From Phlyctochytrium arcticum (taxonomy: Eukaryota > Chytridiomycota > Chytridiomycetes > Chytridiales > Chytridiaceae): a stretch of DNA of 64,000 bases. The notes below the pieces were generated by a model. It was not told the origin of the DNA and did not search any database. It saw only the letters and a list, made by a program, of their open reading frames with translations. The stretch is taken from positions 178,655 through 242,654 of the forward strand of contig JAHLKI010000036.1 in the NCBI GenBank assembly GCA_025602905.1, written 5' to 3'. Numbering within the stretch: the stretch's first letter is position 1; each line of letters opens with the position of its first letter. Position numbers and translations under genes: made by a program. This document shows positions 1 through 64,000 of the stretch, one piece after another.

Positions 1-360
1 TCAGTGGCTCAGATATTGTGGCCGAAAGCACAATATCTTCTGACCAACATACATAGGGGCAGCAGAACAGCCCTTTGATAATACTGGCCGGACTTCTTTG
101 CCCGGGTTGCCCAGCTTCCGGAAATTTCAAAATTTTGTTCGAGTTCTCCTCTTGATCTTGGAAAATTGGAATAACAGATGAGTCGGCTGGTTGGAGGAGG
201 CCAATTGCGCACGGCGGGAAGTACCCGGCTGCTGTTTTGGTCTCGTTGAGACCATCTTCAAGCTCCAGTGATTGGTTGTGGGCGCTTCAAATGTCAATCA
301 GATTGTCAAGTGATTGTAGGGTTTCCCCGGTTTTCTGCTGTGGGAATGTAAACAAAATAC
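1..360. other. Intergenic flank left of the retrotransposon
   Basis: No convincing coding region. A short minus-strand ORF (9-212) has no recognisable motif. The only structure seen is the hairpin at 11-38. The block ends at the GGTAA target duplication (361-365) of the copia element. Confidence 0.5.
11..38. repeat. Perfect inverted repeat / hairpin
   Basis: AGATATTGTG at 11-20 is followed by an 8-nt spacer and the exact reverse complement CACAATATCT at 29-38. No T-run follows it and no gene ends beside it, so its role is unknown. Confidence 0.6.
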
Positions 361-365
361 GGTAA

Positions 366-573
366 TGTTGTAATGTTGTTTATGGAGATCACTGTTTGAC
401 AGCCAACTATGTGTGCGTATGCTTTGGTTCTCGATCTCGTTGTCTATTCAGTTATCGAGTAAAGTTCTTCAACACTCAACCAGGTCTATCCTCCCTAGCG
501 GAGTTACTAATACATGTGTTTACGTAATGCATAAGGATCTCGAATGGTCATCTCATTGACCGAATTCATAACA
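366..573 (-). repeat. 3' LTR of the copia element
   Basis: Matches 11033-11240 with only a few differences and starts directly after the GGTAA target duplication. Near identity of the two LTRs implies a fairly recent insertion, although the coding region is already broken. Confidence 0.93.
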
Positions 574-584
574 CTCCCCCTGAG
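574..584 (-). promoter_or_regulatory. Polypurine tract of the copia element
   Basis: On the minus strand CTCAGGGGGAG lies directly against the 3' LTR. This is the position and composition of the plus-strand primer of LTR retrotransposons. Confidence 0.75.
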
Positions 585-743
585 CATGAGAGTATCCTAT
601 GCTGTGTCCGCTATGCCCTATGTTCTTTGACTTGCATGCGGCCACTTCCTCTCAAATATCAGCCTAATCAAAACCCCAACCGGTAAAAACCATAAGAATG
701 GTACAAAACCTGCGAAAGGGAAAAAGTACTGATCACAACTTGT

Positions 744-937
744 TCATAAGTTGAGGAGAGCTAATCTTCGAAGTCCAATTCCTTCGCACAGTCGATGGTG
801 ATCGGCGTACGGTAAAGCTTTTGTGAACAAGTCCGCCAGATTTTCTGATGACGGGACTTGAATAATATCCACTATTCCTTGTTTCTGAAGATCATGCGCA
901 GCAAAATATTTCATATCAATAGGTTTCGTTGCATCAG
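744..937 (-). pseudogene. C-terminal end of copia RNase H
   Basis: Read on the minus strand from 937 the frame gives PIDMKYFAAHDLQKQG, then ENLADLFTKALPYAD, and stops at TGA (744-746). The LADLFTKALP tail is the conserved end of copia polyproteins. The first roughly 110 residues of RNase H, between the end of RT at 6599 and this fragment, are missing and are replaced by the block 938-6598. The gene is therefore not functional. Confidence 0.85.
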
Positions 938-1162
938 TTCACCATTGGCTCGACCGCGGAAGGAGCTGCCAACCTCTTGAGGTTCGGTGAGTACCTGCAC
1001 GATGAGGTTATGCCGGCCTGCATGTTCGTGAATGAGCTGTTGGCTCGGAAGAAAGGGCCGAACGTTGAACTTGTTGAATCGCTGCCAAAGATGCGTCCGG
1101 CAACCCTTTTTTCGCGCGTGTCAACGGCACCATTCACGCCAGGACGCAAGGCTGCCCGTTGA
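938..1162 (+). pseudogene. Truncated 3' end of the insert gene
   Basis: Encodes the last 74 residues of the protein at 3424-5144 (FTIGSTAEGAANLLRFGEYL onward, ending PGRKAAR). It begins abruptly at the copia junction. It lacks the putative nuclease core and has no start of its own. It is a partial copy created when the unit was cut at the insertion edge. Confidence 0.85.
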
Positions 1163-1435
1163 ATTTGTATCTCGTCGTAATCCTATAAATTCTTTTGTTT
1201 TGTGTCGTGTCCTGTCTTGTCTCTTCCCTTTTCTCAATACATGCTTTCCTTGATTCCAATTTTGAAATCAGACATACATCAAACCACGATTTTTCATAGT
1301 AAACTCGTGAGTTACTATCAAACTTGGTGGCGAATTTCATCTGCAACAGTGTGCACCCCGTATCTACATTCCTTCATTGTGACTTTGCGTTCTGACTTTT
1401 AGGTTCTGCGTAACTCACACTTATTTCCCACAGTT

Positions 1436-1774
1436 TCACACTTTCTCACACTTTGCCCTGGGATCACAATGAATTTCGGCTAGAACAAATCCAAAATAAT
1501 TATCTAAGTTAGGATCATCAGTATAGATGGCATCACCGGTTGGCATTGGTTGAGAAGCCATGATAGAAGGATATAAACTCACAACATCATAGTAATAACC
1601 ATCACGAACACGTCGTCGAACAGGACGCGACGTGTCAGATCGCGGCTGACCCGAACCTGGATCTATTCGTATGATGTTTCCTGGACTTTCTATTGGTCGC
1701 AAAGTTCTTACTATGCACTTCCTGGATACTAAAGCATTTGGTATGTGTATGTGATGAGATGAGATTATTGACAA
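1436..1774 (-). pseudogene. Fragment of protein-primed B-family DNA polymerase (copy 1)
   Basis: The frame contains GYYYDVVSLYPSIM, the motif A signature DxxSLYPS of family-B polymerases. It is followed by QPMPTGDAIYTDD and FGFVLAEIHCDP. That combination (YYxD..SLYP, MPxGD, FGFxxxEI) is characteristic of dpo genes of fungal mitochondrial linear plasmids. Only about 110 residues remain: exonuclease motifs, motifs B and C and the TPR insertions are absent. It is a relic, not a gene. A Polinton-type PolB is the main alternative; the MPxGD and FGF pattern favours the plasmid type. Confidence 0.7.
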
Positions 1775-2616
1775 CTTTCAAGGAGAGCTTTTCCATCATC
1801 CGGCTTGTCCGTCCGCAAGGGCCGCTGGAAAACTATGGCTGCACAGGTCTGGAGTGACATGGTATGAATCTGCTATCTAGCCACTCGTCAAATCATGTTT
1901 ACTCATCCCCCTCGTAGAACAAACCCAAGCGACACACCGCATTTCCCTTGGTGTTCAGGATATGATTTCCACATTTGAATAGGCAGTTCAATTGTTGAGA
2001 GTTGCTTCGAGTTGCTTCGTGATCCAACTTCATCCAAGCCAGACTTCCCGCTCGGCCATTGTTCCCGCTGCAGTCTCTCCCGGTCATAAAGAGGCCCATC
2101 GATTATCGTAAATTCCGTACACATCGTGCACATCTTTCAGTCCAATTAGCCCCCAACGAAACAAGAAACCATGGCACCTCCTAAGATTCTGTCGACAGTG
2201 AGATTGCTGAATGAAGTGTGTGTGTGGGTATCTGTCTGTGTGGAATGTATGTATGAAGGGTCTATATGATCAAGTAAATGTGTTTGTGATCGTTTTGAAA
2301 TTTTTGACCGGCTGCAAGATGAAGACGTCAAGCAAAGTGCCTGCTAGGGCACAGATGTATAATGTTTAGACAAAATTTGCACAGAATAACCGTGTTCCAA
2401 TAATCTCGATTGAACGCCAGATCATATCAATCACAACTAAAAACCACAATGCTAAAGTCCCAGGTCAAAGCGTACAGGCGGCCCTCGGAGATGAAAAGGA
2501 AGAAAACGCATTAATTAGTAACTTGCATGAAAGCAACCATGCCACAGCTTGTACAAAGTCTTTTTCCTGAAGGAGCCGAATGCCACAACACGCGTGCCCA
2601 ACCGCCGTAGAGGAGG
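1775..2616. other. Non-coding remainder of repeat copy 1
   Basis: No ORF here has a recognisable motif. A short TG-rich stretch lies at about 2216-2245. The same sequence recurs at 5757-6598. Confidence 0.5.
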
Positions 2617-3423
2617 GGCCCAGGTGAGCGTGACACTTTTATCACAAACCACTTCCATCCTGGAAATACTTTGCGTCGGACATCCCGAGCCGAACAACAC
2701 ACCATGTGGGGCCAATTATGCACCTCAGTGACCGAGCCACGCCCAAAAAAACTTTTGGTTCAGGAAAGGTTGAGCAACCTGTCAGTCGGCACCAGGAAGG
2801 CCAAACACCGCGCCATCAGACGCCGTAGGGAAAGATTTCAGGGTGCCCAACAATCTTTTCACAGCAGTAGATGAGCTCTTCCCACTGCGCCTGAATGCCC
2901 AAGCCCCAGCTCCATCTCTTGGTATAACTTAGCCCATATAAAATGAGGAGATGAAACCGCGGCAAGCCGGGAGGAGCCCGATACTGCCAAGCGCTCGAAA
3001 ATTTATGTGGTTGCGGAGTATAACGAACCTGACAATTCCTATGAGCAGGTGCGTCCGACGAAACCGCGAGCAGTATGAGCGCAAGGTGCTTTACAGGCTA
3101 GGACTTGGTGATTGTGAGCGAGGGGACAAGATAAACGTCAGAATTCATAAAGGCAACGTACGCTGTTCGAAAGTCCCGGCCGCTTTTGAACGCTACCGAC
3201 AAACAGCTTGTGACAAGATGCGATGGAAGTGAAAAGATGGGATTGAAGCGCGAGTGCCGCGGTCAGGGACACTTTTTATAGGGGCCAAGCCGCCAAGGTC
3301 GGGGGGGCCCAGTCATGGACTCAGGCTCGAAAGTGGCAAAGTCATAACAACGCGCGACGCGGTTGCGCGCGAGTCGCGACGCGGATCGCTGGGGATCGGG
3401 ACATCTATCGACAGCCATACGCA
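2617..3423. other. Unit-specific leader upstream of the insert gene
   Basis: Present once in the insert. It has small ORFs (for example 2951-3232) without recognisable motifs, and TATA-like tracts near 2936 and 3275. It presumably holds the promoter of the gene at 3424. Nothing else could be identified. Confidence 0.4.
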
Positions 3424-5144
3424 ATGCGGTCTTTTACTTCAGCAGCGAGAGTAAAGTATCTGTTGTACAAGCTGGGGAGTGGCACCCTCAGTCCGCTCGC
3501 TTATGTGAAGCGATTTCTTCTTGCTGAAGGGGGTGAAGCCAACGCCCGTGCTGACTTTGAGACGGCGTTGCGAATTGTGGGCGAGAGAGGGTTCGACGGT
3601 TTCAGAGGCGATACCAGAACTATTGTGGAAGCAAACTTCGAGAGGGTCAAGGCGCACAATGTAAGTCATCCATGATTCGTCTGGAAAACGCTAATTGTCG
3701 GAAACTAACGTCATCTATCATTCTCAAACAGTATGAAGGCGATGCGGGATGGACCACATACTTCTCGGAGGTATCGACCAGATCAGGGCTCACAACGCAA
3801 GTGAGGCGCGGTCATGTTGCAATTGGGGAAATGTTGACGCGGCAGTACGAAGCCGAAGTCCAGGGCGTGGACGTGGGGGCGGTGGGGGCGGTGGGGGCGG
3901 GCCATGGCGATGCCGCTGGGGAGGATGGGGAGGGTGAAGCATCGGGATCACGAAGGAAACGGTCCACGCCCGAGGAGTGGGCGGATTCCCAGACCAAGAA
4001 AGCCCGAGAGACCGTGGACCTGAGAGATGGCCAAGCGTACACCAGTGAGCAGCTGGAGATGTGGGCGCAAGACTCACCGATTGTCCAAGGGTACATTGAT
4101 CGCGCCCGAGTCTTCATGGGGACCCAGGACGTCGGCTTGAAGCAGCGAGGCCGCCACCTGCTGCGATTACTGAAAAGCACAGGGGTGCTGGAGAAAGAGG
4201 TGCTGGAGACGGTCTGGGCTGAGATGCCGCAACTCTCTGTCATGGCGGCAACAGTTCCACGAGCATATGATGTCAAAGGCATACGGAGGGCCTTTTCCGA
4301 TGATCCACCAGCCACCAGACTCGTTCAGGACATGGTCAGAGAGAACGTTCTGGTTCGACCAACCAGTCTGTGGGCGTGGTGGAAGAATGGTCCGGAGCTG
4401 ACGAAGATGACTCAGGCAAGTGTCTGGGCACTGATTGGTCTAGCTGTCAAGATGCCGACGGCCGCGGCTTTAGACGAACAGGACGTTCGTAGTGTTTGGG
4501 CGAATGCCATTCGCATGGCTCTTCCATGTAGCCAGGAGTCGGGTATTGGCATCTCGCTCGAATTCCAGCACGATTTCGAGCTGGATGACGATACCTCTAC
4601 GACAAAAAAGTCCGACGTCACGATCTATGTGACCGGCAGCTCCATCAAGATGAAGAAAGTGGGTGAATGCATCCTAGAAGTGGCCAAAGAAGAACCAGAC
4701 TTGCGTGGTGGCTGCGTCCACAAAGATCACATCAAGACTCCGGGTGAGGTCAGTCAGCAGATTATATCCCTGTTGTCCGCGACTTGGGTTGGAGAGGATG
4801 ATTTGAAGAACATCCATTTCCACTACGGCCTGGTGTCCAAATGGACAGCCCAGTGCTTTGTTGTGAAGGTTGTGTGGGTAGACGCAAAACTCTGGTTTGT
4901 TCAGACGCCAGGGCCGCGCTTCACCATTGGCTCGACCGCGAAGGGAGCTGCCGACCTCTTGAGGTTCGGTGAGTACCTGCACGATGAGGTTATGCCGGCC
5001 TGCATGTTCGTGAATGAGCTGTTGGCTCGGAAGAAAGGGCCGAACGTTGAACTTGTTGAATCGCTGCCAAAGATGCGTCCGGCAACCCTTTTTTCGCGCG
5101 TGTCAACGGCACCATTCACGCCAGGACGCAAGGCTGCCCGTTGA
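3424..5144 (+). CDS. Unidentified 549-aa protein with possible PD-(D/E)XK-like core
   Basis: Two exons, 3424-3660 and 3732-5144, joined across a canonical intron (GTAAGT...CAG, 71 bp), give 549 residues. The N-terminal 75 residues are mostly helical in composition. A Gly/Val/Asp-rich linker and a basic KRSTPEEW patch follow near residues 115-150. A C-terminal region has KKSDVTIYV and then GECILEVAKEE about 20 residues later. The spacing D-x(n)-E-x2-K resembles a restriction-endonuclease-like core, but the last motif is ExxK rather than ExK, so this is inference. It lacks the N-terminal motif of Crinkler effectors. A second, truncated 3' end lies at 938-1162. I do not recognise the family. Confidence 0.6.
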
Positions 5145-6598
5145 ATTTGTATCTCGTCGTAATCCTATAAATTCTTTTGTTTTGTGTCGTGTCCTGTCTT
5201 GTCTCTTCCCTTTTCTCAATACATGCTTTCCTTGATTCCAATTTTGAAATCAGACATACATCAAACCACGATTTTTCATAGTAAACTCGTGAGTTACTAT
5301 CAAACTTGGTGGCGAATTTCATCTGCAACAGTGTGCACCCCGTATCTACATTCCTTCATTGTGACTTTTCGTTCTGACTTTTAGGTTCTGCGTAACTCAC
5401 ACTTATTTCCCACAGTTTCACACTTTCTCACACTTTGCCCTGGGATCACAATGAATTTCGGCTAGAACAAATCCAAAATAATTATCTAAGTTAGGATCAT
5501 CAGTATAGATGGCATCACCGGTTGGCATTGGTTGAGAAGCCATGATAGAAGGATATAAACTCACAACATCATAGTAATAACCATCACGAACACGTCGTCG
5601 AACAGGACGCGACGTGTCAGATCGCGGCTGACCCGAACCTGGATCTATTCGTATGATGTTTCCTGGACTTTCTATTGGTCGCAAAGTTCTTACTATGCAC
5701 TTCCTGGATACTAAAGCATTTGGTATGTGTATGTGATGAGATGAGATTATTGACAACTTTCAAGGAGAGCTTTTCCATCATCCGGCTTGTCCGTCCGCAA
5801 GGGCCGCTGGAAAACTATGGCTGCACAGGTCTGGAGTGACATGGTATGAATCTGCTATCTAGCCACTCGTCAAATCATGTTTACTCATCCCCCTCGTAGA
5901 ACAAACCCAAGCGACACACCGCATTTCCCTTGGTGTTCAGGATATGATTTCCACATTTGAATAGGCAGTTCAATTGTTGAGAGTTGCTTCGAGTTGCTTC
6001 GTGATCCAACTTCATCCAAGCCAGACTTCCCGCTCGGCCATTGTTCCCGCTGCAGTCTCTCCCGGTCATAAAGAGGCCCATCGATTATCGTAAATTCCGT
6101 ACACATCGTGCACATCTTTCAGTCCAATTAGCCCCCAACGAAACAAGAAACCATGGCACCTCCTAAGATTCTGTCGACAGTGAGATTGCTGAATGAAGTG
6201 TGTGTGTGGGTATCTGTCTGTGTGGAATGTATGTATGAAGGGTCTATATGATCAAGTAAATGTGTTTGTGATCGTTTTGAAATTTTTGACCGGCTGCAAG
6301 ATGAAGACGTCAAGCAAAGTGCCTGCTAGGGCACAGATGTATAATGTTTAGACAAAATTTGCACAGAATAACCGTGTTCCAATAATCTCGATTGAACGCC
6401 AGATCATATCAATCACAACTAAAAACCACAATGCTAAAGTCCCAGGTCAAAGCGTACAGGCGGCCCTCGGAGATGAAAAGGAAGAAAACGCATTAATTAG
6501 TAACTTGCATGAAAGCAACCATGCCACAGCTTGTACAAAGTCTTTTTCCTGAAGGAGCCGAATGCCACAACACGCGTGCCCAACCGCCGTAGAGGAGG
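4920..6598. repeat. Direct repeat copy 2 (1,679 bp)
   Basis: Second copy of 938-2616. It starts inside the coding sequence of the gene at 3424-5144 and ends exactly at the copia junction at 6598/6599. Everything after 5144 in it is without an intact gene. Confidence 0.95.
5418..5756 (-). pseudogene. Fragment of protein-primed B-family DNA polymerase (copy 2)
   Basis: Same sequence as the fragment at 1436-1774, lying 273 bp after the stop of the insert gene and on the opposite strand. Motif A (DVVSLYPSI) is intact but no other polymerase motif is present within the unit. Confidence 0.7.
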
Positions 6599-8042
6599 TG
6601 TCATAGTGCATAACCTCATAACCTGTGGTTGTAACGAGGCTATTTTCAAGTATGCACTGTGACAGTGTTTCTGAAGATAACGGTTCCTCCCCCGCTTCTC
6701 GAGGTCGGTAGATATCTTTCCGAATGTCTAAAGATCGCACGGCCATTGGGGTTGTAGCCGGGTTTGCGTTCTCATGATGGAACCGTTTCAGAATCTTCTT
6801 GATATACGTTGTTTGGTGCATGAATATGCCACCTCCCTTGATAGGTGTAATCTGGATCCCAATGCAAAATCTCGTTTCGCCTAGATCCTTCATTTCGAAC
6901 TCTTCCTTAAGTACAGAACTTGTGGATTCGAGGTCAATGTCTGTTCCTATGAGGTTCATATCATCAACATAGACTGCGATAATAACATAACCCGTCGTGG
7001 TGGTTTTCGTAAATACACACGGGCATATCGCGCTTGTTTTTTAACCACGTTGAATCAGGATATCTTTCAATCTCTGATACCACATACGTCCTGACTGTTT
7101 TAGTCCGTAAAGTGATCTGTTGACTGGTACTACTTGGTCCAGATTTCTGTTCTTTGCGCCAGACGACTTCATCAATGCGCCCGCAGACGACTTTGTCAAT
7201 GCACCCGCAGGCGACTTTATCAATGCGCCCGCAGACGACTTTGTCAATGCGCCCGCAGACGACTTAAGGCCAGAGTGATTATTCAACTTTGTCAGCACAC
7301 CCGCAGATGTGTGACGCAACAATTCTGGGCCTGCTTTTACCGCAGCCTGGACCTTACTTGGCAACGATGGCTGGTATCCAGCTGAATGAGTCTTAGGCGT
7401 CCCTTCGACCAGCTGAATAACCCCTCGCGCATCAAGCGTCCCTCGAACTTGTTGCCGCTCCCCATGAGCCGCAACTCCATGGGTGCGTTTCACTTCTGCC
7501 GAGGTCACAGTAGCCGCAACTCCCTGTGCCTTTCGCTGCCCAGAAGCCGCAACTTCTTGGGAGCTTGACAATACTACTGATGTCACAGACGCCGCAGCGT
7601 CCTGTGTCTGTAATGAGAGCAATCGCTCTTCCATACCGTCCGGTACACGCATGTACACGGCAGCATCCATAAGGCCGTACAGATACGCTGTCACGACATC
7701 CATAAGTCTCGCTCGGACTTCTTCTTCCACACTATGACCCATCAGATATCTGAACGTCGTTCCGTCCATAGCTGGCGAGTAGGTTTCATCATAATCGATG
7801 CCATACCGCTGGGTGTAACCTTGAGCCACTAATCTGGCTTTGTAACGAATAACGATGCCCTGATCGTTTCGTTTTCTAACGAACACCCATCGATATCCTA
7901 CAGGAGTCACTCCTTGGGGAGTGTCAATGATGTCTCCAAAAACTTCACGCTTCATTAGTGAGTCTAATTCGGAGTTAATGGCTTTCTGCCATTCCGGCCA
8001 ATCTGGTCGGCTCATTGCTTCTTGGACCGTTCTAGGTTCCAC
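6599..8042 (-). pseudogene. Copia reverse transcriptase, broken
   Basis: The minus-strand frame from 8042 shows the copia RT: WQKAINSELDSL, YRWVFVRKRN, YKARLVAQGYTQ, DETYSPA, then LMDVVTAYLYG and VYMRVPDG. After an unusual insertion of about 170 residues it resumes at NRSLYGLKQSGRMWYQRL. An in-frame TAA (7038-7040) stands where a Tyr codon would be expected, ahead of the catalytic IIAVYVDDMNLIG. The frame then runs through DLGETRFCIGIQI and TTYIKKIL to YEVMHYDTS. There it is cut by the foreign insert just before RNase H. All RT catalytic motifs remain, but the stop and truncation make it a pseudogene. Confidence 0.9.
7118..7630 (-). repeat. Repetitive low-complexity insertion inside the RT domain
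   Basis: Between VPDGM and NRSLYGLK, normally separated by only 10-25 residues in copia RT, lie about 170 residues. They include four tandem copies of an 8-residue unit close to KSSAGALT, encoded by a 24-bp repeat (7174-7269). Weaker repeats such as QEVAAS, QGVAAT and HGVAAH also occur. The reading frame is kept throughout. Confidence 0.8.
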
Positions 8043-8061
8043 TTCATCATCGCCAATGAGT

Positions 8062-9351
8062 TCAATACTTTTCGTTCGTGTCTGTGGTTGAGTTTCTGCT
8101 TCGGCTGAATCCCACTGCTATAGCCGCAGCTAAAGCAAATTGTTCATCAATAACAATATCTTCTCTATTCCATACTTCGCCCGTCAAACTGAAGTGGAAG
8201 GCAGCTTCTGATGAGAGTACATTGGTCTCTTCCTCTTCTTCTTCTGAGTCTGATCCATTTTCTGCATCAGCAAGAATCTGTGCTCGAGTTCGTCGCTTTC
8301 TTGGAACCTTGTCCTTCTGTCCGGCTGGACGTCCTCGTCCACGTCGGATCGGGGCTGAAGCGTTAGCTGGCGGATTTAGAGAGGGTTTGACTGCTTGAGG
8401 TATGTTCTCAATTTCTAGAGGTGAACGAACGATCTTTGCTGCATCATTGAAAGCATCCGGTAATTGTTCTGCAATCCGGTTGAGTGAGATGATTCGATCC
8501 ACTTCCAAATCGCATTGAGAAGTCCTGGGATCAATCATTCGTGAAGATTCTACGTCTTCAATAGTCCATTCCTTTGATGTAGCTTGTTTTGCTAAGTCTC
8601 CCCCTAAGCTAGGAAAAATGGACTCGTCAAATTGACAGTCGGCGAATCTTCCTTGGAATTTCTCCCCCGTTGTGGGTTCCAAGTAGCGTATGGTAGAGGC
8701 AGATTCGAATCCGACATAGATACCCAGTCTGCGCTGGGGTCCCATTTTCGTACGTTGAGGCTTGGCAATTGGTACGTGTACTGCGCATCCAAATGTGCGT
8801 AGGTGTTGGATGTTGGGAGGTCGGCCTAGAGCCATTTCATACGGTGAAAGGTCGTTATATGCCGATGGTCGTAGATGCAGTAATGCCGCAGCATGCAGAA
8901 TAGCCCACCCCCAGCAGGAAGTAGGTAAATTGCTCTTCATCAGTAACGGTCTTGCCACCCATTGGAGTCGCTTGATCATAGCCTCCGCAAGTCCGTTTTG
9001 TGTATGCACTTCCGCAACCGGATGTTCGACTTTAATGCCTATCGACATGCAATAATTGTCGAAAGTCTTGGAAGAAAATCCTCCTGCTCCATCAAGTCGT
9101 ATAGATTGAATTGGATGTTCCGGGAAAAGTGCACGTAGTCGGATGATGGAGGCAAGCAGCCTCGGGTATGCTAATTTCCGAGATGAGAGTAGGCATACGT
9201 CCGACCACTTGGTTGATGCATCCAGAAGGACCATGAAATATCGAAACCCCCCGCTATTTGGGTTGATAGGTCCGCAGATGTCACCTTGAATCCTTTGCAA
9301 AAACACAGGTAATTCAGTGATCAGTCTAGATGGAGATGGACGGGTAATCAA
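8062..9351 (-). pseudogene. Copia integrase, frame-broken at both ends
   Basis: Contains the integrase catalytic core with the three acidic positions: QGDICGPI, IRLDGAGGFSSK and NGLAEAMIKRL (D, D, E). Conserved AAALLHLRPSA and FGCAVHVPI blocks follow, then a long acidic linker ending EEEEEETNVLSSE. The upstream zinc-binding HHCC motif is split: the His pair lies in the gag-protease frame and CAPCAKGK in this frame, one frameshift apart (about 9385-9420). The ORF ends at 8062 just before the RT frame starts at 8042. The combined pol is therefore non-functional as written. Confidence 0.9.
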
Positions 9352-10970
9352 CTTCCCTTTGGCACACGGCGCACAGGAGGTAACTTTTTCTGATTGACAT
9401 TCTTGATGGAATGTCCGCTGGTATGTCCAAGAATTCTTCGGTACATAGTTGTTCCCGGGTGGCCAAGACGCTCATGCCATAGTATAGCGTCCGGATGAAT
9501 ACTTGAACTTTCAGCTGAATAGCAGGTAACTTCAAACATCCCGTTGACATTCTCGACTGTTTCCAGTATTTTATCTCCAGCCACCACAAGGATTGTGGGT
9601 TGTTGTCCCGGTGCCTTTGCTGTCGACAGATGGTAACCCGAGTTAAGTACGTCTTTGTAACTTAGGAGATTCCGGGTGGATGTTGGCGCATAGATTCCAT
9701 CCTTGCAGGTAATTATCGTGCCATTCTTCAATTTGAGTCGAGCTTCGCCATATCCTTTTATTAGGTTGCTGATGGATCCGTTTATGGTTTTAATGGCCCG
9801 TTTAATTGGACGAATTTCGCCAGTGAAAAAAAGTCGTTCCTTTATGATCGTGTGGCTGGCCCCCGAGTCGAGGATGAAAATGTTCATCGCGTTTAATTCC
9901 TCCCCCTCATCCTCGATGAATGCCATGTTGATTTCCATATCCGCGTTAGCTTCCGCAAGGATATCGTTGACATTGTCCCCCCAAAGATCAGCTGAATGGG
10001 AAAAATTGGCTTCGGCTTCCGGAACGACTTGCTTGTATAGATTGACAACGTACTCTGATGCTGTACAGTCTGCCTTGTAGTGGGACGGATCACCGCATTT
10101 GAAGCATACACCGGTCTTCTTGTAATGTCTTCCAGATGTAGACCCGTTGCTGTATGGAAATTTGCTCTTGTGGTGTTCAAATCCATTTCCTTGGTTGAAA
10201 TTACCGCGACCACGTCCTCGACCGCGTCCCCGAAAATCTCCTCTTCCGCGTCCGCGAAAATTCCCACGACCGCGTCCTCGACCACGGATGTTAACCTGAT
10301 TAGCTTCGATTGGAGTGGTGCCCGCGGGTCGTGCTCCTGCATTGTGAACTAGCACTTCCAATTGTTTCTCGTCAAGGAGGAGATAGGTGATGAGTTCCGC
10401 GTAGCTTTTGTACTTGGCTAGCCGCAACTGTCTGGAGAATTGCAATTGGGCAATAGGCATCGTGCTGAGGGTCTTCTCAATCATATCTGCGTCTGTCTTG
10501 GGTGTACCGCACATGTCCAACACCGTGACGATTTCCATAAGCGCAGCATTATAATCCGCTACTTTTTTGAAGTCCATCAGTCTGATGGTCTCATACTCTC
10601 GAATACGCATGGGGAGGGTGACCGTTCTGAGATTGTCGAATCGCTCGGCAAGTCTATCCCATAATGTGCGTGGGTTGCTGATTGTCAAATATTGCGCTTG
10701 CAGGCCTTCATCCATATGCCGATGTATAAGGCGGAAGATTGTGGCATAAAGGCTCTCAAGGTTGTCAGCCACTGTTGCTGCAGATTCAGACGCAGTTCCT
10801 TCGGATACATTGGACAGGTGCTGTATCAAAGGTTGCAGACTACTGGGGAAAATGGTCCGATATATTTTCTTTTCCTTAAGTAGTGCCTTGAATTGGGCTT
10901 GCCATGTCAGATAGTTTGAGCCATCCACCTTTAGAGGATTCAGGTATAAAGTTTCTAGTTTGCTCGACAT
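9348..10970 (-). CDS. Copia Gag-protease ORF
   Basis: A 540-residue ORF starting at an ATG (10968-10970) 62 bp inside the 5' LTR. Residues 1-220 are a copia Gag (SNYLTWQAQFKALL; YETIRLMDFKKVADYNAAL). An RGRGRGNFRG-type Arg/Gly region follows near 225-260. A CCHC zinc knuckle, CFKCGDPSHYKADC, lies near 290. The aspartic protease signature FILDSGASHT lies near 365, and a GAG-pre-integrase segment WHERLGHPG near 495. The ORF runs out of frame before the Cys pair of the integrase zinc finger. Gag and protease themselves look intact. The start sets the element's translation start. Confidence 0.88.
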   Translation of the reverse strand: MSSKLETLYLNPLKVDGSNYLTWQAQFKALLKEKKIYRTIFPSSLQPLIQHLSNVSEGTASESAATVADNLESLYATIFRLIHRHMDEGLQAQYLTISNPRTLWDRLAERFDNLRTVTLPMRIREYETIRLMDFKKVADYNAALMEIVTVLDMCGTPKTDADMIEKTLSTMPIAQLQFSRQLRLAKYKSYAELITYLLLDEKQLEVLVHNAGARPAGTTPIEANQVNIRGRGRGRGNFRGRGRGDFRGRGRGRGRGNFNQGNGFEHHKSKFPYSNGSTSGRHYKKTGVCFKCGDPSHYKADCTASEYVVNLYKQVVPEAEANFSHSADLWGDNVNDILAEANADMEINMAFIEDEGEELNAMNIFILDSGASHTIIKERLFFTGEIRPIKRAIKTINGSISNLIKGYGEARLKLKNGTIITCKDGIYAPTSTRNLLSYKDVLNSGYHLSTAKAPGQQPTILVVAGDKILETVENVNGMFEVTCYSAESSSIHPDAILWHERLGHPGTTMYRRILGHTSGHSIKNVNQKKLPPVRRVPKGS

Positions 10971-11032
10971 GTCGGCATTTGCTGGTCAGGATTTACAGTT
11001 GATCTCACCCAGAGACGATGGTGGTGATAACG

Positions 11033-11240
11033 TGTTGTAATGTTGTTTATGGAGATCACTGTTTGACAGCCAACTTATGTGTGCGTATGCTTTGGTTCTC
11101 GATCTCGTTGTCTATTCAGTTATCGAGTAAAGTTCTTCAACACCCAACCAGGTCTATCCTCCCTAGCGGAGTTACTATACATGTGTTTACGTAATGCATA
11201 AGGATCTCGAATGGTCGTCTCATCGACCGAGTTCATAACA
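11033..11240 (-). repeat. 5' LTR of the copia element
   Basis: Pairs with 366-573. It is bounded on the right by the target duplication GGTAA (11241-11245). No clear complement to a tRNA 3' end was seen just inside it (11005-11032), so the primer binding site is not assigned. Confidence 0.93.
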
Positions 11241-11393
11241 GGTAAGCGTATGACACGAGCCAATTTGTTCCGGTCCATTTATACAGAAAAACTCATGCGA
11301 AAATCCATGGTATTGTACAATCTAAAGAATCAATACAAAATATGAAAAAGAAACGATATGTGTAAAAATCTCGCCAAACAAAAATGAATCAAT

Positions 11394-14300
11394 TTACAAA
11401 AGACGGGTCCGATCGTCATCATGCCCGTTAGCCTGGCCATCGCTGGTTGGGGACAAGGGTTTACTTTTGGTCGACATGGCATCCGTGTTCTTAATCTATC
11501 GTCAAGGTGAGTGCCGATGAATATTGAAAAAACATTGGTGTCGAAAATACCTTTTCTTCGCCATAGCCGAACCCATAGCCATACCCGTACTCATCACCCG
11601 ATCCCCGTCGGACCTCTCCCATAGGTGGATGATCCTGACCGGCTACATCGGCTCCATATCCGGAGTTACCACCCAAAAGCACCGAAAAACCACCAGTAGT
11701 CGTGCTCGCTGCATCATGATAATCAGCTTCGCGGTCCGATTCCGTCGAGCCACGGCGGTGATCGTCGAGTGGATTTACGACCGTCAAAGGTTGTTGATTG
11801 TTGTAAAATCCGGCTCCGCCGTCCCAGAATTCTACGACATCATCCTGCCCTTCATATGCCGTAGAGTCCTCCACCGCCAGGAGGGGGAAGCACCCCGTTT
11901 GCTGCGTAGTCACATTTGTGCCCCGGCACCATCCGTCCTTGTACAATTTTCGAACAGCGACTTCATCGCCAGGTCGAAGCTCGACTTCGTCAATCATGCG
12001 GGGAACGTGAGGGTAGACTACGATATAACGAAGCGCTTCGTCGAGAACGTAGCCCCCACCACTGCTTGTGGATGGAGCAGGAGTATGGCGACCTGTTGAT
12101 GGACTGGTCGGTGAACCCTGCCTCTCATCGTACGGATGCTCTTGTTGATGTGGATCCTGGTACTTGTGTGGATCCGTAGTTAACGCAGACGCCATGGCCG
12201 TGGACATGGCCGCCGACATTGACGCGGCGACGGGCTGACCATGCGGATCAGTAGACGAGAGCAGGTAATCTGGAGTTTTGTTTTTTCTGACAATGGACTC
12301 TTGGCGTACGGGGAATGCAGCAACGGATAATCCGCCCCCAGAATCAAATTGAATATGGCTTAAATCACCAAACTGTTGTTGCATGACTGTCGATAAATCG
12401 CGTGAGTCGGCTCCAGAGACATCGCCTTGTTTGCGGGGAACGGTAGGTCGTCGATCTACTCCCCCTGGCATAATGTTTCCATGCTCGTCCCAAGGACCTC
12501 GACCTAGAGATCCGTCTGTGGGCTGTATAGGAGCCAACAGTGGTATAACAACATTTCGGTTCGAATCGAAGCGTCCCTCTGGTGCTCCCGTTGCAGCGTG
12601 ACCTGGTTGCGCACTTGCAAGTACCGTGTCCGCTGAGTCTTCTTCCAAACCTCCTTTGCGGGCGTTCTTGTTGGAAGTCGCAACCCTGTACACCCTCAGA
12701 CTTCCACTCCGGCGGGATTGCGTCCTGAGCGACGCAAAGCGACGTACTTTTTTTGATTTACGGTAATATACCAGGCCAGTACCGACTGCCAAGGCAAGAA
12801 CGCACATGGCTCCAAGTAAGGCGCCCACCGCGACTTTAGTCTTGGTAGCAGAAGATTCGCTAGAGGCCACCACGGGGTCGGCAGCTCCAGGTTTCGAAGT
12901 CGAGTCAGGGCTAGATGGTGGGGGTGCAGGCTGTTGGGGGGTTGGAGGATTTGCAGCAGAGGTAATCAGATTGGTTGGCTTGGTCCAATCCTGAGCTTTC
13001 ATGTCAAACACATAGATTGCGCCATCGTTAAGGCCCGGTATTCCGCCTGGTTGAGGACCTGGCGCCTGTCGACGGTGCAATGGCACATATGGCCTATGGT
13101 TGGGGCGCGAGGTTTTATGTGGCCGCCTGTGTGCCTGATCTTTGTGGGGACGCCGTACGGGCTTCCGAATCGACTGCGCACCGGGACGTAATCCTGGGGC
13201 ACTAAGGGAAACAGAATTAGGGATTTAGCAGTCAGAGAGGAGGGAAAAGAGGAATCATACCCTGCTTGGTTTGGACTAAATGATGACATCCCACCAGGAA
13301 TGAACCTGTCCGCCCAGGCATCATCTCGGGATGCGTCTTCTGTGTCAGGCGCTTGCTCTTGCTGTCCTCCTGCTTGCGGCGTAGGACTCGATCCGGAAGT
13401 AGTTGGTTGTGGTGCAGCAACAGGCGGAATCGCCGTCCCTGTACTTTGGGGAGCCCTCAAAGATGTACTCGATCCGCTGGAGGGACCTGCAGCGCTAGTA
13501 GTAGAGTTCACAGTACCAAAGGGCCCTCGCCTTCCCCCATGTACAACAAAAAAGTCATTCAAAATGACACCGGCAGCAAAACATCGTGGCCCAGGTCCCG
13601 CGGTACCTCCTACAGTTGTCCACGCCATTTTTGTTGCATCCAGAACGTACATCTTGCCATCCACTGGCTCCCCACCCCTAGGATCACACCCTCCCTGAAC
13701 GTAAACCAGGTTGCTCTTTGGGTGTTTGGCACACGCGACTCCCCACCTTGGATCTGGGCCCGCGCCGGTAATATTTCGGAGTGGCGCGAACAGTGTCGTG
13801 GGATTAGACGGGTCAAACTGCCAGACCAGGTCTGGAATCGCGCTGTTGCTGGGTTGGGTGCGTGCACCTCCTATCAACAGGACCTTATTTCCGTCGATTG
13901 GAACAGAACATGAACCGATGATATCGGAAGGAGCACTGGGGGTGTTGATATCCAGGAGTGCCGACACAGTGGAGTCTACTAAGTTGAATCTAGTAGTCCG
14001 AGTAAAGTTGTATCCAACTCTGTTGGAGCAATATGAGCAATCCACGCCGCCTACGCGCTGTCGTTAGAAACCTGCAAAGTCAGGTGCATGAGAGAAGTCT
14101 TACCAAACAAGTACAAAGAACCATTGACGATTGCAGACGTGTGAAATCCCCGGGAAAAGGGCATATCTGCTTGTTGAACATCCCCAGTCCTTAAGTTGTA
14201 GCGAAATATGCTTGATGATGCCTCATATGGGGGATTCGCCTCACTGTCGAAGCCGCCTGGAACAACCAGGTTCAGATTGATACTATGAAAACAATGAAAA

Positions 14301-14850
14301 TGCGTTGCCATACCTGAGCAGTAGGCAATCTGGCTTGCTGCGTCAACCGCACAGCTGTGTCCGAACAAGGCTGGTAAAGACAAGTTGGAGATACTGGCCG
14401 TTAAATTTTGAGCGGAGATAAAGTAGGTCGAGTTACTGGACTGCCACATGGCGCGTTGACGATTCAGTGCAATAGCTATTTAAGTGAAGATGAGTGGCAA
14501 TTCGATACTAGTGCACGATTTGTAACCCTTTGCCGGTACATACTTGGTCCGCCCAAGGAAAATGGGGCTTGCCTTGGGTCAACTCGTCCGCCGGAAAAAT
14601 ATACCCCATTTTCACCGGCAAATCCGGCATGGTGATCCCTCCATGGAACGATGAGTTGATTGTTGGGTATCGTTGGAGCCGGGGCCGTTGTAGGTTGTGG
14701 TGGAGATGATGAGAGAGTGGATGTGACAGATGATGGTTGGGGTGATGATGATGATGGGACGCCTTGCTGGGCAAAGGCGGATTGCGGATTGATTCCCGCA
14801 AGTAAAAGCAGTGGCAAGACGAATGAACATGTTTTTGTAAAGGGATCCAT
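11394..14850 (-). CDS. Kelch-repeat single-pass membrane protein with cytosolic SH3 domain
   Basis: Exons 14850-14544, 14475-14104, 14050-13261, 13201-11551 and probably 11495-11394. If the last intron is not used the stop is at 11491; both models keep frame. The ATG at 14850 gives a signal peptide (FVLPLLLLAGINPQSAFAQQ). The ectodomain has kelch-type blocks (LYLFGGGVDCSY, VLLIGGARTQ, LVYVQGGCD, FFVVHGGRRG), suggesting a beta-propeller. A Pro/Ser stalk precedes a TM helix (VAVGALLGAMCVLALAVGTG) and a basic stop-transfer YYRKSKK. The cytosolic tail ends in an SH3 domain (YIVVYPHVPRM, DEVELRPGDEV, DGWCRGTN, GCFPLLAV). The role is inferred: a surface sensor or adhesion protein signalling through SH3. 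An ordinary kelch ectoprotein would lack the SH3. Confidence 0.85.
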
Positions 14851-16244
14851 TGCACTTTCACTAGTCGTATCCAAAACGCTATGGTTGGCCGGTCCGTCGA
14901 TCCCCCCTGGCGTCTTCAACAGCACATTCCTAGCTCTACGAGAGAACTGTTCTTGTGTATTTCAAGTCCCAATCAGGACAGACAGGCTCCCTTCTTCAGT
15001 TCCAGAGCTTTTCGTAAGAGTTTCTTGCTGCTGTTGGACCCCTTACAAAGTGTTCGTTTTCTCGCTGAGCGATGGCTTGAACTTGAGCTTGAGATCACGG
15101 ATTCAATCAAGAGGAGACTCTACCAGTAGGTCCGTCAACGTTCTAGCTAATACGGTGCTGATGCTATGTGTTTCTTGGTGAAGGTCTTAGTAGGATGCTG
15201 CCGGTTCCTTTGAGCTAATGCTGGCAATGAGGGTGACGGCAAAAGTCCAACGATCTCGCTCGCTCAGCCACGCGCTGGGGGGCTGGCTGGTCCATTTCGC
15301 TGCCACTGCCACCGCGGCCGTGCCATTGCGCAGCAGCCTTCAGCCTTGGGAACTCAGCTTTTGGCGACCTTTTCTCTTACCTACCTTCAACCAAGTCTTT
15401 GTGGAAGAGATGAGATGAAGAAGCCGCATAGATTCGAGAACGACTTTGATGCAGCACTCGGGCTGGATCCGTGAACCCACTTGTATCATGCTGGCATTTG
15501 GATATAGAGTATTGCACAAGTACCTCCCAAAAGATACAAAATGGCGCAACTGACTATATTGACCAACAATTTCACCTTGCGTCTAAACTCTTATTGTAGT
15601 ACTACCCGTGAGCCACTTGAGTACCGTAGGGGTTCGCAACACGTTGCTAGCCAGTAAACAGGAGGAGCAAATGTTTCCATGCATTCAGAGTCAGACGGTC
15701 AGAGAAGGTCAAAAAGCAATCTGAATGGACGCGAACGAGAGCGCGGGGGTGGGATTTCCTGGACGATGTGATGAGGGGAGCCACATTAATGTTTACTATG
15801 TCATCATGTCCGCGGTTTCTTGCGCTTCGCTATGAGCTTGTCAAAGTTCTTACAGCGATCTTTTAGTTTGTGCTATGGGGTCCCAAGTCAAGGCCTCTGA
15901 AGACAGCGTTTTTCATTTGATCGATGTTGTCAAGTATAATGCTGAATGTTAACCACTGACAGATCCAAGTCACTAGAGATGGAAGAAACGCGCTGCTATA
16001 GATACCCACTACGGGAGCGGATGCGTGTCGTTCAAAGAAATAAATTGGAAGTCGGTATATGCCAAACTAAGACCTCAGCAGCCAGCTTGTCGAGATCCGT
16101 CTTGAGATGCAAAAGTTGTCGGAAAGACTTTACCTTGGCTTACGTTATACTGTGGCACCACTGTTGGGAGGTGGGAAAGCGTTGACCAAAAGTCGAAATC
16201 GCGAGCCTCTGGCCAGGCTCCGGATTACACCTCCTACATCAAGC
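14851..16244. other. Divergent intergenic region (1.4 kb)
   Basis: Lies between the divergent kelch-SH3 and Gfd2-like genes and should hold both promoters. No ORF with recognisable motifs, RNA gene or repeat was seen. Confidence 0.5.
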
Positions 16245-17561
16245 ATGTCTTCAACTACAAACGAGGGAGAGCCTGAGCCGCTTCCAGATGGCATGAAGGT
16301 TTACGCCATTTGGCAAATCGCTGGTTTGTACAGGATTTGTTTTTCCCGCAGAATCCCTTGACTGACTGATGCTCTTCTGCCAAAACTCTCTTAGAGGCAG
16401 TACGACGGGCGTATCCAGATGTCCCGCCGCAGGCATTGAGACAGTACTGGAAAATGCCTTTTGCGCTGTTGCGATTTCCCGGCCAACAGATCTGGTGGGG
16501 CGGTAGGGAAAGCTTCAACTTAACCAGCGCCCACTTTGTTTATTTACGCTATTTTTCCATTGTAAAGGAGCCAGCATCAGTACAACGGGTAATAAGCCCC
16601 AATTCTATATGGCAGGAAGTACCATCTTCACGGTTCTCTACGATTTCTTCCGATACGCCAGAATCCAACAAGTGGCCAATCCTGACCTCTTTGCCACCAT
16701 TCTTCGCTATGCGGATAAGCCTCCACCCGTAGAGCGCGAAACATTGCGGCCAGTGGTGATCAATACTGACAAGGATATCTGGAGACATGAGAAGGAGCTC
16801 ACCGCTCTCATCAAGCAACGCAAAGCCGACAAATTGGTTGCCGAGTCTATGAGTGTATTGAACGCAGCCATTGCTGCACGTCAGTCACCAAACGGAAGGC
16901 TGTTTTTGGCGTTGGACGTGGAGGCTTGGGAGCAAGATCACTCGAAAATCACAGAGATTGGATGGACACTGTATGACCCACGCAAGCCCGTGGACAGTCA
17001 GATGTGGGCCCGTCATTTTATCGTAACCGAAAACGCACGCCGCATCAATTCTCGATATGTGCCAGATCACCGCCACTCGTTCAATTTTGGAGTGACCCGA
17101 ATGCTCCTTCTTGATCAAATTGTAGATCTTTTGCTGGTTGATCTGAAGCGAGCTGACTGTGTCCTCATCGGACACGCCCTCAAGGGCGATTTGGAGTTTT
17201 TGGAAGAAGTAGGCTTGTCACCTGCTGTATACGTTTCCGAGAGCTACGATACTTCTCCCATGTATCATGCCAAGTCAGGCAAACATCAAGCTGGATTGAA
17301 GGAAATGTGTACGACTTTTGGGATCCCAACCAAGCATCTTCACAATGCAGGCAAGTCACACTGTATATAAACAAAGCAGAGGCTAATACATGATTTCCCC
17401 CTTTAGGAAATGATGCCTATTATACTATGCTGTGCTTCATAAAAATGACGAGGGCAGAAGGGGACGCTGACATTCAGCCTAAAGAAATTGAGGGGGCTGA
17501 GGTCGGGCGGGTGGCTCCCCAAGTTAGATATGTGAGCGAGGATGACGAGCTGCTCCCATAG
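16245..17561 (+). CDS. Gfd2/YDR514C-like protein with DEDDh exonuclease fold
   Basis: Four exons, 16245-16323, 16395-16537, 16597-17350 and 17407-17561, give 376 residues. The exon 2/3 boundary is the least certain. The C-terminal domain has FLALDVEAWE (first acidic pair), ITEIGWTLYDP, RYVPDHRHSFNFG, VLIGHALKGDLEFL and LHNAGNDAYYT, matching the DEDDh pattern of RNase H-like 3'-5' exonucleases. The block TENARRINSRYVPDHRHSF is typical of the fungal Gfd2/YDR514C family, in which yeast Gfd2 is linked to DBP5 and mRNA export. Intron 3 is a GC-AG intron (17351-17406) falling inside the final HNAGNDA motif; splicing is needed to build it. Nuclease activity is inferred, not known for the family. Confidence 0.82.
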
Positions 17562-18057
17562 ATACATAGTCAGTGTGGTTTTAGAAGCCGCCGCAAGTTA
17601 CATAGGGACATTCGGGATGGCCAGGTTTAGGTTTGCGAGATTTAGGAGTTGTCCTCACCGTAGTGATAGCCATTCCAGTCAGCTACGATCTGTCATATAC
17701 TGTACAATGGAGCGAGATTTGAGAAATGAAGCAAGGACGTTGTTTGTGCTTCAGGTGGTGAAATAATTGAAAGTTGAATGTGTCGCTCTGTTTATCCTTT
17801 TGCAATGCGTGTTCGTTCTTGCGTTTGTATAACAGCAATACTTCTTGTCCGTGGAAAGCTGCCATTGAATGTTACGATTCCAGTTTCCAAGTTCAAGAAA
17901 ATCCTCCGTGACAGTACAGCTAATGCTTTTCAACGCTAAATATGCGACAGGTGTAAAGATGGTAAATTGTGTATATAAACATAAATAGAGTGGAGCGGTG
18001 ATAGACGACACTATATGCAGTATTGGGGAAAAGGGAGTGGTGGATAACAAGGACATA
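17562..18057. other. Convergent intergenic region (496 bp)
   Basis: Lies between the stop codons of the Gfd2-like gene and uS8m. It presumably holds two 3' UTRs; no feature seen. Confidence 0.5.
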
Positions 18058-18528
18058 CTACGACGCTATGCAAAGAACCTCGCCTCCGACTTCCTTTTTC
18101 AATGCCTCCTTCAATTCTATGATTCCATATGGTGTGTCCAGAATCGTGACTTGTCCCACTGTCTGCCCTGGCAACAATGGTCCAGCCCGCTTAGCAGCCG
18201 CAATAGCCTTCAATTCTTCAATCGAGGCAAACACCCTCCGGCTAGGTTTCGACACTACATGAATGTTTTTGAGCACCGGTAATCCTTCGTAGTATTTCAA
18301 GTCCAGCCACAGTTTCCGGCGCGCTACATTGTCGGGGGTAATGGGAACTTCGACTCCGGCGTTGAAGGGGCCGGTTTGATCACCAGAAGAAAGGTTGGTG
18401 AGGAAACCTTCGTCGTAGAGGACTCGACATATTGCGCGGTTCGTCTTGCTGTGAGGAACGGCGATTTGACGAAGACGCCATCGGAAACTGTTTTGTATTT
18501 GGGAGCACAGGTTGTAGATGGGGGCCAT
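18058..18528 (-). CDS. MRPS8: Mitochondrial small-subunit ribosomal protein uS8m
   Basis: A single-exon gene of 156 residues starting at the ATG complementary to 18526-18528. It is in the same frame as a longer ORF, but MAPIYNLCSQIQNSFRWR matches the usual uS8m N-terminus. Family blocks seen are SKTNRAICRVLYDEGFL, RRKLWLDLKYYEG, HVVSKPSRRVF and the C-terminal VTILDTPYGIIELKEALKK, with uS8 order and length. It would bind 15S/12S-type rRNA in the mitochondrial 30S body. A classical presequence is not evident, as is common for mitochondrial uS8. It is divergent from the CENP-K gene, 261 bp apart. Confidence 0.85.
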   Translation of the reverse strand: MAPIYNLCSQIQNSFRWRLRQIAVPHSKTNRAICRVLYDEGFLTNLSSGDQTGPFNAGVEVPITPDNVARRKLWLDLKYYEGLPVLKNIHVVSKPSRRVFASIEELKAIAAAKRAGPLLPGQTVGQVTILDTPYGIIELKEALKKEVGGEVLCIAS

Positions 18529-18789
18529 GGTGAGCGACAGTTGCTGAACAAGGTGGTTGATCTGTGTGCCAACAGTAAAATGACAGTCCTGATTCAATTC
18601 AAGTTTGCCGGCAACGTTCATCCAAAACATCTTGGAAACATCTGAACCAAGGACGACACGTGATTGTTTAATATGTTTGAATATGGGTAAATGACAGTTG
18701 TTCGATTGAGCAATTGAAATTCAGAATTGAGCGATTGTGGATTGCATCCAGGGCAATTTGGCCAACCCTCGAGATAGATCGTCACTAAT

Positions 18790-20258
18790 ATGAGTACTCC
18801 AAACGCTACTCCTACAAAAGCTCTCGCAAGCACAGTGGCAAACAGCCCTCCAGCCCCATCAACACCCAAAACACCAACGTCCAAACTTGACCAAAATCAG
18901 ATCACTTCACTGCTTTCTTCCTTCTCGTTTTCGTTCTCCGAGGCAGTTGCAAACGCTGCCGTGAATGAGGCGGATTTGTCAGGACAACTGGCAAGGGAAG
19001 ATGATTTCACTTGGGTGCATGATGTGGAAGAGGCGGGAAACAAACTGAGGCGACAGTGTGAGATCCTGGAGAAGCAAATACAGGAGGTACGTGGGCTTGT
19101 CCCCGCGTACTGGACCCATTGCTCATAATGAACGCATATGTTAGGTGCAAGAAAGTCTGAGCAACGCCCCTGTGCTGATACCCACGCGGCCGGATGCTGC
19201 TGATACCCAAACGACAAAATCTGAGGCGATGCAGTATAATTCCGCATTACGGATGGCCGTGCTTCAAACGCGTGAAAAGGCGCTCCTGGCTGAGATTGCC
19301 GTCCGCGAAAAGGGTGGGGGTTCAGGTCGTAACACTCCGACTTGACTGAGATGCTCACATATTCATCTCCACAGGCCTCCCACGGCATATGCTGCAGCCT
19401 GAAAGTGCAGTTGTTCAGCAACTGGTAACGGCGCAGGAAGTATTTAACGTTGTTAGTGAATACCGGGACAGTAATGGGGGATTGGCGGCATTGGAAGCAG
19501 AGTTGGAGCATGAACTGAATCAGAGAGAGATGTAGGTGACTGGTCTTGGTGCCCATTATGACGGCTAAGCTGAAATTGCACTCTTTTGTGGTGTAGAGAC
19601 CAAAGATTTGAGCGCGTATTAGAGGATAAATACGACATTCTGAAAACGCAGCTTGAAAACTCAATGGAAACATCAGAGGAGTCAAGGATACAGGAAATTC
19701 TCGGGTATGCCCTTTCTTCGTTAGATTATCAAGTCAAGCAAAAATCAACTTTTTGTTGTTTATAGAACGCAAGCGGATGTCATAACGCGTCTAGAAACCG
19801 AGATACATGACTTTGAAGATGGACTGCGCTCGTTTCTGCTACAACATTACCCCACACCTGTTTCATTAGACGTGAGTGTTATGGTTGAAGTATGCGATAT
19901 CGGCTGAAAATCATATTGACGAATTGATCCAGGGATCTCGTAAACGACCTCTGGAGAAAGACCCGGAGAAGGGAAAGAATGATGAGCCAGAGGAAGATGA
20001 TCCCGATTTTTGGACGTTCCGCCTGATACAGGTACATCCATTCTGTGTGTATCTAGACTTGCTTACCAACACTGCCGGATTGGTGAATAGGATCTGATGT
20101 CTTACCAAGAAAGATGCCAAGACCCCTCTGCTTACGTGACCCTGTGTGAGGATTCTTACCATCCCCGACATATAGATATGCTTGTTCGTGCCGAGGTGAT
20201 TGAGCGGCATCCCACACATCCGCGCAAAATAAAACTTGCACAAGAGGTGTATTCATGA
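18790..20258 (+). CDS. CENPK: Inner-kinetochore protein CENP-K (Sim4 family)
   Basis: Seven exons (18790-19086, 19145-19325, 19375-19531, 19597-19704, 19766-19871, 19933-20031, 20091-20258) give 371 residues. After a Pro/Ser/Thr-rich N-terminus come long coiled coils (EEAGNKLRRQCEILEKQIQE; RFERVLEDKYDILKTQLENS). The segment FLLQHYPTPVSLD matches the CENP-K block usually written FLEDHFPLP. The last exon, DPSAYVTLCEDSYHPRHIDM followed by LVRAEVIERHPTHPRKIKLA, matches the conserved CENP-K C-terminus (DSFWPPYVELLLRxGIAxRH pattern). CENP-K forms the CENP-H/I/K group of the constitutive centromere network and links CENP-A chromatin to the outer kinetochore. The splice model is strongly supported by conservation across the last junctions. 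Confidence 0.85.
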
Positions 20259-20644
20259 CACACCCAGACACAGCTTCCTGGTCAAGAGTCGAGTGTTGGC
20301 AACAACGCCCAAAATCTTCCCGACATCATCGTTCCCTTGATCTACTCTGTCACCTGTACATATGTTTTTTCTTCTCTCAACCATCGCCTTTCCCAAATCA
20401 TTTTCCGTTGATCTGTCTTATAAAGGTTGGTGCAAGGTGGTAAAGCCCCGGGGAAAGCCTTCAACCACGAGAACGCGTGCCTAAGCCACCCTTGAAGCTC
20501 AGCTTCCGCTTGCCCAATGCCCCCATTTTGTCCTACCCCTGTAAGATCTCTGGCAACGAAGGAAGACGATTGCGGCAGCGCCGTCCATCAAAAGGCTACT
20601 CGAGCTACTTGACATATTGGCACTTTCCCTTCACGTCTCTTACA
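20259..20644. other. Intergenic, probable bZIP promoter
   Basis: Lies between CENP-K and the bZIP gene. It is T/C-rich (for example 20360-20400), typical of a fungal core promoter. An in-frame upstream ORF begins at 20477, but the ATG at 20645 is preferred. Confidence 0.4.
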
Positions 20645-21476
20645 ATGCCTTTACTGCCGGAAGAATCGCCTAATCTCGGCGTTGGTCCTGCTCCCGACCT
20701 GAACCCTCTCCCGGCCACTCCTTTCTCGGAAGAACCTATCGAAGATCCTTTACTATTCAAAGATTTGCTCGACTTACCCGCTTCCTCCTACCCAGATGGA
20801 TCGGAATTGTCAGATTACATATCCGTGCGTTCATGATAGCTTTGGCGAATGTTTATTTCTCCAAAAAAAATTGAGAGTGCTCTTTAGAGAGATCTTGGGT
20901 CAAGCAATATGAGCCCAAGGGTGGTGGATCAAGATGATGTGCATTTTCAGGAGCACTTTTTACTAGGACACTCAGTAAATGCGAGTCTTGTCCAGAATCG
21001 CTTCGACGAGGTACGGTGGATCTGAAGTATCATCAAGGACACAACCTGACCCCGAAAACATTGTAAAGACACATGCGAATCTGTCCATAACGGACGTAGT
21101 ACCAATGCCACATATACCGGGATGCGCTTTGCTGAGTCAAACTACCCACGAGCGCTCCCCGACCAGCGTCGACCTTGCTCCTCCTACCCCTCCCTCTTCA
21201 GGGAATGTGACACCACGCCGCATTCGCAACTCCGACTCGGGAGAACAGAGACAACGTCGTCTAATGAAAAACCGACTTGCAGCCAAAGAATGTCGCGCCA
21301 AACGGAAAAACTTTGTTTCGGATCTCACTACTCGATTAAACGACATGGAGGGAGAAAATGCCGCACTACGAGCGGAAAATGTTGAGTTGAGAAGGCTGCT
21401 CGAAGCACACGGAATCGAAACTCCGAGCTTTGTGCCGCAGCCGTCCCTGAAACATACAGTTCACCACGGAACATAG
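20645..21476 (+). CDS. bZIP transcription factor (CREB/ATF type)
   Basis: Three exons, 20645-20824, 20888-21010 and 21069-21476, give 236 residues. The second intron (58 bp, GTACGG...AAAG) is the best phase-consistent choice, but an unspliced read from an ATG at 20979 is also open. The N-terminal half is acidic and Pro-rich (EEPIEDPLLFKDLLDLP), an activation-domain composition. The basic region RRLMKNRLAAKECRAKRKNF has the NxxAAxxCR signature. A leucine zipper follows (LTTRLNDMEGENAALRAENV, ELRRLLEAHG). The first zipper residues and the MKNRxAAKECR form place it near CREB/ATF, so binding to CRE-like TGACGT sites is expected. Target genes cannot be told from the sequence. Confidence 0.83.
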
Positions 21477-21610
21477 AGAAAGATCGCTATTCAAGACTTG
21501 TCGCGTTGGGCGGCTGGAGCGGAATGACTGATCACATTTGTTTGAGATTGTTTTTACATAGATAATGAGTAGGTGTGTGGTACATATGTGTCATACTTAT
21601 TCCCATCTTT

Positions 21611-22064
21611 TCAAAGATCTGGGGTACGACCAAGAGTTTGGTCATATTTCTCTGAATCTTGCAGATGCAGGTCAACTTTCTGCTTCAGTTGTTCATCCGA
21701 TAGGATTTCTGGTGCTTTGCGTGAGATGCGTTCGTTCCGACCATTCCCCGTCGCGTAAAACTTACGCGTCGTGAACTCTTGCACGTTTTCCGGTTGATTC
21801 TTGAGCACCTCAGTCAAGTAATAATCCATAATGTGGCGAATCTCAGGGTGCTTGCGCAGATAATGTTCATTCTCGATGTGCAATTGTATCTTTCAGGGAT
21901 TCTTGGGGTTGAGTTGAGCATATAGAGGTAGAACAGATCTAGCATGAACTCCCTACCTTATCATGGTTGAGTTTTTGTTGCATGGTGTCATCTATCACTT
22001 TTGCGGACATTGGCCGCGCGGCAGTGCGAGCAGCAGATGCTGATCCAGGAAAAGATGGGGACAT
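21611..22064 (-). CDS. Small RIIa/Dpy30-like (flagellum-type) protein
   Basis: Two exons, 22064-21957 and 21889-21611 (67-bp GTAGGG...AAAG intron, phase 0), give 128 residues. A Ser/Ala-rich start leads into EHYLRKHPEIRHIMDYYLTE and VLKNQPENVQEFTTRKF. This is the RIIa/Dpy30 dimerisation-helix pattern of RIIAD1-like proteins, where YLxxHPE, the LxxQPENV turn and the final EFxxxxF are conserved. Such proteins dock on AKAP-like helices and are mostly found in cilia and flagella. A basic tail (NGRNERISRKAPEILSDEQL) follows. Its presence in a fungal genome suggests a flagellated lineage. The function is inferred from the fold only. Confidence 0.7.
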
Positions 22065-22286
22065 TTTCCCTCTACTTTTAGTCTATTCTGCGGTATTGAT
22101 GTTGATGCATAGGGTAAAGATTTAATGGACAATCCGATGCTGACATAAGAAAAAACGCCTACGCGTGTATACGCCCAGCGATGAGGATGAAAATACATTC
22201 TTGCAACGCAGGGTTTGTTCGATCGAATCGATTGTCGCGAGGATTTAAAAAGCAGTTTTCTTTCTTACTGCCACGGACAGCAAGCC

Positions 22287-23785
<1,499 letters not shown>

Positions 23786-24250
23786 TAGTCGTAATTATTA
23801 CGGACCGCTTTTATTTGGTTTTCGCCAGTCCCTTATGTGAAGTTTTATTGACTGAAATATATATTTGAAGTTGACCTGCGTAGCCCGCCATACTATTTAC
23901 TCGGAAGGCCCCTTGCTGAGAAGATCAAATGGTTCATATTTCCCTGAATTACATGTGTGTATGCATTTACTATGACACTCCCTCAGTATTGAATTTTTAA
24001 ATTGCCAATCTCGACGGGCTACAAACTCCCACGGCTGCGCGAGGTTTTATCAGAATTGAAATAAGTTGTGTGTTTACTAATATATGATTTTTATCCTGGG
24101 TATATGGTGAGGAAGGGAGCGAGAAGCCAACTCCTGAAAAAGAATAAACCATCAACCAGACATGACCGATGAATGAGTGAGTCGAGTGATCGTGACTAGA
24201 GAGTGTAAAAATTGTTGATGTCGGGAAAGTCGATCCGGGCCTGGGTAAAT
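23786..24250. other. Convergent intergenic region (465 bp)
   Basis: Lies between the MAP kinase stop and the first zincin gene's stop. Positions 24170-24250 are the former coding end of the zincin gene (see 26974-27074 for the paralogous stretch). No other feature seen. Confidence 0.5.
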
Positions 24251-25243
24251 TCAGCTGGCCGTACTGGCACGGCTAACCAAGTTGTGACCGGCAGCGGCCG
24301 AGCTGAAGTGAACAAATTCACCAATGTTCAGACGACGGGTGTAAGTGTAGAACTTGCCGTCGCTGAGTTCGACGGGGAAATATTGAGCAAGGAGACCAAA
24401 GAAGTTGACCATTGCCTGGGGGCCGTTGAAATCGGTCCAGAGAGGATAGAACCAGTCGCCAAACCAGGTAGCATCGACGGCACCATCGGGACTGTCAAAT
24501 AAGCTAGGAATCCATCGGGTCTTGGCCCGGATGGCGAGAGCAGTCTTGCCGGTGCTTTGGTAAAAATCGTAAATGCAGAACTGAGCCCACATAGAGTCAC
24601 CCCAGACGCCGAAAGCAGGAGATTCGTTGATGCCTTGACCTGAACCTTCAACAAAATGGCAGAGTTCGTGCACAATGACATCCTTCAGTTCATCGTCGCT
24701 GTTGTCCCACGCATCGTTGCCAATGTCGGCGACGGTACGGTACTGACTGATGCTATCATAGCGGCCGCGAACGGTTCCTCCAGAGTGTTTACCGAGATGT
24801 GCTTGGAAGAGAATAGGTTTGGGATCACCCCATCTGGGGCAAGCTCCAATAGAGGTGGTGGTGGGAGGTGAAGTTGTGCATCCTCCGTAAGTGGTCTTCA
24901 GGTACTTCCATGCGTCAGTGGCAAAAGGTGCAAGCCATGTAGTGTTGTGGGTCAATGAATAATGTACCATATCGACGTCGTAATACGTAGCAACATCATG
25001 ATTACAGTCCACACGGTGAAGGGGGCCACCGTTCTGAGCTTCATGGCCTTGGACAGCGTCGGTGAGCGCCAGAGTAGCATCGGGATGGCAAGTGAATGTG
25101 GTGGGAGTAGGAGTGGATGCGGATGATGTGGAAGTTGGAGAGCGACGCGAGCGAGGTGGGCAACGAGCTGTATCTGCGCAGAAACAGAAAGATAGAGCGA
25201 GAAGAGCAAATGCGCCAATGAGAAGGTTGGAGCCGAACAACAT
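24251..25243 (-). CDS. Secreted putative zinc metalloprotease (HEXXH), paralog 1
   Basis: An intronless 330-residue protein. The ATG at 25243 is chosen because a signal peptide follows at once (LLIGAFALLALSFCFCADTA); the longer in-frame ORF runs into the promoter. The mature part has conserved Cys (FTCHPDATLAL; RVDCNHDVATYYDVDMV; GGCTTSPPT) and an N-glycosylation-type NTTW. A zincin core VIVHELCHFVEGSGQG is followed by INESPAFGVWGDSMWAQF, then WFGDWFYPLW. HELCH is the zinc motif and the distal E or D probably supplies the third ligand. It is not M35: the GTxDxxY signature is absent. A 20-bp deletion relative to paralog 2 shifts the frame near the end and gives an early stop after RASTAS. Confidence 0.75.
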   Translation of the reverse strand: MLFGSNLLIGAFALLALSFCFCADTARCPPRSRRSPTSTSSASTPTPTTFTCHPDATLALTDAVQGHEAQNGGPLHRVDCNHDVATYYDVDMVHYSLTHNTTWLAPFATDAWKYLKTTYGGCTTSPPTTTSIGACPRWGDPKPILFQAHLGKHSGGTVRGRYDSISQYRTVADIGNDAWDNSDDELKDVIVHELCHFVEGSGQGINESPAFGVWGDSMWAQFCIYDFYQSTGKTALAIRAKTRWIPSLFDSPDGAVDATWFGDWFYPLWTDFNGPQAMVNFFGLLAQYFPVELSDGKFYTYTRRLNIGEFVHFSSAAAGHNLVSRASTAS

Positions 25244-25366
25244 TTTTTGTGTGTCAAAGGATTTGAAGAACGGGAGGGATAATATGTCGATGAATCTTGA
25301 GGAATTAATAGAAGGTGCTCTTTTTATAGGAAGATTCTGGGGTCGTTGGTCGGAGTTTTCGATTCT

Positions 25367-25414
25367 TTCGTCGTAGCGTCCAGTACAGGGTTCGTCGTAG
25401 CGTCCAGTACAGGG
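25367..25414. repeat. 24-bp tandem duplication in zincin-1 promoter
   Basis: TTCGTCGTAGCGTCCAGTAC plus four bases occurs twice, exactly head to tail (25367-25390 and 25391-25414), 124-171 bp upstream of the start codon. A diverged single copy lies at the equivalent place in the paralog (28433-28457), which suggests a regulatory site. Confidence 0.7.
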
Positions 25415-26824
25415 TATGGAAATTAGCATCAACCTTCTCAATACCCTGAAATCATCCACACTTCTAGCTGAAAAGGAAGTCCCAATAAATACGTTGTGAT
25501 GTGATGTTCGCTATTCATGCAAGAGCTCAAATTTTTGAACGTCATTTCCAAAGATGGTGACCTTCTTCAATATTATCGTGTGTAGAACATTGGTTTCCGC
25601 AACCTGGATTTGCCACTGCCAACGTTGGGGGACGTTGTGTACTGTACTATAGCATTTGCATGGCCCACTTGTATAATAATGTGCCGAATCTAAAACGGTT
25701 TTGTTGGCGCAAAACCGCCATGACTTTAGTCTTTTACGCGGCGGAGCAATGGAGCATCGGGGAATCGAAGAAATGGCTCCGATAGTTAATTTCCAGAATT
25801 TTGGAAGTTTTTAGGTTCAGGGATCTGCGTTGCCATTCTTCGAATTCTCCGAGGTAGGTGTCCTTGCGTAATGGGGACCAGGATAGCCCCGGCGCATGTA
25901 TGGTAGATATAAGTATAACGTGAGAGTAGGTAGGACCTGGTAGCTGGGCTAAGAATTTTGCAACGAGAAATGAGAAATGTACGCCGAGAATCCTGCCGAA
26001 GGGCCAACGCGAGACAATACCTTCGGGTGTTCCCGGGAGACATAACTCAATCCGACTATGCACGTCCGACGACGAAGGCTGACGAATCCCGAGTGCCGGC
26101 CAGCGACAGAAAAAAAAGCTTTTAGAAAAGTCCAGATGAATCCTTGTAATTTGTCCAAAGTAGAAGACCAGATATGTTGATGAGTAGACTGCATACAATC
26201 AAAAAAATATATTAGGTCCAGCTGAAAGCTTGTAAATTTGTTCAGACCAAATAACTTGATGTTTGAATGAACAGGATCGCATCGAATCTTCACACAACTC
26301 CTTTATTGCAAGAAGAAGTATGTTTGAGAATAAGTGCATCGCCAGATGCCGGCTGGTTTTTGAGAATCAACGACTTTCGACGGCATCATTTTGTTTGATG
26401 AATCGCAAACCCAGGTTCCAGTTCGGCACCACAAGCAGAAAAGAATGTAGGCGCAGGAAATATCTACCGTCAAGTGTACCTGATTAAAATACAGGAGCAT
26501 TCCAGATGTTTTAAGCCTAACTAGGAGAACTTGTCAACGACGCCTGTAGATTTTGGGACGGGTAAAATAAAACTCCCACGCTAGCAAGCAAGATTGTGGA
26601 TAAAAAAGAAAATTTATTGTTATTGCTTTTTCAAATAAATACAGTAATATAAAAGAAGAAAACCATCAACCCCACAAAATGATATACGGCAAAGCATTAA
26701 AATAAAACCTGTAGTAGCCGAGACTACGAACTTGAAGGCAACTAACAACTGACTGTTTAGAGTAGTTTATTCAAGCGTTAATGTATAGGGGTTCTATACA
26801 ATCGACCTAATGTTCTAAGTTCTG
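25415..26824. other. Intergenic (1.4 kb)
   Basis: No ORF with a recognisable motif on either strand. AT-rich stretches occur near 26580-26720. No terminal repeats or RNA gene were found. Confidence 0.5.
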
Positions 26825-26936
26825 AATCTCCGACAGGTTCTATCTGATCCCGCCCAAAAAACTCGCGTAACACAACTGTACGATCTAAGTCTAATTGATC
26901 CCGCGCTTGAAGCCACGCTTCATCACTCTCCTACAA
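26825..26936. repeat. Dispersed repeat, copy A
   Basis: About 112 bp clearly similar to 63762-63877 (shared CCCAAAAAACTCGCG-type core, CACAACTGTAC and TTGAAGCCACG blocks), in the same orientation. Neither copy lies in a recognised gene; it is probably a remnant of a mobile or duplicated sequence. Confidence 0.6.
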
Positions 26937-26973
26937 AACCAGACGGTGAATGAGTAAGTCAAGCAATCGTGAC

Positions 26974-27074
26974 TTAGAGGGTGTAACGACTGTTGAGCTG
27001 CGGAAAGTCAATCCGGGCCTGGGTGAATTCAGCTGGTTTCCAGCCAGAGTTGAAGGCAGTACTGGCACGGCTGA
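26974..27074 (-). pseudogene. Detached C-terminal end of zincin paralog 2
   Basis: Reading on from the zincin-2 frame across the solo LTR gives RASTAFNSGWKPAEFTQARI, then DFPQLNSRYTL and a TAA (26974-26976). This is the ancestral C-terminus, now separated from its gene by the LTR at 27075-27340. The same stretch survives at about 24185-24250 in paralog 1 but out of frame. Confidence 0.75.
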
Positions 27075-27340
27075 TGTGACAAGCCCGGCTTGTCAGTATA
27101 ATCTTGTCATTGTTAACGCGTCGCGTGTCGCGTTCGCGTCTTCATTTCCGTAGTTTACCGTTCGCCATCCTTTTCATTAGATAGCTAGCGGTAGCCTTTT
27201 TGTACATAGTTCTCCCCTGTATATAGTCTTGGTCCTCTGGACATCCCCTCTTCTTTCTCTAGCAATTCTATTCTCATTGTATCATACTTCATTCGACATA
27301 GTTATTGCTCAACAACACTGAACCAAGGTGTCTTGTTATA
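27075..27340. mobile_element. Solo LTR (266 bp) inserted in zincin paralog 2
   Basis: Bounded by a perfect 5-bp target duplication GCTGA (27070-27074 and 27341-27345). The ends TGTGACAAG and CTTGTTATA form an imperfect 9-bp inverted repeat (7 of 9). A TATA-type CTGTATATAG lies inside. Alignment with paralog 1, which lacks it, shows the empty site. This is the footprint of an LTR retrotransposon removed by LTR-LTR recombination. It is unrelated in sequence to the copia LTRs at 366 and 11033. Confidence 0.85.
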
Positions 27341-28282
27341 GCTGACCAAGTTCTTGCCAGCAGCGGCCGAGCTGAAGTGAACAAATTCACCGATGTTGAC
27401 ACGACGGGGGTAATTGTGGTACTTGCCGCCAATGAGTTCGACGGGGAAATGTTGAGCAAGGAGACCAAAGAAGTTGACCATTGCCTGGGGGCCGTTGAAA
27501 CCGGTCCAGAGAGGGTAAAACCAGTTGCCAAACCAAGTAGCATCGACGGCACCATCGGGCTTGCCAAATTTGCTGGTCATCCATCGGGTCTGGGCACGGT
27601 TGGCAAGAGCGGTCTTGCCAGTGCTCTTGTAAAAGTCGAAGACGCAGAACTGAGCCCACATAGAGTCACCCCAGATGCTGTAGGCTGGAGATTCGTTGAC
27701 ACCTTGACTGGAGCCCTCGACCAAGTGATAGAGTTCGTGAATGATGATGTCTTTCAATTCATCGTCGTCGTTGTTCCAGCCGTCGTTGCCAATGTCGGCG
27801 ATGGAACGGTACTGAGTGGTACTGTCGTAGCGGACGCGAACGGTTCCTCCGGGGTGTTTGCCAATGTGAGCTTGGAACAGGAGAGGTTTGGGGTCGCCCC
27901 ATTGGGTGCATTTTCCAATAGAGTCGGTGGTGGGAGGAGAGGTTGTGCATCCTCCATAGACGCTCTTCATGTACTTCCATCCATCAGTGACAAAGGGGGC
28001 AATCCATGTAGTGTTGTGGGTCAAGGAAAAGCTGACCAGGTCAACGTCGTAATATGTGGCGACGTCGTGGTTGCAATCCACACGTTGGAGGGGACCACCA
28101 TTTGCGGCCTCATGGCCGGGGATATTGTCGGTAAGCGTCAAAGTGGCATCGGGATGGCAAGTGAATGGGATAGAAGTAGCGGCAAGTGATGAAGCGGGAC
28201 GGGGGCAACGAGCTGCATCTGCACGAGAAGTCAGAGCGAGAAGAACAGAGGTGCCAATAAGAAGTTTGGAGCTGATTAACAT
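27302..28282 (-). CDS. Secreted putative zinc metalloprotease (HEXXH), paralog 2
   Basis: An intronless 326-residue protein similar along its length to paralog 1 and arranged in tandem with it. Signal peptide LLIGTSVLLALTSRADA is followed by FTCHPDATLTLTD, VDCNHDVATYYDVDLV and GGCTTSPPTTDS. The zincin core is IIIHELYHLVEGSSQG, with NESPAYSIWGDSMWAQFCVF and WFGNWFYPLWTGFNG after it. HELYH keeps both zinc histidines and the catalytic Glu. The last 13 codons and the stop come from the solo LTR, replacing about 31 native residues. Enzyme activity may survive because the catalytic core is upstream. Family membership beyond zincin is not identified. Confidence 0.75.
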   Translation of the reverse strand: MLISSKLLIGTSVLLALTSRADAARCPRPASSLAATSIPFTCHPDATLTLTDNIPGHEAANGGPLQRVDCNHDVATYYDVDLVSFSLTHNTTWIAPFVTDGWKYMKSVYGGCTTSPPTTDSIGKCTQWGDPKPLLFQAHIGKHPGGTVRVRYDSTTQYRSIADIGNDGWNNDDDELKDIIIHELYHLVEGSSQGVNESPAYSIWGDSMWAQFCVFDFYKSTGKTALANRAQTRWMTSKFGKPDGAVDATWFGNWFYPLWTGFNGPQAMVNFFGLLAQHFPVELIGGKYHNYPRRVNIGEFVHFSSAAAGKNLVSYNKTPWFSVVEQ

Positions 28283-28432
28283 TTTCTATATAAGTCTATA
28301 GATAGAGGTAAAGGAGGGAAGAAGTGATGAAGGAGTGGATGACACCTGGGGAAGAGCAGAAAGGTCGTCGCTTTATAGAATAATTGGGGCATGGTCTCGA
28401 TCCTCCTGTAAAGGACTGATAAGTTAAATACT

Positions 28433-28457
28433 TTCGTCGTTCGCATCCAGGACATGG
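28433..28457. promoter_or_regulatory. Putative shared zincin promoter element
   Basis: TTCGTCGTTCGCATCCAGGA matches most positions of the 24-bp unit duplicated upstream of paralog 1 (25367-25414). It lies 151-175 bp upstream of this start codon. It could be a regulatory site or simply residual paralogy. Confidence 0.4.
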
Positions 28458-29108
28458 TCGTCGTTTCTTGTCACCAGCTTGGATGTGGAAAATAGTATCA
28501 AAAAGTGTGCAACAACCCGATATATCCAGCTTATGGGCACCAAAACACCAAGGCTGTGATAATTCCCACTTATGGAAGAACAAGCATAAGTTTAAAGCGA
28601 AGGTGTTAGCGTCGTCTGCAGGAAATGGATCCTCGAGCATGAATTATTCCTTTCCCACCAACCAGTGGATCGATTTTTCCATATTTAAATGTGTAATGTT
28701 GACGGTGCACGAATTTTTATGGGTTTTGTTACAAATTCTGTTCAATCTGTTGCCAAAAATCGCCACAACTTGTGTATTCGGCCGAATTTCGGAGATAAAG
28801 GCTTTGCATGTAAAACTAAGTAGAGCGGCGGAGCGGCGGAGTGGAGCAGCAGCATAGAATCCACAGATATCCGTAAGATACAGAAATTCTTATACATTCT
28901 AAATATCGAAGCTCGAAGATCATTGACTCGAAATCAATAATGAATTGATTTTTGTACCAAGTCGTGCGGACGAGAAAAAATACAGACGAGGACTAATATC
29001 GCTGATAGAGGCATTTCATATTTCATGTAGAACATGATATTCGGAAACGTCGGTAGCATAGCTCGATAAAGTTCAGCTCGTTTTTTGGAAGCGTTTCTTT
29101 ATAGAGAT

Positions 29109-29162
29109 ATTTCACAGAATGCCCCTCTTTTGTTTTATTTCACAGAATGCCCTCGGGCATTC
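29109..29162. repeat. Direct repeat plus hairpin
   Basis: ATTTCACAGAATGCCC occurs at 29109-29124 and 29137-29152. The second copy is part of a perfect hairpin, GAATGCCC-TC-GGGCATTC (29145-29162). Function unknown. Confidence 0.55.
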
Positions 29163-29421
29163 TCGGTAATGCCGGCAAAAGCCGGAATGTTGGTTATAAA
29201 CTTATTTGCGGATAATATATGTATATAGCACATGCGCAGTGCTTGCTCTGGACCTGACCTTGATTGGAAAGCAAGCACTGATGACAGTACATACCTTTCG
29301 GCGTGATAGTTTACAGCCAAAGCAAAGATACGAGTACATCATCAGACATTAAAAAGTAACGCGCAAACTCAGAAACACAAACTACAGCTAAGAACTTCGA
29401 GAGGCAGCAAAACATCAAGTC

Positions 29422-29462
29422 TGTCACAGTGCATAGCCTTTAAAAGGCTATGCACTGTGACA
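29422..29462. repeat. Long perfect palindrome (19-bp arms, 3-nt loop)
   Basis: TGTCACAGTGCATAGCCTT (29422-29440), loop TAA, then its exact reverse complement (29444-29462). It lies 78 bp outside the DNA transposon. It is not followed by a T-run and no gene ends here, so a terminator role is unlikely. It may be the remnant of a foldback element. Confidence 0.8.
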
Positions 29463-29547
29463 CTAGGGGTTTATATAGGGCCATATAGGGTCATATTTGG
29501 GGTGGTAGGGATCTACTTCTGTGCACGTGGCTGTATCGTATAGAGAT

Positions 29548-29572
29548 CCCAGCGCACGGGTTCCATTTTAGG
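29548..29572. repeat. Left TIR of the outer transposon
   Basis: Begins CCCAGCGCACGGGTTCC directly after the 8-bp target duplication. Exact inverse of 36201-36225. Confidence 0.9.
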
Positions 29573-29970
29573 CTAAATGATCTCAAACTTGTGCGCAGCT
29601 GTGGACTGAACACTTTCTGAGCAGAAGAACGTCTATTAAAACCTTAAAGATAGGCATACTGATATGAATGATTCCCTTTCAATGAAGTCAAATTTGAGGT
29701 TTCCAAAAAAAAATTCACGCTTTGGTAATAAAACTAGTCTATTCTACGAAAATTTTGAGAAGAGAGTATAACCGCGATGGGCTTGTTGGAGGATTGGAGA
29801 CTTGGACCTGGATAGATTCAGTTAAAAATTGCAGGAATGAAATTTCAGACATGTCTCTAGGAACTGACACAAGCTGTGGGCATTTGGTGCGGTCATTCCG
29901 GCGATTGATGCATATCTATGTCCGCGTTTGTGTCAGCACGATCAAGATGCGGTAGGTCACAGTGAGTTAC

Positions 29971-32900
29971 TTACCACAGCTCCTCAGTGATCTCCTCATC
30001 CTCATCTTCGTCTCTTACAAAGTCTTCATCCGAGAGGGGCTTCGCCATGTTGTGTATCCACCAGATAAATTCATTCCCAGCAATTAACTGTTTGAGGTGA
30101 ATGCAGATATCTTGACTCAAAATAGGGCATTGACAAATGATTGAACCAGGCCTCATCGGGGGTTTTTCGAATGTGGAAAACTTATTGAAGAACTTCTTAT
30201 TGTCAGTTGCGGCATCACCTTGATTGGTTATGTCTTGAAGCGGGGTTCGCACTCTCTCAACTGCAGCAAAGTCACTAATATCCGTGTGAACGTTCAGAGG
30301 AACGACCTTCTTATCTCCCCAGAGGGTAAGTGGTAATAACCGTTCGGACACAGTCACGATTACTTCAGGCGGGATATTACAGTTGATGAATTTCGAAATT
30401 TTGGTGTTCTTCTTTCGCTTCTTCTTCGCGGGTTCCGTTGCTGTAGCGGTTGATGGCTGGGATGGGGCCACTATATAGCGGACCTGATACCCGCGAACTT
30501 TTCTAGCGGTGGCAGAATGAGAGAACATCATCTCTCCCTTGATGGTGATGTTGGGCGAATTGGCAATGAGTTTGCGGAACATGTCCTTAAGAGTAGCGAC
30601 CATGATTTCGAGATGTGAGTTAAAGTACTGTGTACGTTTGGTCTCTACGGGCTGTCGTGGTTGAAGTGTGAACTTTCCCGCGAACTTTGTCCATGGTGTC
30701 CGCTTTCCTGTCGTCAGCTTTTTGTTTTGCGACTTGCGCCAGAAATGACCTTGAACTTAAATTTTTGTTTGCAGAGAGGTAAAGTGTGTTTAAGACGGCA
30801 CGGCCGTGCGAGTCGAATGGCCGGATGCAAGCACGGAGGAGGGAGTGGAAAACCTCCAGATCCTCAGAACTTGCTAGTGGCAGGTTGCTGTATAGCGCAG
30901 CAGTGATGTTATCATCACCCCCCATCTCAATCTCCTGGATTGCAGAGAGAATGTGGAGAACGATGGTGACATAGTTCCTTTTGCGATATCGTATGAAGAG
31001 TGGCAACAACCTATGCAGTACCTCCTTATACAGCACAATGTTGCCGCTGGCCATGGCCGTTGCAGCATCCAGTACGAGCGGCAACTCTTCATCGAACAGC
31101 CGGATGAGGGAGTCCACTATGACACGCTGGAATTCGGGGAGATCTTTCTGCTGTTTCGCCCAATCCATCACTTGGACACGGCACTGTTTCCAAGCTAAGA
31201 ACATCATTGTTAGCAACATCATGCGCCTTACAGGTCGCAGCTTTACTAGTTGAACGGCAAAATCCGGGAATGCGGAGCTCCAAATAGGCATGAACACATT
31301 GAAGTTCCATTGCAATAACGCTGTGATGCATTAAGTATGTAGCCTTGAGACGATGATAATAAGGATTTACCTTGCTGGGCATTCAGTGCGATGTGCATAC
31401 CATCAGGCCATGGGCAAAGAACGATTCGGAGATATGCATGGTCTGGAGATAGACGGCCCCGCGTTTTCGCCCATAGTATCTTCATGACGTTCCGCCAAAC
31501 ATAAAAGTCGCCAGTAATGAAAATCGCTCCGTCTTTGTAGTGTTCAATAAACTTCTTGACGGAAACCATTAGAGATCGTAAATCTTCCGCAGTCTTCATT
31601 CTGTTCGGCATCGCATCGAAAACATGAAACTGTTTTAATTCAGCGGCACTGGTTGACATGTCGAATTGATACGGCCTGCGAAAAGCATTCGCTTGGTTTG
31701 TGTTGATAATTTTTTCGCCGTAGGTTTCCTTCTCAACGATGTCAGTTATTGCTTTGTCTAGGAGAGGCGCGTTGACGAAGGCCTTCTTGTCCTTGTCAGA
31801 TCCCATGTCACTGAAGTCTATATACGGCTTTTCCAAGAGTGGTAGAGGTAAAGCTCGATGTACGTGTCCATTCTCCTCATCATAAGACGATTGCCCCTTC
31901 GGAAAAAACTTCACAGCCAAGTTAGCTTGAGTTTGCACGGTGCTGAACTTTCCTGAGTTCGCCGAACCAGGTGTTCCATGAACTGAAACTCTGTTGAAGT
32001 CGTCCATCTTGACAACTGGAACAACTGTACCCCCGCTCATCTGTTCGGTCAGCTCCTTGTACGCCCTCGCGTTCGCTTCCTTCATTTTCTGCTTCGCTAC
32101 GTCCGGACTGAAACTCAAATTAAAAGACGCGAGCACCTTTCTACTGCTCTCGGATAATCCTAATGTGGTTGATATCAACACATCCTTCATGAAATTGATG
32201 TGGGGATGAAGGAATGCGGCCTTCTGTACAGTAATGGAAGCTATGATTCTTCTCCTTCTCTCTGACTCTGTTTGCTTCCAGCTAACGGCTGGTAGAAATG
32301 TTTCAGTTTCACTGGTATGAGTGGTCAAGCATTAGGTACCTGAGAGCCCCAAGTCGACCGCTGTCTTCGTCGCCAAATTGTCGCAACTATCTAAATGCTC
32401 AATAAACGCGTCCAAATCCGATGTAAAAGGCATCTTGAGATCACACTCCTTGTCAAGCAGGTCAAGAACGCCGTTCCTAAACTTCAAGGTATCGGACATG
32501 ACCGGCTCAACAAAATCGTTCCTGTTGTCCTCCAAGTCGACAGTGATAGTGCCAAAGTTGATTGTGCGCGTAGGCGTAGGTGAGGCGATCGTGGGCGAGC
32601 CGAATGTGGGCGAGCCAAACGTGGGCGTGACGGGTGTATGCACCCCGAAAATAGGCTCAACGGGTTCAAACGTTGCAGGTGTAGGCATGACAGGTTGTGC
32701 AATCACGGATATTGGCGGTACCGGCATGGGCGTGACGTGTGTGATGGTTGTCGATGTACTAGTTGCGACTGCCTGGGCATCGTTTTCCTTCTGATTTACT
32801 CGAAACAAGGGATGTGGGTACTTGCGGTCAAGTTGGTTCCAGCATTTTTTGCAAAACGTGGCATTCTTGTGGCCGGCATCCGTGCTGAAATGAAATGGGA

Positions 32901-33072
32901 CGTTGTTCGCTCGAAGATGGGCAAGAAGACCGAGATCTCGATGGCAGTAGCGGGTACTGGACTTGGTCTTGCAAATGATGCAGACAGGCTTGACTCCTTT
33001 CGGTTCTGTATCGTTGAATGGTGCGATGAATCGGCCATCCTGCCGCCGATTATTGGGGGGACTAGAAGCCAT
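29971..33072 (-). CDS. 985-aa transposon protein, candidate novel DDE transposase
   Basis: Exons 33072-32340, 32288-31371, 31320-30629 and 30585-29971 (introns 51, 50 and 43 bp) give 985 residues; the last junction is the least certain. The N-terminus has a Cys/His cluster (CIICKTKSSTRYCHRD and GHKNATFCKKCWNQ, residues 31-75) that may bind zinc. A Pro/Thr-rich linker follows. The central part has VVKMDDFNRVSVHG (Asp near 340), GAIFITGDFYVWRNVM (Asp near 505), LCPWPDGMHIALNAQQ across an intron, then LFIRYRKRNYVTIVLHIL and SSEDLEVFHSLLR (Glu near 703-706). The order D, GD, then a helical region with E suggests an RNase H-like triad. The layout also recalls the large fungal DUF6589-type proteins. 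A basic segment PAKKKRKKNTKIS could be a nuclear signal. It is the only gene of the outer element. Confidence 0.7.
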
Positions 33073-33406
33073 GATAACTCGAGTGGACCCCGATAAAACG
33101 CTCCAATATTGAAGACAGGCTGAGATAATATGTGTGCCGAGGGTATCTAAGCGTCTCCGTACTCGTCCAATGCGAGGGACCGAAACGGGGGGACCTGGAA
33201 GGGGGGGGAGTTAAAAGAGAAATCGCCATCTGAAATTCGCACATAACTGTTATCATTGCTACACAAAACGGCTCAAAACGTCAGCCAATCCAAAGTGAAT
33301 TATTACATCTCGAGGTTCGTGACGTAAAAGCGCAACTTTATTGACAGTCTGCAATGAAACAGGGTCAAGGTTGATTTACCAACACGTATTTCACGAACAC
33401 GCCGGA

Positions 33407-33484
33407 GGCCGTGACTAGGAATCGTACAGTCGGGCTAGGAATCGTACAGTCGCACAGCCACCTGAAATATCGACTGTCTCTGCG
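33407..33484. repeat. Left TIR of the MULE
   Basis: 78 bp, inverse of 36076-36153 with a single mismatch. It contains two spaced copies of AATCGTACAGTCG, possible transposase binding sites. Confidence 0.9.
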
Positions 33485-33675
33485 TTGCTTGAATCTCCGC
33501 TCCAGATCCAGCTCGAGATCTCTAGATTCTCGACGCACAGCGCCCTCGTGAGGATCTACCTGCACATACACACTTTCCAAACGCATCACTAAAAGTAAGA
33601 ACCCCAGTTTACGTCTTTCCGCCGATGGCGACGCATTAAACAGGATGGGTTTCCTTCCGTTTGTTGTAGCTCACC

Positions 33676-35952
33676 ATGATCGCTGGACCGTCCACAGATT
33701 CTGCGACTGCAGAAACTGGTGCGGCAGCTAATGCGATTGCTTTCAATTCTCTTGACGAGCTTCTCGAGTATTCCAAGGCTAAAGCCAAAGCAAATGGAAT
33801 TGCACTCACAAGAACTAGCAACAACGAGAAGTTCTATCTTCGTTGCTCTCGTTGGGGATCTGTCCGCGAGAAGCAGGAAGCCACCGTAGACTCAGAGGAT
33901 CAGAAGAAGCGCAACCGGGGAAGCCTGCGATGCGGGTGCAAATTCCAGCAGTATGTCGCGCAGGACAAGAGAGGGTTAAAGGGTCCCAAGAATACGTGGT
34001 ACCTGCACCAATCCTCCAATGAGCACAACCACGGGAATTCCGCAACCGTTGCATTTGCCGCATATCGGCAATTCAATGATGAGCACAAGGATTATCTGAG
34101 GCAGCATGCCAGAACAACGGTGAAAGAGCTTGTTCTGTCATTCCGCAGGACCTTTCCGAATCAACCAGTCATTGACAAGGATACCCGCAACTTTCGCACC
34201 CTGGAGCAAATGGAAGCAGCAAAGGGCAGATCTGCCATAGAGTGCTTGTTGGACGGGCTGAATCAACCTGAGTCCAAATATACGGTTAGCTACCAAACCA
34301 GCGATGATGGTGCTCTAACGCACTTATTTTTTGCGCATGAAAAGAGCATCGCTAAATTGCAACAATACCCGGACGTACTGATCTTAGATTGTACATACAA
34401 AACCAACAAGTGGCAGATGCCGCTTTTCAACATCCTTGGTGTGGACGGCACTGGAAAGTCTTTTACCGTAGGTTACGCGTTTTTGCGAGGCGAAACTGCG
34501 GAGGATTACACTTGGGCGTTGAACAATATAGCTGGTCTTTTGGCAGGCAGCCGCGGAATCAAAACTGCGTTTGTGGATTGTGCCCCTGCTTTGATGAATG
34601 CCTTGGAGTCGATCTTTCCAGGTATCTTTTCAGCTTAAACGAGGCTTATTTGTGCTGGGTTATTTACTTTCTTATCAGGAATTAGTGTCCTGCTTTGTAT
34701 CTTTCATATTGTGGAGAACGTCGGCGCCCAGCTCGTGCGCAAATACCCTGATGTTACGGACGAAAGCAAGCAAAGTATTATCACACTTTGGAACTCAGTC
34801 GTCTATGCTGCAACCCTTGAGGACTATGCGGCCGCTGTTCAAGCACTTTGGGACGAACTTGATGACGATTTCCCAATGATACGTATGTATCTAGAGGATA
34901 CATGGCTCGTCCATCATAAGCGGTTTGTGAAGTTTTGGACAAGTCAGGTTCTAACGCTGGGAATTAGGGCTACATCCCGAGTTGAAGGGTCGCATCGCTG
35001 CCTTAAAGACTGGCTTCACAATGGGGTCGGCGACTTTATGACCATATTTGCCGCTATGGATACCTTTATTGACAAGCAGCTCACCGACATCCAGAACGCA
35101 TTCGACGTCGAAAAAGACCGTTTGAGTACGAAGATGCGCGAAATCTTGAATGAGACCCATCAGATTCGGGAACATGTCTCGCGCGTTACTTTCAATGACC
35201 ACCTCTATGACAGTATTATCCAAGCTCGCACGGAGGGTCCTCTGCAACAGTGCAATCACCAGTACGCCGTCACAATGGGTTTACCTTGCGCCGACCAAAT
35301 TCGCTACGAGTACAACCTGACGATCCCACTGTCAGCCATCCATCCGGCTTGGCGATATTATCCTAGCGATACCAATATTGATCCATACTGTCCATTCGAT
35401 GCGACATTGGATCCCTATGAGCGACTAGAAATTGAGCTGGCTGCTGTACGAAAGCGGTTTGATACCTTGCAAACGGCATCCCAACGGCAGCGTGCCCTGC
35501 AACAACTCACCCAGGTTGGAATCATCAGCGGATCCGTCTTGGTCCCGGTACGGAACAAGCGTGCCGACACTATGGCCCAGCATCACGCTTCCAAACGCCA
35601 ACGAACAGACACCTCAACCCGTGCGGATCCTACGTTGTCGGCGCATGTAGCTAGAGAGCAGCAGGAGCGTGCCGCAACGGCCAAGGCAGCTACCAGGGCG
35701 AAGCCCAAATGTAGCGCGTGTGGATCTATAGACCACAATGCAAAGCGATGCGAAGTAGCTCGCGTGAGGGAGGCTGCGCGCATTAGGACTGCCTGTGGTT
35801 TACCTGCTGTGACGCCTACTGGTAGTGGTGCTGCTGGTAATGTGGACGACTTTGTTGATGTTAATGGCATGAGTGACCTTAGCGCTGGTGGTCTAGACGA
35901 TTCAATTAACGAGGATGTGAGTATACTCATGGACCTGGCGATGAGCGAGTAG
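33676..35952 (+). CDS. MULE transposase (FAR1-type N-terminus, zinc knuckle C-terminus)
   Basis: Two exons, 33676-34621 and 34679-35952 (57-bp intron), give 739 residues. The N-terminal part resembles a FAR1-type DNA-binding region (FYLRCSRWGSV, RRGSLRCGCKF-like Cys, HNHGNSATVAF). The MULE catalytic domain has DVLILDCTYKTNKWQMPLFN (first Asp), FLRGETAEDYTWAL, FVDCAPALMNALESIFPG (second Asp), the spliced LLCIFHIVENVGAQLV and TSRVEGSHRCLKDWL (Glu). A CCHC-type knuckle CSACGSIDHNAKRC lies near residue 655. All DDE residues are present and there is no stop or frameshift, so the element may still be active. Confidence 0.92.
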
Positions 35953-36075
35953 CTAGTATCATTGTAGTGTTCGTAGTTCTGTAGTGTTCTTATTTTCGTT
36001 TCGTAGGATGTTTCTTTTATATATATATCTGTGTGTGCCGGTTCGCGCGTTGCGATTATTTCCACGCGAGTCTGA

Positions 36076-36153
36076 CGCAGAGACAGTCGATATTTCAGGT
36101 GGCTGTGCGACTGTACGATTTCTAGCCCGACTGTACGATTCCTAGTCACGGCC
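36076..36153. repeat. Right TIR of the MULE
   Basis: Inverse of 33407-33484 and followed directly by the 9-bp duplication TACGCCGGA. Confidence 0.9.
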
Positions 36154-36200
36154 TACGCCGGAGCTCTGATTACATCAGCGTGGCTGCGACTCTGATTTGT

Positions 36201-36225
36201 CCTAAAATGGAACCCGTGCGCTGGG
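36201..36225. repeat. Right TIR of the outer transposon
   Basis: Exact reverse complement of 29548-29572, followed directly by ATAGAGAT (36226-36233), the second copy of the outer target duplication. Confidence 0.9.
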
Positions 36226-36524
36226 ATAGAGATGAATGCGGTCACAGAATTGAGAATATAAGTTACAAAACGCTCACCTAAACCCTGCCGCCCCCCCCCA
36301 TTGCAACCATTTGCTCCTATTTCCGCCTGGAAACCCGCACTAGAAAACTCTCCGGAAAGACTCTCTCGAACCGCTTCCTTGCCCCAGAACCAACTTCCAC
36401 AACCGACAACAAGAAACTCTTGCCGGCCCGCATCCCACCCAAGTGTTTTTTTTTCTTCCTGCCTTCTGACAACACCCCCCCTGCACACCCAACCTCCAAA
36501 CTTATCGTCTACCGATCTCTTACC

Positions 36525-37091
36525 ATGCCTAAAGCTCCTCGCAAGGCCAAGGCGTCGCCCCAGCGCAAGACGGTTGCGCAAAGCAAGGCGTCTGCTCACT
36601 CTGTCGTCGGCTCCAACAGCGAGGCCCTCCGAGCATTCCGCTCCACCCATGCCTCAACCTCCCTCGCCAGTGACACTTACTACCACCATCTGCGTCGGGC
36701 CAAGGCTCACGTTGCATCTGCAGTGGCCTCTACTTCACCCAACACCTCTCCCCGAACCTCCAAGCGTAAGCCAGCATTCCCTTGCCGGGCACTGTCTCGC
36801 AATTCTGCCGATACGGAGCCAGGTCTAGTGCTCAACATCGACTGGGCCGGTGTGGTCCAAGTTCGCCCCATAGGCCCGCTGCTTGTAGCGGCATACGGTC
36901 GGCGCAAGTCTGGGTCTGACTCGGGACGAAGTTCGGTCAGCTCGCCACGGTCGGCATTGGTCTCGCCGGTTGTGAGGAAAAAGGACCCCAAGGCCGGACT
37001 TCCAAAGACAGTAGCCCCTCGAGACTCGACACTTGGGGGCTCAAGTGAATCTGAAAGCAGCAATGGCAGCCGCCTCTCCCGACGTTTCTGA
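36525..37091 (+). CDS. Basic Ser/Ala-rich protein of unknown function
   Basis: An intronless 188-residue protein starting at MPKAPRKAKASPQRKTV. I do not recognise it. The first 30 residues are strongly basic. Most of the chain is Ser/Ala/Arg-rich and probably disordered (VASAVASTSPNTSPRTSKRK; SSVSSPRSALVSPVVRKK), with several SP sites. One hydrophobic stretch stands out: LVLNIDWAGVVQVRPIGPLL near residues 103-122. The upstream 240 bp is strongly pyrimidine-rich with a C9 run (36291-36299), typical of promoters of well-expressed fungal genes. A chromatin- or RNA-binding role is only a guess. Confidence 0.55.
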   Translation: MPKAPRKAKASPQRKTVAQSKASAHSVVGSNSEALRAFRSTHASTSLASDTYYHHLRRAKAHVASAVASTSPNTSPRTSKRKPAFPCRALSRNSADTEPGLVLNIDWAGVVQVRPIGPLLVAAYGRRKSGSDSGRSSVSSPRSALVSPVVRKKDPKAGLPKTVAPRDSTLGGSSESESSNGSRLSRRF

Positions 37092-37882
37092 ACGTCCCAG
37101 CATTGCCTTCACCTAGGACCTATTGCACGCGCAATTCGTCGACATTGTCTTCGCCCTTCCCCTCCCCAAAGGGCCCCCAACATGTAGACTCGTTCTGCAA
37201 AGTCGATCCCTATATCCAAAGACCCAACTGAACTGTTTTTTCTTGTTTTTCTTTGTACATTCTTTTCGCACTTTTCACTCTCACTCTCCTCCCCCACCCC
37301 TCCCCACTAAACCGTTGCACGTTCCTTGTTTAAAAACATCTGCATTATATCTTTTCAACCCCCATAACGCTGTAGTCCGCCAATAGGACAGCCATAATAA
37401 GAAAATCTCTGCTCTGAGCTCTCTTTTCTTCCATTGAGGACCTTCTGTTTTTGTGCGAGCGCCCATCACGTCAAACTTCAGCTCTGGGCCTTGTGTGACC
37501 ATCATTTGCCCTTACCAGCGTATAGTGCGTCCACAGCCACTTGCTACGTTCAGACGACCAAAATTTGTATTTTTCGCCCTGCAGCGCAAACATCTCCAGA
37601 TTGCCAGCAAAACCAACTTGAACAAGGTAAGATCCACTCAAGGGGCGAACTGGTATCAGTTGGGACTCAAAATCTCTTGTAGTCCACGAAGATCCGGTGA
37701 ACGATCACACTCCGGAGACACAGACGATTGCCATGTCGCGTTGAACATTGAGGAAGCAGCAGTTGGCGTTACATATTGTGACTATCGCATAAGTAAAGCA
37801 AAGTTCCGACACAATCAGCGCAATCAGAGTATCAGTCTGACGGAGCGCTTTGTGAAAGAAGTCTGTCGGGTATAGCATAGAA
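37092..37882. other. Intergenic (0.8 kb)
   Basis: T/C-rich in the first half (37210-37310), probably the 3' UTR of the Ser-rich gene, then the FANCM promoter. Short ORFs here (for example 37453-37875) have no recognisable motif. A 5' UTR intron could lie here but cannot be proved. Confidence 0.45.
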
Positions 37883-40800
37883 ATGCCAAGTGACGATGAT
37901 TTCTTCGACGATATCATTGATGACGATCTCTTGCGCGTAGCTGCATCCGTCGAAAGCCAGCATCAACTACAAAGTAATGTAAATGCGTTTGATGCCTTTT
38001 CGGCACAAGCAGCGGCATGGCCACAGCAGCCAAAATCGGCAACCAGTGCAGGGGCGAGTACTAAACGGAAACGCCGCACGACGAATGATGCGGGAAATCA
38101 GCGGCAAAGCACATTGACGGGATTTGTTTTAAACAAGAATGGAGCAAGCTCGAGTTCCCCAAAGCCCCCACTGCAGCTCACTGGCGGACCAAATGGTGAC
38201 GGTTCCCGACCGTTTGTACCTGCAGTTCCACCACCGGGATTTGTTCCCAAGCCCCTCAGTCATCGCATCGATTTGGAGGCTGCCAAGTCATGGATATACC
38301 CCACCAACGTATCAGTCAGAGACTACCAATACAACATTGTCGGCCAATGTCTGCACGTCAATACGCTGGTAGCACTCCCTACCGGATTGGGAAAGACATT
38401 TATTGCCGCTGTTGTGATGTTCAACTTTTTCCGGTGGTTCCCTGATGGCAAGATTATCTTCATGGCTCCGACGAAGCCCTTGGTGGCGCAACAGATCGAG
38501 GCTTGTTTCAAAATTACGGCCATACCCCAGGTAAGCGCGAGTGACTACTTCAACGAATGATCGTCCGCTTACTATAATTGGTTAGGATGCCACAATTGAA
38601 CTCACAGGGTCCACATCTCCGGAGCTGCGAAGAGCAAGTTGGGCCAACAAGCGGGTTTTCTTTTTGACACCTCAAGTCATGCAGAATGATCTCCGCAGCG
38701 GCATCTGTCCTGGGGATCAGGTGGTCTTGCTCGTGGTGGATGAAGCCCATCGAGCAACGGGAAATCACGCGTACTGTGAAGTCGTTCGTGCCCTCAAAAA
38801 GGCCACGCAACAGTTTCGTATACTTGCTCTGACTGCTACGCCTGGATCAGACACCAAAACAGTCCAGCAAGTTGTTGAGAACATGCTCATTTCGAGAATT
38901 GAAATCCGGACAGAGGACTCGCCAGATATCAAGCCGTACATTTTCCAACGATCCGTAGAAACAGTAACTGTTCCGCTATCTGACGCCATTATCTCCATCA
39001 AGCAAGTTTTGCAACGCGTCTGTGAGATATACATCAATCGGTTATGCAAGGGCAAGGCTTTCTACCGGCACGATCCATCAAATGTCACCAGATACGAGCT
39101 TTTGTTGGCAAGAGATAGGTGGAGGCAAGAGATGCGGGCGCAACAAGGTCGTGGAGGAGGTGGCGGCATGACCCCGGGGCGTGCTGCAGCATTGGAAGGG
39201 GATTTTGGAGTGGCGATGTCTGTAAGTACCGTGAAGGCATCTGCAATCTATTCGCAATTGACATCCTTGTTCTATCCTCTCAGCTTGCGGCGGGGATGCA
39301 ACTTCTCACTGTACACGGAATCCGCACCTGTTACAGCCACTTGACTACGTATGTAGACGAGTCCAAAAAGGCCGGAACCAAGGTCTCTCGCTCCCGGGGC
39401 GAGCTGCTCAAGATCAATGAATTTCAAGAGGTTCTTGACCGAATTGGTCATATGACCGACCTCCCAACCTATTCAAGTCATCCCAAAATTGAGCGCCTTA
39501 TCGGACTAGTCGTCCAACATTTTGTTGAACACGACGAAGGACGTGAGCAGAAAATCAAGGAAGGAGTTCCCGCAGCTGAACTGCCACATACCCGGGTCAT
39601 GATCTTTTCCCAATACCGTGAGAGTGTCGATGAGATTGTCAGTGTGCTGCAGCAGCATAAGCCGATGGTTCGGGTCATGTCCTTTGTCGGCCAGTCATCA
39701 GGCGGACGCACAAACAAAAAAGGATTTTCCCAAAAGGAGCAGTTACGTGTCATTTCAGAATTTCAAAACGGAAACTACAACGTTCTTGTCGCGACCAGTA
39801 TTGGCGAGGAGGGGCTGGACATTGGCGAAGTCGATCTTATTATTTGTTACGATGTTCAAAATTCACCCATCCGGATGTTGCAGAGAATGGGACGAACAGG
39901 TCGGAAACGGCAGGGTAAAATTGTCTTGCTCTTGACGGAGGGCAAAGAGGAGGATGCTCACCGAAGATCACAAGCACAATACAAGACAGTGCAAAAAGCT
40001 ATCATGGACCAGCAAGGAAAGAAACTTCAGATGTATCCCGAATGGGAAGCACGGGTATTACCCATTGATGTAATCCCAGTTTGTGTGAAAGAGGAGATTA
40101 AAATCCCCGAATATCACAATCAGCACTCTAAACGAAAGCGAAACTCCAGTCTTGGTGCGGGAGAAACCAGCAAGACTGGCAAGGCTGCCACTGGTCCCTC
40201 CACAGAGACTTCAGGGCCTTTTCTCAGTGCAGCCGAGGAAGCAGAGTACAACGACTTATACCGGCCAGATCTCCTTGTCCAAGGACTTCCCAAACCAGAT
40301 ATTTCCCGATATCCGTACATACAACTACAAGAACTTCCCCGCCTGACCGCCCTCGAGCGGTCCAGCAGGACAAGGAATCTCGTGGCCAGCGTCCGCCTAA
40401 TTGACGAACTTGGGTTGGCGGAAGAAGCTGCATTGGAAGATAGTTACGCCGAAGAACAATCCAATAATCTAGTGGATGATGACATCTTGGAGGTTGATCC
40501 ATGCAGCATTAGGTGGAGACCCGAGCAAATCCTTCGCGCAATTGGCTCTGCCCTACCGTTATCAGCTGCATCTTCTATGGTTGTTGAGGAATTAAAAGAC
40601 ACTGTCGTCATTCCGAAAAGACGACGGGAGTATCGACCGCTTCTGGGACTCGGTTCGCAAAATGATGCGATGGATACAATGGATAGAGTGGATGCAATGG
40701 AGTGTGAAGATGATTCTGATGAGATTGAATCTATGACTATGCAAGAAGCCTTAAAGGCCGGCCCTGTCAAAACAAAATCCTCGCTGCTACCACCAGCATC

Positions 40801-42958
40801 TCGCTCAATGTTTGGCGATACCACTCCTCTCTTGAAGTCAAAGTCGGGACACATTCTGCCTAGTGTACGGCAAGGCTTAATCAATAGCCGCCATGGTCGA
40901 CTCCCAGCTGAGGGACTATCATCACTTCCCAGAACTCCCAAATTGTCCGTTTTACGCCTTTCACAAGATTTACAAGAAGAGCGATCCCCCCGCAAATCCA
41001 AAATTGGGCGAATCAAGAATTCGCAGAAATCGAAATCCAAAAGTGATGATTCGTCCGATGCGGCCGATGGTGATGTGGAGGAAGGCAATGTTCCGGGCGA
41101 GGATATGGATGACAATGACGACGATGAGGACGATATCATAGTTTTACCGCGCCATATACCCGCCAATGATGTCGATGCAGACCTCCCACAATTGCCGGAT
41201 AATAATGGCGATGAAAGCGAGGGTGCTCTCTCAGAGATGCTTTACGAAGAAAGTGATCCATTTATCGTGTATGATCCAACTCAGCCTTATGGAACTCGTT
41301 TTGAAGGCGACATGTCCCAACCTGATGACCCGGACCCATTGATGTTTGATGAAAATGAATTGGCAAGCGACATGGAACCTCCTCCATCTCCATCACCCAA
41401 GCGGCGCTCGCAGATACTTGTTGTTGACCGAGCGACAACTGCTGGCGCCCCGGCAGATGAGAGACTTTCTCAAAGTTTTGCTTCCCTCTCTTTTGGAAGT
41501 GGTGACGCGGACGACTACATGGTCGGCTCCTTTCTGGAACGTCTGGAACGGATCGAGCAGGATGCAGCAATGGAACTTGCGGATGAAGATCCTGACGTGT
41601 TTCAAGTGTCATCGAGTCTCGGCTCAACGCTTGCCAAATTTTCATTCGAATCGGAAAGTGAGCTGCTTCCCAAGGCGCAAGAATCGACAACTTCTTCTCC
41701 CGGAAGCAGCAGAAAGCGGAAATTGGGCGGCCGTAGCATGACCGTGGACAATGGAAACGGTAACACGCAGGTATCACAGACCCCGCCTGCTGGCAATCGC
41801 AAAAGGGCTCGATTTTTCGTGATTGATGACTCTCCTCTCTCGCAGCGGAGTGTCATGAAAACTACTAGCAATACCAGGGGCAGGGATGCAGATGCCAGAT
41901 TTCTTGTCCCAGAGGTTCCACGCCATGATGATCCAAGTGCTCTATCTCAAATGCCATTGTCTCCCACTTCACCCAGTGGACGTTTGCTAAAACGTCTCCG
42001 CCGCGTTAAACCCGTCGCCAAGCATGTTCCCGCTACAAACACCCTCAAAATTCTGGAGGCGGCGAATGGGCATAGCCCAAAGGGAGCTCGGGAGCGGCGG
42101 CTAAAAGTTTCCGATTTGCGAGAACGACTGTCTGTTCGTGCTGCGCCCAGACCACCGCCAAAAGCTCGTTCCAAGGACGGGCCCGAAGGTTTCATCCCAG
42201 AGAAGGTGACGCTCGACAGTCGAAAAAAGTCACCGCGCAGCAAGAAACCCAAAACGCTCCCTGCGCATCTGAATCCATTTGTTGAACATGAAGCTGATGT
42301 CGCCGAGGGCTCATCTGCCGGTTCTGGCGCCGAAAATGGTGCTTCGGCCGATGAGTGCTCTGGTGGTGAAAATTGGGACAATGATTTGGACGGATTCGTC
42401 GTGAATGGTACCCAGTCGCAATTCGATACACCTACTTCGGGCTTGAAGCCATTCATTTCGCCTGCGCAACGGCTGGCCTTTTACCAACGCTCACTACTCA
42501 GCCCGGATCAAGGTGGCATGGGGCGGAATGTTGCAGATGGGTTTGCGTGGGGTCGTGGTCGAGGCGGCGGCGGCGGCGGTCGCCGTGGCATGTCGTTTGC
42601 CACGCAGCGTGAAATCATGGAAGAGATTGAGAGAAACGCATCCCTGGATGGCGAAGATGATACTTTGAGCGGCTTCATTGTTGATGACGATGAGGTAGAG
42701 GACGAGGATTCGCTAAAATCAAGCTGCCTATCGCCGATCGGAAAAGGTAGTCAGGATGATATTGCAGCGGATGCCGACGTGGATGAGCCTGAAGAGATTA
42801 TGGTCGAAAAACGCGTTCGATCGTCCCCTGTTACGATGCAAGTCATGGATACATCTATACCCTCCGTTCAAGTCGAAATGTATCGTGCGGACAAGGATGC
42901 TGCTGCGATACAAGAGTCTATGCAAATTGACTGGGATGATGATGATTGGGATGATTGA
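37883..42958 (+). CDS. MPH1: FANCM/Mph1-family DNA repair helicase
   Basis: Exons 37883-38530, 38586-39221 and 39284-42958 give 1,652 residues. Superfamily-2 motifs are in order: [11 protein letters not shown], Walker [12 protein letters not shown], Ia [41 protein letters not shown], then after the helical insert of the FANCM/Hef type [25 protein letters not shown] and [18 protein letters not shown] is intact. The protein remodels stalled forks and D-loops and favours crossover avoidance in the nucleus. It is longer than typical yeast Mph1 (about 1,000 aa) because of a long acidic, Ser-rich C-terminus ([18 protein letters not shown]) that ends in [12 protein letters not shown] and a DDDDWDD tail. 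Partner sites there cannot be assigned from sequence alone. Confidence 0.93.
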
Positions 42959-43277
42959 GTTATAGATTGATAGATGTCAGTCTAAGAGGGTTGTAAATAT
43001 GTATATATACCAGGGCTATACTGGTTTGCTCGCTAGTCTGAGCGCTAGATAAACTGTAGTCTAAGTGCGAAAAGGTGATGCGCCATTGGCATGAATGCTG
43101 CGCGTGGAAGGCACACACGAGTCTTTTCCTTCGGCTAACTGCTGTTAACTCCATTGGGTATGTCCTGTGCGAAACCAAATCGTTTGCGCATGGCATGGGA
43201 GGTAGGCGCCTTATCAGGATTGAGATGTGCTCTTGCTCAACATTTTAGCAGCCTTCGTTTCCATACAGCGGAAATTG
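42959..43277. other. Convergent intergenic (319 bp)
   Basis: Lies between FANCM and the thiamine-phosphate synthase stop codons; no feature seen. Confidence 0.5.
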
Positions 43278-44006
43278 CTAGTGAGTTGAGACGTTTCGCT
43301 GCTTAACTGCTGCAATCTTGGCGGCCAGCGCTGCAGCTTCAGCTCGCGGGTTGTCGTTTGCAATAATGGCGGATACGACCGCCACGCCCTGCAAACTGTA
43401 AACCCGGCCACCCGGCCCTCCACGCACGACAGCCCCTTCCAGGATCTCTTCTACATTGGAAAAGCCGATTCCGCCAATGGTGCACATGGGAAGATTGTGT
43501 TCTTGAACAGATTCCATCAGTGAGCGCACGCCATCTACCCCCAATGGTTTGAATCCTGCAGGATGTTGCTTGGTCCCCGTAGGAAAGATTGCCGCACTGC
43601 CCAAATAGTCTGCACCATTTGCAATGGCCGTTTTCGCCTGCTCCGCGGTCTCTACTGTTATACCTATAATCTTGTCCTGTCCCAGTAGTTTCCGCGCTGT
43701 GGCAAGTGGCATATCATCCTGCCCTATATGAACACCGTCAGCATCGACCGCCAGTGCAATATCAATGCGATCGTTGATGAGGAGGGGAACCCCGGCGGCT
43801 CTACAGACTTTCAACAGACGTTGAGCAAGGGCAAGAAAGCTCCGGGTTCCCAGCTTCTTTTCGCGCAACTGAACCAGAGTGACCCCTCCCGCAATAGCTT
43901 CAGCAACCGTATCCACCAGATCGCGACCTTCTGGCAGCAGCCCCGAGTCTGTGACTAGGTACAGCGACAAGTCTATTGTCTTGTTTTTCCCTGCGTCCTT
44001 GGTCAT
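43278..44006 (-). CDS. THI6: Thiamine-phosphate synthase, single-domain (ThiE/THI6-N)
   Basis: An intronless 242-residue TIM-barrel enzyme. The start is the ATG at 44006; the longer ORF has no ATG. It joins HMP-pyrophosphate to thiazole phosphate to make thiamine monophosphate. Family blocks seen are LYLVTDSGLL, GGVTLVQLREKKL, LLINDRIDIALAVDADGVHI with GQDDMP (pyrophosphate and Mg site), GITVETAEQA, YLGSAAIFPTGTK and TIGGIGFSNV. Dikaryan THI6 is usually a fusion to hydroxyethylthiazole kinase (about 540 aa). Here the protein ends after the synthase domain and no kinase lies next to it. It is divergent from the BAR gene, 194 bp apart. Confidence 0.92.
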   Translation of the reverse strand: MTKDAGKNKTIDLSLYLVTDSGLLPEGRDLVDTVAEAIAGGVTLVQLREKKLGTRSFLALAQRLLKVCRAAGVPLLINDRIDIALAVDADGVHIGQDDMPLATARKLLGQDKIIGITVETAEQAKTAIANGADYLGSAAIFPTGTKQHPAGFKPLGVDGVRSLMESVQEHNLPMCTIGGIGFSNVEEILEGAVVRGGPGGRVYSLQGVAVVSAIIANDNPRAEAAALAAKIAAVKQRNVSTH

Positions 44007-44200
44007 CTTGCTTGAGGAAAACTCTGGATCTTGCCTTCCCAAATTTCAAAGTTCAAACTGTGGTGTATGGTACATGACTGTGCCATGTCTCGAAAGCCGT
44101 CAGACCGAGAGACCGTCAGATGCGCAATAAACGTCACGGTGTCCACAGCCGATCAATTCAATCAACAGACATCTCCCTTTACAAAAACAAGACTTTCGCC

Positions 44201-45486
44201 ATGAGCGCAGGAAACAACGCATCCGCACAGATCGCCAATGTATTTTCCAACTGGAGTGCAAAGCTGCAGCCCCTCGGTTCGCAAGTCGGCAAACAATTCA
44301 GTCAGTTCCAGCAGGTCAGTCCTCTCGGTAAAAGAGAATGTCTGTTGAGATGCTAACAGGTGACTTCAGTATGCCAAAGAGCGCATGGGAACGGTCGGTG
44401 ATATCACAGAACTCCCTGCTGAATATCGGGAACTGGAAGCGGTAAAGTCAGATGGTGGAGCGGAAAAAGAGTCAATTATTCTGACGTGTTTGCATGTTTC
44501 AAGAAAGTGGACAAGATTCGCCTGATGACCGAAAATCTCGGCAAGATTGCTCGCAATTACACTCTCCCCCATTATGACTATGAGCCCGCTCTCAAGGATA
44601 CTGTATTTGACTTTGCAACCAACGTCGGAGACCGAGCCACTTCACTCTTGGAGACTGGCGCAAAGGCCGCCGGTGTCAATGCTCCTATACAAACTACCCC
44701 CCGATCCAAGGGAGACGAGATCCCACCTAGTTTGAGTCACGCTTTTGCTCGCGTTGCTTTGCATTCCGCCGAGGAGCTCGGTACTCAGGAACCTATCGGT
44801 AGGTTCCCACAAAGAGTATTGTCTTCGCAAGTCTTATTTACGTTTTTCTTCTTTAGGTGCGGCCTTGAAAAAGTTTGCAACTGTCGAGGAACGAGTAGGA
44901 AATGCTCGTTTGAAGCTGGTATGTTCATAAAATTTGCGCCCGAATTTGTTTTTAATACTAACTGTGTCATTTAGGACGCGGCTGCTCAACAAAAGTTTGT
45001 TCAACCTTGCGCAAAGTTGCTCTCAGCCCACATTGCTTACGCCATGGTCAGCCTTTAAAATATTTACAATCACATCATTTGCCTAACATCCAATGAACTT
45101 TTCATAGGCCGCTCGTAAAAATGTCCAATCTGTCCGTCTGGCATATGACGCTTGCCGTGCCCGCTTGAAGGCATCCAAGCCCGAACACGTCGAGCAAGTC
45201 CGCCAGGAAATGGAAGCGGCCGAGGAAGAATTTGTCGCGGCTGTCGATGAGGCTATGGGCAAAATGAATGCTGTTGTCGAAAACCCTGAACCCCTCAAGA
45301 TGCTCGCGGACCTTGTTGCTGCCCAATTGGCTTATTTCAAGGTACCCTCCTCTCTTGTTTTTACACATCTCGCACGTATTGACATTATCCAAATAGGAAT
45401 CATATGAAGCTCTTTCAGAGGTTAGCCCTGAACTTGACGAGCTCCAGGTTACAAACGAGTCTCTTTTGCGTCACCCTTCCTCTTAG
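44201..45486 (+). CDS. BAR-domain protein, Gvp36-like
   Basis: Seven exons (44201-44314, 44370-44441, 44504-44798, 44857-44918, 44975-45046, 45108-45341, 45397-45486) give 312 residues. The start VFSNWSAKLQPLGSQVGKQF continues to QYAKERMGTVGDITELPAEY, the typical N-terminus of fungal Gvp36 proteins. Long helices follow (KVDKIRLMTENLGKIARNYT; ARKNVQSVRLAYDACRARLK; VEQVRQEMEAAEEEFVAAVD; LVAAQLAYFKESYEALSEV), as expected for a BAR dimer that binds curved membrane. Yeast Gvp36 acts at the Golgi and in endocytosis. All six introns are 55-62 bp apart from one of 58 and are phase-consistent. Confidence 0.87.
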
Positions 45487-45794
45487 ATGTTGCTGTGTGT
45501 TTTCCCTCCTCCAACTATCTGTGTATATAACACCATGATACATTCCCATCACGTTACCCTGCTTTGATTTGTATTACATTCTTTATCTCCTGAATGAGAG
45601 ACAAACATCGAGCTTTTCTACCAATTCATTTTCTATCATACCTGCAGAGACCAGTGAAAATCTCACCGAGTACGTGATTCTAGTCATGTAGAAACTCTTG
45701 ATATCATGTGCCGGATGTGATACGTTTCCCGCAATTAGCAGGATCTTCGCATTGTACTTACAAAATTTGCGAAGAAATTAAATATGCACGAGGT
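45487..45794. other. Convergent intergenic (308 bp)
   Basis: Lies between the BAR gene and REV1 stop codons; T/C-rich, no feature seen. Confidence 0.5.
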
Positions 45795-48700
45795 CTAAAG
45801 ACCCTTCAATTTACACCCATAAGCCTTCATCATGGCAGTATTAGCCCTCTCCACCAATCGTCGGGTGACAGATGCCCACCCAGCATTTTCTTTCCCTTTC
45901 CCGGACGCACCAGCGCCCGGTTTCACCCCCACCTTATTCACCATCCACTTGAGCAACAAATCCAGTGTTTCCAATTCCATGCATTTGATTAAATCGTCTA
46001 TAAAGGCTTCAATTTCAGCCACGTCTTCATCGTCGGGTCCAGCCCGACAATCGTTGATCCATTGGTGGAGGAGTGGGCGGATATTATCAAACCCGGTCAG
46101 CCCGGCAAGAGTCGGGGCGGGAACTGGCGGAGGAATGATTTTGGGTTTGGGCGGGCCAGAGTCTTTACCCTTGCCTATACCTTTATTCTTTTTGGGTAGA
46201 AACAGATTCCGTTTCCTCATCGCCGCTTCGTGTTCGCGGCGAAGATCTTCAGGCAACGCCGCGAGTACTTCGGGGTCGACTTGGGATGCTGTGGGGAGGT
46301 AGGTTCTGGGATCAAATTCCTTGGGTGGCCCTTTTGGTTGTTGCTTGGAGGATCCTTCTTGTTGTAATGGTGGCTCTTTGGCCGGCGGTTCTCGGGGTCG
46401 CATTTGAGCCAAAATCTCTGCCTGTAGGCTTGCAGGCAACTCTTTCAGGATCTCCATATCAATCTCCTCAGGATTCACCTCATATCTCGCTAAATGGCTG
46501 TTGTCCACAAACGTATGAACAGACTTGGAATTTCCAGCTTGTGGCATAGCAATTTCCCTGCATGGTGGTGGTGGGATCCTACCATCATTCGTTGTAATAG
46601 GTGCCTTGTGAGATTCAAACTGAAGTGTAGTCTGGGAATCGCTCACACGGTGCGTTTCAGCGCGATTATCCAGTTTCGATACGTGAATGCCAAGTCCACG
46701 TAGCTCAGTAAAGGGGATTTGCATCTCCATAAGCGATCGAAAGCTTTCTTTGAATATGACCCGCCAGTCGTTTGAGTGCGTTGAGAGTATATTTGATTTT
46801 GAGAGATTTTCTGTTTTTGACATAAAAACTTAGGAAAGGCTGATAACGTGCCAGGGAATAATGGACTTACCACACTCCCCACACCCTAAATATTTTGCCG
46901 GTTCTCCTTCATACATTTTCTTTTTGGCTTTGACTGTAACCTGCTTGCCGCGGACCTTGGCGGCCCCCATTCTCTTGGCAACCTCTTTACTCAAGCTCTG
47001 CATGAATTCCTCCACCTCTTGCGCGTTGCGAAAGCGCATGGCCCAGTTGACTTCAGCTCCTACAGATTGCTGGGGCTTGTTTTCGAGCGGACTGGGGTCG
47101 ATTCCGCGGCACGCTTAGAGAAGAACTTGTCAGCCAAAACAAATCCAATACTGTTCTTGAGTAGCCTTACCTTGGTACAGCGTTGTTCCTGTTTTGGGAC
47201 CAAACTCTCGCTGCAAGGCACCAACAGTCCATGAACTCAGATCTTGACAAGTTTTCAAGTTTTGTTTCTCCATCTTCTGTGCCAGCACCCAGCCAACCCC
47301 GGGCAAGTCTTTGATCATTTGTGACTGCATGAAACTCGGAACCTCGGGCGCGGTGACCATGAAAATGCCGTCAGGCTTGGCAATCTTGGTGGCCATCCGA
47401 GCGATCAGCTTGTTTGGCCCGATGCCGATGCTGTGAAATAGGAAAAGTTGTGATGAGTGGAAAACAGGCAAAGGCTGCGCAATTCCCACACGTACCTGCT
47501 GACACATCCTGTTGCTTCATATATTTGCGTCCTCAAACTTTCAGCAAGAGTATTTTCTTGTCCCGTATCTGGTTCCGTGACTGAGCTGGTAATATCCAGA
47601 TAAGCTTCATCACAGGAAACCGCCTGCACTTCATCAGCGCTACGCAGCAAGATGGCGTACATGGCTTTCGTACACTGATCATATTTGTCGAATTCGTACG
47701 GAATGACCTGAACATCTTTACAGTGATCCCGTGCGCGACCCAAGGACATTCCATTTCGTATTCCAAACCCCCGGGCAATGTAGTTACACGATGCGATTTC
47801 TGACGTGGACTTTTCCACTAGCCCGAGACTGTGCGCCACCACCACCGGTTGATTTCGAAGGTGCGGGCGATCTCTCAAGCCTACGGCCGCGAAAAAACAA
47901 TCCATATCAATGTGAATGATAACTTTGGGTTGATTACTCTTCCGGTTTTTGGGTTTTGGCCCGTTGCGAAAAACATAGTCTTTCAGCTCAGATTTCCAGG
48001 TGCTCAAGTGATGGAGACGAGATGAGCCAAAGTAGTTGTCGAGAAAGCCTGGGGCTGTACAGAGGACAGCTTTGATTCGTGGGTCATCCAAATCCAGGGT
48101 CTGTTGTCTGACGCCATAGATGTAATCTGGCGGCTCACTCTCTTCTTCTTCTTCCTCCTCAACCGGAATCGGGTCTGGCTCCTCAGACAAGCCTGTTTCG
48201 GGGTCTTCTACGCGACTCTCAAGATGTGTCGCATTTGATGCAATTGATGCATCGGGATTGAAGGGAGGGGTTGACAACAGTTTCGGACTGAGATCGTCAG
48301 ACGCAACTGACACTGTTGCTCGTTTGGGAGAGCTCTCGCCTGACGCGAAAAAGGTACCCAGAGTTTTCTGACTGGGAGCGATTTCCAGATAGAGCCGGTA
48401 ATCAATCCAAGGCAAAAGTTTCCGATTGTCGATGCTGTCAATCAACCAATCTGGTTTGACGACCGGCTTTCGGAGTAATGTCATTTTCCTATCTGTAATC
48501 TGGGGTAAGGGTCAAATACTTTGCTCTGCCTAAAGTATGTCTATGAACCTTACCTGGGTGGCTATAATGTGCGTGACGTCGGGATCCAACTTGTCCCTGA
48601 CAAGCGCTCCATGAACCAAGACCTTTGAAATCACCACTGCGCTCTTAGTCAAGTTGAAGAGAACACCCGAGCTTGCTTGTGTCTCACCAAGTCCTTAAAT

Positions 48701-48924
48701 TCAATCATAGTCAGATGACCGGTCCCCGTATACCCTTCGAATCACACATTAGTCTACTTCAATAGTTCAGTCAGCCCCCTCTGAGGGCACATACCATTGA
48801 AATACAATGTTAATCCTTGCAAGATGGTTGACTTTGCTCCAGCAACTGCCACCTCTTGTGCCTGTCCTGCCAGTTTTTGGCGCTTGACCGCCATGTACTC
48901 GCGGAATCCACCCGGAAAGGCCAT
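45795..48924 (-). CDS. REV1: DNA repair protein REV1 (Y-family dCMP transferase)
   Basis: Seven exons (48924-48795, 48734-48688, 48643-48554, 48499-47496, 47430-47171, 47113-46871, 46810-45795) give 929 residues. The order is typical: an N-terminal BRCT (LQGLTLYFNGYTGTG; LDPDVTHIIATQ; VVKPDWLIDSI); a Y-family palm with IHIDMDCFFAAV, VSCDEAYLDIT and SIGIGPNKLIARMATKIAKP; little finger VNWAMRFRNAQEVEEF; two ubiquitin-binding motifs (IDMEILKELPASLQAEIL and VDPEVLAALPEDLRRE); and the C-terminal domain that docks other translesion polymerases (DDLIKCMELETLDLLLKWM). All catalytic acids are present. It inserts dCMP opposite abasic sites and scaffolds Pol zeta. Its promoter is shared with the divergent epoxide hydrolase gene. 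Confidence 0.95.
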
Positions 48925-49238
48925 TTCGAGCGGGGGACCTAGCGGGTAGGTTACAAGCCCAGACTTAGGAATAAACCCTGAAGGTGTCTAGCGGCGATTG
49001 CATGGCCCAAGGCAGCTACTCGTCCGATATGCTGGCTGGGTGTTCAAGGTCTCACGGTGATCTGAGATCTCAAATAAATGTCAAATCGAAATTTGGTTCG
49101 AACTCCGATCACGTCACGGCTCGGCAGAACATCCTCCGCCGCGACTCGACTGTATAAAAGCCGTGTGAATCTCCGGAAGGACATCTCTCAGGATCTGCCC
49201 AGAATCCGTAACGATTTTCCAGACGGGAATCGGACAAG
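48925..49238. promoter_or_regulatory. Bidirectional promoter of REV1 and the epoxide hydrolase
   Basis: 314 bp between two divergent start codons. No TATA box was obvious. An apparent tRNA B-box-like GGTTCGAACTCC (49095-49106) has no matching tRNA fold. Confidence 0.5.
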
Positions 49239-50719
49239 ATGCTTGAGCTTGAAATCCGAATTAGTGGTCTTCGCGACAAGGCATACAAAAAGTACATCGC
49301 AGCCAGGCCCATGAACCCTTTGGAGCCCGAGAGCTTCAACCACAAGTACGCTTGGATCAACGGAATACGCTACCGTAGGTTAAAACTCGCGAAAAACATC
49401 ATTAGATCGGAAGTTCTAAATTTCGTTTGTTTATTTCCTCAGACTATGTCGATGAGGGACAAGGTCCCATTCTGCTTTTGGTTCATGGATTTCCGGATGT
49501 AAGTTCCCATTATATTGCCGCGACATCATAAGTGAGTTCTGACAACACTACTTGTCATATGCAGCTATGGTACGGCTGGCGCTATCAGATCCCTCATTTG
49601 GTGTCTTTAGGCTACCGAGTCATCGCACCCGACATTCGCGGATACGGAGAAACGGATGGTCCCCTTGCCAACGAAAGTAACATTAGAGACTATGGCATGA
49701 AAAACATCTGCAAGGACTTGGTAGAGCTGCTTGATCTTGTTGGCGGTCAGGGTACTGCTGCTACGCTCATTGGACATGATTGGTAGGATTTCTGCACAAG
49801 CATTCGTTCACCACAAGACTTACTCTTTGGCGTCACTGTAGGGGAGGCATGATGGTAAGATGAATTATAAGCGTTAATATGCTCTCGGGTACCAAGTGTC
49901 CTCTTAGGTCTGGCGAATGTGTTTGCATTACCCGGATCGGGTCAAGGCTGTGGCAGCTATATGCACATCATTCGCAGCTCCGACAAAAGCCTACATATCT
50001 CCAGAGCAACTCGTAGAGCGCTGGCCGCAATTTGAATATCAAGTAAGTATCATTTCCACACTGCAATCGCGTACATGACCGATGCTGACCTCTACCTCAG
50101 TTGTGGTTTCAAAAATCGACCACGGACAGTGAGTTAGACTCGAATCCCAAAGCAGTACTGAAGAGCATATACCGAGGCCGCGATGAACATCTTGACTTTC
50201 TACAAAAGTGCACCATTGAAGGTTTGCGAAATGCACCCGACATTCCACCGACGAAGCAGCTGCGACTTACCGAGAAGGTACAATGTGGTGGTATGGAAAG
50301 GAATATGAGATATGTTGCTGAGCTGTTTGCAATGCAGGAACTTGAATACTATGCCAAAAACTACGACCGTCGCTCATTTCATGGTGCTCTCAACAATTAC
50401 CGCACGCGTCGCGTCAATTGGGAAGATGAGAGAGATTGCCCAACTGTGGTCAATCATAAAGCTTTATTGGTTCTGGCGACGCACGATCTGGCATTACCGC
50501 CAGCGATGGCAAAAAGCATGCGTGATAAGGTGCCTAATGCGGTCTACAAGGTTCTTCTCACATCAGATTTTCCTCAGGTTTCACATTGAATACTGAATCT
50601 GTTTTACACAGGAGGTAGCGGCTGGGCATTGGGTACAGATGGAACAACCTGAACAATTGAACCAAATTCTTACAGACTGGCTTCAGAGTGTAAGAAATGT
50701 GCCTGCCCCTAGTCTTTAG
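49239..50719 (+). CDS. Epoxide hydrolase (alpha/beta-hydrolase fold)
   Basis: Seven exons (49239-49374, 49443-49498, 49565-49782, 49842-49854, 49908-50042, 50101-50550, 50612-50719) give 371 residues. The oxyanion HGFPD, RGYGETDGP, nucleophile Asp in LIGHDWGGMMVWRM, a cap domain, and catalytic His in AAGHWVQMEQPEQL fit soluble epoxide hydrolases; the Asp nucleophile, instead of Ser, marks the epoxide-hydrolase/dehalogenase side. No signal peptide is seen, so it is cytosolic or peroxisomal. The fourth exon is only 13 nt and supplies the GGMM just after the nucleophile elbow. The family turns epoxides into diols; the substrate is unknown. Confidence 0.88.
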
Positions 50720-50850
50720 TCGATCTTTGTGAACTTGGTACAGAAAAATATGTAGTTGTGTCTAGGTACAAAAATGTTATTTTAGAAAGCTTTTGCATCA
50801 GAGAAGTGAGGGAAAACAATAAACAAAGTATAAGTCGAGCGTTCGGGTGG

Positions 50851-53800
50851 TCACTCGCGCAAGATGGAAACTATTTTGCGTTTAGCTACCAAACCATATA
50901 CCGGTCCGGCTGTAGACACCAGGGCTGAAACGACTGAAGCAGCAATAACGACAATGGTAATTTCCCACGGAAAAGGGAATCCGATCGGAATTTGAGTCAT
51001 GATGGCTCGTTGGGCTGCAATGGACCAGCCTACTGCTCCGCCAATTAGAGTCTAAGAGATTTGCGTTTTTTAGAATGGGTAAATGAGTTTCACGTTGAGG
51101 TCTACTTACCCCAAGTATCCCGGATGTACATGTCAGCGTGAATGCTTCATAGGTATAGAGGCGAAAAATGGTCCACCTCGTCACGCCCAACGCACGCAAC
51201 ACTCCAATCTCTTTACTCTGCTCCATAATATTGGTATACATGCATCCATTCAGACTAAAGAGCATGATGAGCACCACCAGCACCGTCGCCAAATTAAATA
51301 TGGTGGACAGCAAGCGCCGTGATGATTGAATGTCATTGAGCGATTCACCCAGATCCGCAATCGACATATCTGTGCCCCGGGTCTGACCATTCAGCGACCT
51401 GAGTAACTGCGCAAGTTGTGATTTATAACGCGGAAGGGACGTGTCGAGACCGATATGGATACTGCGAAGGGCAATGTCCTGCACGGACCCTAGCCGGCCA
51501 TTGCTCAGTTGGAGGAGGGTAGGGAAGGAGACGAAGAGAGTTACGCGGCGGGTGATGGGGAACTTGGTCATGGTAGAATAAGGGGCCGAGTCGAGAAAGG
51601 CGCAGGGTTGTAACACGTTGAGTTGTAACGAGTTGGCGGACGTGCTATCGCTCGTGGCAACTTTGGTCGTGAGCAAAAATACATCGGTAAAATTGGTTTG
51701 ACCATTTGATAGCGTGCTAAAAGCCAGGTTTTTGCGGAGGATGGTGGGTAGGATGGCGGATCGAAACCCTTTTTGGGAGTAGAGCTGTTCCGAAATGGAT
51801 GGGTAATCTACATCCAACTTGGGATCCGATTCGCCAACAAGCAACAAATCATTGCGGGGTTCAGGAAGGTTTAGAAAATTGGGAGAGACGGCTACCACGT
51901 CCACGGGATATTGCACGATACGACCCAGGTTGGCAACCAATGTATCCTCCACGGTATTTTCAAATTGCCGCATGGACCAGGAGGTGACGGCCCAGTCTAG
52001 CACAAGAGGTTTTGATTGCTCCAGGATGCTCTCGATGGAAGCCAGGGAGTCCCGTGGGATACCGTACGTGTTAGATGTTGAGATGCGAATTTGGCCGCCT
52101 ATTTTGATAGCCGCGCTATATGAGAATTTATGAATAAGGGCTGGTCTCGTTCTATAGGTCACAATCCACAACTCACTTGAACTCCATCGCGTTCATTTCC
52201 ACACTTAAATTAACCGACAAGAAAATGACAAACGCTAAGGCAAACGAAAACATGGTCGCCGTCTTTCGATTTCTCAATCGATGCGCAACCAAATTTTGCA
52301 CGACTAGAGGATGCGTCGCCTTATTCTCAAACACGGCCAACATCATCAGAAACGACAGAAAGAGGCGTTCAGCCGTCGGTTGCACGTTGTAACTGAGAAT
52401 CACCATGCCAAAGAGCATGCCCAGTAAGAGTCCAATGAAAATGTTGAATAGAAGGGTTAGATTATTCTCGAGAAGGGCCTTGGGGACCAGGTAATAGATC
52501 ATAAAGGTTAAGGCCGTCAGTAAGGCGCCCGTACACGCCATGGGGACAATTTCCGCGACGGAACCAGGTCCGCTCCGCTCAATGGTGACGATGATGGGTT
52601 TGACTTTGGAGTGTCGTTTATCGAGGGCGTTGCGGAGGTTGCCGGCGAGTGCTTGACGGATGGGTAAAATGGCGGCTAGCATGGGAACTGCTGTCCCGAG
52701 AACTGTGGCGGCTATGATGGCTTCAGGTGGGAGTAAAGGGGATAAAGTGATTGTGGCAATGTTTTCGAGAAAGCGTTTGCCGACTATGAAGAGGATCTGG
52801 CATAGGACGAGACCGATTGCCCAGGCGGGGAGGGAGTAACTTATGGCTTGAACCTGCGGATGGGAATATTCAGTGAGTTTGTTCCCAATACGTTTCCGAG
52901 TATAGTTGTCCTTACCAAGATCATTTGAATCACTCCCCACCGGGTCTGCCCAATCATTCTCATAATCCCCAACTCAAACGTCCGCGTTTCAACCGATACC
53001 ATCAGCAAATTGTAGATCAGAAAACACGATAACCCGACAAAAAGGGCAACCACAATCGTCGCAATTAAGCTCAAGAATTGTGAAAAGGTACTCACGCCCC
53101 GCAAATTATCCATTGTGTCAAAATACCCCGTCACCGCATCAAGGCCTAACCGGAAGCGGATGGTAGTTCCCCAGCGAATGATGTTGCGGGCGACCTGGCC
53201 GATATTGCTCGTCATGTAGCACGCGTGCCGTGGGATTCCGCATGCAAATACCAGTTGGGAGGCTTCGGCGTAGTGCATGCCTGAGCGGGACGCTTGGACG
53301 AGGGAAGAGCGGAACGCTGGTGGGTAAGATGGATGAAAATACGGGGCGAGGGCTTCCAGAGCGGTACTGTATTCAATAATCCCGAAGCTCCGTCCCCGAA
53401 CCCATTGGGGGAATTTGTTGGTGGCCGTATCGGAAAATGTTGCCGAAATACGAAGTGGTACATTGACGGTATCGATATTGGTAAAAGGGCCTGTGATTGT
53501 CGCGTTCCGAACGTATTCAATCGCATTCTGGAAGAGCGTGGTCGAAAATTTAAGGATAACCCAATCACCCACTGCAACGTTCAGAGCCTGCGCAGTATTC
53601 TCTGAAATAAGTAATCCGTCCACTGGTACATTGCCCGATTTCCATCCTCGTCCAATCTGCAACTTCTTCTCTAGCGGTGAATCAATCACCCAAGTCGATA
53701 CCTCTTCCCCATCCGTACATTCGGTTGAGATGCAGGTTTCGGTATTTGCGCTGCACACATTCCGCCTAGCCTGTTTACTCGCTTGCGTGCCAGCATCATC

Positions 53801-54835
53801 ACCGGTCCGGATCGTCGGTCCCGTGTATGTAAATTCAGTATTCCTCGGCACCGTCGAGTCCCACTCCGCACACCCGTCCGCCTTGTAATAAGTCACCGAA
53901 ACATCAGCAATTCGGGGTGTACTATACTGAATCGGAAACCCCCCACTGACCCCATCCGACAACAACCCTTTTGCAGCCGTATAATTCAACCGATTGAATC
54001 CCGACCCCCACCGCGGTGAGATGGTCAAATCCGTTTCTCCCGAGTTTCGCTCGGCAATACTCAGAAATACAATGGGCATAATTCCAATCACGGTAATGAG
54101 TAATGCGGCGGCAAAGACGACGAGACAGACGGATGAACACCCAATGCAGAATTGAGATTTGTGACGGGATGTTTCGCGGATGCTGTGGCGCCATATATTG
54201 GCTAGACTCGATGTGGTTGCGGAAAATTTGTGGGTGGGAGATCGGTGTTGCGGGGTTGCCCGTAGTAGATGAGGTGCTGAAGTTGAAGCAGAATATAACT
54301 CGGGGGAGGGGTCATTCTCAGTCGCCGTCCGAAGAATAATGGGTCCATCCAGTTTCCTTGACCCATCCTTTCCCTTCCCCGATGCCCGCTGCTGTTGTTC
54401 CACATGCGGACTGCTCATCCGAATCTCAGTAATCCCAGGATCCTCCATCGTGGCTATTCGTAATGGAATCTCGTCCTGATTAGGATACACTCTTTTTCGT
54501 CGTTTACCAGGCCACAGGAAGCGGGTCAGCCCTTCCCTCCTGCTCCTGATGGTGGGAGGTACTAAAGTCAATTCGATATCACTCAAGTCAACGTTAACAG
54601 TCCACTGATCGCCTTCTTCTTCCGGTTGTAATGTCGGATGATGCGAGTCCCACCGGTGTCGTTCTTCAAGATCTGGCTTGAGATCTTCATCTTGAGTCGT
54701 GCCGCGGGTTTTTGAGGGTATTGAGGGTTGCGGCCGCTGCTGCTCCGTCCACCGTTCTTCAGTCGGAATGGACGTCGTAACGCTCCCTCTTGGCCGCTTT
54801 GGGTGATTAAGAGTGCCTGAGATTGGCTCACTCAT
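50851..54835 (-). CDS. Large FtsX-family (MacB-like) membrane permease
   Basis: Exons 54835-52916, 52853-52177, 52115-51110 and 51051-50851 give 1,267 residues. A cytosolic, Pro/Arg-rich N-terminus of about 225 residues precedes the first TM helix (CLVVFAAALLITVIGIMPIV). A large Cys-containing lumenal domain follows, then a three-helix FtsX unit ending in VETRTFELGIMRMIGQTRWG. A second lumenal domain leads to the second FtsX unit with NIMEQSKEIGVLRALGVTRW and a final helix pair (FPFPWEITIVVIAASVVSAL). The coupling motif E-x-GxxRxxGxxR occurs in both halves. In bacteria such permeases pair with an ATPase (MacB, LolCDE). No ATPase domain or gene is present here, so the partner or energy source is unknown. 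Confidence 0.87.
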
Positions 54836-55320
54836 ATACGGCAATGTAAAAAGGTCATATATTCTCCTGTTTATGTTCTATTCCACAGAATTCGAAAAGC
54901 TGTCCCGACGCGTCTGACCAATCACGAAACTGACGCGTTTTTCCCATCTTGCGTCGCATCCATATGCGTGTGTATCCATCATTTCCAACTTTCATGTGTA
55001 TGCATTTCGAAAAATGGTACTGTTAGTCTGCCGTCTTCTGTGCGGTGTCAACTCTCTTCTTGTGAATCCAGGATTTGCCTTCCCTTGTCGCGCGTTGTGT
55101 TTCGGAACTAACCGGAAGTGGAAGGGAGCCCATCACCCGGGGTGCTCCGGAGCCGTATCGACGAAACCAGCAACGACTGTCAAACAAACGCATAGAGGGA
55201 CCTATCCACTATTTCCTTTAAAAATCCATCACGCATTTTGAGTGTGTAGATCAAAGGTCAAAGGGAATAGTGCCTTTGGTGCTAATGAAGACGTTTTCAA
55301 AACCGTTGCTGGCAACATCA
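54836..55320. other. Intergenic, upstream of the FtsX gene
   Basis: Holds the FtsX promoter. A short ORF (54996-55241) begins with a hydrophobic stretch but has no recognisable motif and is not called. Confidence 0.45.
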
Positions 55321-55432
55321 TTTACCAATACACAGGGTGGATTGGGGGTGGATACCCCAGGGATACCCATTAATTCTTTACCAATACACAGGGTGGATCG
55401 GGGGTGGATACCCCAGGGATACCCATTAATTC
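55321..55432. repeat. Two-copy 56-bp tandem repeat
   Basis: Copies 55321-55376 and 55377-55432 differ at one base. The unit contains the inverted motif GGATACCCCAGGGATACCC. It lies in non-coding DNA between the FtsX and kinase-like genes. Confidence 0.85.
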
Positions 55433-55617
55433 TAGATAGTATGGGCTGAATGGGACCCGTGTTATGTAGGTTTGTACAGAATACAATCTTCTAGATGATG
55501 TTTTTTTTCGGCGTTGGAGATTAAAATGACGCATGTGCGACTGACTGCTGGGTATGCAAAACCGCATGTGAATACGGCTGGTAAGTGCTCACGTTAAAAG
55601 TGTCCTAGTTTCTCTTG

Positions 55618-56652
55618 CTAGGAATCCACTTCTATAGACGAAATTCGATCCAGAAACTCTTGTGCAGTAGGCGTCGTCCCTTCATACATTTCATGCAGAG
55701 CTTTCCGTAACTCTATAGTTACAGAGTTTTAATAATAGCCCTGATCGAAAAAAAAGTAAAACAAACTCACCTTTAGGCACATCTCCCCTAGCGTCCATCC
55801 TTGCTAATCCCTCCCCAGTACTCCCATCAAACATGCCCATAGCAGCGGTCCGCCCCCCTAGTATCTCCAAACACACACGTCCCAAACTCCTCACGTCTTC
55901 CTCCAGCGCTTCCCGCTCCACCTCTCCCTCATCCCCAACATGGCATGCCATCCCCAGATCCATCAGTTTCGCTTCATCGCCGTCGACATGGATATTACTC
56001 GGCCGAATATCGCCATGCCGTATTCCTTTACTGTGCAGATAAGCCAAAGCCGACGTGAGTTGCCGGATCCAGAGGAGACTGGTGCGGATGGAGGGCAGAC
56101 CGTAGGTTTCAGTATAGGTTCGTAACCGGTGCCCAAAATATTCCATGATAAGGATAAAGGCTGGCGGAGAGGAATCGGTTGGAGGGGCGTCAAAGGATTT
56201 CATGTAGCTGAGTAAATGGGGGTGTGAGAGATTGGGTGCCGTCTCGCTTTCGAAGCTATATGGTAAGACGGGATCTATATCGTCCTTGGGGAGGAATTTC
56301 ACAGCATACTAAGAAAACAAAACACCCAGAACTCAGTAAAAATTCTATCTCCTCGATTTGACTTTGTTTCTTTGATTGGACTTACGGTTTGATTTGTAAG
56401 TTTGTGGACAGCTTCATACACTTCTGTGAACGCGCCAGCGCCCAGGAATCTTCCCAGAGTGTACTCCTTCTTGAACTCATTCGAGATCGCAAAACTGCAA
56501 GGTAAGCGAGAGAATTGTCGCTCGACGGGGAGGGGGTCGGTCGAGTAGTGTCGTCGTATTGAGGTGAAGGTGGGTGTGAGGCGAATGGGTTGGGTAAGGT
56601 GGTGAGGTCGGGACTGGGTGAACGCGGTGAGGATTCGTCTTGTGCAGATCAT
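55618..56652 (-). CDS. Mitochondrially targeted protein kinase-like protein
   Basis: Exons 56652-56386, 56308-55771 and 55712-55618 give 299 residues. The N-terminus (ICTRRILTAFTQSRPHH, then TSIRRHYST) is Arg/Ser/Thr-rich with no acidic residue, a clear mitochondrial presequence. The kinase fold follows: glycine loop LGRFLGAGAFTEVYEA, lysine YAVKFLP, catalytic loop GIRHGDIRPSNIHV and magnesium loop MDLGMA. HRDLKxxN has become HGDIRPSN and DFG has become DLG; the catalytic Asp and Asn and the metal Asp are kept, while the loop Lys is Arg. It is short, with a trimmed C-lobe. Activity is uncertain; a specialised mitochondrial kinase or pseudokinase is possible. Confidence 0.75.
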
Positions 56653-57469
56653 TTTTTGGATAGCGACGGGATGTGTTAGTTTTGAGTTGGCTCAAGTAGG
56701 ACGTTGTCGGTCCGTTTGGTATATGCACGGTATAGGGAATGTTTTGTTTTTGACACTGCGGAAGATTGAATTTCGCGCTTCCAACTTTGCTTCAAATCCA
56801 ACTCCCGTCATTTTGTCATCGCCTTTCAGAGCACGTGACGATATTCATGCTGCGCGGACTGCGCTCGCCCGCGGTTCATTGGTACTTGGGACAGTCTGCC
56901 GGACGTTTCCAGCTCATATGACGATAAAGGACCCTCATAAAAGACAATCTCTGATCACGTCCACATCAAGCTTGATCGTTTCAAAACGGACAGCTTAACA
57001 AGCTGGGTCCTCACAACCTTTGAGCAGCGTGGAGACGTAGGAATTTGAATGATAATTGGGCCGATTGGCTGTAGGATTTCTCCGAACGGAGGGACGAAAT
57101 AAACCTCTGGTACAACGGCGCCATTGTTTCCTGGGTATATCCGACTGGGGTTGGGATAAGCCGCTGCCTTGCATCAATGTTTTCTCTGATGACCCACAGT
57201 TGGTTGTTAACAAACAGATGATGGGCTTTTGGGAGAGTGGGAAATCGGAAGCGGTGGAATCTCTTACCACTTTCTTTGATTCCCAATGAGTGTACTATTC
57301 GAGTAGTACTGTAGTACATCCCGAGAAGCTGGAAGCGGCTTCGCCTGATTAGGGGCAACTGACAGCTCCCATTTTTGTGGTCTGTCTCAAACCATTCTCT
57401 ACAAGAGATGCTCGAAATTTGAAGCCATGGATCCTACTATTGCTCCCTTTTTATCCTGCATTTCGCAAA
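56653..57469. other. Intergenic, duplicated BTB upstream region
   Basis: Positions of about 57150-57469 resemble the upstream DNA of BTB gene 2 (59852-60200, reversed) and, near the start codon, of gene 3. So promoter and gene were duplicated together. No other gene seen. Confidence 0.5.
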
Positions 57470-58222
57470 ATGTTGAGTTTTGATCCGACTTCATCATGGG
57501 AAGAGCAACAAGAAATGGTACGGAAGACATTTATCCGTACAGGGGACACGGTGCCTGATGAACAGTTGTTGGGGGAAGACTTGTCCGACGTTGTCATAGA
57601 GGTCCACCCTGAGGTGGAAGCTGGTGTGACACCAGGCACCGCCAACATTGCTGCTGCACGTATTCCAGCACACTCTGCGATCCTGGCAAACCGCAGCAAG
57701 TCCTTTCACACCCTTTTTACGAACGTTATGGCTCAAAGTAAGATTACGAAAGAGCATCAAGTTGAAGATCAATCATGGTTAAAATCACAGGGTATCCGGT
57801 GCCCATCGCGCGTCACTTAATCGGACACCTCTATCATAGACAGGATGATGGCATACAGTCAAGACCTGTAACAGCATGGGAACAAATACTTCACATCGCG
57901 GATGAGTTTGGGGTCTTGTCTCTTTTTGACAACGTATCCATTATTTTGGTGACATGTCTTTATGCGGGTCATGTCAAAGACGTTGTTTCCCTACTTCAAA
58001 CTGGTATGTAAGCAATGACTATGTCGGGATCAAAACTCATGTAACGTTTCTGTCCATCAAGCATATAAATTTTCGAAAGAAACCAGCGAGATTCTCAGGA
58101 AAGGGTGTATCTCATATTGCACAGGAAACTGCCAGAGATTGTTCAAAGAGAGCGAGTTCAAAAATTTTCTAGGAGATCATGGATGCCGAGATCTGCTTTA
58201 TGAAATAGCTATGCTCCATTAG
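57470..58222 (+). pseudogene. BTB/POZ protein, copy 1 (single frameshift)
   Basis: Exons 57470-58003 and 58062-58222. The frame MLSFDPTSSWEEQQEM leads to the BTB core LSDVVIEVHPEVEAG, ARIPAHSAILANRSKSFHTL and FTNVMAQSKITKEHQVED. At about 57760-57780 one base is missing or extra, because the next conserved block (VKITGYPVPIARHLIGHLYH) lies in another frame. It then continues IADEFGVLSLFDNVSIIL, and after the intron AYKFSKETSEILRKGCISYC to a normal stop. Everything but the shift is intact, so it is a very young pseudogene or carries a sequencing error. BTB proteins of this kind are often adaptors for Cul3 ubiquitin ligases. Confidence 0.75.
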
Positions 58223-59045
58223 GATCGGTGACAGCTTAAATCATGGTCAAGGTAAGATTCATCCAGCACACACTTTAACTTGGAATCTATAATGACTGTC
58301 CGCATTTTCAGGTGGTCATTCGCAAAAGCCTGGAAGGATGATGGGGCCATTTTTTCCGCCTGGATCTCCAAGGGGATAACTTGCTAAACTCAGTGTAGTT
58401 TTGGCTTTCACGCCGAGAAGTCCGAGCTTACCAGCGCACACTCGTGTCAAAATATATTCAGTATTTACGATAGCAAATCTGAAAAGAACAGTTCACAGAG
58501 ATCAGATGGAAATGCTTCCAACAGGGAGTCCCAAATTTGCAGAACGGGTTTTCAATCAGAAAATGATTCTTCTATCGTTAGTGGTGGGGGATGAGGTGTA
58601 CTTGCGGGTTATGGCGTATGTGGGAAGGAACTGGCTGGAACATAAACTTTTCAGAGAGCGACACATTGTGTTGGCTTTCCGGCTTGTCTACATTTGTGCG
58701 CAAGAGTGCGCATATTGCGCGCGGTTTATAGTCACCTAGTTGGAACTCCAGCTGAAAAATGCTTCCATCTACATGTGTTACGCTGCTGTTTATATTCGTT
58801 CATATGGCACAAAATGTATATGCTCTGAGATTCTTTGAGGATGTGGGTACATAGGTACGATCATACTTCTCCCGGTAAGCTAAAACTACGCCCAGCATAC
58901 TAATCAGTCCCGCGGTTCCATCGCCCTTACCCGGGTTACCTCGTGGCTCGCGGGCATCACATACGCTCAGCTAAATCCAAACAGTTATTTAGACTCCAAG
59001 CAAATTGTCTGCTGAACAAATCTTACCTTGCCCATCATATAGCCA
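58223..59045. other. Convergent intergenic (0.8 kb)
   Basis: Lies between the 3' ends of BTB copies 1 and 2. Short ORFs (for example 58401-58739) show no recognisable motif. Confidence 0.45.
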
Positions 59046-59851
59046 TCATTTACTGAGCAAAGCGATTTCAAGAAGCAGATCTCGGCATGCATGTTCTTTG
59101 AGGAAGTCTGCCAGTTTGATCTTTGCAAATAGTGTAGAATGGTATTTTGAGCAATACGAGATACACCCTTTCCTGAGAATTTCACTTGTTTCTTTGGAAA
59201 ATTTGTATGCTGGATGTGAAGACATTTGATATGAGTTTTAATACTGTGAGGTACATTGCTTGGATGATGCGACATACCAATCTGAAGTAGATCAATCACA
59301 TCCTTCGAAATGTTACCAGGCTTGACCAGATACGTCATCAATAGAAAAACGGAAACGTCGTCAAAAAGAGACAAAACCCCAAACTCATCCGCGATCTGAA
59401 GTACTTTTTCCCAGTCTTTCAAACTCAATATTTCCTGTTGCATGCAATCAAGCTTGTTGCGGTAAATGTGCCCAACGAAATATTGTACAGCGGCCAAGGG
59501 GTAGCCTTTGATTTTGACCAGCTTCTTTTCGGTGACCCGACCAACTTGATCCTCTTCCGAAATCTTATCCTGAGCCATACCATTTGTAAAAAGTGCGTGG
59601 AAATACTTGCTGCCGTTTGCCAAGATGGCCGAGTGCGCTGGGATACGTGCAATGGCAGTCGTGTCGACGTCCAGCTTCTTACTGACTTCCACTTCAGTGG
59701 CATCCGCATCGGGATACACCTCAATTACGACGTCGGATAGCTTTTCCCGCAATAATTGCCCATCAGAGTCCAAAAATGATGTACGAGCGAATGCCTCCCT
59801 TACGTTGGAGATAGCATATGCGTCGCTGTGCTCCCAATTGAAGTTCGGCAT
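59046..59851 (-). CDS. BTB/POZ domain protein, copy 2 (intact)
   Basis: Exons 59851-59278 and 59209-59046 (68-bp intron) give 245 residues. Start MPNFNWEHSDAYAISN corresponds to the conserved start of the other two copies. The BTB fold shows LSDVVIEVYPDADATEVEVS, IARIPAHSAILANGSKYFHA with LFTNGMAQDKISEEDQ, VKIKGYPLAAVQYFVGHIY and LQIADEFGVLSLFDDVSVFL. A C-terminal helical tail (AYKFSKETSEILRKGCISYC; ACRDLLLEIALLSK) follows the intron. No MATH, kelch or DNA-binding domain is attached, so it resembles small adaptor-type BTB proteins. This is the only copy with an uninterrupted frame. Confidence 0.82.
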
Positions 59852-61361
59852 ATTGCAAAACGACAGATAAAAAGAACAAGATGGCCGGATACATTCCGTC
59901 GGGAATGAGGGCGGGGTTTAAGCAAAGAATGCGATCGAGTAGCAGGCCCACCAACTGACACCTGTCAGTTGCCTCCAATCAACATTTCGCAACTTCCCGG
60001 ATTCTTTCTGTGTACGAGTATCAGAAGTAGTAAATCCCTTGGACGTGCAACAAAAGTTGTCTAAAGCGCCGCTCCTTACCAATTTTCCGTCTCCCGCAAC
60101 CCATCATTTGAAATCGAACAACCAGCCGTGGATCACAACAGGAGATTTTACCGAGCCGGTGAATAGGGCTTTCTTTTGCAGCCTCAATCCAAAATAATAG
60201 CAACCATGCTTTCAATCACTCCCAAGCGTCCAGACCACTAAATGCTGCGCAAAGATTATGAGACTCACTTTTTCAGGCTGCCTGTTTTTTTTCATAAAAA
60301 AGAGAGATCGACTTTGGTGCAAACTAGATTGAAGCTTGAGTCCATGTATCCGTTGAATCCGGGTACGGCATTTCCCATGCTAGAGGGAATTGGAACATTT
60401 GGCGCTCAAGGGAAAGTGCAGGTCTGTGCTATCATGCTGTCAAATCGAGTCACGCAATAATACACACCCCTGACTACCGTCAATCCCAGACTCCCAGAGC
60501 GGGCACCAGATGATCATGCACGGATCGCCAAGGCTGTCACTGTAGATTGCGCTTTGGTTGTTTAAGGAATTGTCTCTGTATATTAGCGGCCCGCCGACGA
60601 GGATGTCACGCAGGAGAGAGTTTGTGCCGGTTCCCAAACTGTGGCATGCAGATGGCTTCATCCAGTAGTTTTCAAGCGGATCAAAGAAACGTGGTCTCAA
60701 ATCGTCAAGCAGATCTAGTATCATATTCTTCCCAAGTCGACACTTATTGCGCAGCAGGGGACAACTCGCAGAGCGGTCAAAGAAAAGCATCGACGCGGTA
60801 CATAAAGGATTCCCTGGTACGTACTGATTCTTTGGATTTATGCCATTCCTGTATTTAGAGCCGTTACATCAATATGCTCCCGCATGTGCGAGAAAACAGT
60901 CCGGGCGCTCACGGCTTGATCTGACGGCGGGCGATCAGCTCAAGATATTTTATCTGCGTGTATGGCGGTTCAATCAGTCGGCCCCGTTTGAGGGACAAGT
61001 CCTACCGATCGCCAATTGCACCATAAACTATGTCTAGATTCTTCTTCCATCCGAAAGCAAGTTGTCCAGCAATATTTGGAGGAAGTAATATAATTGGTCT
61101 TTCCATGTTTGCTATGGTACAAAATCTGTTGGCCTTCGGATAGGGAATAAGGACGTAAAAAATGCATATGCACGCTCGCACTTTTGAGCTGGGAAACTTA
61201 AACTACACCGAGTCTCCTAGTGAGATCCAAGCTGAGACAATAGTTTTATTTGCCCTTGCAGGCTTTCGCGAATGTGAACCTTAAACATCGACCAGTCAGG
61301 CTATAGACTCAAACTCAAATAGTCAGCGGAACTAATCTTACCTTGATGATCATCCTCCTCG
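59852..61361. other. Intergenic between BTB copies 2 and 3 (1.5 kb)
   Basis: The first 350 bp are the duplicated BTB promoter. A minus-strand ORF at 60440-60790 (116 aa, FDPLENYWMKPSACHSLG) has no family I can recognise and is not called as a gene. Nothing else seen. Confidence 0.4.
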
Positions 61362-62197
61362 TTAGCAATTCTTGTTGAGAGAAAGCCCAAGCAGTTCAAC
61401 AAGCAGATCTCGGCATCCATAATCTCCGACGAAATCGGTGAATTTGGCCTCTTTGGATAGGATATGGTAGTTTTCTTTGCAATACGCGATACACCCTTTT
61501 CTAAGAATTTCACTGGTTTCCCTTGAGTATTTGTATGCTGGATGGTGAAGATATTATACATCTGTTTCGATATTGATTAAAAAGATGTGACACATACCGA
61601 TCTGGAGTAGAGAAACGACGTCTTTATGTTGACCAGAATAAAGCGACGTCAGCAAAGCAATGGATGCCTTGTCAAAAAGGGACATAACCCCAAACTCATC
61701 CGCGATTTGAAGCGCATCTGCCCAGCCGGTCACGACCGATTTATTAAATTGCACCTTGTAGCATGGCGACTGTTGTAAAGGTGCCTAATGAAATAACGCA
61801 CAATGTGCACGGGATGTCCTTTGATTTTGACAAGAACCGGCCGTCGATCCGATGGCGAGATGTCCTTGCTCCCGACGCCGTCATCAGCTTGGGGCGCTTT
61901 CGCCATTTTACTTTGAGCCATGCCATTCGTGAAAAGGGTGTGAAAATATTTGCTGCCGTTGGCCAGAATCACAGAGTGTGCTGGTATACGTGCAACGGCA
62001 ATCTTGGTGGTGTCCGCAGTCTCATCAGCCTCCACTTCAGTCGCATCCGCATCAGGGTAGACCTCAATGACAACGTCAGCCAATTGTTCTCCCAAGAATT
62101 GTCCATCAGGATCCGAAGAATCCCTTGTTCGCAGGAATTTCCTCTGTAGGATTGCTTCTCTATCTTCCCACGGAGTACTCGGATCAAGTTTCAACAT
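61362..62197 (-). pseudogene. BTB/POZ protein, copy 3 (single frameshift)
   Basis: Start MLKLDPSTPWEDREAI at 62197, then LADVVIEVYPDADATEVEAD, VARIPAHSVILANGSKYFHT and VKIKGHPVHIVRYFIRHLYN. A one-base shift at about 61755-61775 moves the rest (LQIADEFGVMSLFDKASIAL) into another frame. After the intron (acceptor at about 61529, CATCCAG) the tail AYKYSRETSEILRKGCIAYC ends at TAA 61362-61364. The shift is at a different place from that in copy 1. The region VVTGWADALQ before it looks less conserved than in copies 1 and 2. Probably a recent pseudogene. Confidence 0.75.
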
Positions 62198-62762
62198 GTT
62201 GCGGAACGCGCGATAAAAAGGAAAAGATGGCAGGATACATATCATCGGAATAAAGTCCGGCATTTGTGGAGAATTGTTTGAGACAGACCACCAAACTGAC
62301 ACCTGTCAGTTGCCGCTTAGCCGCTTCCGTCTTCTCGGTTCGCTCCCAGGGTAGCTCCTGTGGATTTTTGGAAGGAGTACACTCATGGGGAGTGAAACAA
62401 CGTTGCAAGACATTCCCATAACCAAGCGTATTGATCGAGGTTTAACACATATGAAAAATATGCGATAGCTAACTCATCACTTATTGAGAATATTTACTCC
62501 TATTATTTGACATCAATTTTTGCGCAGACCATTATGATGTACCGTGATGTTGCAATTCTTAATTATCTGTGCATCCGATCAGCCTGAAATGAAAACTAAT
62601 CACAATAATACCCGCGAAATACAAACTGCCTATCCCGTAGCTACCCGCAATCTTCATGTGGCACCGATAAAACACGTGTTTTCGGCACCACCCCCCGGGA
62701 CGACCGCTGTACCGTTAAGCACATGTACAATCATCTTTTTGTTAACTTTCAAATGTGGGTGA
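62198..62762. other. Intergenic (565 bp)
   Basis: Holds the copy-3 BTB promoter, which shares TGACAG-GTGTCAGTT-type sequence with copy 2, and the 3' flank of the next gene. No ORF with motifs. Confidence 0.45.
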
Positions 62763-63610
62763 TTAGAATGAATGTTCATGCCAGGCAGCTACGTCCACGG
62801 ATGTGTCCCAACACCGGTTAAATATCCCCAGCAGCACGGCATCCACGATTCTCGCGCTAAGATCGTGCTGCGCGAGCCGGAACGTCCTTCCGCAATCAGT
62901 CTCCCGGTAAAAGATTCGGCCCCCAGCTTGGTTGTCCACTTCCGGAGAAATGACACGGAAGCTGATCGACGAGTCTGAAGCGAGGGCGACAAAGCAGCGG
63001 ACTTTGGATAAATCTTCGGGGCCGCAACAGAATCGCGAGACGATGGAGTTGAGTTGCAGGGTGGCTTCCGAAACCGCCACAAGGTAATCTTTGTGCACCC
63101 GAACCCCATTTGCCTCGAATTCGGTGATCAGGAAGGGCAATGGCTCCTCATCTGTAGCGATTGTCATCGCCACAAAATCCGAACGCGACGACCCCAGCCC
63201 CGCGTTCTGTGGGAACATATAATCACATTCCCATAAGGGGAGACAGAGCCTGTTGGGGGCCAGCTTGACTGCGTTCGATAATATGGGGGCCCAAAGCTCA
63301 CACATGATGTGATTTTCCGAGGTCGTGCTTCCCGGGCCTCTGGTGCCGTGCCCGACATAGGTCGCAACCGCAGAGATGGCAGAGGAAATGGCGAGTGTCT
63401 CCACTTGAATTGCATTCAGTCGCAATTGACACAGCCCCCATTTTCTTGAATGAGCTGTTGCAAGCAAGAAACGGCCAGTTGATGACATGCGCATTCACGC
63501 AAGACTTCAAGGACAAGGGCGGCATTGAATCGGACGGCAATAGTTGATGGGAATATAAATGTTCTTGGAGGCCGATAGCTCGCAAACCGCTCGATTGGAA
63601 GATAGACCAT
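62763..63610 (-). CDS. Unidentified 267-aa protein, possible PD-(D/E)XK-type core
   Basis: Exons 63610-63499 and 63454-62763, joined by a 44-bp intron (GTGAAT...CAACAG), give 267 residues; without this splice no start fits. I do not recognise the family by name. The central part has SSRSDFVAMTIATDEEPLP and then FLITEFEANGVRVHKDYLVA. The spacing D-x(n)-(E)FE followed by a Lys after the turn resembles the second half of a restriction-endonuclease-like core. A helical region (EATLQLNSIVSRF) and a C-terminal strand-rich part (RIFYRETDCGRTFRLAQHDL) follow. Such orphan nuclease-like proteins are common beside mobile DNA in early fungi, but the function here is unknown. Confidence 0.6.
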
Positions 63611-64000
63611 TTCATCTTTTGGAGTGAGTGACGGCCAATCTGCTGGACCTCAGCGACCGGCGAATTCACGCACGCGTCCTGGCCAGTGCGATAACTTTCT
63701 GGAAGGAGAAGTGGCTGTCCGGAGTAGAGGGTAGAGGGGGGTGCTTAGGTTCCAAACTCTCAATCTCCGACAAGCTAATAACCGATCCCGCCAAAAAACT
63801 CGCGTTGCACAACTGTACAGATCTATCCAAATGATCCGCGCGTTTGAAGCCACGGTTCTTGCTGTCACTTCTCTACAGGTGAATGGTAGTCGATGTGGGG
63901 TTTGGGGTTATGAGGTGCAGGTACTGGTGCTGGAACCTCTTGCCTGTAGCGGGTGGAGGGGAAAGGATGGTTGTAGGTGCCGCTTCTGGGATGAGTGAAG
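63611..64000. other. Intergenic end of window
   Basis: Contains the dispersed repeat copy at 63762-63877. A short ORF (63741-63998) runs off the window without a recognisable motif. Confidence 0.4.
63762..63877. repeat. Dispersed repeat, copy B
   Basis: Similar to 26825-26936 in the same orientation, with shared blocks such as GATCCCGCCAAAAAACTCGC and TTGAAGCCACG. About 37 kb separates the copies. Confidence 0.6.

Follow-up and report, generated by a model that had tools for sequence, protein, structure and literature searches.

In hAT elements, the 8-bp target-site duplication (TSD) follows the pattern nTnnnnAn and the ends read YARNG. The fourth zinc ligand of the THAP zinc finger, found in the P superfamily, is a histidine. 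For the P superfamily, PMC8230255 places D230 on strand 1, D303 on strand 4, a [C/D]xxH motif after strand 5, an insertion at 339-528 and E531 in helix 4. Dada elements, according to PMC3706591, have a DxxH motif, an N-terminal four-cysteine zinc finger, TSDs of 6-7 bp and small RNA genes as targets, and the families described there are without terminal inverted repeats (TIRs). The fungal transposon groups in PMC12730594 include KDZ (Zisupton, Kyakuja, Dileera) with TSDs of 7-8 bp, and Repbase superfamilies are listed in PMC5753468.

The locus compared here with these systems lies in a 64,000-nucleotide stretch of DNA (the window) from the chytrid Phlyctochytrium arcticum (taxid 1117335).

The element and its gene

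The window copy of the element consists of an outer transposon with a Mutator-like element (MULE) nested in it. Its features are given below by position in the window, strand and description.

29540..29547, no strand: target-site duplication ATAGAGAT, left, read directly
29548..29572, plus strand: 25-bp TIR, left
29971..31320, minus strand: exon 3, uninterrupted where the copy is intact, here frameshifted with an in-frame stop at 30620-30622
30854..30865, minus strand: E703 to E706 of SSEDLEVF, candidates for the catalytic E, with E706 preferred
31321..31370, minus strand: intron 2, GT-AG, 50 nt
31371..32288, minus strand: exon 2
31393..31404, minus strand: DxxH motif, D540 to H543, after strand 5
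31507..31509, minus strand: codon for D505 in GDFYV, following strand 4, second putative catalytic D
32002..32004, minus strand: codon for D340 in MDDFN, on the first core strand in the models, first putative catalytic D
32289..32339, minus strand: intron 1, GT-AG, 51 nt
32340..33072, minus strand: exon 1 of the transposase gene, with the start codon beginning at 33072
32842..32982, minus strand: N-terminal zinc-finger-like motif C-x2-C-x39-C-x2-C, residues 31-77, motif visible, zinc binding putative
33399..33407, no strand: left 9-bp TSD of the nested MULE, ACGCCGGAG
33408..36154, plus strand: nested MULE, reading frames 33670-34638 and 34639-35952
36155..36163, no strand: right 9-bp TSD of the nested MULE, ACGCCGGAG
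36201..36225, minus strand: 25-bp TIR, right, exact reverse complement of the left one
36226..36233, no strand: target-site duplication ATAGAGAT, right, read directly

An earlier reading made from the letters of the window only (the sequence-only reading) had described perfect 25-bp TIRs, a perfect 8-bp TSD and a nested MULE, and all three were found as described. The MULE is 2.7 kb long and carries the Pfam MULE domain PF10551 (E 4.9e-17). It was inserted upstream of the outer transposase gene and left the outer reading frame uncut. A FAR1-like match in the MULE scored 27.5 bits, slightly below the Pfam cut-off of 28.1.

Apart from the MULE, no other gene-length set of reading frames was seen in the window element. 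Based on splice sites and comparison with sibling copies, the outer gene has three exons, and intact copies encode a protein of 1000 aa; in the window copy a frameshift makes the protein end after 783 aa. Reading frames were compared in nine window-type copies (the window, L009 to L014, L016 and L017); the tenth copy, L015, did not contain the search word. Six of them (L009 to L013 and L016) read through to 1000 aa, L014 stops after 884 aa and L017 gave no reading. The four-exon model with 985 aa put forward previously was rejected, since intact copies read straight through; the additional exon and the deviating length resulted from the frameshift in the window copy. If this copy moves at all, it would depend on its intact siblings acting in trans.

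Predicted enzyme and named superfamilies

The element is most likely a cut-and-paste DNA transposon whose single gene product is a DDE transposase with an RNase H fold. For relatives of the protein the prediction is the RNase H fold of DDE enzymes interrupted by a helical insertion, as in P, hAT, RAG/Transib and IS256 enzymes among the structural families listed. The models show RNase H topology, in which the proposed D, D and E fall on strand 1, on strand 4 and in a late helix, and a [C/D]xxH motif directly after strand 5, as in the DxxH group (hAT, P, MuDR, Kolobok, Dada, IS256). In the model, PDxMH follows the strand at 558-562, and its H566 is conserved at 90% or more. In the models the helical insertion separates the DxxH motif from the proposed catalytic E. 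Viral structures gave no match at E 0.001 or less.

In five divergent proteins no variation occurred at GD, PDxMH, the leading D of DDF or the E..E of SSEDLEVF. Across an alignment of 22 proteins, several of them partial, GD, the H of DxxH, the asparagine of KKNYV and the two glutamates of SSEDLE were conserved at 90% or more, and the D of DxxH was replaced by N in P0011 and P0021. By pattern, CxxC...CxxC was present in 6 of 23 proteins; the N-terminus is missing from most of the remainder. The protein is under purifying selection: between the window-type and a relative at 72% identity, pS was 0.72 and pN 0.16 over 988 codons, with synonymous sites near saturation.

In the proposed mechanism, the N-terminal CxxC...CxxC motif and the helices following it would bind the inverted ends, D340, D505 and E706 would cut at the element ends with metal ions, and joining with an 8-base stagger followed by gap repair would leave the 8-bp duplication. 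That the protein is instead a passenger of an element moved by some other enzyme is most improbable, given that its gene is the only gene-length one in the window element apart from the MULE, that even subfamilies sharing about 27% identity have this protein between their TIRs, and that a DDE-like fold is predicted for its relatives.

The predicted shape of the enzyme is like that of the Drosophila P element transposase (6pe2/6p5a), and the layout of the protein agrees with the P superfamily as described in PMC8230255. A P superfamily element that has diverged very far would account for a THAP-like zinc finger, an RNase H core with an insertion domain and the 8-bp TSD. Such a placement is nevertheless unlikely, as none of the 22 proteins is matched by a THAP or P-element Pfam model and the putative fourth zinc ligand is C, not H, while in shape Hermes ties with the P element. 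PF21787 found nothing in the 22 proteins or in the genome, where the control of the genome search also matched nowhere.

The likeness to Hermes, together with the length of the TSD, would fit a divergent hAT element, a very unlikely reading for which the hATC domain, the TIR ends and the TSD bias all differ. The hATC domain (PF05699) is missing from the 22 proteins, the pattern nTnnnnAn was seen in 1 of 25 TSDs, and the ends read CNCAG, not YARNG. In the same genome PF05699 was found at 15 places, none overlapping the matched stretches of the lineage. One of these 15 places is C4:1208926.

Membership of a Repbase group that has no Pfam model, for example Dada, Novosib or a branch of KDZ, is likewise doubtful. 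Dada shares the DxxH motif and the N-terminal four-cysteine finger with the lineage, which has 8-bp TSDs and TIRs, unlike the Dada families of PMC3706591. RNA genes at the insertion sites were searched for with ARAGORN in 21 loci and with Rfam in 20 loci and in window positions 28500-37300, and none was found. A KDZ transposase model, which we take to exist in Pfam, matched none of the 22 proteins. KDZ elements agree with the lineage in being fungal and in having TSDs of 7-8 bp (PMC12730594). Nor does the outer element belong with MULEs, as no MULE domain was found in the 22 proteins and the TSD is 8 bp, not 9 bp.

Profile searches and the DUF6589 family

No match to Pfam was obtained with the 1000-aa protein, and no transposase profile of Pfam matched either this protein or its 22 relatives. 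The sequence-only reading had recognised no hAT, P, Merlin, MULE, PIF, piggyBac or KDZ hallmark. The nested MULE and the hAT genes of the same genome were recognised by Pfam at once. Judged by sequence profiles, the lineage fits no transposase family that has a Pfam model. NCBIfam gave no match for four proteins, and the plasmid collection none either. One alignment query against PDB sequences remained unmatched, and another returned one chance-like match to a designed TIM barrel (E 0.89). Protein-collection searches for homologues elsewhere, which relied on shared 5-residue words with about 8000 candidates scored each and could let distant relatives escape, returned 7, 11 and 11 proteins, all from P. 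arcticum.

A weak match to DUF6589 (PF20231) appeared when exon 3 was searched alone (E 0.029). The same family matched P0001 (5e-5), P0005 (1.1e-3), P0007 (0.078) and P0008 (0.099), and P0006 had no DUF6589 match in Pfam. At E 1 or less, DUF6589 was found in 10 of the 22 alignment members and the next family in 2 of 22. All five placements among the matches listed fall within profile positions 233-330. The best protein score was 22.6 bits against a gathering cut-off of 27 bits, and a genome search with DUF6589 gave 4 places, the best at 23.7 bits against the same cut-off, and none of its 14 control genomes gave a hit that could serve as a positive control. These matches, all below threshold, are read as distant homology rather than membership, and by profile similarity the lineage is probably distantly related to DUF6589.

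The lineage is probably new, either as a superfamily or as a very remote branch, and its predicted fold is of a known kind. DDE transposon lineages that are new at superfamily level rarely come to light. The earlier proposal of a candidate for an undescribed group is thus supported by further copies with different TSDs and by the lack of a Pfam transposase match, with the qualification that the predicted fold is a known one. A broader proposal, plausible but tentative, is that the lineage and DUF6589 together make up an unrecognised DDE transposon superfamily of the P/hAT/Dada fold type, in which case DUF6589 proteins elsewhere would be its transposases or domesticated relics. If the link is true, it would give DUF6589, so far a Pfam family without an assigned function, a predicted enzymatic role. 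No paper on DUF6589 or IPR046496 and none on P. arcticum with transposons was found in the literature search, and PF20231 returned papers with unrelated titles.

Copies, target-site duplications and empty sites

The search of the element's own genome gave 10 copies at 98-100%, with another 6 matches that were weaker (66-74%). Eight copies compared at full length showed identities of 99.26-99.92%. A second subfamily has 72% protein identity to the window-type, and further subfamilies were reached with the queries P0005, P0006 and P0013 (at least 57, 53 and 57 matching stretches, each exon counted separately and the three lists overlapping). Related gene copies L043, L044 and L045 sit no more than about 5 kb from the ends of contigs C10, C13 and C18.

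A 21-base TIR pattern occurred 32 times in the genome and a second pattern 35 times, both with 0 occurrences in the reversed control. The ends, where found, start with CNCAG, and full lengths range from 3.4 to 4.1 kb. The sequence-only reading had looked to the TIR for other full-length and for non-autonomous copies; many full-length copies with different TSDs came to light, and no short non-autonomous ones, as neither pattern (32 and 35 hits) formed pairs closer than about 3.3 kb.

In an automatic scan, a perfect 8-bp TSD adjoined ends differing by at most 1 in 14 bases at 22 of 35 loci. The other 13 were without clean ends; four of them are explained and nine (L023, L031, L032, L034, L039 and L043 to L046) are not. 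L013 and L016 (contig C5, about 1.056 and 1.081 Mb) are inverted copies with exchanged TSD flanks, pointing to a single inversion of about 25 kb between them, which explains the exchange and yields two more TSDs. In the L015/L048 copy (C15:207174-238115) the perfect TSD CAGTATCG flanks two ends that are separated by 31 kb and seem to enclose roughly 27 kb of other DNA. The TSD of L022 matches in 7 of 8 positions. L034 has two ends and no TSD, and no convincing end pair was found in L023, L031, L032, L039 and L043 to L046. One chance-like end pair each in L013 and L045 (3 TIR mismatches, 1 TSD mismatch) was left uncounted. L041 and L042 (contigs C3 and C80) share TSD and flanks and were therefore treated as one duplicated insertion, not two. 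Independent TSDs came to 25, with the window included.

Empty sites were matched by the joined flanks of two copies. The flanks of L030 (query 1-200) had three element-free genomic matches at 100, 98 and 91%, and those of L033 matched one place at 91% over 200 bases and four at 72-81% over 188-198 bases. Together with the TSDs, these matches show that insertion is precise and duplicates 8 bp. With near-identical copies, intact genes and an empty site at 100% identity, the element looks young and recently active, so that a direct test of its activity could be made.

At L046 (C13:55000-62000), a P0005-type copy adjoins a reading frame resembling the nested MULE of the window, and a second P0005-type copy in inverse orientation starts about 3.4 kb away.
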